From: an uncultured Clostridia bacterium
GTDB lineage: Bacteria; Bacillota; Clostridia; Oscillospirales; Acutalibacteraceae
NCBI GenBank assembly: GCA_945863885.1
Contig: CAMAZY010000022.1
Span: 1 to 43,398 of the forward strand
DNA length: 43,398 bases
Direction of reading: 5' to 3'
Shown here: piece after piece, positions 1 to 43,398 of the stretch
Position numbering within the stretch: the first letter of the stretch is position 1
How the letters are laid out: each line of letters starts with the position of its first letter
Position numbers and translations under genes: made by a program
Notes under the pieces: generated by a model
The model's database searches: none
What the model was told of the DNA's origin: nothing
The model's input: the letters and a program-made list of their open reading frames with translations, nothing else

Positions 1-220
1 CAATTTTAACAGCAAACACAAGAGAGAACAAACCACCCTCCACACAACAGTGCGACCACACTTAGTGTTGTCCTGCTACGAAAGAGCGCTTCTTTGCTTA
101 CTTTCTTTCGTAACTGAAAGAAAGTAAGTGCCCGTGCGGCATGAGCACAAGGTAAAGATATAGAAGAAGCTAATCCCAAAAAGTACAAACTAACCATTAA
201 ACAGTTAAACTAAAATTTAC
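1..220. repeat. Long intergenic repeat R1, copy 1 (cut by window edge)
   Basis: This stretch recurs at 20907-21126 with no indels and only two mismatches seen (positions 161 and 205). It contains a perfect 13-bp hairpin (arms CTTACTTTCTTTC and GAAAGAAAGTAAG) around 99-131. The leftward 63-codon frame inside it has no ribosome site and I do not call it a gene. The repeat may continue left of the window. Confidence 0.85.
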
Positions 221-221
221 A

Positions 222-297
222 ACTCGGCTTACGGCTCGGGCTGTCAGGTAGAAGCACAGCACTTTCTATCCCGGGATTGGAGTCGCCATGCGACCGG
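222..297 (-). repeat. Intergenic repeat R2, copy 1
   Basis: Read leftward this matches 20086-20160 and 24910-24990. The shared features are a GTCGCATGGCGACTCC start, a middle GTGCTT, and a CGAGCCGTAAG-like end. Between it and the fba terminator (about 298-391) I see nothing else. Confidence 0.6.
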
Positions 298-391
298 CAT
301 TGCCGTCGTCACACGACAAACTAAAAATTACCCGTGGTCTTTCCGAATCCGTTCCGGCTACCGCCCTTTAACTTTTTTCATCATAACAAAA

Positions 392-423
392 TGACCCGGT
401 CAACTGTTACGCTGACCGGGTCA
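392..423 (-). terminator. Hairpin terminator of fba
   Basis: The 11-bp perfect stem TGACCCGGTCA / TGACCGGGTCA with a 10-nt loop lies 24 bp past the fba stop. The U tract on the leftward side is short (ATTTTGTT). Confidence 0.7.
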
Positions 424-446
424 CAATTTTTTGTATTTTTTTCAGC

Positions 447-1382
447 TTATGCTTTGCCTGCACAGCCGAGAACGGTGTTGATCTTGTGTTCAACCATGCC
501 CTCGATGGCTTCTCTTGCGGGCTTGAGATACTGACGGGGATCGAAGTGATCCGGATGCTCGGCGAAATGCTTTCTGATAGCGGCCGTCATGGCAAGACGA
601 AGGTCGGAGTCGATGTTGATCTTGCAAACCGCCATGGTAGCAGCCTGACGGAGCATATCCTCGGGGATACCGATAGCGTCCGGCATCTGTCCGCCGTACT
701 GGTTGATCTGCTCAACAAATTCGGGGATAACCGAGCTTGCGCCGTGAAGAACGATCGGGAAGCCGGGAAGCTTCTTGGATACTTCTTCAAGAATGTCGAA
801 ACGAAGCTGCGGCTTCTGACCGGGCTTGAACTTGTAAGCGCCGTGGCTTGTGCCGATTGCGATGGCAAGAGAATCAACGCCGGTGCGTGTTACGAAGTCA
901 TAAACCTGCTCGGGATCGGTGAAATGTGCGTTTTCAGCCGAAACATTGACGTCGTCCTCGATGCCGGCAAGCTGACCGAGCTCACCCTCAACAACAACGC
1001 CGTGTGCGTGCGCATAGTCAACGACCTTCTTGGTAAGCGCAACGTTTTCTTCATACGGAAGATGAGAACCGTCGATCATAACCGAGGTAAAGCCGCCGTC
1101 GATGCAGCTTTTGCAGGTTTCGAAGTCCGGGCCGTGGTCAAGATGAAGAGCAATCGGAAGACCGGTTTCGATTTCGGCCGCTTCAACAAGCTTGACAAGA
1201 TAGGTGTGGTTGGCGTAAGCTCTTGCACCCTTTGAAACCTGAAGAATCAAGGGAGCGTTCAGCTTCTTGGCAGCTTCCGTGATACCCTGGATAATTTCCA
1301 TGTTGTTTACGTTGAAAGCGCCGATGGCATAGCCGCCCTTGTAGGCGTCTTCAAACATTTTTTTCGTTGTAACTAAAGGCAT
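447..1382 (-). CDS. fba: Class II fructose-1,6-bisphosphate aldolase
   Basis: Cytoplasmic zinc aldolase of glycolysis/gluconeogenesis, which interconverts fructose-1,6-bisphosphate with glyceraldehyde-3-phosphate and dihydroxyacetone phosphate. The 311-residue product has normal length for the Gram-positive class II family. It shows the expected motifs in order: IGAFNVNN near the N-terminus, LHLDHGPDFE with metal-binding His, VEGELG, AIGTSHGAYKF, VLHGASSV, and KINIDSDLR near the C-terminus. The ATG is preceded by AAAAGGAG at 8-nt spacing, which fixes the start. It has its own consensus promoter (1421-1449) and a terminator (392-423), so it is probably monocistronic and strongly expressed, although read-through from the upstream operon is possible because no terminator is visible there. 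Confidence 0.97.
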   Translation of the reverse strand: MPLVTTKKMFEDAYKGGYAIGAFNVNNMEIIQGITEAAKKLNAPLILQVSKGARAYANHTYLVKLVEAAEIETGLPIALHLDHGPDFETCKSCIDGGFTSVMIDGSHLPYEENVALTKKVVDYAHAHGVVVEGELGQLAGIEDDVNVSAENAHFTDPEQVYDFVTRTGVDSLAIAIGTSHGAYKFKPGQKPQLRFDILEEVSKKLPGFPIVLHGASSVIPEFVEQINQYGGQMPDAIGIPEDMLRQAATMAVCKINIDSDLRLAMTAAIRKHFAEHPDHFDPRQYLKPAREAIEGMVEHKINTVLGCAGKA

Positions 1383-1420
1383 GATAAAAACTCCTTTTCT
1401 TTTACTTTTTTATCTTTGAC

Positions 1421-1449
1421 AGTATACCGCATGACGTGAGTGTTGTCAA
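1421..1449 (-). promoter_or_regulatory. Sigma-A promoter of fba
   Basis: Leftward TTGACA (1444-1449), exactly 17 bp, TATACT (1421-1426). It lies 22 bp past the stop of the preceding gene and 38 bp before the fba start. Confidence 0.9.
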
Positions 1450-1471
1450 GGACAGCAGACTGATTTTTGAC

Positions 1472-3820
1472 TTATGATGCTGACGGGGTATAGACAACCG
1501 TGAAGCAGTGAGAACGGATGCGGCCGTCCATGACCTTGGTCCGGAAATCGTTGCCGCTCATGATGACGCCGCCGACGTTCACCGACGAGACATAACCGAT
1601 ATTTTCGTTGATGGCGGTATCGTGCGAAATGATCGAGATCCACGTTGCCGGGTCGCCGCTGCAGGAAATGCCGAGGTTCTTTGATTCGGCAAGCGACTTG
1701 AATTCGTCGCTCGTCATCGTGACAACGGTTTTAAAGTCTTTTACACTGCTTTCGTCCGGGCTCGGTCTTCCGCCGGCAAGGTAAGTAAGCTCAACACCGT
1801 TTGTCTGGTTGCCCCAGACGTTCCGGTACGAGGTGGTTTTGCCGGCACTTGTTGCGTGGAACGGTGTCAGAGCGGTTTCGCCCTGTGCATTGGCGGCAAT
1901 GTAAAAGCCGTTTTTGATAATTTCATCGACAACGGAATACATTTTTTCGCTGGCACCGGTTTTATAGGCAACGTGGTTTTCGTTGAGCTGATAGCCGTAA
2001 TACCTGGCAAAGGTATAAATCGCAATTGCCTGCGCCTTTAACGCTTCGTGGTTAAAGGAGTCGCCCATTTCGGCGGCGAGAGCACCGGCAAGGAAATCTC
2101 TTGTTGAATAGTCAGAGCCCTTGTAGTTGATCTTTTCAGGATAGGTGTCGCCGCTTACAAGAATTGCACCGTAGTAGTAATTCGCAAGAATTTCGGCGAA
2201 GCTTTTTCCCTGTGCGGCAAGAGCGTTGGCTCCCGTCTGACTGAGTCCGACACCGTGGCCGTAGCCGAACACATAAAACGTAAACGTACCCTTGGTGGAA
2301 GAAACAACCGGAGCGGTTGTCGCAACCGAAATATCTGCTGCGGTGGGTTCCGCCGCCGGAGCGAAAATAGCGTCCGAGGTTCCTGCGGTCGGTGTCTGAC
2401 CGGAGGGAGAAGTTCCGAACATATCCGGGGTTTGTGCGGTTGTTCCGAAAATGTCGGCGACCGTTGTCTGATCGGTTGGAAGAAGAACCTGATTGACCGG
2501 AGCCGTAGTTGTGTCTTTGTCCGACCGTCCGCCGGAGGCAATACTCGTCAAAATGATGATCGGGCTGATGATCGCAATGGCGAAAATAATCACCGCAAAG
2601 GCAATCATGCCTTTCGAAAGCTTCTTTTCTTCGCCTTTTTCGCCGCCGTTTGAAACGTTCTCTTCGTCAAGGGAAAGGGACGAGGCAATCGCATCAACCT
2701 TCTGACATACCGTTTCAGAAAGTACGGTTACGCAGTGCGGAAGCAGAAGCTGAGCGTCCTCATAGTTGACGGTATTGATTTTCTTGGCCTTTGCGCCCTT
2801 CTGGTCGGCAATCGCAACAAAGGCAAAGTAGTTTGTTGTTCCATCCTCGTTTTCGCTTGTGTACACGTCGGAAATGGCGGCGCCGAAATCGCTGTCGGTG
2901 TTGCGCATCGCCTCCCGGGCAAAGCGGATTGTTTTTGCGGAAATACTTTCTTTTTCCTTCGGCTCGGCGGACTGTTCGTCCGAAGACGATGCCTCGCTTT
3001 CGGGTAAAACGCTTTCGGGTAAAACGCTTTCGGACGGTTCTTCGTCGGGAGAGGAGACCTCTTGCTCATCGGTTTCCTCTTTGTCCTGCTCCGGTTCCGT
3101 CTCGTCGATAATTTCAACGAAGTTCACCACATCGCTCAGTCCGTCAATCTTGTCGTAAAGATTGTAGATCCACATCGTCGCTTCGCCCGTAGCGATCGCA
3201 AGCCGTCTGTCAAGCTGCATGAGGGAGTAAACCATCTTGCTGACCGGTTCCGAAAAGTCATAGGGATTTTCGGCCTTATCGGAATCCGAAGTCGGCTCGG
3301 TTCCTTTTTCTTCGGTCGGTTCCGGTTCGGCGGGTTTCGGGTCAAGACAGTTGTCGATGAAGCTTAAAAGGATAGTATCAAGCCGTGAAAAATCAAGCGG
3401 TATATATGTCAGTCTGCCGTTTAAGGCGTTTACGGAAAATCCGCTGTAAAGTCCGTCCGGGCTTATGTGACAGGTGCTGTTTTCGGCTATGGTACACATC
3501 GCCTGCATATCAAAGCTGTTGTCCTGATTGTCACAGGACATAGCGATACTCTGGGCAATTTCCGGACAGGAGTACGAGGACAGCGCAAGAGCGGATAAAA
3601 GCTCCTTTTTCATCGCATTATAGCCGGACGGTTCCGCCGCAACGATAACCTCGTCTCCGGCGCTCAGATAAGTGTCAACGGCATAAAACAGAGCCTCTTG
3701 TGTCGGATAGCTGAGAATGTTTTCGTCTGTCATCGAAAAGCGTTCTAAAGACAGGCATATTTTATATACCGCATCAGAAGAAAACGCAGACAGATTTTCA
3801 AGCGTTAATAGTCTAATCAT
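1472..3820 (-). CDS. Membrane protein: CinA-like cytoplasmic region, TM helix, permuted SpoIID ectodomain
   Basis: A 782-residue product counted from the ATG at 3818-3820; a TTG nine codons upstream is also open but has no ribosome site. Residues about 1-160 look like a worn MoCF/CinA N-terminal domain, and about 200-375 like a CinA C-terminal domain carrying a Glu/Ser-rich insertion. A transmembrane helix lies near 405-428, then a Thr/Pro linker, then a SpoIID/LytB domain (511-782). SpoIID proteins are lytic transglycosylases acting on denuded glycan. The catalytic Glu is in AAEM (584), followed by EALKAQAIA and FHATSAGKTTS. The GHGVGLSQ block, normally C-terminal, comes before the catalytic part (521 on), so the domain is circularly permuted. 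It is the last gene of the nifS operon, 96 bp after the sortase stop. The SpoIID assignment is strong; the CinA resemblance is by eye. Confidence 0.85.
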   Translation of the reverse strand: MIRLLTLENLSAFSSDAVYKICLSLERFSMTDENILSYPTQEALFYAVDTYLSAGDEVIVAAEPSGYNAMKKELLSALALSSYSCPEIAQSIAMSCDNQDNSFDMQAMCTIAENSTCHISPDGLYSGFSVNALNGRLTYIPLDFSRLDTILLSFIDNCLDPKPAEPEPTEEKGTEPTSDSDKAENPYDFSEPVSKMVYSLMQLDRRLAIATGEATMWIYNLYDKIDGLSDVVNFVEIIDETEPEQDKEETDEQEVSSPDEEPSESVLPESVLPESEASSSDEQSAEPKEKESISAKTIRFAREAMRNTDSDFGAAISDVYTSENEDGTTNYFAFVAIADQKGAKAKKINTVNYEDAQLLLPHCVTVLSETVCQKVDAIASSLSLDEENVSNGGEKGEEKKLSKGMIAFAVIIFAIAIISPIIILTSIASGGRSDKDTTTAPVNQVLLPTDQTTVADIFGTTAQTPDMFGTSPSGQTPTAGTSDAIFAPAAEPTAADISVATTAPVVSSTKGTFTFYVFGYGHGVGLSQTGANALAAQGKSFAEILANYYYGAILVSGDTYPEKINYKGSDYSTRDFLAGALAAEMGDSFNHEALKAQAIAIYTFARYYGYQLNENHVAYKTGASEKMYSVVDEIIKNGFYIAANAQGETALTPFHATSAGKTTSYRNVWGNQTNGVELTYLAGGRPSPDESSVKDFKTVVTMTSDEFKSLAESKNLGISCSGDPATWISIISHDTAINENIGYVSSVNVGGVIMSGNDFRTKVMDGRIRSHCFTVVYTPSAS

Positions 3821-3916
3821 ATTTTCAATCCCGGAAACAGGGGACAAAATATCGTGTTGTGTCCGTGCTGTTCCGTCCTTTCTTCATATTTTACGCCGAT
3901 TCGGTCTGAAAACGAA

Positions 3917-5794
3917 TCAGCCGACCTGCCACTGCGAGGCGTTGGCATAAGGATTCTTTTGCTTTTTCTTGTCATAATATGCCTGGGGATATCTCGGATT
4001 GTTGTTGACGGAAGAACGGCTTACGTCAACCTCTTCGCTTTCTCCCTGCCGTACAAGTCTTGCAACAACAACAAATCGTGCGTCTTCAAATTCATGAGAG
4101 CAGGTGGAAAGGGTTAAAATCTTATCCGACGGCAACACGTCAACGCCCGTGTCATAAAGTGAACGCTGCATCAGCTCGTTGAGATAAGCGGCATATCGTT
4201 CTTCGGTCGAAAGGGAGGTGAAATAGTACCGGAAGATAAAGCCGTTGTCGTCTTCTTCGTATGCGTTCGTGATGAAAGCGGCGATGACCTTCCATTTATA
4301 ATCCTGATAAAGCGTATTGAAGGTGATGACCGGTGCTTTTTTAAAGCCGTCGATTGTTTTATACTTGTCGAGCGCACCGAAAACGGTTCCGTCGTTCATA
4401 TGGTGACCGAAAATAACCGTGTTGGTGTCGAGCGTTTCAATATTATTGAAATGCGTCACAAACGGACAGCCGTATTTGGTGCTTTGTCCGTAAAAATTCT
4501 TGGAAAGGTATTTTTCGTCGTCCGTTGTCTGAACGACCGGGAGGTTCAGACCGACGCCCTCGGCGCTGAGATAGCCGACGAAATCCTGATTTGTTGCGTA
4601 AAGCTTGGCATATTTCAGCTGAAGATTCGGCGGAAATACAACGTTCGGATACTCGGCTTTGATCTGTGCCCACTGTTCTTCGGGTGTAAGTGCTCTTGTG
4701 GTCGGAGCGGCTGTTGTCGTCTTATCCTTGGATTTTGTTGTTTTTTCGGTCTTGTCGGGTTTCTTTTTCGTTGTTGTTTCGGGGACATCAATAATGAGAT
4801 TGGAAATCTCCGCTTCCAGATTCTGGTTATCCTTATGGAGCTTGTATTCTCTGATGAGGACGCCGCTTGCAACAACGATGGCAACAAGAGAAACCGTCAG
4901 CACAATCGTCCGGATAATATCGGAAACCTTTTTCTTCTTCTTTTTCGGCTTTTCGGGTTCTTCTACATCGGTCGAAGTAAAGCTTGCCCGATTGTATGCG
5001 TCCGTGTTGACAGACTGCCCGTAGGAGGGTCTTATAACTTGCGGCTGCGTCGGATAAATCGGGTTGACAGGACCTTTCTGACCGGCTGACTGCCGTATCG
5101 GCGGCGCAAAAGCACTGCCCGTCGGTGTTCTTGACGATCCCGATGCACCGGGTCGGATGACCGGAGGTGTTTGCGCTTTCGGCTTCGGTACGGACGGGTT
5201 CGGAAGCTCAGGAAGATCGTCGCCGTCGATATCGACCTCGGCAATACTGAAGCTGTCGCCGAAATCCGTCATTTTAACTGAGGAGGGAGAACGCTCAACG
5301 GTCTGATTTTCGATATCGAAAAGCTCGTCGTCGTCATAAAAGCTCTTTCTTCTTTCCTCGTCCGGATCCGGTTCGGAAAGGAGAAAACGCTCGGTGCCTT
5401 CGGGCGCGTTTCTGTCGTCGAAGTCCTCGCTCTGATAAAGAATCCGCTTGCCGGTATCATTCGGCTGCTGCGGCTGTTTGGCGGCAGGGGGCTCGCTGTT
5501 ATTCTGAGCGGCAGGAGCGGGTGCGGGCGGATTGGCGGCAGACATCTGAGACAAAAACTGACCGAAAAGAGCGGCAATTTGTTCCGGCGTAAGATTCGGC
5601 ATGGCTGTGCCGGGGTTTACCGGCGGAGATGAAGCCGGCTGTGGGTTTTCCGCCGCTTTGACGAAGAGACTGTCACTGTTTTGCGGCGGCAGATGATTCG
5701 GTTTTTCGTTCGCATCGTCGGAAAGAGGAGCGCTTCCGCTTGAGATATCTTCCATGTTGCTGCGGTCATTACCGTCTTCGTAAATATTCTTCAT
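3917..5794 (-). CDS. Class B-type sortase with long disordered cytoplasmic region
   Basis: Sortases are membrane transpeptidases that cut a C-terminal sorting signal and attach the protein to cell-wall peptide or to a pilin. The product is 625 residues. Residues 1-285 are a Pro/Gln/Asp-rich low-complexity tail, followed by a Lys run (283-289) and one transmembrane helix (about 292-314), a Thr/Lys linker, and the sortase domain (about 370-585). Visible catalytic residues are His in IFGHHMNDG (464/465), Cys565 in TLSTC and Arg573 in DARFVVV. TLSTC and the spacing fit class B. Family members are usually 230-300 residues, so the cytoplasmic tail is unusually long. The start has AAGGA at 9 nt. It follows cinA by 12 bp. 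No LPXTG or NPQTN-type substrate is encoded in the window. Confidence 0.92.
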   Translation of the reverse strand: MKNIYEDGNDRSNMEDISSGSAPLSDDANEKPNHLPPQNSDSLFVKAAENPQPASSPPVNPGTAMPNLTPEQIAALFGQFLSQMSAANPPAPAPAAQNNSEPPAAKQPQQPNDTGKRILYQSEDFDDRNAPEGTERFLLSEPDPDEERRKSFYDDDELFDIENQTVERSPSSVKMTDFGDSFSIAEVDIDGDDLPELPNPSVPKPKAQTPPVIRPGASGSSRTPTGSAFAPPIRQSAGQKGPVNPIYPTQPQVIRPSYGQSVNTDAYNRASFTSTDVEEPEKPKKKKKKVSDIIRTIVLTVSLVAIVVASGVLIREYKLHKDNQNLEAEISNLIIDVPETTTKKKPDKTEKTTKSKDKTTTAAPTTRALTPEEQWAQIKAEYPNVVFPPNLQLKYAKLYATNQDFVGYLSAEGVGLNLPVVQTTDDEKYLSKNFYGQSTKYGCPFVTHFNNIETLDTNTVIFGHHMNDGTVFGALDKYKTIDGFKKAPVITFNTLYQDYKWKVIAAFITNAYEEDDNGFIFRYYFTSLSTEERYAAYLNELMQRSLYDTGVDVLPSDKILTLSTCSHEFEDARFVVVARLVRQGESEEVDVSRSSVNNNPRYPQAYYDKKKQKNPYANASQWQVG

Positions 5795-5806
5795 GCTTCG
5801 TTTCCT

Positions 5807-7102
5807 TTAAAAATTACTGATATAGTCGTCGGCGTCAACACTGCCCCCGGGCATTTCCGGGTAGGACAGGGCAAAAAGCCGAAGCAGATTGATGGCGTTT
5901 GAGGCACTTGCCGTGCGGTTATATTCCCGGCACGAGTCGCCCGACTGTCGTAAGTGAAGTTCAATAACCTTGACTTTTTTTCCGTCGGAAAGCCCTAAGT
6001 AAACGAGTCCGACGGGCTTATCCGTGCTGTCGCTTAAAGGACCTGCGATTCCCGTGACGGAAACCGCCGCATCGGCGCCCGAAAGCCGGACGGCACCGAG
6101 AGCCATTTCGGCGGCGACAACTGCGCTTACGGCTCCGTATTGTTGAAGATGCTCTTTTTTAACGCCGAGCACCTGTTCTTTGATTTCGTTGGCGTAGGCG
6201 GTCACACCGCAGGTGAAAACGGCGGACGAGCCGGAGATGTCGGTAAGCCGCTTGGAGACAAGCCCGGCGGTACATGATTCGGCAGTTGCTACGGTCAGAC
6301 CTTTTTGTTTTAACAGCTCGACCGTCGCTTCTTCAATACTTTCGCTGTCGATTCCGTAAACATAGCCGTCAAGCCTTTCTTCGATTTCTTCCATAACAGG
6401 CTTTAAAAGTGCTTCGGCTTCTTCTTCGCTGTCGGCTTTGGCGGTGACCCGTAAAAGAGCCTCTGCGCTTTTTGCGTACGGGGCGACGGTAGGGTTGCGC
6501 ATGTCAAGTAAATCGAGCACCTTTTGCGCCATGGCACTTTCGCCGATTCCGAACGTGCGGATATTGTGCGATTTAATCACGCCGTCGGAAAATTTCTTGA
6601 TATACGGTACCACGCCGTCCTCAAACATCGGCTTCATTTCGCCCGGAGGACCGGGGAGCACGATGATGATTTTGCCGTCCTTTTCCATGATACAGCCGGG
6701 AGCCGTACCGTTTTTATTTTCGAGTATGATGCTGTCTTTCGGCATCAGAGCCTGCTTGGCGTTTGATGACGGCATCGTGAGTTTTTTCGATTGGAAATAG
6801 TCTTCAATTTTGGAAAGGCTGTCTTTATCCTCAACAAGCGGAATTCCGAAATACCCGGCGCAGACCTCTTTCGTCAGGTCGTCGGGCGTCGGCCCTAAGC
6901 CTCCGGTTGTGATAACCATGTCGCTTTTTTGAAAAGCGAGGTCAAGAGTATCGAGAAGCCGTTGTTCATTGTCGCCGACGGTATGCTGAAACATGACGCT
7001 TATGCCGTTGTCCGCAAGGCGGCGGGCAAGATACTGCGCATTGGTGTTCACGATATCGCCCAACAGAATTTCGGTTCCGACCGAGATAAGCTCACATTTC
7101 AT
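5807..7102 (-). CDS. cinA: CinA: MoCF domain plus NMN deamidase-type C-terminal domain
   Basis: The 431-residue protein is full length. The N-terminal molybdopterin-binding-like domain starts CELISVGTEILLGDIVNTNAQYL, with TTGGLGPTPDDLT and LPGPPGEM. The C-terminal domain carries ATAESCTAGL and VTGIAGP, the signature of CinA/PncC nicotinamide-nucleotide amidohydrolases. In this family the protein repairs or salvages NAD-related nucleotides; in some species it is competence-induced. I chose ATG 7100-7102, preceded by AAGGAAGAAAGG; an in-frame TTG at 7127 would overlap thiI and has no ribosome site. It lies 23 bp after thiI and 12 bp before the sortase. The next-but-one gene carries a region that looks like a decayed copy of this protein. 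Confidence 0.95.
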   Translation of the reverse strand: MKCELISVGTEILLGDIVNTNAQYLARRLADNGISVMFQHTVGDNEQRLLDTLDLAFQKSDMVITTGGLGPTPDDLTKEVCAGYFGIPLVEDKDSLSKIEDYFQSKKLTMPSSNAKQALMPKDSIILENKNGTAPGCIMEKDGKIIIVLPGPPGEMKPMFEDGVVPYIKKFSDGVIKSHNIRTFGIGESAMAQKVLDLLDMRNPTVAPYAKSAEALLRVTAKADSEEEAEALLKPVMEEIEERLDGYVYGIDSESIEEATVELLKQKGLTVATAESCTAGLVSKRLTDISGSSAVFTCGVTAYANEIKEQVLGVKKEHLQQYGAVSAVVAAEMALGAVRLSGADAAVSVTGIAGPLSDSTDKPVGLVYLGLSDGKKVKVIELHLRQSGDSCREYNRTASASNAINLLRLFALSYPEMPGGSVDADDYISNF

Positions 7103-7125
7103 TTGCCTTTCTTCCTTTCTTAAAA

Positions 7126-8295
7126 TCAATCTACGGATTGGTATCGGGTGTCAGTGATTGCCTTTTCGATGAGCGGCGCAAAATCAAACGCCGCTTCGGC
7201 TTTTTCGATGTATTCGAGTTCGGGTCTCGTTCTCGGGTGCTTCGGCGTAAAGACCGTACAGCAGTCCTCAAAGGGGAGAAGCGAGGTTTCGAACGTGTCG
7301 ATTTTTCTTGCGATGGTGACGATTTCTTCCTTGTCCATGCCGATGAGCGGACGGAAAACCGGCATCGTGCACACGGCGTCGGTACAGGCAAGCGCACCGA
7401 TGGTCTGCGATGCGACCTGACCTAAGCTTTCGCCGGTGATAAGCGCCTTACAGTTGTCCTTTTCGGCAAGCCGCAAAGCAATCCGCATCATCATGCGCCT
7501 CATGATAATGGTGAAAAGCTCCTCGGGACAGTTGTCCTTGATGGCCTCCTGAATTTCGGTAAAGGGAACGACCATAAAATTGATTCTGCCGCTGTAACGG
7601 GCGACAATCGAGGCAAGCTGTCTGACCTTCATTTCAGCTCTCTTACTCGTGTACGGTTCGGCGGCGAAGTGGATTGCATCAAGCGTCAGCCCTCTTTTTG
7701 CCATCATATAGCCGGCGACGGGACTGTCAATACCGCCGGAAATGAGAAGTGCCGCTCTGCCCGATGAGCCGACAGGCATACCGCCTGCGCCTTTGAGCTG
7801 ATTGCCGTGGATGAAGACGTTTTTGTCCCGGACTTCCACGGTGACGATGATATCGGGATTGTGCACGTCCACCGTAAGCGACGGAATCTTCGAAAGAAGG
7901 AAGCCGCCGACCTCACGGCAGATTTCGGGACTTGTCAGGGCGAACTTCTTGTCACTGCGCTTGGCGTTGACCTTAAAGGTTTTCGCTTGCCTCAGTTCAT
8001 CAGCAAGCACCTCGAGCGTATCTTCCTTGATTTTTCCGATGTCCTTTTCGCTGACTCCTGCGACCGAAAAGCCTACGATGCCGAAAACACGGCCGACCCG
8101 TTCGACCGCTTCGTCAAAATCGACATTTCCGTCAAGCGGTTCGGCGATAATGGTGGACTGCGATTTGATAAATTTGAACTCTCCCAAAGGAGAAAGCCTG
8201 CGTTTCAGGTTTTTGACCAACATATCTTCAAAGGTCGAGCGGTTGAGTCCTTTCAGAACCAGCTCGCCGTTTTTTATCAGGATAACTTTTTTCAT
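7126..8295 (-). CDS. thiI: ThiI, tRNA 4-thiouridine sulfurtransferase (no rhodanese domain)
   Basis: Adenylates U8 of tRNA through a PP-loop and inserts sulfur to make 4-thiouridine; it can also supply sulfur for thiazole synthesis. The 389 residues comprise a ferredoxin-like/THUMP N-terminal region (about 1-165), the PP-loop SGGIDSP (186-192) and EDCCTVFTPKHP (Cys345/346). The C-terminal rhodanese domain of the E. coli protein is absent, as in Bacillus, where a dedicated NifS-type desulfurase delivers sulfur directly. The gene immediately upstream is such a desulfurase (4-bp gap), which supports the pairing. ATG 8293-8295 is chosen over a longer upstream frame because the homologous start MKKVILIKNGELVLKG begins there; GAAGGA lies 12 nt away, inside the end of the preceding gene. 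Confidence 0.95.
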   Translation of the reverse strand: MKKVILIKNGELVLKGLNRSTFEDMLVKNLKRRLSPLGEFKFIKSQSTIIAEPLDGNVDFDEAVERVGRVFGIVGFSVAGVSEKDIGKIKEDTLEVLADELRQAKTFKVNAKRSDKKFALTSPEICREVGGFLLSKIPSLTVDVHNPDIIVTVEVRDKNVFIHGNQLKGAGGMPVGSSGRAALLISGGIDSPVAGYMMAKRGLTLDAIHFAAEPYTSKRAEMKVRQLASIVARYSGRINFMVVPFTEIQEAIKDNCPEELFTIIMRRMMMRIALRLAEKDNCKALITGESLGQVASQTIGALACTDAVCTMPVFRPLIGMDKEEIVTIARKIDTFETSLLPFEDCCTVFTPKHPRTRPELEYIEKAEAAFDFAPLIEKAITDTRYQSVD

Positions 8296-8299
8296 AATT

Positions 8300-9439
8300 T
8301 CACTTTTTCCTTCTGAGTGTTGAAAGTGCTTTGTTGATTCCGTCGAGTAACATTTCAATTTCTGTTTCCTCGGTAAATCTCGAAAAGCTTATGCGAAGAG
8401 ACGAATTGATGCGTTCGGTGTCAAGGCCTGCGGCGGTAAGCACGGGGCTTTTATGACCCTTTGCGCAAGCCGAGCCGGACGAAACGTAAATATTTCTATT
8501 CGAAAGAAGATTCAAGACCGCCTCCGACGGAAGCCCCGGCAAAGAGAGGTTGATGATATACGGTAACGCATCGTCGGGACTGTTGAGTACAACACCGTCC
8601 ATATTTTTAAGCTTTTCGACAGTCTGATTCCGTAAGGCTGTTATTTTTTCAAGGCTTTTTTGTACGGTAAGTGCGCTGACCGCACCGGCAAAGCCTGCAA
8701 TAGCCGGCATCGGCTCCGTACCCGGACGCAGATCTCTTTCCTGTCCGCCGCCGACAACGGGCGAAACGAGTCGAACGCCTTTTTTCACATACAGAGCGCC
8801 GGCGCCTTTCGGCCCGTGGATTTTATGGGAGCTGATACTCATTAAGTCAACACCTAACGAGCGGACGGAAAGCGGAATCTTGCCGAAAGCCTGAACGGCG
8901 TCGACGTGAAACAGCGCCGGACAGCTGCTTTTTTTGATGAGGGCGGAAATCTCCCTTATCGGCTCAATTGTGCCGAGTTCATTATTGACCGCCATCACCG
9001 AAACGAGGACGGTTTTTTCGTCAAGCTCATTTTTAAGCTGTTCAAGGTCAACCCGACCGAAGCGGTCAACCCGGAGTCTTACGACCTTGTATCCCTCGCT
9101 TTCGAGCCGGTCGAACGCTTTCATCACGCTCGGGTGCTCGACAGAGCTTGTAATGATTTTGTTTCCCTTGCGTTTTGCCGCTTCAACGGCACCGAAAACG
9201 GCGATATTGTTGCTTTGTGTGCCGCCGCTTGTAAAGACAATTTCCGACGGCTCACAGCCGATTGCTCCGGCAACGGTCTTTCTTGCTCTTTCGAGCAGGT
9301 CTTCGGCTTGTATGCCTTTTTCGTGAAGAGAGGACGGATTGCCCCAGTTGCTTTTTAAACAGTCGAGCATACCATCAATCGCTTCGGAACAGACACGGGT
9401 CGTTGCGCTGTTATCCAGATACGCTTCTATAGGGCACAC
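8300..9439 (-). CDS. Cysteine desulfurase (NifS/IscS family), probable ThiI partner
   Basis: PLP enzyme that releases sulfur from cysteine as a persulfide. The product has up to 379 residues, with DNSATT, TSGGTQSNN, the PLP lysine in SSHKIHGPKG (K206) and the active-site cysteine in SSGSACAKGHKSP (C324). The short active-site loop is typical of NifS-type partners of ThiI. First gene of the operon, with a promoter at 9461-9489. The start is odd: the only canonical codon is GTG 9437-9439, which abuts the AGGAGG, whereas AGGAGG stands at ideal 8-nt spacing from ATA 9428-9430, where the family's usual start (M-E-A-Y-L-D-N-S) would lie. I list the canonical limit, but initiation at AUA is plausible. 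As in Bacillus nifZ-thiI, adjacency suggests a role in tRNA thiolation. Confidence 0.93.
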   Translation of the reverse strand: MCPIEAYLDNSATTRVCSEAIDGMLDCLKSNWGNPSSLHEKGIQAEDLLERARKTVAGAIGCEPSEIVFTSGGTQSNNIAVFGAVEAAKRKGNKIITSSVEHPSVMKAFDRLESEGYKVVRLRVDRFGRVDLEQLKNELDEKTVLVSVMAVNNELGTIEPIREISALIKKSSCPALFHVDAVQAFGKIPLSVRSLGVDLMSISSHKIHGPKGAGALYVKKGVRLVSPVVGGGQERDLRPGTEPMPAIAGFAGAVSALTVQKSLEKITALRNQTVEKLKNMDGVVLNSPDDALPYIINLSLPGLPSEAVLNLLSNRNIYVSSGSACAKGHKSPVLTAAGLDTERINSSLRISFSRFTEETEIEMLLDGINKALSTLRRKK

Positions 9440-9460
9440 CTCCTCACAATAATCCTAACT

Positions 9461-9489
9461 ATTATACAATAAAAACTATATATATGCAA
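9461..9489 (-). promoter_or_regulatory. Sigma-A promoter of the desulfurase-thiI-cinA-sortase-SpoIID operon
   Basis: Leftward TTGCAT (9484-9489), 17 bp, TATAAT (9461-9466). No other good promoter is seen before the five genes, whose gaps are 4, 23, 12 and 96 bp. Confidence 0.82.
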
Positions 9490-9692
9490 CGACAGAACAA
9501 AAAAATCTCGCAGGAAATTTTTAAAATTTTCGTTAATCTCTTCCAAAAAAGCCGGAATTTGTTCACAAAATCGTCTTGAGAGAAATTTTTTCGGCTTCGG
9601 GATTATTTTCATATTTGCTGTCAAAAATATAGTACGAGATGATTTTTAACGCAACATTAAACCTCACCGGGGTTCAAGGAGGATTTTAAAAA

Positions 9693-11036
9693 ATGGAAAC
9701 CGCAAAACGAAGAAAATATATCAAAATCATATCGTTCCTGACGGCGGCGACCCTTTTGTTCGGCGTATGCGCTATTGTAAACGCCGTCAAAGCGAACCGA
9801 TACCGGACGCTGATGCTCGCTTCTTCCCAACGGGCGATGAGCGAGCTTTGCGAAAACCTCGACAGCATAACGGTCTCTTTGCAAAAAGGACTTTACTCTT
9901 CCTCGGGGCCGATGCTTGCCGAAATCTGCGAACAGCTCAACCGCAGTGCTTCCTGCGCCAAGGTGAGTCTCGGTCAGCTTACGAACGAGGACATGGTAAC
10001 AGACGGAATCTTTAAGTTTTTGTCGCAAGTCGGCGATTTTACCGCTTCGGTCAATAAAAATGCCGAAGAAAACAAACCTGTCGGCCAAACCGAACGGGAG
10101 TCGCTTAACAAGCTTTATGAGTATTCCCGTTCTTTAAGTGAGGGCTTAGGCACGGTCCGGGACGGCTGTTACGACGGGACGGTTTCGCTTGAAAAAGCGT
10201 CAAAGCTGATTTCGTCAAACGAGGACGCAGACAGTGCCTATTATGTTGACTCGGTCAACGACGCCGAACAGTCGCTTGCCGATTATCCGACGCTGATTTA
10301 TGACGGTCCGTTTGCCGACAGTGTGCTCGAAAGAGACGCCGAAATGCTGAAAAACGAAAGCGTCATAACCTTTTCGGAAGCAAGAAAAAAGGCCGCCGAC
10401 TATATCGGTGCAAAGCCCACTGAACTGAAAAGGGAAAGCGACGAAAACGGAAAAATAGCGATGTATTGCTTTTCAAAAAGCGGAAAAACGGTTGCCGTGA
10501 CGAAAAAGGGCGGCTATCTCGGCTATATCACAAACCCCGATTATTCGGGCATCGTCTCCATCAACGAAAAAGAAGCCGTCAAAAGGGCGAAAGCCTATCT
10601 TGACAAAATCGGCTATACAAGCATGAAAGAAAGCTATTATTCGACCTACGACGGCGTGTGTACGGTGAACATGGCTTACACAGCCGACGGCATTACGTAT
10701 TATTCCGATCTGATCAAGGTCAGCGTCACGCTTGACAAGGGTGAAATTGCTGCCGTTGACGCAAGGGGATATCTGATGAACCACTGTTACCGCACAGTCG
10801 GCGAGCCGAAAATCAGCGAGAAGCAAGCGAGAGAACAGCTGACTCAAACGCTGACGCTGTTAAACAGCAAAAAAGCGATGATCCCGACAAAATACGGCGG
10901 AGAGAGGCTCTGCTATGAGCTTCACTGCAAGGACAAAAAGAATCAGGAGGTTCTGATCTACGTTGACGCCGTAACCGGGGAAGAGGTCGATATTCTGCTG
11001 CTGCTTTATGCGGACGGCGGTGTTCTGACAAGGTGA
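9693..11036 (+). CDS. ypeB: Germination protein YpeB-like
   Basis: YpeB is needed for assembly and stability of the cortex-lytic enzyme SleB in the spore inner membrane. The 447-residue product matches the family's length (about 450). It has an N-terminal transmembrane anchor (about 10-30), a helical SleB-interacting region containing DYPTLIYDGPFAD, and tandem PepSY-like beta domains at the C-terminus (for example from ITFSEARKKAADYIGAKP onward). The ATG follows AAGGAGG at 10 nt. sleB, usually adjacent, is not in this window. Expression is expected in the forespore, and the upstream 200 bp (9490-9692) show no clear vegetative promoter. It ends 27 bp before a clean terminator. Confidence 0.9.
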   Translation: METAKRRKYIKIISFLTAATLLFGVCAIVNAVKANRYRTLMLASSQRAMSELCENLDSITVSLQKGLYSSSGPMLAEICEQLNRSASCAKVSLGQLTNEDMVTDGIFKFLSQVGDFTASVNKNAEENKPVGQTERESLNKLYEYSRSLSEGLGTVRDGCYDGTVSLEKASKLISSNEDADSAYYVDSVNDAEQSLADYPTLIYDGPFADSVLERDAEMLKNESVITFSEARKKAADYIGAKPTELKRESDENGKIAMYCFSKSGKTVAVTKKGGYLGYITNPDYSGIVSINEKEAVKRAKAYLDKIGYTSMKESYYSTYDGVCTVNMAYTADGITYYSDLIKVSVTLDKGEIAAVDARGYLMNHCYRTVGEPKISEKQAREQLTQTLTLLNSKKAMIPTKYGGERLCYELHCKDKKNQEVLIYVDAVTGEEVDILLLLYADGGVLTR

Positions 11037-11063
11037 AGCATAAAGATATACAACAATTTTCAT

Positions 11064-11084
11064 GCCGCCGGAAAGGCGGCTTTT
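11064..11084 (+). terminator. Terminator of ypeB
   Basis: GCCGCC / GGCGGC stem with GGAAA loop, followed by TTTTCCTTT. Confidence 0.8.
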
Positions 11085-11104
11085 CCTTTGTGCAAATCTC
11101 TGTC

Positions 11105-11134
11105 TTGATTTACGCTTCGGCTTCATGATATGAT
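11105..11134 (+). promoter_or_regulatory. Promoter of the VOC gene
   Basis: TTGATT, 18 bp, TATGAT, 27 bp before the ATG. Confidence 0.65.
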
Positions 11135-11161
11135 TAAAAAAACAGCAGGAGGAAAATAAAA

Positions 11162-11557
11162 ATGAAGCTTGACGGATTCGGAATTATGGCAAAGGATATG
11201 CCGACAATGGTACGGTTTTACCGTGATGTGCTCAGTTTTGAAATCAAAGAAGATGAGAATACAACAAATGTTTATCTTGAAAAAGACGGAACGCTGTTTT
11301 TGCTTTACGCAAGAACGGATTTTGAAAAACTGACCGGTCATTCTTTCAGTTATGCCCACGGGCTTTGCGGACATTTTGAAACGGCGCTCAGTGTCGAAAG
11401 CTTCAAAGACGTTGACGAAGCATTTGAAAAAGCGGTCAAAAACGGTGCAAAGCCGGTTATGCCGCCGACGACCTGTCCGTGGGGACAAAGAACCTGTTAT
11501 ATCGCCGACCCGGAGGGGAATCTGATTGAAATCGGGTCGTTCAACAAAGGAGAATAA
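11162..11557 (+). CDS. VOC-fold protein (glyoxalase/bleomycin-resistance/dioxygenase superfamily)
   Basis: A 131-residue cytoplasmic protein with the paired beta-alpha-beta-beta-beta modules of the vicinal-oxygen-chelate fold. The first module has MVRFYRDVLSFEIKEDE and the second ends in WGQRTCYIADPEGNLIEIGSF, where Glu near the end is the usual metal ligand. Members include glyoxalase I, metallothiol transferases and drug-binding proteins; nothing here decides among them. The ATG is preceded by AGGAGG at 9 nt and the gene has its own promoter. Directly after the stop, a second ribosome site (AAAGGAG) and ATG at 11560 open a frame of only 14 codons that runs into a small inverted-repeat element, so a downstream partner gene may have been lost. 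Confidence 0.88.
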   Translation: MKLDGFGIMAKDMPTMVRFYRDVLSFEIKEDENTTNVYLEKDGTLFLLYARTDFEKLTGHSFSYAHGLCGHFETALSVESFKDVDEAFEKAVKNGAKPVMPPTTCPWGQRTCYIADPEGNLIEIGSFNKGE

Positions 11558-11570
11558 CGATGGGTTCTAA

Positions 11571-11639
11571 GGAACCTCTGAATAAATCACAGCACAGGCT
11601 TTGATGCACAGCTACCTTGCAGATTGAATCAGAGCTTCC
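11571..11639. mobile_element. Possible remnant of a small inverted-repeat element
   Basis: A 69-bp segment is bounded by GGAACCTCTGAAT and AATCAGAGCTTCC, which are inverted and match at 11 of 13 positions. It interrupts a tiny frame (ATG 11560) that has a good ribosome site. No transposase is present. Confidence 0.35.
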
Positions 11640-11681
11640 ATGATAAAGTTATCTGCTTGTTTCCTGTTATTTATTTTCTTG

Positions 11682-11710
11682 TTGACACAGAAATTTCGGC
11701 GTATTATAAT
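11682..11710 (+). promoter_or_regulatory. Consensus promoter of the PI-PLC-like gene
   Basis: TTGACA (11682-11687), 17 bp, TATAAT (11705-11710): a perfect sigma-A match 41 bp before the ATG. Confidence 0.92.
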
Positions 11711-11751
11711 GACAGCGATACGAAGAAAACCGAAAAGAAAAGAGGCTTACC

Positions 11752-12645
11752 ATGATTTATTCAAATTGGATGTCGTATATAAAAGACGACGTGAAAATGA
11801 CGAAGCTTGTGATTCCCGGCTCCCACAATGCGGGCAGTTACGGAATGGGTGCCATGGCGTGCTGTCAGGACGATAATCTGTATGTTCAGATCCTCTACGG
11901 AATCCGTCAGTTCTGCCTGCGGCTTGACACGGACAGAAAGGGCAGGATCGTCCTTGACCATGGTATCACCAAGGGTGATTTGTTTGAAAACGCACTTAAG
12001 GATATCCGGCGTGCGCTTGACGAAAATCCGTCGGAGATTCTTTTCCTCGATATCCGGGAGTATTATCCGCAAAACTTCGGTCCGATCACGCTCCGGTACA
12101 GTGCGGATCCGAAGCAGGTTGATGCTTTACTCGAAAAATATCTTGAACCGGAAAAATATGCTTATCATGACTTCGAAAAAATCAGCGACGTGACAATCGG
12201 CGATATCCGGAAAGCGGGAAAGCGATATATTCTGATCAACGAAAACGAGGATTACCGATACAGCCGAAGCTGTGACCAGATTTTCCCCTGGGATAAAAAG
12301 CTCAACGGTATGAAAGCGGAAAACTACGCCAAGGTTGCGCTTGAATTTTTCGATAAGGAGCAGACCGACGGCCTTTACTGGTTCCAGACGCAGCAAACCC
12401 CGAATCTCGGCACCGAGGTCGGTGTAACAACGCCGAGAAAGCTTGATCTTGATATGAGAAAATATTTCCCGGGATTGATGAAGCAGATTGAAGATAATGC
12501 GTTTTATCTTGAAAGCGCCAACATTATTGCCGGTGACTTTATGACGCATGATCTGATGAAAAGCAAGTCAATTCTCCGGCTGAATCTTGCAAAAGGCAAC
12601 GTTATTCCGGAAAAAGAAACAGAGTACAGAGCGCTTCTTGCGTAA
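11752..12645 (+). CDS. Phosphatidylinositol-specific phospholipase C X-domain-like protein
   Basis: A 297-residue protein with the TIM-barrel half of the PI-PLC family: IPGSHNAGSY (His25), QILYGIRQFCLRLD, and VLDHG (His70). The two histidines correspond to the acid/base pair that cleaves a phosphodiester through a cyclic intermediate. The later IFLDIREYY and YILINENED strands also fit. Secreted bacterial PI-PLCs carry signal peptides; none is visible here, so the substrate may be an intracellular phosphodiester, or export may be non-classical. The ribosome site is modest (AAAGAGG, 7 nt). The MBL-fold gene follows 39 bp downstream and is probably co-transcribed. Confidence 0.82.
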   Translation: MIYSNWMSYIKDDVKMTKLVIPGSHNAGSYGMGAMACCQDDNLYVQILYGIRQFCLRLDTDRKGRIVLDHGITKGDLFENALKDIRRALDENPSEILFLDIREYYPQNFGPITLRYSADPKQVDALLEKYLEPEKYAYHDFEKISDVTIGDIRKAGKRYILINENEDYRYSRSCDQIFPWDKKLNGMKAENYAKVALEFFDKEQTDGLYWFQTQQTPNLGTEVGVTTPRKLDLDMRKYFPGLMKQIEDNAFYLESANIIAGDFMTHDLMKSKSILRLNLAKGNVIPEKETEYRALLA

Positions 12646-12684
12646 GTGCCTGCACATAGACGAAAGAATGAGGATGAAATCAAA

Positions 12685-13383
12685 ATGAACGTTACGGTAA
12701 TCGGAAAATACGGCCCCTACGGAAAGGCAGGGGTCGGTGCGGCAAGCTGCTATCTTGTGGAAAACAACGGAGAATATCTGGTGATGGATATGGGCGCCGG
12801 AACGCTTTCAAGGCTGATGGCGGCGGTCGACATGAAAAAGGTCAATTATATTTATTTTTCGCATCTTCATTACGACCATACGAGCGATTTTCTCGTGTTC
12901 CGGTATTTGCTTGAGGATCTCGACCATAAGGTCACGGTGTTTGCAAGATACGAGGACAGCGAATGGTACCGCTTGCTGTTTACCCATCCGCTGATTGAGG
13001 TCGTGAACATTGACACCGACAGTGTTGTTGAGGTCTGCGGCTTGACGCTGACTTTCTGCGACGTGAACCACCCGGTGCCTTGCTTCGGCGTTACCATTCG
13101 TCAGAAGAACGGAAAAACACTTTGCTATTCGGGGGACACGCTTGACTGTGAAAACGTGGAAAAACTGCTTTGCGACGGTGATTATGTTCTGCTTGACTGC
13201 GCAAGACAGCCGGACTTTAAAGGCCCGCACATGACGATCGATCAGGCAAAGGCTTTTGCCGCCCGTCACCCGGACACGGTCATCATGGCGACCCATCAGT
13301 CGACCGGATATGACCCGGAAAAGGACTTTGAGGGAACCGCCAACCTGATTTCCGTTCAGGAAGGCAAGACATACAGTATCTAA
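12685..13383 (+). CDS. MBL-fold metallo-hydrolase, RNase Z-like subgroup
   Basis: A 232-residue cytoplasmic hydrolase. The metal motif FSHLHYDHTSD (His60, His62, Asp64, His65) is complete; further ligands are in DVNHPVPCFGV, YSGDT and the terminal MATHQSTG. The layout (ligand Asp in SGDT, no exosite arm) resembles short RNase Z-like or phosphodiesterase-type MBL proteins rather than beta-lactamases. I start at ATG 12685, with GAGG upstream; the frame is open further upstream but lacks a start signal. It follows the PI-PLC-like gene closely. A pair of small hairpins (13397-13418 and 13458-13478) lies downstream and may end the transcript. Confidence 0.88.
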   Translation: MNVTVIGKYGPYGKAGVGAASCYLVENNGEYLVMDMGAGTLSRLMAAVDMKKVNYIYFSHLHYDHTSDFLVFRYLLEDLDHKVTVFARYEDSEWYRLLFTHPLIEVVNIDTDSVVEVCGLTLTFCDVNHPVPCFGVTIRQKNGKTLCYSGDTLDCENVEKLLCDGDYVLLDCARQPDFKGPHMTIDQAKAFAARHPDTVIMATHQSTGYDPEKDFEGTANLISVQEGKTYSI

Positions 13384-13396
13384 ACACGGAGGAAGA

Positions 13397-13478
13397 AAGT
13401 TTGAATCAATTCAAACTTAAAGTAAGAAGTAAGGGCGAAGAGTGAAAAGGTGCGGTGAATTTTGCCTGCGGCAAAATT
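13397..13478. other. Two short perfect hairpins after the MBL gene
   Basis: AAGTTTGAA / TTCAAACTT (13397-13418) and AATTTTGCC / GGCAAAATT (13458-13478). Neither is followed by a good T tract. They sit immediately before the MITE-like element. Confidence 0.5.
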
Positions 13479-13484
13479 GATTGT

Positions 13485-13648
13485 AGGCAACCTCTAAAAA
13501 CATCCCGGCATTCGTCATAATGCCCAACTAATGCCGTCTTTGTCGCCCCAAATCCTTGAAATACACAGAGTATGTCTGCTTCATTTTGCCTAAAATCCGA
13601 CATCATTTGTGCACTATGCCGAACGCCTTGAGTTTTTAGAGATTGCCT
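13485..13648. mobile_element. 164-bp MITE-like element, copy 1
   Basis: Bounded by AGGCAACCTCTAAAAA and its inverted partner TTTTTAGAGATTGCCT (15 of 16 pairs). A second element of identical length, also 164 bp, lies at 38855-39018 and shares most of the interior. It carries no transposase, so it would have to move in trans. It ends 52 bp before the start of the PfkB gene and may supply part of that gene's leader. Confidence 0.85.
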
Positions 13649-13699
13649 GTAATTTATTTTATCGCTCTTTTGCGTATTGAGAAAGGAATGGAGATAAAA

Positions 13700-14605
13700 A
13701 TGAAACACTACGAATCGGTGATTATCGGACATATCAGCGAGGACAACAACATTGACCATGAAGACCATGCCATGACCATCTGCGGCGGTGCGGTGCTGTT
13801 TTCGTCTGCTTCGGCGGCGGCGCTCGGCCATAAGGTGGCGGCGGTGACAAGACTTGCCGAAAAGGATTTTGACCGCCTTTCACAGTTTACGCTTGACCCG
13901 GAGGATATCTATGTAATCAAGTCCGAAAACTCGACAACGATGCGAAACAAGTATTTCACTCCCGACAAGGAAAGACGGCTTTCGGCCTGCCTTTCGGTCG
14001 GTGATCCGTTCTTGTGCGACGATATTGATAAGCTCGGAATCACAGGCGATATCTATCATTTTGCCGGCCTTGTTTACGGCGACTTCCCGAACGAGCTGAT
14101 TAAAAAATGTGCAAAACTCGGTAAGGTTGCCGTTGATGTTCAGACCTGTCTTCGCCACGTCGACCGCAAGGACGGTTCGATGTACTTTGAAGATTGGGCG
14201 GACAAGAAGGAAATGCTTCCCTATATCGATTTCCTTAAGACCGACGCCGCCGAAGCGGAAATCATGACGGGTCTTACCGATCGGCTTGAAGCGGCGAAAA
14301 TGCTTCACTCATGGGGAGCCAAGGAGATTTTGATCACACATAACACAGAAGTGCTTGCCTATGACGGAGAGAACGCTTATACCTGCCCGATCCGGGCGAG
14401 GAACTTAAGCGGAAGAACGGGACGGGGTGACACCACCTTTGCCGCCTATATTACCGAGCGGCTTCAAAAAAGCGTGCCGGAGTCCCTTCTGAATGCAACC
14501 GCCATTGTTTCGCTGAAAATGGAAACGCCGGGCGTTTTCAAGGGAACGAGGGACGACGTTGAAGCCTATAAAAAAGAGTTTTACGCCGATTATCTGAACG
14601 GGTAA
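13700..14605 (+). CDS. PfkB-family carbohydrate/nucleoside kinase
   Basis: A 301-residue cytoplasmic kinase of the ribokinase family, transferring phosphate from ATP to a sugar or nucleoside hydroxyl. The C-terminal signature RTGRGDTTFAAY contains the catalytic base Asp244 and the anion hole; the N-terminal GG motif is CGGAVLFSS. The substrate cannot be read from sequence; related proteins act on ribose, inositol derivatives or nucleosides. ATG 13700 is preceded by GGAG at 6 nt. The MITE-like element lies just upstream and the gene is closed by a terminator at 14617-14648. Confidence 0.9.
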   Translation: MKHYESVIIGHISEDNNIDHEDHAMTICGGAVLFSSASAAALGHKVAAVTRLAEKDFDRLSQFTLDPEDIYVIKSENSTTMRNKYFTPDKERRLSACLSVGDPFLCDDIDKLGITGDIYHFAGLVYGDFPNELIKKCAKLGKVAVDVQTCLRHVDRKDGSMYFEDWADKKEMLPYIDFLKTDAAEAEIMTGLTDRLEAAKMLHSWGAKEILITHNTEVLAYDGENAYTCPIRARNLSGRTGRGDTTFAAYITERLQKSVPESLLNATAIVSLKMETPGVFKGTRDDVEAYKKEFYADYLNG

Positions 14606-14616
14606 AAGAGAAAACA

Positions 14617-14648
14617 ATGCGGTGTCTTTTTGCGGATACCGCATTTTA
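14617..14648 (+). terminator. Terminator of the PfkB gene
   Basis: ATGCGGTGTC paired with GATACCGCAT, followed by TTTATTAT. Confidence 0.75.
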
Positions 14649-14670
14649 TTATCGTCTTAGGCCGGCCGAT

Positions 14671-14699
14671 TTGACTTGAAAGCAAAAATGTGATAAAAT
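14671..14699 (+). promoter_or_regulatory. Promoter of the LCP-like gene
   Basis: TTGACT, 17 bp, TAAAAT, 39 bp before the ATG. Confidence 0.8.
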
Positions 14700-14738
14700 C
14701 AACCGTATTTTGAATCAACTGAAAAAGCCGGTGAGAAA

Positions 14739-15689
14739 ATGAAACCACTGCCTCTTGATAAAATCAATAAAATTTTCGGAATAAAACACAAGAAAGCCGA
14801 CCCGAAAGCCGAAAGAAAAAAACAGATGAGAACAAAGAAAATCGACATCAGATTCGTCATTGCCGCTTTCTGTGTCGTTCTGGTCGTTCTTGTCGCCGTG
14901 TCGGCTGTGACGGTTATATCGGAAAGAAATGACGGCTTTTCTGCCGAGCCCTCTGCCGAGGCCGCAGCTGTTCTGGCAGGTGCGTCTGATTCGATATCCG
15001 GGGCGATGGTCAGCGAAGAGGAGCTTGCGCTTGATGCGAATATTCTGCTTGCGTTTACCGAAGACGGAAACAGCGGGCTTGAACTGCTCAGCGTTGTCAA
15101 CATTGATTCGGAGAGCGAACAAATCAAAATTTCCTATATTCCCGTCAGCACATTACAGCAGGTGAATGATTTTTCGGGAACAATGAAAGAGCACATCGAA
15201 AACGGCGGCATACAAGAGCTTCTGTTGGCGGTCGAAGAATATGCCGGGCTTGAAATTGACCGGTTCGCTTGTCTTGACGAAGCGGATTTTGCTGATCTGA
15301 TGAAAGAAATCGGTGAATTTGAAATCAACATTGCCGAAAAAATCAATCATGAGTATAACGGGATCAACTATATCATTGACGAGGGCGAAAATTCTTTTGC
15401 GCCGGATGCCATGCTTCGGTATGTGGTGTATCTGTGTCAGACTCTTTCCTCCGATACAATACCGATTACCGATATCATAGCGGAAATTACCGAAAGACTG
15501 ATTGCGGACGAGAAGGGAAACAAAATCACCTCGCAAAGCTATGAAGCGGTGGTTAATTATGTCGATACCGATATTTCGGCGATGGACATCGTAAACTATA
15601 CACAGGCGATTTCAAAGCTGTTTGACGGCGGTGTATTCCGCAAGGTTGAAGCGGAATCCGATATCGGAAAGCTGAAAGCGGAATCATGA
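14739..15689 (+). CDS. LytR-CpsA-Psr (LCP)-like membrane protein, apparently lacking active-site residues
   Basis: A 316-residue protein with a Lys-rich cytoplasmic start, one transmembrane helix (about 38-60) and an extracellular domain. From NILLAFTEDGNSGLELLSVVNIDSESEQIKI onward the order of elements follows the LCP fold, and AGLEIDRFACLDEADFADLMKEIGEFEINI matches the helix-strand segment around the LCP 'DxxGFxxLVDxLGGVxV' motif. True LCP ligases attach teichoic acids or capsule to peptidoglycan and need Arg/Asp residues (IPRD); here that place reads IPVS. It is therefore probably a non-catalytic relative that binds lipid or glycan, or a regulator. The ATG has GGTGAG at 5 nt. Two tRNA genes follow. 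Confidence 0.7.
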   Translation: MKPLPLDKINKIFGIKHKKADPKAERKKQMRTKKIDIRFVIAAFCVVLVVLVAVSAVTVISERNDGFSAEPSAEAAAVLAGASDSISGAMVSEEELALDANILLAFTEDGNSGLELLSVVNIDSESEQIKISYIPVSTLQQVNDFSGTMKEHIENGGIQELLLAVEEYAGLEIDRFACLDEADFADLMKEIGEFEINIAEKINHEYNGINYIIDEGENSFAPDAMLRYVVYLCQTLSSDTIPITDIIAEITERLIADEKGNKITSQSYEAVVNYVDTDISAMDIVNYTQAISKLFDGGVFRKVEAESDIGKLKAES

Positions 15690-15742
15690 TTTACTTGAAA
15701 ATACACTGACGAAAAACAGATAAAAAAATAATTGAAAAGGTA

Positions 15743-15771
15743 TTGACAATTATTAAAGCTTATACTATAAT
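15743..15771 (+). promoter_or_regulatory. Perfect consensus promoter of the tRNA pair
   Basis: TTGACA, 17 bp, TATAAT, with a 24-bp gap to the tRNA-Met 5' end. Confidence 0.95.
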
Positions 15772-15795
15772 AGACAAGCGTCAGACGCAAGATGT

Positions 15796-15872
15796 GGCGG
15801 TATAGCTCAGTTGGCTAGAGCATTCGGTTCATACCCGGAGTGTCGTAGGTTCGAATCCCACTGCCGCTACCA
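15796..15872 (+). tRNA. tRNA-Met (anticodon CAT), CCA encoded
   Basis: 77 nt. Acceptor GGCGGTA pairs with TGCCGCT through two G-U pairs. The anticodon loop is TTCATAC and the T loop TTCGAAT. It lacks the initiator-type 5' end, so it is either elongator Met or, if modified by TilS, a tRNA-Ile2. Confidence 0.92.
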
Positions 15873-15947
15873 TTTTAAAAATAAAGAGCTCCGGCGGACG
15901 TAATAATGGAACCGTCCTTTCCGTCTCTTTTATATATATATTTATTT

Positions 15948-16022
15948 GGCCCGGTGGTCAAGCGGTTAAGACACCGCCCTTTCACGGCGGTAACACGAGT
16001 TCGATTCTCGTCCGGGTCACCA
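15948..16022 (+). tRNA. tRNA-Glu (anticodon TTC), CCA encoded
   Basis: 75 nt. Acceptor GGCCCGG / CCGGGTC; anticodon arm CCGCC-CTTTCAC-GGCGG; T loop TTCGATT. It is co-transcribed with tRNA-Met. Confidence 0.97.
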
Positions 16023-16056
16023 AAAATCCCGTTCACATTTAGTGGACGGGATTTTT
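16022..16056 (+). terminator. Terminator of the tRNA operon
   Basis: AAAAATCCCGTTCAC pairs with GTGGACGGGATTTTT around a 5-nt loop. From 16057 to 16263 I see only low-complexity DNA and a second GACGGGATTTTT. Confidence 0.9.
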
Positions 16057-16263
16057 ACTTATTACCTCTTCACTCTTCACTTTTTCCTCTTCCTGACTTC
16101 GGACGGGATTTTTGGGAAGTAAGAGGTAAGAGGGAATAGGGAAGAAGTGCGGGCACAGGGAACGCCCTGCTATCGGTCGGTTATTTGTCGCAGAGAAAGC
16201 TTAGATCTCTGATACGAGCATTCATAATCGGAAAAGCAAGCAAAAACGGATTGACACAATTTT

Positions 16264-16299
16264 ATAAAAAATCTGCACAGCGTCCGGACGCTGTGCAGA
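16264..16299 (-). terminator. Terminator of the 16317-17273 gene
   Basis: A perfect 28-bp palindrome (arms TCTGCACAGCGTCC, 16272-16299) followed leftward by TTTTTTATAAA. Confidence 0.92.
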
Positions 16300-16316
16300 A
16301 CCTTTTTATGCAAATC

Positions 16317-17273
16317 TTAATAGCTGAATTCCCATGTTTCGTCGTCGGAGCCTTCGAAAGAGGCGTCTCCGCTAAAAACGGTAATCTTTGCGGCGCCCTC
16401 GCCGGTCATAGGCATAAGGTAATGAATCTTGACGAGCTTTCCGTCCTTGTTGACGGTTGCCGTGATGACCGTGTTCGGATAATGCATGCTTGCGCTTGTA
16501 ATGGTTACGCCCGGAAGATCAAGGGAAGTAAGGTCGAGATATCCGTATGCGTTTGAATGATACTGCGGGACGGGGGAATCATATGCGGTGTCCTCGGGAT
16601 TGAGCTCAATCGTATAGACCATGTTTTCTCCCTCTTTCGCCGCCGTTGCATTCTTTACGCCGGTATCGGGAAGACTAAAGGCCTTGGTTTTCGGCGGAAT
16701 GACGTCATTTGGTGTGACCGTTACCCCGTCATCTGCTTCTTTGCCCTCAGCGTCGATACCGACAGCCTGCCCGCCGGTGAACTGATAGGTTATAGTCTCT
16801 TCTCCGGCAAACCGATTGATGATATTATTGATCATAGAGATCGCACGTTCAACGCTGCAATCGGTAACTTTGATGGAGACAATTTCCTTTTTGACTGCCT
16901 TCATATTCTGTTCCGCTTTTACGGCATTCAGAGCGGCGGCGACTTTTTCAACGATCTGCGTCTTGGAAAGTGTCGCAGGATCCGTATCGGCCGCCTTGGT
17001 TGTTTCGTCGGAAGCGCCCTTGGTTGTGTTGTTGCCGGTGGTGTTGTCCTGTGCTGGTGTCTGTTCGGAAACAGTCGTCTGCGCCGCCGATGTTGCAAGC
17101 TCTGCCACTGTTGTCGGGGCAGCTGTGGTTGTCGGCGTGTTGAGAACGGGAATTGCTGCAGTTGTTTCACTGATTATCTTTTTCTTTTCACGGTATCCGC
17201 CAATTTCGAATCCCATCAGGAAAAACCAGACGGCAAGAACAACGGCAATGACTGCCTTGACTTCTTTTTTCAT
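16317..17273 (-). CDS. Membrane-anchored extracellular protein of unknown function
   Basis: A 318-residue protein I do not recognise. An N-terminal transmembrane anchor (about 5-24) is followed by a Thr/Ala-rich spacer (35-105) of the kind that carries ectodomains through the wall, then a folded domain (about 105-318). The last 100 residues read as beta strands (VYTIELNPED, ITSASMHYPNTVITATVN, KITVFSG). No Cys lipobox and no sorting signal are present. The ATG has AAGGAG at 12 nt. The gene has its own promoter and a strong terminator, hence is monocistronic. Its architecture (anchor, Thr-rich stalk, beta domain) is shared by 40500-41651. Confidence 0.8.
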   Translation of the reverse strand: MKKEVKAVIAVVLAVWFFLMGFEIGGYREKKKIISETTAAIPVLNTPTTTAAPTTVAELATSAAQTTVSEQTPAQDNTTGNNTTKGASDETTKAADTDPATLSKTQIVEKVAAALNAVKAEQNMKAVKKEIVSIKVTDCSVERAISMINNIINRFAGEETITYQFTGGQAVGIDAEGKEADDGVTVTPNDVIPPKTKAFSLPDTGVKNATAAKEGENMVYTIELNPEDTAYDSPVPQYHSNAYGYLDLTSLDLPGVTITSASMHYPNTVITATVNKDGKLVKIHYLMPMTGEGAAKITVFSGDASFEGSDDETWEFSY

Positions 17274-17390
17274 GCTTTATAATCGCTCCTTGATTGCAAA
17301 AACAACGTTCATGCAAAATGATTTCAACCGAAAGACGTATCACCATGATTTAGAAGCCTACTGCAACAGTCTTTCATACGGTTATATTAT

Positions 17391-17419
17391 AACATACATA
17401 ATTTTACAGTTTTTGTCAA
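17391..17419 (-). promoter_or_regulatory. Promoter of the 16317-17273 gene
   Basis: Leftward TTGACA (17414-17419), 17 bp, TATGTT (17391-17396). A better -10 (TATAAT, 17386-17391) lies at 22-bp spacing. The leader is about 110 nt long. Confidence 0.65.
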
Positions 17420-17514
17420 TAAGAATCGGTTAATTTTCATAAATTTTTGACATTGTTCCGGATCACTTTCCTTTTGTGCGCCCGCCGGTTTTCTCTTTAC
17501 GCCCGGTTATGCCG

Positions 17515-17545
17515 TACTTGCTTTCCGAGCCTCAGAAAGCAAGTA
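17515..17545 (-). terminator. Hairpin after the ECF operon
   Basis: An 11-bp perfect stem TACTTGCTTTC / GAAAGCAAGTA just past the operon's last stop, without a U tract. It could be a processing or factor-dependent end. Confidence 0.45.
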
Positions 17546-17554
17546 AACTGTGCG

Positions 17555-18187
17555 TCAAAGCGTATGCTGTGATTGATTCAGAGATTCCTTATAAGAAGAA
17601 TCAAGCAGGCTGAAAATGTCGTATAAAGAATCCTTTGCGAAGCTTTCCTGACCGAAGGTGACGGCAATATAACCGCCGGCGTTGGTATTTCCGTTTTCGT
17701 CAATGAAATAATCCTCGGGAATGTAAAGGAAATAGCGTGCGTCTTTTTCGACCGGCTGATTGTCAAGCCGGATCAGGAGATTCGTTTTCTCGCTGTCTAC
17801 GACGATTCCCAATCCGGAAAGCCCGCCGAAAAGCGACGTGATTCTCGGGTCAAGCTCGGTTTTGCGCTTTGTTTCGCCGGCAAACCAGACCTTGACATTT
17901 TCTTTCGGTATTTCATACAGCACGGTGCGGTTATCCTGTTCATCCACCGAGCAAAGACTGATGTTTTCTTCGCAGTCGGCAAAGGCCGTAAACCGATTGC
18001 CGAGGCAAACGGCCGCCGCACCCTTGTCAAGCGTGTTGCAGTAAAAAGAAAAATAGGTTTTTTCGACGCACGGCCCGGTTTTCGGCTCCGGCTGTTTTTG
18101 ATAATCGGCATAAGCACCTGTTCCGGCGGTAATGAGAATCGCCGAAGCCAATACGGCTGTTATGGCAAAAAGAATTACTTTTTTCAT
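17555..18187 (-). CDS. Secreted protein of unknown function in the ECF operon
   Basis: A 210-residue product not recognised. An N-terminal signal or anchor (KKVILFAITAVLASAILITAGTG) precedes an extracellular part with two early cysteines (GPCVEKTYFSFYCN) and alternating beta-strand pattern. It is the last gene of the sigma operon, 15 bp after the 56-residue protein, with a strong AGGAGG at 7 nt. As an exported product controlled with an ECF sigma factor it could be an envelope-stress effector or a sensor partner; that is inference from position only. Confidence 0.8.
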   Translation of the reverse strand: MKKVILFAITAVLASAILITAGTGAYADYQKQPEPKTGPCVEKTYFSFYCNTLDKGAAAVCLGNRFTAFADCEENISLCSVDEQDNRTVLYEIPKENVKVWFAGETKRKTELDPRITSLFGGLSGLGIVVDSEKTNLLIRLDNQPVEKDARYFLYIPEDYFIDENGNTNAGGYIAVTFGQESFAKDSLYDIFSLLDSSYKESLNQSQHTL

Positions 18188-18202
18188 GTTCCTTCCTCCT
18201 GC

Positions 18203-18373
18203 TCACTGATTGAAAACCGAGTCCATTATCGCAGCGAATGCATCGCCTGCCTTGTCATAAAGCTTTGATGTGACTTCAGATGCATATTCGTCGCCCTTTG
18301 TGAATTTCAGAAAATAATAGAGAATTTGTATCCAGCCGAAAAGAAACATGGCCGGTATGGTTGTTGCTGCCAT
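18203..18373 (-). CDS. 56-residue small protein of the ECF operon
   Basis: Starts ATG 18371-18373 after AAAAGGAG at 8 nt and ends TGA 18203-18205. It lies 15 bp after the anti-sigma stop and 15 bp before the next ATG, so the spacing and ribosome sites are those of a real operon gene. It begins MAATTIPAMFLFGWIQILYY, a short hydrophobic helix, and continues as an amphipathic acidic/basic helix (FTKGDEYASEVTSKLYDKAG, then DAFAAIMDSVF). It could be a membrane-associated peptide modulating the sigma/anti-sigma pair. No family is recognised. Confidence 0.78.
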   Translation of the reverse strand: MAATTIPAMFLFGWIQILYYFLKFTKGDEYASEVTSKLYDKAGDAFAAIMDSVFNQ

Positions 18374-18388
18374 AAAAATCACTCCTTT

Positions 18389-19141
18389 TTAGTTCTGCAT
18401 ACCCATATTGAGGGCATACTTTTGATTTTCTGTATTCCCGTACTTTTTTGCAATTTCATAAATGGTGTCTCCGTTGGTGTCGGTTGTTCCGATCTCTATT
18501 CCTTTTTCGTTGAAGAGCCGTAGCGTGTCGCCGGAACAAAACGCCGCCGAAAAGAAATAGGCAATTTTATCGTTTAAACTTCCGAGACTTTCTTTGCTTT
18601 GGAGAAGCCTTACAACCTCGGCGGAATTGCCTAAAACCGCATTTTCCACAAGCGGGTCAAGCCCCGTCATACCGAACTTTTCTTTTACCGCTTTTGTGAT
18701 ATTGCTGATACTGCGATAGGAAAGCAGATTCCGGTATTTCATCGCATAATTCAAGACGTCTTCGTTGACAAAAACGCTGTTTTCGAGAAGAGAACCGATA
18801 AGCTTGTCGTCACCTTTTGAAATCGCCGTAATCAAAGGGTTCGTGTCGGAAACAGACGATGACGGGACGACGGTCGTGGGGGCAGCTGTCTTCGGCTTAT
18901 TACGGATTACGGAAAGCGTGATAACCGCCGAAAGGACAACAACAAACACAGCGGCCGCTGCGATTGCAATACGGATGACTTTGATCGAAGAAAAGCTCTT
19001 CTTTCTTTCAAGGCCGGCCTTACAGAAGGTTTTTTCCTTTATTGCTTCAAGCTGTTTCGGGTCGATTTTACCGTCGTATTTTTCAACAAGCACACTCATA
19101 TCTTCCGCATTTAATTCAGCGAACGGATTGATTTTAGCCAC
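18389..19141 (-). CDS. Probable anti-sigma factor with ankyrin-like ectodomain
   Basis: 250 residues from GTG 19139-19141. The gene overlaps the sigma gene's last 8 bp, the usual coupling of ECF sigma and anti-sigma genes. A cytoplasmic segment of about 50 residues is followed by one transmembrane helix (about 52-77), a Thr/Ser linker, then a helical repeat region starting NPLITAISKGDDKLIGSLLENS, with VENAVLGNSAEVVRLLQS and FSAAFCSGDTLRLFNEKGIEI spaced like ankyrin repeats. The ankyrin region would be the outward sensor. The start is set by GGGAGG 6 nt before this GTG; an earlier GTG lies inside the ribosome site. The anti-sigma role is inferred from position and topology. Confidence 0.8.
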   Translation of the reverse strand: MAKINPFAELNAEDMSVLVEKYDGKIDPKQLEAIKEKTFCKAGLERKKSFSSIKVIRIAIAAAAVFVVVLSAVITLSVIRNKPKTAAPTTVVPSSSVSDTNPLITAISKGDDKLIGSLLENSVFVNEDVLNYAMKYRNLLSYRSISNITKAVKEKFGMTGLDPLVENAVLGNSAEVVRLLQSKESLGSLNDKIAYFFSAAFCSGDTLRLFNEKGIEIGTTDTNGDTIYEIAKKYGNTENQKYALNMGMQN

Positions 19142-19685
19142 ACAGAACACCTCCCAGCAGTTCTTTCAGCTTCTTTTTTGCCCGTGAAGACCGCTTCATC
19201 ACCGCTTCGTGGGTCATTTTCAGGTCTTTTGCAATCTCCTTAGCGGTTTCACCGAAAAGATAACGCCGCACAACGATTGTCGAATCCGGTTCGCCTAACG
19301 CCTCGATTGCCTGTTTGACGATCCGGCTTCGTTCGTTCTTTTCGATGTCTTCGCTTACCGAAAACAAATTCTCATTTTCGTCAAGGCTTATAATATTACC
19401 GTTGCTTCGGGCTTTCAGCTTTCGCAAAACGGAAATGGCATGATGCTTTGCCGCAACGGCAAGATAGCCTTTGACGGTGCCTTTATTCAGGTCAAGGCTT
19501 TCGATGTTACGGTAAAACAGAATGAAAACATCGGAAGCACATTCCTGTGCATCCTCGTTCGTTCCGGCCGGAACAAGGGTGGCCGACACGATACGGAAAA
19601 CCAAAGCGGAATACAGTTCAATTGTCTTTTCCAACCCCTTGGACGGGCTTTCTTTTATTAACTCAATCAATTCTTCGTCCGTCAT
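19134..19685 (-). CDS. ECF-type RNA polymerase sigma factor
   Basis: A 183-residue sigma-70 family regulator. The sigma-2 region is about 15-90 (SDVFILFYRNIESLDLNKGTVKGYLAVAAKHHAISVLRK), the linker 90-115, and sigma-4 about 115-175, with the helix-turn-helix AKEIAKDLKMTHEAVMKRSSRAKKKL. It directs polymerase to extracytoplasmic-response promoters. The ATG has AGAGGTG at 6 nt. Its promoter at 19729-19756 is sigma-A-like, so basal expression appears housekeeping; I saw no obvious ECF-type autoregulatory promoter. It is followed by the overlapping anti-sigma gene. Confidence 0.93.
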   Translation of the reverse strand: MTDEELIELIKESPSKGLEKTIELYSALVFRIVSATLVPAGTNEDAQECASDVFILFYRNIESLDLNKGTVKGYLAVAAKHHAISVLRKLKARSNGNIISLDENENLFSVSEDIEKNERSRIVKQAIEALGEPDSTIVVRRYLFGETAKEIAKDLKMTHEAVMKRSSRAKKKLKELLGGVLCG

Positions 19686-19728
19686 CGGCTCACCTCTTTT
19701 CAGCGCTGCATATATGTATACGCATTCT

Positions 19729-19756
19729 ATTATAAAAATCGGACATTAACTGTAAA
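19729..19756 (-). promoter_or_regulatory. Promoter of the ECF operon
   Basis: Leftward TTTACA (19751-19756), 16 bp, TATAAT (19729-19734). Confidence 0.75.
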
Positions 19757-19836
19757 ATTTTTTCGGGGTACAAACCTCCGGCGTTGTCGGGTGAGGCTTT
19801 GCGGTCTCGGGAAAGCGGGATAAAACGGTCAGCTTC

Positions 19837-19933
19837 GGCGGCTCCCGGAATCAAAGCTTAAGGCTTTGATTTGCGCCGTCCGTGACGGCGCAGCGGGAAG
19901 CCCCGAAAAGGGGCTTCCCGCCCGGGAGCCGCC
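19837..19933. ncRNA. Perfect four-way-junction element (RNA or DNA structure)
   Basis: 97 nt that fold completely. The outer 12-bp stem GGCGGCTCCCGG (19837-19848) / CCGGGAGCCGCC (19922-19933) encloses three perfect hairpins: 9 bp (19849-19871, loop TTAAG), 8 bp (19873-19891, loop CGT) and 12 bp (19893-19921, loop GAAAA). There are only 0, 1, 1 and 0 nt between arms. No gene, promoter or T tract is evident next to it. It could be a structured RNA or a cruciform-forming DNA element; the class is not recognised. Confidence 0.6.
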
Positions 19934-20034
19934 TGTTCCCTTTGGAAGAAATTTCGAAGCGGGAAGAAGCCGCAAGCAGAGTTTCTGAAAGAGCAAACCT
20001 GCTTTTTAGATGTTTCTTCCCTTTGGTTTAAGCG

Positions 20035-20063
20035 AGCCGAAAGCGGATACCCGGCTTTCGGCT
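20035..20063. other. Palindrome in the 1.5-kb geneless stretch
   Basis: AGCCGAAAGC / GCTTTCGGCT with a 9-nt loop. Confidence 0.6.
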
Positions 20064-20085
20064 TTGCAGGATTAAATTTTAGTTT

Positions 20086-20160
20086 GGTCGCATGGCGACT
20101 CCAATGTCGGGTTTCACTGTGCTTGATTGAAAGCTGACAGTTCGAGCCGTAAGTTGAGCA
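20086..20160 (+). repeat. Intergenic repeat R2, copy 2
   Basis: Begins GGTCGCATGGCGACTCCAAT and ends CGAGCCGTAAGTTGAGCAG. It matches 222-297 (inverted) and 24910-24990. Confidence 0.65.
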
Positions 20161-20189
20161 GTAAATTTTAGTTTGTCGTGGTAAAATTC

Positions 20190-20392
20190 GGCTCCACCTT
20201 TGGGGGAGCTGTCAGCTTTGCTGACTGAGGGGATTACCCGCTAACCGTTAGTACTCGGTAAAATTCAGCTTAGCTTACTCCCTCCGACGGCTGACGCCGC
20301 CACCTCCCTCACGAGGGAGGCTATATTGCCTTTTTTGAGGTCGATGATAATCGGCTCCCTGGTGAGGGAGCTGTCACGAAGTGACTGAGGGG
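20190..20392. repeat. Three copies of the two-hairpin repeat R4
   Basis: Copies at 20190-20232 (+), about 20278-20321 (-) and 20353-20392 (+). Each has a CTCCCT..AGGGAG hairpin, then a GTCA..TGAC hairpin, then GAGGGG; loops differ while stems are kept. Further copies lie at 25086-25263. By general knowledge such sequences are common between genes in Clostridia genomes. Confidence 0.7.
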
Positions 20393-20483
20393 TTCCTCGC
20401 TACCCGTCAGTACCCGGCTATTTTTAAGTTAGCTGTCTAACAGGTTAGTCTGTACTTCTCTGCTTTAACCTGTTCTACTTTTT

Positions 20484-20613
20484 TACCTTGTGCTCATGCC
20501 GCACGGGCACTTACTTTCTTTCAATCACGAAAGAAAGTAAGCAAAGAAGCGCTCTTAAGTACGCAGTTTCTCAGCCGAGTTTTTTCTCGCCCTTAAGGGG
20601 CGAAGAAAAAACT
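20484..20613. repeat. Inverted partial copy of R1 plus adjacent hairpin
   Basis: 20484-20556 matches the right part of R1 (20907-21126) in inverse orientation, creating a long inverted repeat around about 440 bp. Next to it, 20578-20613 forms a hairpin with arms AGTTTTTTCT and AGAAAAAACT. I find no convincing gene between here and 20906. Confidence 0.65.
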
Positions 20614-20906
20614 GCGGGTCGAAACCGCTTTAGTCAGTCAGTGCTGTCGGCAGTGTCCAAACGGGTCAGGCACAGCGCTCAAAAGCAGGAAAACACTAAG
20701 TGTTAATCGCACCTTTGCTATAACAGACAGTCTGTTCTCTTTCGTGCCTGACGTGGTAACGGATAGCCTGAGCTATTCAATAAGCTTGCTTGTAGTCGGC
20801 AAGTGAAAAATATACTTGGTTCTGTTTTTTTAGTTTGTAAGACTTAAAGTTTCATGCAAAAATATTTAGACCTGCCAACCCGAAGTCAGCGAACAAAAAA
20901 GCAAAT

Positions 20907-21126
20907 CAATTTTAACAGCAAACACAAGAGAGAACAAACCACCCTCCACACAACAGTGCGACCACACTTAGTGTTGTCCTGCTACGAAAGAGCGCTTCTT
21001 TGCTTACTTTCTTTCGTAACTGAAAGAAAGTAAGTGCCCGTGCGGCATGAGCACAAGGTAAAGATACAGAAGAAGCTAATCCCAAAAAGTACAAACTAAC
21101 CATTAAACAGGTAAACTAAAATTTAC
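20907..21126. repeat. Long intergenic repeat R1, copy 2
   Basis: 220 bp, about 99% identical to 1-220 (two mismatches seen). Direct orientation, 20.9 kb apart, so recombination between the copies would delete or invert nothing essential to either copy but would remove the intervening genes. Confidence 0.85.
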
Positions 21127-21164
21127 CCGCATCTTCCCCTGAATCTGCCTGCCTTCCAATCAAT

Positions 21165-21245
21165 TGTAATCGACAGATTTCCGCTGCGAAAAGCCGCTTC
21201 TGCGGACAGTGGTTTTCCGCTGGCACAAAGTGCCCTGCGACCACA
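21165..21245 (+). repeat. Intergenic repeat R3, copy 1
   Basis: Core pattern: TAATCGACAGA, then a GCTTCTGCGG arm, a GTCGGCACA-like arm, and GCGACC at the end. Other copies: 25399-25480 (+), 28298-28386 (-), 42842-42924 (+). Here the tail after GCGACC is a tattatct-type simple sequence. Confidence 0.6.
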
Positions 21246-21266
21246 ACTATTCTCTATTATCTAAAT

Positions 21267-22880
21267 TCACGGTTCGACCGTTTTGCTCATGCGGTACTCA
21301 CAGTCATAATCACCGGACGATGTTCCGGCTTTGTTCGCAAGCAAAGCCCGCTTGAGTGCGTTTTTGCCGAAAGTGACTTCGTCCGCACCGTAATAGATGC
21401 CGTTCGCCCGGAGAAGATCCTTGTGCGCCTGAAGTCTTGAAAGGAAGTCCTTGTAATTTTTAACTTTTTCGTCCGTCCAGGCACATTCGGAAAGGGCGAG
21501 CGAGCGAAGCGACAGCTTGAAGAAAAGCTGCTCCTCGCTGTCGGTCCATTCGGTCCAGTTTTCACCCTCTAAGCCGAGTACGCTCCCGAGACACTCTTTC
21601 GGAACGTTGTTTTTCGTCGGGTCAAAGGTGTAGGCGTTTTTGACCGACGCATATGAATACTTCATATCGAAATAAAAAGCCTTGTGACAGCTCAGAACGA
21701 CCTTGCCGCCTTTTTTCAGATGTTCGGTGACATTTTTGTCCTTGCCGGGCGTCCAGTACTGAGCGACAACATCTCGGTCAATAAGCTTTGCGGCAAGCAC
21801 CTCGTTCCAGCCGACAAGCGTCTTTCCGATTGACTTGAGATGCTCGTTTATGCAGTTGGTAAAGTAGCCCTGAAGAGCGGTTTCGTCCTCGAGTCCCTCT
21901 TTTTTTATTTTCGCCTGACAGGAGGGGCACTTTTTCCATTCCTCTCTCGGTGCCTCGTCTCCGCCAACGTGGAAATATCGGAACGGGAAAAGCTCAGCGA
22001 CCTCGTCAAGCACACCGTAAACAAAGTCGTAAACCGAATCCTTGCCGAGACAAAGCGGTCTGTTCCAATTTTTGATGCCTTTTGATTCGGGAATGAGTCC
22101 GCCGAAGTAGCCCGGAACTTCACACGGGATCTCACGGCAGGCGAGCTGATTGTAGGCGGCAAGAGCGGCGGCACAGTGAGCCGGAAAATCGATTTCGGGG
22201 ATAATGTCAATACAGCGCTCTTTGGCATAAGCGACGATTTCTTTGATATCCTCGTGGGTATAGTAGCCTTCGACCGGCGCCGGGTCAACCTCGGAGCATT
22301 TCCAGCTTTTCAGCTGGGTGCCGACTCTCTTGCTTCCGATTTCGGTAAGAAGCGGATATTTTTTGATTTCGATCCGCCAGCCCTGATCGTCTGTCAGGTG
22401 CCAATGGAAAACATTCAGTTTGTACATCGCCATGAAGTCAAGAAGCTTTTTGACGGTTTCCTTTCCGAAGAAGTGACGGCTTTCGTCAAGCTGAAGCCCT
22501 CTCCAGCCGAATCGGGGTGAGTCATTTGTGATTTTTACGAAGGTTGAAGTGAGTACTTTTTTGCTCTCTATGTCGGATGCGAAAAGCTGACGAAGCGTTT
22601 GAAGTCCGTAAAAGGCGCCCGTGTAGCAGGAGGCAAAAACCCTTGCACCGCTTTTGTCGATAATAAGCGAATAGCTTTCTTTAGCCTCGTCGGGATCATA
22701 AAGAAAGCTGACGCAGGCGTTGTTTTTGTCTTCGTCGAAATGACAGTGCATGACTTCTTCGAGCATCTCGTTAATCGGTAAAAGCTCAGGACTGATAAAA
22801 CAGGTTGCCTTGCTTTTATCGAAAGAAAAATAGTCGTTGGCTTCAACGATTCTTTTCGGCATCGGGATAATGTTCACCAT
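21267..22880 (-). CDS. GH20 beta-N-acetylhexosaminidase, downstream paralogue
   Basis: Removes terminal GlcNAc or GalNAc residues by substrate-assisted catalysis. 537 residues from ATG 22878-22880 (GGAGG at 7 nt). The N-terminal GH20b-type domain is about 1-120 and the TIM barrel about 125-480, with LNVFHWHLTDDQGWRIEI (155-172), EIDFPAH and the catalytic Asp-Glu pair in HVGGDEAP (D308, E309). WKKCPSCQ follows, as in many Firmicute members. There is no signal peptide, so it acts in the cytoplasm on imported amino-sugar oligosaccharides. It lies 37 bp downstream of a second GH20 gene. The sequence differs enough from its neighbour to suggest distinct specificity. Confidence 0.93.
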   Translation of the reverse strand: MVNIIPMPKRIVEANDYFSFDKSKATCFISPELLPINEMLEEVMHCHFDEDKNNACVSFLYDPDEAKESYSLIIDKSGARVFASCYTGAFYGLQTLRQLFASDIESKKVLTSTFVKITNDSPRFGWRGLQLDESRHFFGKETVKKLLDFMAMYKLNVFHWHLTDDQGWRIEIKKYPLLTEIGSKRVGTQLKSWKCSEVDPAPVEGYYTHEDIKEIVAYAKERCIDIIPEIDFPAHCAAALAAYNQLACREIPCEVPGYFGGLIPESKGIKNWNRPLCLGKDSVYDFVYGVLDEVAELFPFRYFHVGGDEAPREEWKKCPSCQAKIKKEGLEDETALQGYFTNCINEHLKSIGKTLVGWNEVLAAKLIDRDVVAQYWTPGKDKNVTEHLKKGGKVVLSCHKAFYFDMKYSYASVKNAYTFDPTKNNVPKECLGSVLGLEGENWTEWTDSEEQLFFKLSLRSLALSECAWTDEKVKNYKDFLSRLQAHKDLLRANGIYYGADEVTFGKNALKRALLANKAGTSSGDYDCEYRMSKTVEP

Positions 22881-22917
22881 GATAGTACCTCCGTTTTTCC
22901 TTATATATCTCTTATAT

Positions 22918-24495
22918 TTATATTCGGTTTTCAGCTTCTTTTTCGACTTTTCGGTCGTCAATCAGATTGTGAAGCCCCTGCCAGTGAAGCTTTCGCCGTT
23001 CGAACCAGAGCAGATAGCCGTATTTTCTAAGCGGCCACGGCATCGCCTGCTTTTTTGATGCGTAATCGAACGGTAAGGTATCAAGAAGTCTTTCATACGC
23101 TTTCAGACCGGCGAGAAATTCCTTGAAATCCCGGTTTTTCTTCTCTGTCCAGACGTTTTCCGAAAATGCACCGAGCCTCGGGAACGTACAGTAGCCGGCT
23201 TTCGCCATGGACGGCACATATTCCGTCCACAGGCACGCTTCGGCGCCCAAAAGGTTGTCCGATTTTTCGAATCCGTCCACAAAAGCGTCGTTTTCGTAGG
23301 TTTGTTTTAAATTGATTTTTCCGTAGGGCAGGTCAAGATAAAAAGCGTCCGAACGGGAAGAAATGACTTTGCGTTCGCCGTTCGCTTCGCTTGTCAGTCC
23401 GTCGGGAACGTCTTTTTGTCCCCAATACTGAAAGATGATATCGCTGTTATAGCGGTTATCAGAGCTTTCGTCGTACCACATCACAGGCTGAACGCCCTTT
23501 TCGGTAAGATGAGAAGCAAGCCGGTTGATATAGTAAGCGTGAAGTCCTTTTTCGTCTGTAAGTCCCAATTCTTCCATTCTTCTCTGACAGTCGGGACAAA
23601 GCTTCCACCGCTTCGTCGGTACCTCGTCACCGCCTAAATGGACGATTTTGTCCGGGAACATTTCGCAGATTTCATCGAGCACGTCAAACATGAATGAAAA
23701 CGTGCTTTCCTTTCCGACGCAAAGAACGTCGTTCTTGATACCCGAATGGGTCGAAACGTCTAATTGACGGTTGAAGCACGAAAGCGACGGATAAGCCGCT
23801 ATCGCCGAAACGACGTGACCGGGCGAGTCGATTTCGGGAATGACCTTGATATACCGCTCGTGCGCATAGCGGACAATCTCTTCAATATCCGCTTTCGAAT
23901 AAAAGCCGCCGTGCGGTGTTTTTCCGAAGTTTGTGTACGCTCTTTGTGAGCCGATCTGCGCTAAAAGGAGCTTACTGTAAATTTCAACCCGCCAGCCCTG
24001 ATCGTCCGTCAGGTGCCAATGAAAAACGTTCAGCTTGTGAAGCGCCATCGCATCAAGAAACAGCTTGACGGCTTCGACGGTGAAAAAATACCGGCTGACG
24101 TCGAGCATAAACCCCCGGTAAGAGCAGACCGGATAGTCGTCAATTTGCAACGCAGGGAGCGTACCCTTTGACTGCAAAAGGAGTTGTTTGAGCGTCTGAA
24201 CGGCGTAAAACGCTCCGGCTTCATCGTGCGCTTTAATCTGTATTTGGTGTTCGCTGACAGAAAGGCGGTAGCTTTCATCTTTTCCGGTGCGGTCAAGCTC
24301 AAAAGAAACGGTTTCGCTGCCCGAACCCATCGGATCAAAGCCGAAAACTTTGGAAATAAAGTCGGAAAGGTCTTTTGCCGCATTTTTACAGCCGATACCG
24401 ACCTGAAAATTGAGCATATCGTCAAGCGCAAAAACCGCTTCACCTCCGGAAACCGTAAAGCTTTGCGGCTTAGGGATAATATGGAATTTCATCAT
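22918..24495 (-). CDS. GH20 beta-N-acetylhexosaminidase, upstream paralogue
   Basis: 525 residues with the same layout as the next gene: an N-terminal small domain, then the barrel with LNVFHWHLTDDQGWRVEI (155-172), EIDSPGH and the catalytic pair in HLGGDEVP (D290, E291), then WKLCPDCQ. No signal peptide. The product begins at a double ATG (24490-24495). The AAGGAG lies 25 nt upstream, with a 6-bp hairpin (24502-24517) in between; folding it would bring the ribosome site to about 9 nt. First gene of the pair, promoter at 24559-24587. No transporter for the substrate is adjacent; the GPH symporter at 37 kb is too distant to link. Confidence 0.93.
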   Translation of the reverse strand: MMKFHIIPKPQSFTVSGGEAVFALDDMLNFQVGIGCKNAAKDLSDFISKVFGFDPMGSGSETVSFELDRTGKDESYRLSVSEHQIQIKAHDEAGAFYAVQTLKQLLLQSKGTLPALQIDDYPVCSYRGFMLDVSRYFFTVEAVKLFLDAMALHKLNVFHWHLTDDQGWRVEIYSKLLLAQIGSQRAYTNFGKTPHGGFYSKADIEEIVRYAHERYIKVIPEIDSPGHVVSAIAAYPSLSCFNRQLDVSTHSGIKNDVLCVGKESTFSFMFDVLDEICEMFPDKIVHLGGDEVPTKRWKLCPDCQRRMEELGLTDEKGLHAYYINRLASHLTEKGVQPVMWYDESSDNRYNSDIIFQYWGQKDVPDGLTSEANGERKVISSRSDAFYLDLPYGKINLKQTYENDAFVDGFEKSDNLLGAEACLWTEYVPSMAKAGYCTFPRLGAFSENVWTEKKNRDFKEFLAGLKAYERLLDTLPFDYASKKQAMPWPLRKYGYLLWFERRKLHWQGLHNLIDDRKVEKEAENRI

Positions 24496-24501
24496 TTTGA
24501 A

Positions 24502-24517
24502 AACGGCAAGAGCCGTT
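24502..24517 (-). promoter_or_regulatory. Hairpin between ribosome site and start codon of the first GH20 gene
   Basis: AACGGC / GCCGTT with a 4-nt loop. AAGGAG (24521-24526 on the other strand) lies just upstream and the ATGs just downstream. With the hairpin folded, the effective spacing falls from 25 nt to 9 nt. Confidence 0.6.
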
Positions 24518-24558
24518 ATTCTCCTTTGTTATAAATTTATTCAGACATATACATAATA

Positions 24559-24587
24559 ATTATACAGGAATATTTTTTCGTTTTCAA
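24559..24587 (-). promoter_or_regulatory. Promoter of the GH20 pair
   Basis: Leftward TTGAAA (24582-24587), 17 bp, TATAAT (24559-24564). Confidence 0.8.
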
Positions 24588-24672
24588 CGGCAATAGTACC
24601 GAATAAAGGCGAAAGAAAATGTTAAAAAAGCTACAAAAAATCCGTGCCGCCGTTTTATCTTCGGTAAAGTAC

Positions 24673-24701
24673 TTGATTTTAAGAGAGATTTATATTATAA
24701 T
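24673..24701 (+). promoter_or_regulatory. Promoter of the SRP RNA
   Basis: TTGATT, 17 bp, TATAAT; transcription would begin near 24706-24708. Confidence 0.85.
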
Positions 24702-24705
24702 AATC

Positions 24706-24909
24706 GGGCAACTGTGATAAGCGCAGTTGGCGTGCTTAAAACAGGCATGATATTTTTATTGGGTCATGCGGCGGTGGGTCCTGTGCGACAGGGCGCCGTG
24801 AACCATGTCAGGCGGGAGACCGAGCAGCATTAAGCGGAATGTCTGTGCGACACAGTCAGCGCCTGCCGTCGTGTGACCGAGTAAAGATGTCGTGGCTGTT
24901 TTTGTTTTT
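24706..24909 (+). ncRNA. ffs: Signal recognition particle RNA, Alu-containing form
   Basis: The scaffold of SRP, binding Ffh through domain IV. The diagnostic tip is at 24804-24830: TCAGG, a CGG-GAGA-CCG tetraloop stem, AGCA. Helix 5 is long and can be traced by pairing: 24762-24778 with 24862-24878 (17 bp, several G-U), 24750-24760 with 24879-24890, and 24738-24749 with 24891-24902. A 5' hairpin (CAACTGTG..CGCAGTTG) would belong to the Alu part. The T-rich end TGTTTTTGTTTTTG is the terminator. At about 200 nt it is shorter than the 271-nt Bacillus scr. Its position before dnaX is the conserved Bacillus order (scr-dnaX-yaaK-recR). Exact ends are uncertain. Confidence 0.9.
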
Positions 24910-24990
24910 GTCGCATGGCGGTCGCAAGGCGACTCCGATGCCGGGGTGCATGGTGCTTGTTTTTTACCCGACAGTCCGAGCCGTGAATCG
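24910..24990 (+). repeat. Intergenic repeat R2, copy 3
   Basis: TCGCATGGCG, GGCGACTCCGATGCCGGGG, TGGTGCTTG and CGAGCCGTGAATCG follow the order of the other R2 copies, with a small internal duplication. It begins right at the SRP RNA 3' end. Confidence 0.55.
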
Positions 24991-25085
24991 CATAGGGGCA
25001 GCCCCACGCGGCTGCCCAAAGCAAGACAAACTTCTATATCTAAGAAAAAAGACGGATAGGCTCGGGCTGACGGTCGGCTGAGGAA

Positions 25086-25263
25086 TCCCTCTGTCAGCAA
25101 AGCCGACATCTTTTCCTCCGGAAACGGGCACCCCCTTTGTCTGCTATTACAGACATTTCCCCTAACAGGGGAATAACCTTCCAGGGGGGAAAAATATTTC
25201 ATTAAGTTCGATATAAAATGATTCTCCCCTGAAAGGGGAGATGTCGCAGAGCGACAGAGGGGT
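25086..25263. repeat. Three further R4-type two-hairpin repeats
   Basis: About 25086-25122 (-), 25130-25173 (-) and 25222-25263 (+). The last reads CTCCCCT..AGGGGAG, then GTCGC..GCGAC, then AGAGGGG. The rest of 24991-25398 holds small palindromes (for example GTGCGGCGAAGCCGCAC and TGCCGTTTC..GAAACGGCA) and no gene. Confidence 0.6.
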
Positions 25264-25398
25264 CACCAAGGCGGCTGTGTGCGGCGAAGCCGCACATTTG
25301 CCGTTTCGCAGAAACGGCAAAAACAAAACCGCAGGTTTTGTCAGCTGCCGTCCGACCGTCGGAAGAAGCTGACCCGAAGCCGCCAAACTTTCCGTCAC

Positions 25399-25480
25399 TT
25401 ATAATCGACAGACTTCCCGACACGGACAAGCCGCTTCTGCGGGAAGAGACTTCCCGTCGGCACAGAGGTAACCCGCGACC
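25399..25480 (+). repeat. Intergenic repeat R3, copy 2
   Basis: Runs from TTATAATCGACAGAC to CCCGCGACC, with GCCGCTTCTGCGGGAA in the middle. Its tail is the hairpin array at 25484-25552. Confidence 0.7.
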
Positions 25481-25483
25481 TTC

Positions 25484-25552
25484 ATGTGCCCTTGGCACAT
25501 ATCATACGCCGTAGGCGTATATCATTCATCATATGCCGTAGGCATATATCAT
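25484..25552 (+). repeat. Array of three short hairpins in front of dnaX
   Basis: Three 17-nt hairpins: ATGTGCC-CTT-GGCACAT, ATACGCC-GTA-GGCGTAT and ATATGCC-GTA-GGCATAT, separated by atc or atcattcatc. The stem sequences change but pairing is kept. The array ends 23 bp before the dnaX ATG, so it would be in the leader. Confidence 0.7.
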
Positions 25553-25575
25553 TTTAATTTTCCGGGGGTGTGAAA

Positions 25576-27270
25576 ATGTACCAGGTTTTATACCGTAAAT
25601 ACCGACCGAAGGTCTTTTCGGACGTCGTCGGTCAGTCTCATATTACCTCTACGCTCTCGAACGAGGTCGAAACCGGCAAGCTTTCGCACGCCTACCTTTT
25701 CACCGGCTCGAGAGGCACGGGGAAAACCACCTGTGCAAAAATTCTTGCCAAGGCGGTCAACTGCCTGCACCCGGTGAACGGCAATCCCTGCGGTGAATGT
25801 GAAATCTGTAAGGGAATTGAGTCGGGCGCAATTCTTGACGTTGTTGAAATCGACGCCGCCAGTAATAACGGCGTTGACAATATCCGGGATATCAGAGACG
25901 AATCCGCTTTTGCTCCGGCAAGCTGCAAATACAGAGTGTATATCATCGACGAGGTTCATATGCTTTCCATCGGAGCGTTCAACGCTCTTCTGAAAACGCT
26001 CGAAGAGCCGCCGGCGCATGTCAAATTTATCCTCGCAACGACCGAGGTTCATAAAATTCCGGCGACGATTCTTTCCCGCTGTCAACGGTTTGACTTTAAG
26101 CGGGTCGACAGCGAAAGCATGGTCAGCCGTATGCAGTTTATCGCTGATGAAGAGGGCTTTACACTTGATGAAGAAGCCGCTTTGCTGATTGCGAAAATAG
26201 CCGACGGCGGCATGAGAGACGCTCTTTCCGTTCTTGACCAATGCGTTTCGAGAGAAAAGCATATCACGACCGAAACCGTCTGTTCGGTTGCGGGGCTTAC
26301 GGGCCGTCAGCATCTGTTTGACCTTGCAGACGCCGTGAAGAAAGAGGACGCCGCCGCCTGCCTTTCGATCATCAATGAGCTTCATAACGGCTGTTTCGAT
26401 ATGGAACGGCTTTGCTCGGAGCTGATCAATCATTTCAGGAATCTGATGATAACCAAAACCGTCAAGAACGCCGAAAGCGTTTTAATCGGAACACAGTCGG
26501 AGCTTGATTTGTACCGCAGTCAAAGCGCTTCGTTTACGCTGGAGGCTTTGCTTTTTGCGATTGACTTACTTCAGAATACATTGACCGAAATCAAAAGAGG
26601 AGCCAACCGCCGGGTCGAAATGGAAACAGCGGTGATACGGCTTGCGCACCCGTCGCTTTCCGACGACCGCAACGGTATCTTAAGACGGCTTGCCGACCTC
26701 GAAGCAAAAATCAAAAGCGGTGTGACGATAAAAGTCAGCGAGCCGCCGAAGACGCAGCAAGAAGAACCCGAAAAGGCTGTCAGACCGCAGGAGACGAAGT
26801 CTGAAATAAAAGACGTTCCGAAAGAAACTACTGTAAATCGATTCGAACCGCCGGAACAGGAAGCACAGCCGACACCGCCCGAGCCTGAAAAGCCGCAAAC
26901 AAAAGAGGATGCGGCTGAAAGCGCATCGGACGGCTCTGACGTGATGCTCGAAGAATGGCCGCAGGTGCTTTCGGAGTTGAGCCGTATCAATATGCCGCTC
27001 AAAGCGATTCTGACCGGCTCTGTGGCATACATCAGAAACGATTTTGTCCTGATTAAAAGCGAAAACCCGACGTTCCCGAACTTTATCAAAACGGGCAGAA
27101 ACGCAAGAGATGTCAAAGAGGCGATTCTGCGTACAACAGGCAGAAGCTACCGGCTCGGTATCTACACCCCGAAAGCCGAAGCCGAACCGAAAGAACAAAA
27201 AAAGACCGACCCTCTTGACACTTTTCTTGAAAAGGCAAAAGGACTCGGCGTGAATATCCAATCCGAATAA
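25576..27270 (+). CDS. dnaX: DNA polymerase III subunit gamma/tau
   Basis: Clamp-loader ATPase that opens the beta clamp and joins the replicase to the helicase. 564 residues from ATG 25576 (GGGGGTG just upstream; an earlier GTG at 25570 lies in the ribosome site). The AAA+ domain starts YQVLYRKYRPKVFSDVVGQ and shows Walker A GSRGTGKTT, the zinc cysteines C-x(8)-CGECEIC, Walker B IIDEVHM and LSRCQRF. Domain III is about 240-370, then a Pro/Glu/Lys-rich linker (about 375-455) and a C-terminal tau-like part. No mid-gene slippery A AAA AAG for gamma is seen; one A-run lies near the very end only. It heads dnaX-ybaB-recR, which are close enough to share a transcript. Confidence 0.97.
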   Translation: MYQVLYRKYRPKVFSDVVGQSHITSTLSNEVETGKLSHAYLFTGSRGTGKTTCAKILAKAVNCLHPVNGNPCGECEICKGIESGAILDVVEIDAASNNGVDNIRDIRDESAFAPASCKYRVYIIDEVHMLSIGAFNALLKTLEEPPAHVKFILATTEVHKIPATILSRCQRFDFKRVDSESMVSRMQFIADEEGFTLDEEAALLIAKIADGGMRDALSVLDQCVSREKHITTETVCSVAGLTGRQHLFDLADAVKKEDAAACLSIINELHNGCFDMERLCSELINHFRNLMITKTVKNAESVLIGTQSELDLYRSQSASFTLEALLFAIDLLQNTLTEIKRGANRRVEMETAVIRLAHPSLSDDRNGILRRLADLEAKIKSGVTIKVSEPPKTQQEEPEKAVRPQETKSEIKDVPKETTVNRFEPPEQEAQPTPPEPEKPQTKEDAAESASDGSDVMLEEWPQVLSELSRINMPLKAILTGSVAYIRNDFVLIKSENPTFPNFIKTGRNARDVKEAILRTTGRSYRLGIYTPKAEAEPKEQKKTDPLDTFLEKAKGLGVNIQSE

Positions 27271-27289
27271 AAGAAAAGGAGTTAAAACC

Positions 27290-27631
27290 ATGAAAGCAAG
27301 AATACCGGGTGCCCAGGCTGGCAGCCAGAAAAACATGATGAAACAGATTCAGCAGATGCAGGCTGACCTGGAAGCCAAGCAGGCTGAAATCGAACAAACC
27401 GAATTTTCCGCAAGTGCAGGCGGCGGAGCCGTTACCGTAACGGTCACCGGCGCACACGAAATCAGAAACATTGAGCTTAAGCCCGAGGTCGTTGACCCCG
27501 AGGACGTTGAGATGCTTTCCGACCTCATCATCGCCGCCGCTAACGAAGCGATGAAAAAGGCCGAGGACGCTATGGAGCAGGCCATGGGTGCCGTCAAGGG
27601 TGCTCTCGGCGGAATGGGTCTTCCGTTCTGA
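27290..27631 (+). CDS. YbaB/EbfC-family nucleoid-associated protein
   Basis: 113 residues; homologues are dimeric DNA-binding proteins (YaaK in Bacillus). The N-terminal coiled segment [26 protein letters not shown] is followed by the beta region [48 protein letters not shown], the classic motif order. AAAAGGAG lies 8 nt before the ATG. The stop TGA shares a base with the recR ATG, so translation of recR is coupled. Confidence 0.95.
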
Positions 27632-28233
27632 TGGGAAGATACAGTGTTGTAACGCTTTCGAAGCTTGTCGAGCAGTTTGAGCGTATGCCCGGAATCGGGC
27701 ACAAAAGTGCCCAGCGGCTTGCGTTCCATGTGCTGAACATGACGAAGCAGGAAGCGGAAAACTTTTCAAAAATCATTTTGGAAGCGCACGAAAAAATCAA
27801 GCGGTGCTCGGTCTGCTGTAATCTCGCCGAGGACGAAAAGTGCCCGATCTGCAAAAGCGATTCCCGGGACAAAAGCATTATCTGTGTGGTCGAGGATCCG
27901 AGAGATGTCATCGCTTTTGAGCGCACGCACGAATACAACGGAACATACCATGTTTTACACGGGGTCATCTCTCCGATGAACGGAATCGGTCCCGAGGACA
28001 TCACAATAAAAGAGCTTCTTGCAAGAATCGGCGGTGACGAGGTCAAAGAAGTCATCATGGCGACGAACCCGACCGTTGAAGGCGAAGCGACGGCCATGTA
28101 CATTTCAAGACTGCTGAAGCCGATGGGCATCACGGTAAGCCGTCTTGCCTACGGTGTACCGGTCGGAGCGGAGCTTGAATACGCCGACGAGGTGACGCTG
28201 ACAAAGGCACTTGAGGGGAGAAGAACGATATAG
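27631..28233 (+). CDS. recR: Recombination protein RecR
   Basis: 200 residues, the normal length. The RecFOR-pathway ring protein that helps load RecA at gaps. The N-terminal helix-hairpin-helix is [20 protein letters not shown], the zinc finger [16 protein letters not shown], and the Toprim domain starts [13 protein letters not shown], with Walker-like [18 protein letters not shown]. It has no ribosome site of its own and depends on the 1-nt overlap with ybaB. Confidence 0.97.
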
Positions 28234-28249
28234 CGGTGCTGCGCACCTA

Positions 28250-28386
28250 AATGAATAATGAATAGTGAAAAGTGAATAGTGAATAGTGAATAGTTGCGGT
28301 CGCGGGTTACCTCTGTGCTGACGGAAAGTCCTTACCCGCAGAAGCGGCTTGTCCGTGTCGGGCAGCCTGTTGATTTTATTATTATA
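28250..28386 (-). repeat. R3 repeat copy 3 with tattcac-type tail
   Basis: 28298-28386 is R3 inverted (GGTCGCGGG .. GCAGAAGCGGCTTGTCC .. ATTATAAT). Its tail, 28250-28297, is a run of gaatagt/gaaaagt heptamer-like units, the same tail as at 42925-42966. From 28401 to 28467 a partial forward R3 follows (CCGCAGGGAAAAG, TTTCCCGAC, GCGACC). Confidence 0.6.
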
Positions 28387-28468
28387 ATTTTCAAATTTCC
28401 CTTTACAGATAAACCGATTCCGCAGGGAAAAGTTTCCCGACATAACCGTATCAGGGTGCGACCGCTAT

Positions 28469-28548
28469 GTGCCTTTGGCACGCTTCATGCGGCATAGCCG
28501 TGCTTCATAGTGCTCTGCACTGCTTCATGTGCCGTCAGGCACGCATCA
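28469..28548 (+). repeat. Array of four short hairpins in front of smpB
   Basis: GTGCC-TTT-GGCAC, GCGGC-ATA-GCCGT, AGTGC-TCT-GCACT and GTGCC-GTCA-GGCAC, separated by the constant spacer gcttcat (the last one gcatcat). Stems differ and loops are 3-4 nt. The array ends 20 bp before the smpB ATG. Confidence 0.7.
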
Positions 28549-28568
28549 TTTTGAAAAGGGGTGATTTT

Positions 28569-29033
28569 ATGCCTGCTAACAAAGACCTGCCAAGGGTGGC
28601 GCAAAACAAAAAAGCCTATCATGATTATTTTGTTCTTGAAACCTACGAAGCCGGAATTGAGCTTTTCGGAACCGAGGTCAAGTCGATCCGTGCCGGACGG
28701 GTCAATCTGAAAGATGCCTGGTGCAGTATTGATGACGGCGAAATTTTCGTCAAAGGAATGCACATCAGCCCTTATGAACAGGGCAACATCTTTAACCGTG
28801 ACCCGATGCGGGTGAAAAGACTTCTGATGCACAAGCGTGAAATCAACCGTCTCTACGGCGTGACCAAACAGCAGGGTCTGACGCTCATTCCGCTGTCGAT
28901 TTACTTTTTAAACGGCAGAGCCAAGCTTGAAATCGGGCTTTGCAAGGGTAAAAAGAACTACGACAAGCGTGAGGACATGGCAAAACGTGACGCCAAGCGT
29001 GACATAGAACGGTCGATCAGAGACAAACGGTAG
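28569..29033 (+). CDS. smpB: SsrA-binding protein SmpB
   Basis: 154 residues, the normal length. Binds the tRNA-like domain of tmRNA and brings it to stalled ribosomes. The order is [47 protein letters not shown] and [13 protein letters not shown], then the basic tail [28 protein letters not shown] that mimics mRNA. ATG 28569 has AAAAGGGGTG at 5 nt; upstream codons in the frame run through the hairpin array and are not coding. Its partner ssrA lies 650 bp downstream. Confidence 0.97.
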
Positions 29034-29063
29034 TCGCAGGGCACATGGTTTTCGGAGGATTTT

Positions 29064-29603
29064 ATGCTTGGATTAAAACGCGGTACGGTCGCTCTTTACC
29101 CGCACGAAAAAGCGTGGGAAGAGGAAGCGGCAAAAACGATTGAAACGCTGAAAAATATCCTCGGTGATACCGCCGTCGAACTTCAGCACGTCGGCAGTAC
29201 GTCAATCAAGTCGATTCAGGCAAAGCCTATTATTGATATTGCGGTCGGCGTCCGTTCACTTGACGAGGTTATGGATTTCGAAGCAGAGCTTTTGCAATAC
29301 GGGTTTTATCACAGAGAAACCGACCTTGAGAATCAGCTTCTTTTTGCCTGTGGCAGTTATTATGACGGAAGCGGAGAACTGCAAACACATTTTATTCATG
29401 TTGTCATTTACGAAAGCCGGGAATGGAAAGATTATATCAATTTCAGAGACCACATGAACGCAAACGCAGAAGATGCAAAACAATACGAAGCCTTAAAGCT
29501 TCGGCTTGCGGCTCAAGCGCCGATTGATATCGGCCGTGAAAAATACCTGAAAGGCAAGCACGGCTTTATCACCGGAATACTTGAAAAAATATCAACCGAT
29601 TAA
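29064..29603 (+). CDS. GrpB (UPF0157) family, nucleotidyltransferase-like protein
   Basis: 179 residues. The hallmark VELQHVGSTSIKSIQAKPIIDIAVGV matches the GrpB family, whose fold belongs to the DNA polymerase beta-like nucleotidyltransferases (G-S motif and D-x-D-like residues). Substrate and cellular role are not known. AGGA precedes the ATG by a few bases. It lies between smpB and ssrA; either it shares the smpB transcript or the block is a chance neighbourhood. The ssrA promoter starts 11 bp after its stop. Confidence 0.88.
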   Translation: MLGLKRGTVALYPHEKAWEEEAAKTIETLKNILGDTAVELQHVGSTSIKSIQAKPIIDIAVGVRSLDEVMDFEAELLQYGFYHRETDLENQLLFACGSYYDGSGELQTHFIHVVIYESREWKDYINFRDHMNANAEDAKQYEALKLRLAAQAPIDIGREKYLKGKHGFITGILEKISTD

Positions 29604-29613
29604 AATTTTCCTG

Positions 29614-29641
29614 TTGACTTTACAGTGAAGTCGGATATAAT
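29614..29641 (+). promoter_or_regulatory. Promoter of ssrA
   Basis: TTGACT, 16 bp, TATAAT. A short leader with a CAAAAGC / GCTTTTG hairpin followed by ATTTTT precedes the mature 5' end. Confidence 0.8.
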
Positions 29642-29682
29642 AGAAGTCCCAAAAGCTTTTTCTGCTTTTGATTTTTACACAT

Positions 29683-30029
29683 GGGGACGAAAGGATTTCG
29701 ACGGGGATTCTGAAGTACGATAAGCGGGTAGTGATGCAGACTCACTTTAAACACTGCAACCTAAAAATAAACGACAACAAAACTGTCTTAAAGGCTGCTT
29801 AAATGCGGCCCGTCTGAGCGGAGAGTACTGCGGCTTCGCATCAGGCGTCGATTAGCAGTGAACGTGAACAGCCGAACATTCTCATAGGCTGTCATGAGCA
29901 AGAGGATACCGAGCTTTAAAGCCTGTCGTCCGGCGTTTTAGCAAGGGAATTTTAAACGAACGACTCCACCCGAAGAAAGTTGTATGGATGGGCTTTCGGA
30001 CGCGGCTTCGATTGCCGCCGTCTCCACCA
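29683..30029 (+). ncRNA. ssrA: Transfer-messenger RNA
   Basis: 347 nt with encoded CCA. Rescues stalled ribosomes by adding a degradation tag. The 5' GGGGACG pairs with CGTCTCC before A-CCA; the T arm GGCTTCGATTGCC is near the 3' end. The conserved 5' GATTTCGACGGGGATT is present. The tag frame ends GCTGCTTAA (29794-29802). By alignment with the usual AUAAAC-resume arrangement, the resume codon would be GAC 29773, giving DNKTVLKAA after the tRNA-borne alanine. Most tags end LAA or VAA, so the Lys is unusual. The 3' end abuts a 129-bp repeat. Confidence 0.96.
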
Positions 30030-30157
30030 AAAGCGCAACATAAATGTTGCTAAGATAATAGAGAATAGATAATAGATAATAGTGAATAGATAGATTTTTT
30101 ATCCGTGCGCTTTTGTACTATTATCTATTCTCTTTTATCTATTATCTATTATCTAAA
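30029..30157. repeat. Cassette repeat, left copy
   Basis: 129 bp identical to 30520-30648. Starts at the last base of the tmRNA CCA. It contains AAAAGCGCA (30029-30037) and its inverse TGCGCTTTT (30106-30114), plus a second, longer inverted pair made of taatagata-type sequence (30053-30083 with 30117-30154). The two pairings exclude each other. Its right edge supplies the AAAGGAG of the following gene. Confidence 0.95.
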
Positions 30158-30168
30158 GGAGTTTTGTC

Positions 30169-30534
30169 ATGGCTTCAAGTAGTGTTGTATTGGAAAAATC
30201 GTTGGATTTTGCAGCAAGAATTGTCAAGTTAAGTCAGTATTTATCAAAAGAGAAGCACGAAACAATTATTTCAAAGCAAATTATAAGAAGCGGTACATCA
30301 ATCGGTGCAAACGCCAATGAAGCCATATATGGGATTTCCAAATCAGATTTTATAGCAAAATTGCAAATCTCATTAAAGGAAACTGCCGAAACGGAGTATT
30401 GGATTCGATTGTTAATGAAAACGGATTATTTAACAGAGCAAGAGGGTCAATCCCTGCTCAAGGATTGTTTAGAGATAAAGCGGATTTTAATATCCACTTT
30501 GAAGACTGCAAAAGCGCAAAAAAGCGCAACATAA
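30169..30534 (+). CDS. Four-helix-bundle protein (23S rRNA intervening-sequence protein family)
   Basis: 121 residues with the complete family pattern: SLDFAARIVKLSQYL, SKQIIRSGTSIGANANEA, SKSDFIAKLQISLKETAETEYWIRLL and LEIKRILISTLKT. Relatives are found inside 23S rRNA intervening sequences, as free-standing genes, and as accessory proteins of some retroelements (bAvd); the biochemical role is unclear. The AAAGGAG at 7 nt straddles the edge of the left repeat, and the last five codons and stop lie in the right repeat, so gene and repeats form one unit. Its codons are more A/T-rich than its neighbours, which suggests transfer. Confidence 0.93.
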   Translation: MASSSVVLEKSLDFAARIVKLSQYLSKEKHETIISKQIIRSGTSIGANANEAIYGISKSDFIAKLQISLKETAETEYWIRLLMKTDYLTEQEGQSLLKDCLEIKRILISTLKTAKAQKSAT

Positions 30535-30648
30535 ATGTTGCTAAGATAATAGAGAATAGATAATAGATAATAGTGAATAGATAGATTTTTTATCCGTGCG
30601 CTTTTGTACTATTATCTATTCTCTTTTATCTATTATCTATTATCTAAA
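30520..30648. repeat. Cassette repeat, right copy
   Basis: 129 bp, no difference seen from 30029-30157; unit length is 491 bp. Its first bases encode the end of the four-helix-bundle protein. Confidence 0.95.
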
Positions 30649-30684
30649 ATGCTTTCCTCTTGCGCAAAAGCCGCAGACGAAAGC

Positions 30685-30719
30685 AAAACCCGGGCAACGA
30701 CATTCCGCTGTCCGGGTTT
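30685..30719 (-). terminator. Terminator of the SDR gene
   Basis: AAACCCGG / CCGGGTTT arms, followed leftward by TTTTGCTTT. Confidence 0.7.
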
Positions 30720-30723
30720 CCTG

Positions 30724-31452
30724 TCATACCGTTATTCCGCCGTCCACGCAAAGCGTCTGCCCGGTGATAAACGAAGCGTCCTTGCCGGCAAAAAAGCCGA
30801 CGGTGGCGGCCACGTCCTCGGGCAGTCCGATTCTTGCCATGGGCGTTTCTGCGACAACCTCTTCTTTTGCCTGTTCGTCAAGCTCGTCGTTCATTTTCGT
30901 GTCAATCAGCCCGGGGGCTATACAATTGACCGTGATTCCCGACGGGCCGACCTCTTTGGCAAGTGCTTTCGTAAACCCGATCAATCCTGCCTTAGCGGCA
31001 CTGTAATGTACCTCGCATGAGCCGCCGCTTACGCCCCACATTGAGGATATGTTGATAATTCTGCCGTCATGCCGTGCAATCATACCCGGCAAAAGCAGCT
31101 TTGTCAAAAGCATGGCGGAGGTAAGATTGACCGAAAGAACGTCGTTGACCCGATTCTCCTCGGTGAACTGAAAAAGCTCACGGTAGGAAAGCCCTGCGTT
31201 GTTGACAAGGACGTCAACCGTTCCGATGGCAAGTGCTTTTTCGGCAAGCTGTTTTACTTGTTCCCGGTCGCTCAGATCCGCCTGTATTGCCGACGCCGAA
31301 ACGCCGAAGCGTTCTTCGATTTCACGGCAAAGAAGCATAGCGTCCTTTTGAGAGCGGTGATAGTGAACCGCAATGTCAAAACCCATGGAGGCAAGCTTCC
31401 GAGAAATTGCCGAGCCGATACCGCCCGAAGCGCCGGTGATGAGAGCAAGCAT
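30724..31452 (-). CDS. Short-chain dehydrogenase/reductase, FabG-like
   Basis: 242 residues, close to FabG (about 245). NADP-binding TGASGGIG near the start, NNAG, catalytic Ser in ISSMWG, Tyr/Lys in HYSAAKAGLIGFTKAL, and the C-terminal ITGQTLCVDGGITV are all typical of 3-oxoacyl-ACP reductases. No other fatty-acid gene is adjacent, so it may be a paralogue acting on another carbonyl. ATG 31450-31452 is chosen because AAAGGCGG stands 7 nt upstream; an ATG two codons earlier is too close to it. It follows the acetyltransferase gene by 73 bp on the same strand. Confidence 0.92.
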   Translation of the reverse strand: MLALITGASGGIGSAISRKLASMGFDIAVHYHRSQKDAMLLCREIEERFGVSASAIQADLSDREQVKQLAEKALAIGTVDVLVNNAGLSYRELFQFTEENRVNDVLSVNLTSAMLLTKLLLPGMIARHDGRIINISSMWGVSGGSCEVHYSAAKAGLIGFTKALAKEVGPSGITVNCIAPGLIDTKMNDELDEQAKEEVVAETPMARIGLPEDVAATVGFFAGKDASFITGQTLCVDGGITV

Positions 31453-31525
31453 TGTCATTCCGCCTTTCGCAGTTTTTTCAATTATATCGGGTAAGCAAAT
31501 GAAAGTCAAGGCTTGTTACGGTTGC

Positions 31526-32122
31526 TTACTTTCTGCCGCTGAAAAACGGGTAGGTGTGTTTGTCTTCTTCGGTGATTTTTCTTATCGGTCGGCACGGAAC
31601 ACCGACTGCGACAACCGAATCCGGAATATCTCTTTTGACGACGCTTCCGGCACCGATTACCGAATTGTCGCCTATCGTAACCCCGGCAAGCACCGTTGTT
31701 CCCGCTCCGATCCAGACATTATTTCCGATTCTTATCGGTTTTGCAATTTCGATTCCGGCTTTTCTCATCTCGGGGTCTATGGCGTGTTCTGCTGTTGTAA
31801 AACAGCAATTCGGTGCGATAAAAACATGATCTCCGAAGGTTACACCGCCGCCGTCGTTTATAATCAGATTGTGGTTGGAATAAAAACAGTCGCCGACCGT
31901 GATGTTGTATCCGTAATCGCACCAAAACGGAGCCGTTACAATCACGTCTTTTCCCATTGAGCCGAGAATTTCCCGGAGCATTTCAGCCTGAGCCTCACGG
32001 TCGTTCGGAGGAAGCATATTATATTTGTAGCATTTATCCTTACACTTGGCTATTTCAGCTTCGAATTCAGGGTTATAACAGCCCTGAAAAAAGCAGTCTA
32101 ACGGAATTTCCGGCTTTTTCAT
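31526..32122 (-). CDS. Sugar O-acetyltransferase (LacA/Maa/NodL-type left-handed beta helix)
   Basis: 198 residues. Transfers acetyl from acetyl-CoA to a sugar hydroxyl in the cytoplasm. An N-terminal helical maltose-acetyltransferase-type cap (about 1-60) is followed by hexapeptide repeats: NITVGDCFYSNHNLIINDGGGVTFGDHVFIAPNC, and PIRIGNNVWIGAGTTVLAGVTIGDNSVIGAGSVV. The catalytic His is in FTTAEHAID. It ends PDSVVAVGVPCRPIRKI, as the family does. ATG 32120-32122 has AAAGGATGG upstream. The acceptor sugar is not deducible. Confidence 0.93.
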   Translation of the reverse strand: MKKPEIPLDCFFQGCYNPEFEAEIAKCKDKCYKYNMLPPNDREAQAEMLREILGSMGKDVIVTAPFWCDYGYNITVGDCFYSNHNLIINDGGGVTFGDHVFIAPNCCFTTAEHAIDPEMRKAGIEIAKPIRIGNNVWIGAGTTVLAGVTIGDNSVIGAGSVVKRDIPDSVVAVGVPCRPIRKITEEDKHTYPFFSGRK

Positions 32123-32293
32123 CAATTATCCATCCTTTCTGTCAAAAGAAGAAAAAGAATCAAACCGCAATAAAAACGAAATGAGCGATTCGGTTTGCCT
32201 GAGTCTTCTTCGTATTTAGTGTATCATAGCGGTTATTAAATTACAATAAGCAAAAGAAACTTTTATTATTTTACTAAAAATATTGCACAAGTA

Positions 32294-32322
32294 TTGTATT
32301 TTGTAAATAAGTGTGATATAAT
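32294..32322 (+). promoter_or_regulatory. Promoter of the 32352 gene
   Basis: TTGTAT, 17 bp, TATAAT, 29 bp before the ATG. Confidence 0.8.
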
Positions 32323-32351
32323 CATAAAAATCAAGGAAAGGGTGAAAAACC

Positions 32352-34031
32352 ATGAAGAAAAATAAAATTGTTGCAACGGTGATCGCTTCGGTCGTCGCCG
32401 TTTTCATTATGCTGTTTGCTTTTCTCGGCCTTTGTATACCGATCAATATCCGTTGCGAGGGCCTTTGGGTGTTTACGGTTGTCGCTTGCTTCGCCTTTGT
32501 CCTGACAAGACGACTGATTCTCGGCTTCCGGGACTTCGGAAAGGTCACCGTCGTGAAAAAGACCGGCTCAAAGGGAAGAACCAAAAAGCATACCGAAATG
32601 CGCTTTACGGTAAAGCCGTATATCGTGCCGCTTGTTCTGTTCGGCTTGTATATTGTTGTCGGAATTGTCGGCGGAACGTTCTTCAATGCGACCACCTATG
32701 CCTCGATTCTTACCGTGACGGAAACCGAATTTTCAAAGGATATGGACGAATCGGTCGGAACCGATTCGATTGCCCTCATGGATACCGCGTCGGCGAAAAT
32801 GCTCGGTGACCGGGAAATCGGCTCGCTTTCCGGCGTTGTCAGTCAGTTTAACGTGTCCGAGGATTATTCACAGATTGATTATCAGGGAAAACCCGTCAAG
32901 GTTTCCGCCCTCGAATATGCGGGATTTTTCAAGTGGCTTAACAATAAATCATCGGGTATTCACGGCTATGTGACCGTTGACCCGGTTTCCATGTCGGCTT
33001 CGTTCATGCAGTCCGACGGCATGAAGTATGTTCCGTCCGCCTATTTTCTTGAGGACGCGACCCGCCATATCTGGCTTCGGTATCCGACATTATTATTCGG
33101 CAATCTTCATTTTGAAATCGACGAAAGCGGAAAGCCTTATTATGTTGCTTCGGTCTATGACAAAACGATTGCGCTTTTCGGCGGCATAACCGTCAGCGGC
33201 TGTCTGATTCTTGACCCGGTGACGGGCGATATTCAGCGGTATTCCGTCGCCGATACGCCTCGTTGGGTGGATATCGTTTTCGACGGTTCTCTGATCTGTG
33301 AACAGTACAACTGGTTCGGCACGCTTCAAAATGGCTTCTGGAACAGCGTCATCGGGAAAAAGGGATGTAAACAGATTACGACCTATTATTCCGAGGACGA
33401 AAACGACAGCGCACCCGCCGCCGATTACGGCTATGTGGCCAAAGACGGCGACATCTGGATTTATACGGGCGTTACCTCCGTCAACAGCGACAGCTCGAAC
33501 ATCGGCTTTATCCTTGCCAACGAAAGAACGGGCGAGTGCCATTATTACGCAGTTGCCGGTGCGGACGAAAAATCGGCGATGACCGCCGCCGAGGGCGAGG
33601 TACAGGAAAAAGGCTATCAGGCGTCGTTCCCGTCGCTTATCAACATTGACGGCAAGCCAACCTATATCATGGTACTCAAGGATTCGGGCGGACTTGTCAA
33701 GTTGTATGCCACCGTAAACGTAGAACAGTACAATCTTGTCACGACCGCCGCCACACAAAGCGAATGTATCGCAAAATACCGTAAGCTTCTCGGTCTCAAG
33801 GAGCCGGCTGAGCCGCAAAAGGAAACCAAGGCAGTCACCGTTACCGTTGCGGCTGTCCGGTATATCGATATCGACGGCAACACCTATATTTACCTGATCG
33901 ACACCGAGGAGAATCTTTACAAAGCGAAAGCGGCGGATCATGAGAATATGCTTCTGATTGAAAAAGGGGATACGGTGAAGCTGTCGTGCGCAGATTCAAC
34001 GATATTACGCTGTGAAAGAATCGATAAGTAA
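32352..34031 (+). CDS. Large membrane protein with extracellular domain, unknown function
   Basis: 559 residues; I do not recognise a named family. Two hydrophobic segments near the N-terminus (about 7-30 and 36-55) are followed by a basic cytoplasmic loop (TGSKGRTKKHTEMRF) and a third membrane helix (about 92-112). A long extracellular part of about 430 residues is rich in beta strands and Tyr/Gly/Asp (for example FKWLNNKSSGIHGYVTVDPV and HIWLRYPTLLFGNLHFEI). The last 60 residues (VTVTVAAVRYIDIDGNTYIYLIDTEENLYKA) look like a separate small beta domain. AAGGAAAGGGTG precedes the ATG. It is flanked by its own promoter and a bidirectional terminator, so it is a single-gene unit. Confidence 0.85.
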   Translation: MKKNKIVATVIASVVAVFIMLFAFLGLCIPINIRCEGLWVFTVVACFAFVLTRRLILGFRDFGKVTVVKKTGSKGRTKKHTEMRFTVKPYIVPLVLFGLYIVVGIVGGTFFNATTYASILTVTETEFSKDMDESVGTDSIALMDTASAKMLGDREIGSLSGVVSQFNVSEDYSQIDYQGKPVKVSALEYAGFFKWLNNKSSGIHGYVTVDPVSMSASFMQSDGMKYVPSAYFLEDATRHIWLRYPTLLFGNLHFEIDESGKPYYVASVYDKTIALFGGITVSGCLILDPVTGDIQRYSVADTPRWVDIVFDGSLICEQYNWFGTLQNGFWNSVIGKKGCKQITTYYSEDENDSAPAADYGYVAKDGDIWIYTGVTSVNSDSSNIGFILANERTGECHYYAVAGADEKSAMTAAEGEVQEKGYQASFPSLINIDGKPTYIMVLKDSGGLVKLYATVNVEQYNLVTTAATQSECIAKYRKLLGLKEPAEPQKETKAVTVTVAAVRYIDIDGNTYIYLIDTEENLYKAKAADHENMLLIEKGDTVKLSCADSTILRCERIDK

Positions 34032-34046
34032 GCCTTAATAATATGA

Positions 34047-34079
34047 AAAAAGGAGCAGATCGGGATCCTGCTCCTTTTT
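34047..34079. terminator. Bidirectional terminator
   Basis: AAAAAGGAGCAG / CTGCTCCTTTTT around a 9-nt loop, with T tracts both ways. It separates the convergent 32352-34031 and 34081-34830 genes. Confidence 0.92.
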
Positions 34080-34080
34080 G

Positions 34081-34830
34081 TTATGTTTTCAATAGCCGCT
34101 CTACATATTTCGGGTCAATCTGATTGACTGTTTCGAGCTTTCTACGATAGAATACGGCAAAATTGTTGAAAACGCAGGGGAGACCTTTGGCTTTTTCAAG
34201 CGAGTCAACCTCGATGAAGGAGGAGGGAATCCCTTGCTCTTCACAATATGAGCGAAGCGTTTCGACTCTTTGCAGGATAAACGGGCACTGATAATCATAA
34301 TACACCGTAAGATCTTCGCTGTCTATTTTTTCTTGCTTAGCGGTTTTACAAAAATGTGGGGATGTTCCGTCGAACGAAAGGGCTAAAAGCTCATAGCCGC
34401 CGTCGGTTTCGTCAACGGTGACAAAGCCGAACTTTTTCGCAAAGGACTGATCGGAAAGCCAGGCTTTTTGCTTTTTTGCACCGAGCATACAGATGCCTGA
34501 CTTGCCGTTTTCTTTTGCGTCGGCGATGCACGATTCCAAAAGCTTTTTGCCTGTTCCCGTGCCCTTTAAGTCACCCGTGACCCACAGGCAGTAGATATAA
34601 TAATAGTTGTCGCCCTCGATCGGCACCCACGCGGTTTCAAGCGGCGCATATTCGATGAAAGCGCAGCCCTTTGCGTCAAGCTTTCGGAACACATGACCGT
34701 CCGAAAGCCGTTCCCGAAGCCATTCACGCTTCTTTTCGACACCGGGGTGCGGCTTTTTGGTTCGGATGATACAGCATAAATGCTCGGTGTCAATGTTTTC
34801 TTTTGTCAGCGTAACAAATTCCTTTTCCAT
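34081..34830 (-). CDS. GNAT N-acetyltransferase with YoaP-like C-terminal region
   Basis: 249 residues. The N-terminal GNAT fold shows acetyl-CoA motif A in YYIYCLWVTGDLKGTGTGKKLLESCIADAKENG. The C-terminal 85 residues (VYYDYQCPFILQRVETLRSYCEEQGI and beyond) resemble the YoaP-type thioredoxin-like extension with a CPF motif where a redox pair would be; only one Cys is present at that spot. The substrate is not known. It is the third gene of a tight operon (glycosylase, esterase, this), 19 bp after the esterase. Confidence 0.85.
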   Translation of the reverse strand: MEKEFVTLTKENIDTEHLCCIIRTKKPHPGVEKKREWLRERLSDGHVFRKLDAKGCAFIEYAPLETAWVPIEGDNYYYIYCLWVTGDLKGTGTGKKLLESCIADAKENGKSGICMLGAKKQKAWLSDQSFAKKFGFVTVDETDGGYELLALSFDGTSPHFCKTAKQEKIDSEDLTVYYDYQCPFILQRVETLRSYCEEQGIPSSFIEVDSLEKAKGLPCVFNNFAVFYRRKLETVNQIDPKYVERLLKT

Positions 34831-34849
34831 TGTCTATGCCTTCTTGTTA

Positions 34850-35986
34850 TCAGCAATTCTCTATGATAAACTGACCCATTTCGTCTACGACGTCCTCCGC
34901 CTGCGGAAAAACGCCCATGGCATTGAGATAACCGTGACCCATGCCGTTGTAAACCACAACCTTGACCGGAACGCCCGCATCTTGCAATTTATGTGCCCAG
35001 GCGATACAGTCGTTCTTGAGAAAGTCGAGCGCACCGACGGAGATAAACGTCGGAGGATTTCCCGAAGCGTCAAAGGTGTACGGATTGCAGTACGGGTCGG
35101 GTGTTGTCACACCGAATTTTCCGTTCATCTTGTGGAAGCTGTTGACCATGATTTCAAGCTGAGCCGTAATTCGGCGGCAAAGCCGTTTTTGCTTCGGGTC
35201 GTAAATAAAGTTTTTACCGTCGAGCTTATAATATTTATCCTCGGTCTTGAAGATGTTCAGCGTCGCATACAGCAAAAGCTGACCTTTGACCATGTCCGTT
35301 CCTTTGGCTCTTGTCGAGCAGTACTGGGCGAGATTTCCGCCGGCACTGTCGCCCGTGACGAAGATTTTTGTTCTGTCAATTTTAAGCTGTTCGGCGTTTT
35401 CATAAATCCATTCGAGCACACAGTAACAGTCCTCGTGCGGTGTCGGGTAAGGGACTTCCGGCATGAGCCGGTAAGCGACGCTGACGACGGGTATGGCAAA
35501 CTTTTCAACGAAAACTTTCCACACCTCGTCGTATGGCTCCATGCTGCCGCCGATAAAGCCGCCGCCGTGCATGAAGAAAAGACACGGTCCTCCGGGTTCA
35601 CACTTTTCACTGCGGTAAATCCGGATCGGAATTTCGTAGCCGTCCTTTGCCGGCACGGTTTTGTCCGTAAGGTCGATGCCGCCTTTGACGCAGACCGCAC
35701 TCGAGACCTTGTCACAGCTTTTCCGGAAGTTCTGAAGTCCCTTTCCGCTTAAATCCATGCTCATTTTTTTGATAATCGCTTCGGGCAAAAGCGACATCAT
35801 CTTAGCGTTCTTTCCGAGCGGTCCGCCGAGCATACGGGGGTCGGCGGCGATGTCGGACAAAGCGTCCGGCGCATATTTTTCGATGATAAGAAGCCCGTCC
35901 TCGTTTCTCGTTTTGGCTGTCGCCTTAAATTCGGCAAAAAACTCGTCGGTGTACCATTTCTTATCCCAGCTTTTTTTCTTCTTCAT
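34850..35986 (-). CDS. Alpha/beta hydrolase, hormone-sensitive-lipase (acetyl esterase) type
   Basis: 378 residues from ATG 35984-35986 (GAGGAG at 7 nt). Carboxylic ester hydrolase with oxyanion motif FFMHGGGFIGG, nucleophile elbow GDSAGGN, acid in the GALDFLKNDC region and His in GMGHGYLN: the full catalytic set of the HSL family. The N-terminal 100 residues are a helical cap. No signal peptide is present. Its start overlaps the stop of the upstream glycosylase gene (ATGA), indicating translational coupling. Confidence 0.92.
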   Translation of the reverse strand: MKKKKSWDKKWYTDEFFAEFKATAKTRNEDGLLIIEKYAPDALSDIAADPRMLGGPLGKNAKMMSLLPEAIIKKMSMDLSGKGLQNFRKSCDKVSSAVCVKGGIDLTDKTVPAKDGYEIPIRIYRSEKCEPGGPCLFFMHGGGFIGGSMEPYDEVWKVFVEKFAIPVVSVAYRLMPEVPYPTPHEDCYCVLEWIYENAEQLKIDRTKIFVTGDSAGGNLAQYCSTRAKGTDMVKGQLLLYATLNIFKTEDKYYKLDGKNFIYDPKQKRLCRRITAQLEIMVNSFHKMNGKFGVTTPDPYCNPYTFDASGNPPTFISVGALDFLKNDCIAWAHKLQDAGVPVKVVVYNGMGHGYLNAMGVFPQAEDVVDEMGQFIIENC

Positions 35987-36480
35987 ATCTCGTTCTCCTC
36001 TTTGATTTCTTTCTTCCAAATGTCATAAAGCCTGTCGGGGCTGTAAGATGCGTTCGCCGGACTTGTCGACGGAAGCACCCGGGCGCTGATGCCGATTGCC
36101 GGTTCCATATATTTTTGATACAGCGCAAAGGCCTTTTTACCGTTGACAAAAATCCGCCTGATCGGTGCGTTTTCCAAAATGACCGAAAGATCGTTCGGTA
36201 CGACATTTTTGATCGTGCTGTCAGCCGAGCCGTCAATTTCACACGAGTGAATCACGTCCCAAAGGGCAAGATGGTTGTCTAATATCAGCTTTCTTTTTTC
36301 TTCGACCGTAACGGGTGTTTCCCATTCAAAAATGCGGGCAAGCAACGGCCAGAAGCGGTTTTGCTTGTGCCCGTAAAAGAACATCGCTTCTCTTGATTTG
36401 ACGGACGGAAACGAGCCTAAAATCAGCGTTTCGCTTTTTTCGTCAAACAGCGGTTCGATCGGGTGGACGACCTTGCTCAT
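35983..36480 (-). CDS. DNA-deoxyinosine glycosylase (UDG superfamily)
   Basis: 165 residues. Removes deaminated purines (hypoxanthine) from DNA in base-excision repair. Motifs: ETLILGSFPSVKSREAMFFYGHKQNRFWPLL at the start, VNGKKAF in the middle and LPSTSPANASYS near the end, matching the small HDG-type branch. AAGGTG lies 9 nt before the ATG. First gene of the three-gene leftward operon, with no clear promoter resolved; the terminator of the upstream operon ends only 24 bp before it. Confidence 0.9.
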   Translation of the reverse strand: MSKVVHPIEPLFDEKSETLILGSFPSVKSREAMFFYGHKQNRFWPLLARIFEWETPVTVEEKRKLILDNHLALWDVIHSCEIDGSADSTIKNVVPNDLSVILENAPIRRIFVNGKKAFALYQKYMEPAIGISARVLPSTSPANASYSPDRLYDIWKKEIKEENEI

Positions 36481-36503
36481 TTTTCAATCACCTTCATAAA
36501 CAA

Positions 36504-36536
36504 CTTTTCCCGCAGAAACAGCTTTTGCGGGAAAAG
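36504..36536 (-). terminator. Terminator of the symporter operon
   Basis: CTTTTCCCGCA / TGCGGGAAAAG, 11 perfect pairs, followed leftward by TTGTTTATG. Confidence 0.8.
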
Positions 36537-36555
36537 AACAGATTGATTTTTGCGG

Positions 36556-37056
36556 TTACTTTGTTAAGTCTGCCATCTTCAGATGCGAGCCCTTTTGTCC
36601 CCATGCGTTTGCCCAGCTTTCGCAGTACAGCTTATAGTAGGAGACATTGTGCTTTTTGCGGTATCCCTCGAAGAAGTTGCACCAGACGGCGGAGGGAAGG
36701 GCGATGACGATATAGTAAAGCGGTCCTAACAGTAAGCACTGCCAGGTGTGACCGTATTCGTGGATTCGGGTGTTGTAGGTCCATTTTTTGCTCTTGTGCT
36801 GATCTTTCATGAAGATGAAAAGTCCCATCGAAAGACCGCCCGCATTCCACGGAAGATAGACGATTCTTGCGTAGCCGAAGCGCTGCCAGCGTCTGCCGAG
36901 GATTTTGGTGCAGATCAGAAAGGCAATCCCACCGACAAGATTGACCGGAAGTCCCCATGTCCATTGGACAAAATAGAACAGGAAGTCAAGAAGACTTTGT
37001 TTGAAGGATTTTTCCTTTTTCGGCGGTTCTTTTACGGTAATATCAATATCAGTCAT
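36556..37056 (-). CDS. Membrane protein with HExxH motif, unknown function
   Basis: 166 residues. Two hydrophobic segments lie near 22-50, and another (LLLGPLYYIVIALPSAVWC) follows a zinc-binding-like HEYGH in TRIHEYGHTWQ at about residue 98. A conserved-looking CESWANAWG near the end offers a Glu as a possible third ligand. This could be a small membrane metalloprotease-like protein, but the family is not recognised. Its ATG overlaps the stop of the symporter gene (ATGA) and has AAGGAG at 8 nt, so the two are translated together. Confidence 0.82.
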   Translation of the reverse strand: MTDIDITVKEPPKKEKSFKQSLLDFLFYFVQWTWGLPVNLVGGIAFLICTKILGRRWQRFGYARIVYLPWNAGGLSMGLFIFMKDQHKSKKWTYNTRIHEYGHTWQCLLLGPLYYIVIALPSAVWCNFFEGYRKKHNVSYYKLYCESWANAWGQKGSHLKMADLTK

Positions 37057-38729
37057 TTTACATTCTCCTTTTGTTCTTCGATTTCTCGTTTGGTTTCAAG
37101 TTCTTTTTCGATAAGAATTATATAGTCCCCGTCTCCGTTTTTGTCAAGCGTGTGAATTTCGTCGCTGTCGTTGTCCTTGCCAAGCCATGTGTTTTCGATT
37201 TTCTGACCGCTGACAAGTTCGATTCTTTCTCTTTCTTCGTCGGAAAGCGTGACTGAGCCGTATTTGTGCTTGGTGGCAACGGCGGCTCTTATCATGGTAT
37301 GATCTTCTTTTGTCATTTTGAATTTTTTAAGAAGAATAAGGGCGATTACCGCGGCAATAATAGGAATCACCGCAACGCAGATCCGAACACCTAAAACGGC
37401 GCTTGACGACTGCTCATAAAGCGTGCCGGTAGCCTTTTCGTATTCGCTGACCGTGTCGCCGGTAACAAGGCCGAACGATTGCAGAATAAACGAAACGAAA
37501 AATGCCATCACGCCGCTGACGCTCTTTTTGATGAGTGTGCTGAACGTGGAAATCACGCCCTCTCTGCGTCTTCCGGTAATCAGCTCGTCAACGTCGGTCA
37601 GGTCGGGGAAAACGTTCGTCGAAACGAAGCCGAGACCGCTCATGCCGAACGGGTACAGAATCATGCTCAGCATCATCAGTACGACCCAAAGCGGAGAAGC
37701 CTTGCTTCCGCCCTGCATAAACAGACCGATGGCAAGTCCGGCAACCATCAGCGGGGTTACGATATCGCCGCAGCGTTTTTTGCCGAATTTCATGGTCAGC
37801 GCATAGTTGAACGGAAAAGCCGAAGCCTCCGCAACGCCTGCGACGGCGTTGAAGAGTGCATATTTGCTGTACTGATTGGCAAGGTATTTGATGTAGTAAA
37901 CCTTTGAGCTTGCATAAAAGCCGGTTGAAAACTGGTAGGCAAGGCTCATGAAGAAGTACTGACGGAAAGACTTGTTTTTGAAAACAAGGTAGTATTCATG
38001 AAAGAAATATTTCAAATCGAACGGTTCAAGCTTGTTGTCGAGCGAGGACGGTTCTCTTGTTGTTTTGTATGTAAGAAAGACCGCAACGCTGTAAAACAGG
38101 GAGAGAACAAGTCCGATGATAAGGAACGGCTTTTTCGATTCCGAGGTCAGGTTATCGCCCGAGCCGAACAGGGCAAGAATCAGCACAACGATACCGAACG
38201 AGGGCACCATACCGGCGGAGTTGAAAAGATAACCCATCGAGTTGTACTGCGTCCGAAGATCGTATTCGGGGGCAAGCTCGGGAAGCATCGCTGTATGCGG
38301 AACACAGATGATGGTATACGCCGTTTTGTAAACCATATAGACAAGAACGAAATAGACCATTGCCGTCGTCGGGTTGGTCTTTCCGTTAAGACCGAAAGAG
38401 TTCCACAAAAGCGAATACGAAACGAACATCAGCGGAATACCCCAAAGAAGATACCGCCGGTGCTTTCCGGTTTTGCTTCTTGTGCGGTCGGTGATGATTC
38501 CCATTGCCGGGTCGGTAACGGCGTCCCAGATGGTTGCAAACATGACAACAAGACCCGCCTGTTTGAGGCTGAGGTTTACGACGTCTGTCAGAAAGATTGT
38601 CAGATACATCGAAATGATGTAGCCCGAGCCGCCGAGATACATATTCGTATAGCTGTAATTGATCATCGGCAGGATTGCGGTTTTAAAGTCACCCTTTACG
38701 CCGATTGCCTTTTTAATTTTTTCTCCCAT
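37053..38729 (-). CDS. GPH-family sugar:cation symporter (MFS)
   Basis: 558 residues from ATG 38727-38729 (GGAG at 9 nt; earlier TTG and ATG codons lie inside the ribosome site). Imports glycosides, pentosides or hexuronides with a cation. Family marks: YSYTNMYLGGSGYIISMYLTIFLTDVV at the start and the loop motif WDAVTDPAMGIITDRTRSKTGKHRRYLL; about 12 membrane helices, then a hydrophilic C-terminal tail of about 90 residues rich in Lys/Glu. The cognate sugar enzyme is not adjacent, so the substrate is unknown. Two cre/LacI-type operators surround its promoter, pointing to carbon catabolite control. Confidence 0.93.
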   Translation of the reverse strand: MGEKIKKAIGVKGDFKTAILPMINYSYTNMYLGGSGYIISMYLTIFLTDVVNLSLKQAGLVVMFATIWDAVTDPAMGIITDRTRSKTGKHRRYLLWGIPLMFVSYSLLWNSFGLNGKTNPTTAMVYFVLVYMVYKTAYTIICVPHTAMLPELAPEYDLRTQYNSMGYLFNSAGMVPSFGIVVLILALFGSGDNLTSESKKPFLIIGLVLSLFYSVAVFLTYKTTREPSSLDNKLEPFDLKYFFHEYYLVFKNKSFRQYFFMSLAYQFSTGFYASSKVYYIKYLANQYSKYALFNAVAGVAEASAFPFNYALTMKFGKKRCGDIVTPLMVAGLAIGLFMQGGSKASPLWVVLMMLSMILYPFGMSGLGFVSTNVFPDLTDVDELITGRRREGVISTFSTLIKKSVSGVMAFFVSFILQSFGLVTGDTVSEYEKATGTLYEQSSSAVLGVRICVAVIPIIAAVIALILLKKFKMTKEDHTMIRAAVATKHKYGSVTLSDEERERIELVSGQKIENTWLGKDNDSDEIHTLDKNGDGDYIILIEKELETKREIEEQKENVK

Positions 38730-38739
38730 ACGCATCATC

Positions 38740-38791
38740 TCCAAGCGCTTTCATTTATTTTATTTTAACACCGTAAAGCGCTTTAAGTCAA
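38740..38791 (-). promoter_or_regulatory. Promoter with two cre/LacI-type operators
   Basis: Leftward TTGACT (38786-38791), 18 bp, TAAAAT (38762-38767). GTAAAGCGCTTTAA (38773-38786) fills the spacer and a second AAAGCGCTT site (38740-38753) lies just before the ribosome site. Both fit the CcpA/LacI-family palindrome. Confidence 0.75.
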
Positions 38792-38854
38792 TACATACCG
38801 AATAAACAAAACCGATTTGCGGCATAATAAAGCAGGAAGAAAAATCTTCTCAAC

Positions 38855-39018
38855 AGGCAACCTCTAAAAACATCCCGGCATTCGTCATAGCACACAACTA
38901 ATGCCGTCTTTGTCGTTAAAAATCCTTGAAATACACAAAGTATTCCTGCGGATTTTTGCCTAAAAGCCGACATCATTTGTGCACTATGCCAAACGCCTTG
39001 AGTTTTTAGAGGTCGCCA
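38855..39018. mobile_element. 164-bp MITE-like element, copy 2
   Basis: AGGCAACCTCTAAAAA at the left and TTTTTAGAGGTCGCC at the right; same length and largely the same interior as 13485-13648. Confidence 0.85.
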
Positions 39019-39042
39019 ATAATTCAAAGGAGAAAAAGACTA

Positions 39043-39207
39043 ATGTCACAGAACAATCAGCAAAATAATCAGCAGCAAAACCGGCAGAACAACCAGCAGC
39101 AGAACGCCCGCAGCCGTCAGCGGCAGAACGAGCAGGATAAGCAGCAGAACAGACAGCAGAATCAGCAGCAGAACAAGCAGCAGGATCAGGAAGAACAGCA
39201 GTTTTAA
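39043..39207 (+). CDS. 54-residue Gln/Asn-rich protein
   Basis: Opens at ATG 39043 with AAAGGAG 10 nt upstream and ends TAA 39205-39207, seven bases before a strong terminator. It begins MSQNNQQNNQQQNRQNNQQQ; well over half of the residues are Gln or Asn, with scattered Arg, Lys, Asp and Glu and no hydrophobic core. Gamma-type small acid-soluble spore proteins have a similar Q/N bias and size, so a spore storage or coat role is possible; a prion-like assembly peptide is another. The MITE-like element lies 25 bp upstream. The CAG/CAA/AAC mix argues against a simple trinucleotide expansion. Confidence 0.75.
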   Translation: MSQNNQQNNQQQNRQNNQQQNARSRQRQNEQDKQQNRQQNQQQNKQQDQEEQQF

Positions 39208-39213
39208 CAAAAC

Positions 39214-39252
39214 GAAAATGCGCCCTTTCTTTCAATGAAAAGGCGCATTTTC
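39214..39252. terminator. Bidirectional terminator
   Basis: GAAAATGCGCC / GGCGCATTTTC, serving the Q/N-rich gene and the convergent P-loop gene. Confidence 0.85.
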
Positions 39253-39264
39253 TCTTATCCGGCC

Positions 39265-40350
39265 TTATGCCCGTGTATAAATTTCCCGGTCGATGAATTC
39301 CTCGGTAAAGCGGTCAAGCGCCTTGAAATCCATCGCTTCTTTGTAAAAGCTTTCTAACTTGTCGTGTGTCTTTTTCGCTTGTGCCAACAGTTCGATGCTT
39401 GCCCGGGTCAGCTCATCGGCCGTTTTCAGACCGAAGGCAAGACGGTTCTTTCTGTCCCGGAGGACATCGGAAGTGAAAAATCTTCTTGCATGAATGAGAC
39501 GGTCGAACGGGACGGATATCACATGGCTGCTTTTGACCGTAAGAAGCGCAAGGCTCAGCTTCGGGATAATGATGTGCTCAAATTCATCGGGCTTCATCGG
39601 ACACGGACAGGCGATTACATCGTAACCGTTTTTCGACGCTGTTTGCGCAATCCGCTCGATAAGAATACCGGAGACGGCGGAATGTTCGTCAACAAGACCG
39701 ATCACCCTTGAGGCAAGAGTCGTGACGCTTGAGTCAAAAAACACGATTCCGTCGGGCGTGATACCGGACAAAAACCGTCTGTTGATTTTTCCGACACCGG
39801 CACCCTTGATTCTCGGCGTTTCCCGAGTACAGAACCGTTGTGCAAAGCTTTCCGCCTTGCTTTCATCGATGCAGCTTTGTACAATTTTTCTTGTGTCCTC
39901 GCTTATGGCTCCGGCAGCACTCAGATATTTTGTTGAGCGGCGGTGAAAAATCGAATTTTCAATCGTCACCGAGCGGATCGGATCAGCTTTTTCATATAGC
40001 TTTTCTCTGTCCCAAAAATTGCCGAGATTGATGATGTTTTCCGAAGCGCCGGGAAACAAAGGCTCGAGTACATGCGGAGCCGTTCCGTCCGCAAGACAAA
40101 GACCGAGCTTCGGAATGATTACCGCGTCAAGACTTTTCGGGTCACTGCTGCAATAGACTTGCTCAGTGTCGAGATCCAGTGATTCAGCCGCTTTTGCGAC
40201 CTTTTTCATAAAAGAAGATTTTCCTGTTCCGGGACCGCCTTTTATGATATACATACGGCTGTCACGGTACGGATTGTAAAGCTCCGTGAAAAGAGAACGG
40301 AATCCCATCGGTGTATTGGCGCCTAAAAAGCTTTGGATCGTTTTGCTCAT
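39265..40350 (-). CDS. P-loop ATPase-like protein (PRK06851-type), unknown role
   Basis: 361 residues from ATG 40348-40350 (GGGGG at 7 nt). An N-terminal nucleotide-binding domain with Walker A KGGPGTGKSS (37-46) is followed by a second, related half from about residue 190 (GVGKINRRFLSGITPDGIVFF) in which the P-loop is degraded, so the protein looks internally duplicated. Conserved Firmicute proteins of this kind have no established function. It is probably a single-gene unit between terminators on both sides. Confidence 0.78.
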   Translation of the reverse strand: MSKTIQSFLGANTPMGFRSLFTELYNPYRDSRMYIIKGGPGTGKSSFMKKVAKAAESLDLDTEQVYCSSDPKSLDAVIIPKLGLCLADGTAPHVLEPLFPGASENIINLGNFWDREKLYEKADPIRSVTIENSIFHRRSTKYLSAAGAISEDTRKIVQSCIDESKAESFAQRFCTRETPRIKGAGVGKINRRFLSGITPDGIVFFDSSVTTLASRVIGLVDEHSAVSGILIERIAQTASKNGYDVIACPCPMKPDEFEHIIIPKLSLALLTVKSSHVISVPFDRLIHARRFFTSDVLRDRKNRLAFGLKTADELTRASIELLAQAKKTHDKLESFYKEAMDFKALDRFTEEFIDREIYTRA

Positions 40351-40452
40351 AAAATAACCCCCGTGAAAAGAACTTTCGGTTTTGATTTTCATTTCATTCT
40401 ATTCACAAAATAAAAAAACGACACAAAAACGGTACGGAAAGCCGGGCAATAA

Positions 40453-40485
40453 AAAAGAGACCGCTCTTACGAACAGCCTCTTTTG
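40453..40485 (-). terminator. Terminator of the 40500-41651 gene
   Basis: An imperfect stem closed by AAAAGAG / CTCTTTT with U-rich continuation leftward. Confidence 0.6.
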
Positions 40486-40499
40486 TGATGATATACAGT

Positions 40500-41651
40500 T
40501 TAATTTCCGCTGCTTTTTTTGGTGGTTGTTGAACTGTCGTCGCCCATTCCGCTGAGCTTGCCGAGCCAGGACAGATTCAGGTAGCCGTAATCCTTCGGGA
40601 TTTCAAAGGTGGAATCGGGAACGTCGGACGTGATCCGGTTGATGTAAGTTGAAAACGATTGTCCGTCTTTGTCTATGGTATCGATTCTGACAAGGGTGTC
40701 ACCGCTGAAATAATACTTCGATACACTGCCGTCTTTGGATTTGTAGCTTTCACAGGTAAGCTTCTGACCGTTGATGGTAACCTCGGATACCTTTACGTCT
40801 TTGGAACTGATATCGGTTTCGCCGAGTCCGGACATCATATTCATATCTTCACTCATGTCAAGCGTATCGGCGGGCATCTTGCTGTATTTTTTGAAATTAT
40901 CCATCAGAACATAAGTCGTTTTTTTGCTTTTGATGTAAAGGATCTTGCACTTGAAATTATCCATCGAAGCGGACATAATGAAGTTGCCGTTCTTGGTTGC
41001 AAAGGTAACAGGCTCCGAGCCGAAAGCCGGATCGTCGGTGGTAAATTCCATCAGATATTGGTTTGACAGAAACATCTGTTGGTATTTTTCGAGCTTGTAT
41101 TTCCCCGTGCCGTTATTCTGACCGGAAGAGCTGTTTGTGGTATTCTGGTTCTTATCGGAACCGCCGGACTGACTGACCGTAGTGCCCTGCTGGCTGTTGG
41201 TAGCACCCTGCGGACTTGTGGTGACCTGCTGACTGTTGCCGGTGGTGCCTTGCGTCTGACCCTGTACCACGGAACCGGTTCCCGGCTCGGTAATGACCTG
41301 ACCGCTGAAGTTATTTCCGCTGACGGTGTCGTCAATGACGGGGCCGCTGTTGTTTTGCGGAAGCTGGTCAATTTCGACCTGATCGTTGATCTGAGCGACG
41401 GTTTCTCCCGGCGTGCCGTCTGCGTTTGTGATAGCAGCGTATCGGTCGCCGTTCTTGTCCGTAACGACGATCAGTGATTCGCCTTTGTCGCCCTGAACAA
41501 CGCCGTAGGCCGTTCCGTTTGCATCGGTTACGGTCGGAATAAAGACCGTCGGCTTTTCACCGCCCGAAAAAAGAAAGACACATACGGCGCTTACGACGAC
41601 GACAATAAAAATCAAAAGACCGAGACAAATTCGCTTTATGATTTTTTTCAT
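40500..41651 (-). CDS. Membrane-anchored protein with Gln/Thr/Ser stalk and LolA-like domain
   Basis: 383 residues. One N-terminal transmembrane helix (about 8-30), a small acidic domain (33-95), a low-complexity stalk (about 105-185; TQGTTGNSQQVTTSPQG), then a domain of about 180 residues with repeated beta hairpins (FATKNGNFIMSASM, KILYIKSKKTTYVLMDN, KYYFSGDTLVRIDTID) that reads like the LolA/LppX-type half-barrel. Proteins with this fold bind lipids. No lipobox is present. GGAGG lies 8 nt before the ATG. Function unknown; it resembles 16317-17273 in overall design but not in sequence. Confidence 0.8.
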   Translation of the reverse strand: MKKIIKRICLGLLIFIVVVVSAVCVFLFSGGEKPTVFIPTVTDANGTAYGVVQGDKGESLIVVTDKNGDRYAAITNADGTPGETVAQINDQVEIDQLPQNNSGPVIDDTVSGNNFSGQVITEPGTGSVVQGQTQGTTGNSQQVTTSPQGATNSQQGTTVSQSGGSDKNQNTTNSSSGQNNGTGKYKLEKYQQMFLSNQYLMEFTTDDPAFGSEPVTFATKNGNFIMSASMDNFKCKILYIKSKKTTYVLMDNFKKYSKMPADTLDMSEDMNMMSGLGETDISSKDVKVSEVTINGQKLTCESYKSKDGSVSKYYFSGDTLVRIDTIDKDGQSFSTYINRITSDVPDSTFEIPKDYGYLNLSWLGKLSGMGDDSSTTTKKSSGN

Positions 41652-41754
41652 ATTGGTTTCCTCCGTTTTTCTTGGTTTATTAAAGGATACACCTTCGTTT
41701 TTGTGATAATAATTTCAACTTGTAAATTAAGTGTAAATCGGAACTTAACTGAAC

Positions 41755-42558
41755 TTAAAGTTTTTCTAAAATCGGTTCAAACGCACGGATATCCGCTTTT
41801 TCAATCATTCCGCAGTCGGCAAGCGACGGTGTTTCGGGATTGATCGGAAGAGAAGCGAGAAGCTCAAGTCCGTTTTCGGCGGCAACCTTCTGAATGTCGC
41901 TTTTGCCGAAGATATAGTGGCGGCTTTTGCAGTTGGGACAAACGAAATAGCTCATATTTTCGATCACGCCGACGATCGGGACGTTCATCATTTTTGCCAT
42001 GTTGACCGCCTTGGCGACGATCATGGAAACAAGATCCTGTGCTGTGGTGACAACGATGATGCCGTCCACCTTAAGGCTTTGGAAAACCGTAAGCGGAACA
42101 TCGCCCGTTCCCGGAGGCATATCGACGAACATATAGTCAACATCGCCCCATTTTACGTCGGTAAAAAACTGCTGAATAACGCCGCTTATCACCGGGCCCC
42201 TCCAGACGACGGGCTGCTCGTCGTTTTCAAGAAGAAGATTGACGGACATGACCTTGATACCGGTTTCGGTTACGGCGGGGTTGAGCATATTGTTGTCGGC
42301 GGTGGCTTTCTCTTTGATACCGAACATTTTCGGGACGGACGGACCCGTTACGTCGGCGTCAAGCACGGCAACCTTCTTACCGCATTTTTGCATAGCGGAA
42401 GCGAGCATACAAGTGACGGAGGATTTTCCGACTCCGCCCTTGCCGCTGATGACGGCGTAAATCTTCTTGATGTTGCTGAATTCGTTTTGTTTTAAAGTCA
42501 GATCTCTGTCCTTGCAGTCCGAGGCGCAGGACGAGCAGTTACCCGAACATTCACTCAT
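41755..42558 (-). CDS. Mrp/NBP35-family Fe-S cluster carrier ATPase
   Basis: 267 residues, soluble. Binds and transfers iron-sulfur clusters. The deviant Walker A is ISGKGGVGKSS (38-47); DADVTGPSVPKMFG and VDMPPGTGDVPLTVFQSL are family signatures. Cysteines CSGNCSSCASDC at the N-terminus and the CPNC motif in YFVCPNCKSRH could ligate clusters. The Cys-rich N-terminus in place of a DUF59 domain is the form common in Clostridia. AAGGTG lies 8 nt before the ATG. It is not near the desulfurase operon, so any link to cluster assembly is by family only. Confidence 0.94.
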   Translation of the reverse strand: MSECSGNCSSCASDCKDRDLTLKQNEFSNIKKIYAVISGKGGVGKSSVTCMLASAMQKCGKKVAVLDADVTGPSVPKMFGIKEKATADNNMLNPAVTETGIKVMSVNLLLENDEQPVVWRGPVISGVIQQFFTDVKWGDVDYMFVDMPPGTGDVPLTVFQSLKVDGIIVVTTAQDLVSMIVAKAVNMAKMMNVPIVGVIENMSYFVCPNCKSRHYIFGKSDIQKVAAENGLELLASLPINPETPSLADCGMIEKADIRAFEPILEKL

Positions 42559-42640
42559 GATTATATCACCTTACTGCGTATTCACGCTCATTTTATTTTT
42601 CGGCAGGCAAAAGGGCATACCGATTTAAGATAATATACAT

Positions 42641-42669
42641 ACAATAATATAAAACGACCTTAAAGTCAA
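42641..42669 (-). promoter_or_regulatory. Possible promoter of the Mrp gene
   Basis: Leftward TTGACT (42664-42669), 17 bp, TATTGT (42641-42646). The -10 is weak and other A/T-rich choices exist. Confidence 0.4.
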
Positions 42670-42841
42670 ACAAAAATGCGAAAAAATATTGAAAAAATCA
42701 AAAATATTTCCCATTGGTTGACAACTTCTTTTACAGATGGTAAAATCAAACAGAAATCAGCACTTGACTTTGCCCTTGATGAATGTTAAAATCATCGGGC
42801 GGTACGGCCGTCGAGAGAAACCGCAAAGAGAACTCGGCACG

Positions 42842-42966
42842 ATTATAATCAGCAGTCTTTCCGTTGCAAAAAAGCTGTTTCTGCGGGAAAAAGCTGTCCG
42901 TCGGAACTGGGTAACCCCGCGACCGCAACTATTCACTTTTCACTATTCACTCTTCATTATTCACTA
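42842..42966 (+). repeat. R3 repeat copy 4 with tattcac-type tail
   Basis: ATTATAATCAGCAG .. GCTGTTTCTGCGGGAA .. GTCGGAA .. CCGCGACC (42842-42924), followed by tattcac-like units to 42966, the same tail as at 28250-28297. Confidence 0.6.
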
Positions 42967-42976
42967 ATTTATATTT

Positions 42977-43078
42977 GCCTCCTTAGTTAAATGGATATAA
43001 GAACCGATACTTCGTATCAGAACCTTGTTGCTCGCAAAGCTCGCAATAATAAACCCCTCCTAAGGGCTTGCTATATCC
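42977..43078 (+). pseudogene. Broken tRNA-Arg(CCT) pieces with structured insertion
   Basis: 42977-43001 reads like the first 24-25 nt of a tRNA-Arg (GCCTCCT, TA, GTTAAATGGATATAA). An arm with loop CTCCTAA (anticodon CCT; CCC / GGG stem) appears at 43054-43066 after about 50 nt of foreign sequence that includes a GATAC-TTC-GTATC hairpin. No T arm or CCA follows. GGATATAAG (42993-43001) can also pair with CTT and TATATCC (43067-43078), closing the insertion into a branched structure. Confidence 0.5.
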
Positions 43079-43245
43079 GCCCCACGACCGCGGGAACACG
43101 CGAAAACGCGAGAAAAACGCCGATTTCGCGACCTTGTATCAAGACCTCCGGCAATTTGGCACCCTGTTTGGTACCCTTTGGTGCCTTTTCGGGAAAACGT
43201 AAGGGATAAGCCTTCGAAGCCTAATTTACCTAAATTTCATAATAT
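43079..43245. other. Palindrome-rich stretch, no gene seen
   Basis: Several CGCG-bounded small palindromes, and a GGCACC..GGTGCC hairpin around 43158-43181 containing an inner GGTACC. No ribosome site or family-like frame is visible. Confidence 0.5.
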
Positions 43246-43285
43246 GCGCCCGTAGCTCAGCAGGATAGAGCGTTCGCCTCCTAAG
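43246..43285 (+). pseudogene. 5' half of a tRNA-Arg(CCT), truncated at the anticodon loop
   Basis: GCGCCCG acceptor strand, TA, D arm GCTC..GAGC, stem TTCGC, loop CTCCTAA and one paired G (43285). Then the sequence departs: the expected GCGAA, T arm and acceptor 3' strand are missing. The break falls at the anticodon loop, a known crossover place for tyrosine integrases. Confidence 0.8.
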
Positions 43286-43299
43286 AATATGTTATAACG

Positions 43300-43350
43300 A
43301 CCGCCTTTCGGGCAAAGGCGGTTGACATTGAGTAAGTTTAAGACTAAAAT
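43300..43350 (+). promoter_or_regulatory. Hairpin and consensus-like promoter before the terminal tRNA
   Basis: ACCGCCTTT / AAAGGCGGT hairpin (about 43301-43322), then TTGACA (43322-43327), 17 bp, TAAAAT (43345-43350). Confidence 0.75.
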
Positions 43351-43368
43351 TGAATAGATTTCAAAGAT

Positions 43369-43398
43369 GTTTCCGTAGCTCAGCTGGATAGAGCGACC
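43369..43398 (+). tRNA. tRNA-Arg-like gene, cut by the window end
   Basis: GTTTCCG, TA, GCTC AGCTGGATA GAGC, GACC: the first 30 nt of a typical Firmicute tRNA-Arg. The anticodon lies outside the window, so the identity is provisional. Confidence 0.7.

Follow-up and report, generated by a model that had tools for sequence, protein, structure and literature searches.

Organization of the tmRNA locus

The window, i.e. the whole stretch of 43,398 nucleotides analysed here, harbors a protein-coding gene directly behind the tmRNA gene, enclosed by two copies of a repeat hereafter called the leader module. The features of this locus, all on the plus strand, are as follows:

29683..30029 (+), tmRNA, the host RNA gene, which is intact and reaches its CCA
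30029..30157 (+), left leader module, copy 1 of the 129-bp repeat, from the direct-repeat search
30169..30534 (+), gene of a PF05635/TIGR02436 four-helix-bundle protein of 121 amino acids, from the ORF and profile searches
30520..30648 (+), right leader module, copy 2 of the 129-bp repeat, which contains the final four codons of the gene and its stop

A direct-repeat search of the window returned one family, made of two copies of 129 nt spaced by 491 and 100% identical (a value that was rechecked), in agreement with a sequence-only reading of this DNA that had placed two identical repeats around a gene of the 23S-IVP type. The gene scores 89.4 bits against the PF05635 23S_rRNA_IVP profile (cut-off 33.8) and 96.5 bits against TIGR02436 (cut-off 24). 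Its product is basic (pI 9.2) and has solved relatives in 2rld_A (E 1.8e-46) and 2gsc_A (E 0.00086). The PF05635 protein is under purifying selection, with pN/pS values of 0.07-0.24 in ten pairs whose synonymous sites are mostly saturated (one pS estimate exceeds 1). The source genome being a draft of 67 contigs, an assembly error within the repeat is possible; the same leader-gene-leader layout occurs in L276, L280 and L300, which stem from other assemblies.

The tmRNA ends at 30029, the first base of the left repeat, which thus starts on the final A of the CCA, as had been noticed; the first base of the element proper could be 30030, because an A precedes the rest of the repeat at both places. 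The right repeat does carry the end of the gene. The further claim that the left repeat provides the ribosome site holds in part, since the repeat stops right before the GGAG (30158-30161) and therefore lends only the A-rich start of that site. The PADLOC models of anti-phage defence proteins gave 0 matching families at E 0.01. A short-chain dehydrogenase gene lies nearby (30724-31509, minus strand), as is the case for the docked PF05635 genes of L080 and L119, each at a different RNA gene; the relatives' tmRNA loci revealed no homolog when this gene was considered as possible cargo.

The leader module has two alternative pairings

From the CCA onwards, the module comprises a (9 nt), q (a short hairpin that overlaps a), b, a'' and b', which occupy the following positions in the left copy:

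30029..30037 (+), a, from the pairing analysis
30035..30050 (+), hairpin q, from the RNA fold and the promoter and terminator scan
30059..30092 (+), b, a heptad arm, from the repeat search and the pairing analysis
30106..30114 (+), a'', the partner of a, from the pairing analysis
30122..30155 (+), b', a heptad arm and the partner of b, from the repeat search and the pairing analysis

The two mutually exclusive pairings that had been assigned to each repeat were recovered: either a pairs with a'' (9/9), or hairpin q forms along with the long b:b' helix (91%). The RNA fold of 30028-30160 (−44.2 kcal/mol; z −7.3; 0/200 shuffles as low) contains q and b:b', to which a:a'' is the alternative in the window module.

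Across copies, the modules hold hardly any sequence in common, yet their plan, a-q-b-a''-b', is constant and the alternative pairings are conserved. The first pairing tests set a'' by its match to the a of the same module, which favours own pairs; the test was therefore repeated free of that bias. In 14 modules of the window type, b:b' scored 19.8 with the own partner versus 12.5 with swapped partners (p 0.0005), and a:a'' scored 8.6 versus 4.9 when a'' could lie anywhere in the region (0/5000 permutations). A second set of 17 modules was drawn from 22 pattern matches, leaving out one match each for having no module, a contig-end cut, an inner deletion, an interruption and a truncation. There, own a:a'' pairs scored 9.0 versus 7.1 without placement bias (0/5000 permutations), and both a:a' and a:a'' persist through compensating changes. 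The b:b' pairing of this second set was no better within copies (11.3) than between copies (11.7), so that b:b' covariation rests on the 14-module set.

Docking on tRNA and tmRNA genes among relatives

The docking at an RNA-gene 3' end that had been read from the window is borne out in related genomes, the evidence base being one genome per species and mostly draft assemblies. PF05635 is present in 32 of the 34 congeneric genomes, with 105 matches over the cut-off, 103 of which had flanks and enter the counts. ARAGORN found a tRNA or tmRNA gene at most 500 bp upstream and on the same strand at 24/103 loci, the RNA genes of these docked loci being upstream and same-strand in 35/35 cases; the other 79 genes are undocked on tRNA by this program. 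The docked congeneric proteins (29 rows, of which five were assigned by eye and are excluded from the 24) all fall within one 49-row part of the 103-row tree (support 97/91).

In a named collection, ARAGORN counted 33 docked loci among the best 80 relatives of a longer list. Rfam, run on 4 of the 47 named loci left undocked by ARAGORN, added L293 (tRNA) and L298 (tmRNA), bringing the count to 35/80; the docked loci include 25 of the 27 most similar among these best 80 relatives. Sampling the taxonomic family yielded a match at E 1e-20 in 129/300 genomes and 69/135 genera, and 15 of the best 29 loci (own one aside) were docked according to ARAGORN, L364 at a tmRNA. The window, L298 and L364 therefore make three genomes with the cassette at tmRNA. 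Beyond what had been read from the window, the same architecture is found at 16 kinds of tRNA, a second module of the window sits at tRNA-Glu, and the arms have a period of 7 bp (see below). A literature search, with subscription papers largely outside its reach, returned no report of tRNA-docked PF05635 genes.

The tmRNA arrangement is not one that is fixed, with diverged repeats, in all relatives, which the sequence-only reading had named as the outcome that would speak against mobility. None of the listed PF05635 matches adjoins the tmRNA 3' end in 26 readable congeneric flanks (two of them short, 23 and 147 nt), one of which (L027) carries a module without the gene, as judged by eye.

Several observations concern neighboring sequences. 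In L017, L018, L021, L030, L032, L036 and at the tRNA-Ala of L167, a conserved sequence of about GACGAACACC..., unlike the module, directly follows the CCA of the tmRNA or tRNA. In L176, L179, L190, L193, L194 and L196 the module is preceded by a short stretch that is not a tRNA and that ends approximately in GCTGTAAACACA or a like sequence, and Rfam gave no match in the sequence preceding the modules of L176, L190, L193, L194 and L196. Among phages, two records matched (44-45% identity; no annotation).

Changes of host RNA and edges of the copies

A tree of 71 docked proteins, which probably includes one element twice (as L080 and as L294), covers 16 tRNA kinds and tmRNA and requires 45 host-RNA changes, against a least number of 16 and a shuffled mean of 54.0. 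As none of 200 shuffles was as low as 45, docking sites are partly inherited. Ten docked pairs were compared, and copies at different tRNAs share 67-86% DNA identity: 86% over 579 bp (Ser/Gln), 84% (Val/Gln), 81%, 80% and 80% (three further pairs), 80% (Pro/Leu), 76% (Val/Ser) and 67% (Val/Met). The mobility formerly suggested from the identical repeats is thus supported over evolutionary time, by the host changes on the tree and by the likeness of copies at different tRNAs.

The copies are bounded on the left by the 3' end of the RNA gene and on the right by the region of the stop codon. Between copies at different tRNAs, the identity is lost no more than about 30 bp from that codon. On the left, the identity of the pairs runs into the tRNAs, which are similar to one another, so that the boundary at the CCA is deduced from where the modules begin. 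Compared with the two other tmRNA-docked copies, the window matches from the tmRNA through the stop of the gene (30534 and 30539). The pairs L276/L359 (both tRNA-Gln) and L297/L372 (both tRNA-Lys; 94% over 3.3 kb) look like inheritance.

Plain sites, solo modules and leader-gene-leader forms

A module scan of this genome detected a full module at 7 of the 38 tRNA 3' flanks; the gene is absent at five of them, and module and gene occur together at tRNA-Thr (C15) and tRNA-Gly (C65). The tmRNA, whose module was missed by the scan (its first hairpin is too weak), is the eighth site, and two weak cases (p 0.06 and 0.09) were left uncounted. The second docked element of the window is such a solo module:

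16023..16148 (+), solo module with no gene, directly after tRNA-Glu (15948-16022)

BLAST searches with this tRNA-Glu module returned five copies in its own genome, every one starting at a tRNA end. Among 27 fetched matches from other genomes, 11 lie in modules abutting a tRNA recognized by ARAGORN and three more, judged by eye, follow the 3' half of a tRNA; the remaining matches are partial or located after other sequence. Readable flanks were available for 25 further tRNA-Glu loci, and no clear module is present at any of them: seven have hairpin arrays of the Gut-1 kind (by eye) and others a plain terminator. L256, L265 and L274 gave weak, unshuffled module scores, and the tRNA-Glu locus of G013 has a PF05635 gene behind a Gut-1-kind hairpin array. 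One plain site, the tRNA-Glu locus of L261, is homologous to the window on both flanks and has a plain terminator; the distance from the CCA to the stop codon of the next gene is 119 nt there versus 294 nt in the window.

Sites without module, with the module alone and with module-gene-module are all seen (L261, the five solo tRNAs and the window, respectively). Leader-gene-leader repeats measure 251 bp (98%) in L300 and 129 bp (100%) in the window, are 96% identical in L280 and 92% in L276, and weaker ones exist besides; the leader-repeat score reaches 30 or more at 9/62 loci (99% of the null at 24.5, null maximum 55, the L080/L294 pair counted twice). The second leader of L300 precedes an unrelated gene, and in L280 a further diverged copy lies downstream.

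In L175 and L198 a module follows the 3' half of a tRNA-Val. An intact tRNA-Val lies further upstream (by 1120 and 780 bp, respectively), an arrangement that would fit an island having inserted into the tRNA and displaced the module. A heptad arm also occurs after recR in the window (28250-28345, plus strand), followed by a GC-rich tail like that behind solo modules, and a similar tail, inverted, precedes dnaX (25440-25485, minus strand). These sequences, recognized by eye, are probably remnants of related modules that have decayed.

Comparison with rRNA intervening sequences and Gut-1 RNA

An inverted pair spans the gene of the window (30118-30154 with 30544-30580, 86%), a trait that corresponds to the complementary ends of 23S rRNA intervening sequences (IVS). 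Similarly, inverted arms surround the gene at 54/103 PF05635 loci, versus 1/132 control ORFs and 4/2000 random placements, and at 38 of the best 80 named loci, including Bacteroidaceae, Campylobacterales, Cloacimonadota and Chitinophagaceae (taxa as given in the database records). The arms have a period of 7 in all 44 arms that were testable, i.e. those of at least 24 nt among 50 arms of the heptad class. One report describes the 23S rRNA IVS of Coxiella burnetii as having tandem heptamers next to the S23p gene, along with complementary ends that pair into a stem, and calls it selfish; the structured RNA gene with which it is associated remains functional (PMC4990558). The proposed kinship with rRNA IVS is supported in this respect: protein family (S23p/IVP), heptamers, inverted arms and a functional structured RNA host are common to both. 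In contrast, the 23S rRNA IVS sits within rRNA helices, whereas the element of the window stands behind a finished tmRNA or tRNA 3' end; the a-q-b-a''-b' leader, the solo leaders and the leader-gene-leader forms are further differences.

Gut-1 RNA (RF01706) is a noncoding RNA recorded from human gut sequences only (PMC2864571). A Gut-1 match lies within about 250 bp upstream of at least 13 of the 109 listed PF05635 matches. This orphan Rfam family has matches in at least 27 of the 34 congeneric genomes and at least 21 matches in this genome, often behind tRNAs or just before PF05635 genes. It resembles the leader modules in its hairpin arrays, its genus and these positions, but its layout is other than theirs, and no match at the gathering score was found in the window when RF01706 was compared with the window modules; one copy at 25476-25554 (minus strand) scores 43 bits, below the cut-off. 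As for other comparisons, Dictyostelium retrotransposons target tRNA genes (PMC5006619) and likewise use tRNA gene flanks as safe sites; they are eukaryotic retrotransposons, whereas the bacterial cassette is without such an enzyme.

Origin of the docked cassettes

We propose that the feature of the window is probably a single copy of a minimal mobile cassette whose family docks on tRNA and tmRNA genes, the best reading being that these cassettes are kin of rRNA IVS. Each cassette consists of a folding leader of about 130-250 nt and one gene for a basic four-helix-bundle PF05635 protein, and docks directly behind the CCA, leaving the host RNA intact with a new 3' trailer.

It is worth weighing this proposal against a passenger role, in which tyrosine integrases acting at tRNA 3' ends would have brought the cassette, either alone in trans or within larger islands, the protein serving another purpose. 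The 3' ends of tRNA and tmRNA genes are known integrase targets, and integrase-type genomic islands share these target sites with the cassette. The sequence-only reading had reported no integrase, which is true of the ten ORFs formed by the IVP gene and its nine neighbours, where Pfam detected no recombinase or integrase, and not of the whole genome, where 11 Phage_integrase matches exceed the cut-off; help in trans is therefore possible. Furthermore, 4/56 docked loci, versus 0/393 in the null, have a downstream att-like sequence that repeats the 3' end of the RNA at 15/18 or better, namely L351 and L353 (18/18 each), L106 (G009:C33; 16/18) and L355 (15/18), 224-1196 bp behind the docked gene; L279 has a copy of 14/18. 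We therefore keep the integrase explanation for some copies. As a general account it is unlikely: 52 of the 56 docked loci have no such copy within the available flank of at most 1400 bp, and the sequence common to the copies stops at the end of the gene. For the window itself an integrase island is a misfit, the element containing no integrase and no duplicated RNA end (best copy downstream, 12/18).

The module could instead be a cis-regulatory switch placed behind tRNAs for a resident cellular gene, the tRNA link reflecting a regulatory operon rather than mobility. Two alternative pairings with compensating changes, and a gene directly behind the leader under strong purifying selection, are what such a switch would display. 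We nevertheless regard it as improbable, given the leaders without gene at five tRNAs of this genome, the 17 host RNA labels scattered over the protein tree, the unrelated gene behind the second leader of L300, and the position of a'' and b' after the first possible terminator, which is odd for attenuation. Still further down in probability, and hardly credible, is a leader acting as a folded signal moved in trans by a Y1 (REP/IS200-like) transposase or a reverse transcriptase. Conservation of structure rather than sequence agrees with it, as does the four-helix-bundle fold of Avd, the accessory protein of diversity-generating retroelements, which resembles that of PF05635 proteins (PMC10053308). 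Profile searches of this genome, which is 97.97% complete, returned no match for Y1_Tnp (PF01797) or RVT_1 (PF00078). The REP/RAYT model thus finds no enzyme among these matches, the reverse-transcription model is disfavoured, the resemblance to Avd is limited to the related fold, and the link to reverse transcriptases that had been envisaged for this DNA is not supported.

Returning to the mobile cassette, we suggest that the PF05635 protein binds the folded leader, either as RNA or as single-stranded DNA. The gene of the window may be expressed by read-through from the tmRNA promoter, since the sole promoter-like site detected on the plus strand of 29600-30760 precedes the tmRNA. By analogy with rRNA IVS, the b:b' helix might be a site for RNase III, and a:a'' or a:q might terminate the host transcript; for a:a'', this role is inferred, the terminator scan of the window module having given no terminator-like site on the plus strand. 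Leader-gene-leader forms would result when a second copy recombines into a leader that is already present, and they could revert to a solo leader; the entry of a first copy into a new site may involve host or trans-acting enzymes.

More speculatively, and with some doubt on our side, these cassettes might constitute a new class of mobile elements. The sole protein of such an element would be a four-helix-bundle ring that binds nucleic acid, and its sole cis signal the folded leader; it would move from one tRNA or tmRNA 3' end to another while encoding no transposase, integrase or reverse transcriptase. The branches of this class would then be the rRNA IVS, the Gut-1 arrays and, in several phyla, the PF05635 genes flanked by heptads.

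In the portions of the literature available to our search, no function is given for PF05635 proteins or for the rRNA IVS that carry them. Being the sole gene of a unit found at the ends of many different tRNA and tmRNA genes would provide this family with a function that can be tested and with a definite nucleic acid to act on. If our proposal is true, mobile DNA would settle on essential RNA genes while leaving them unbroken, the orphan Gut-1 RNA would gain a context, and a type of movement needing no recombinase in the element might be exposed. In gut bacteria, the docked cassettes seem to be a type of minimal mobile element that has so far been overlooked.
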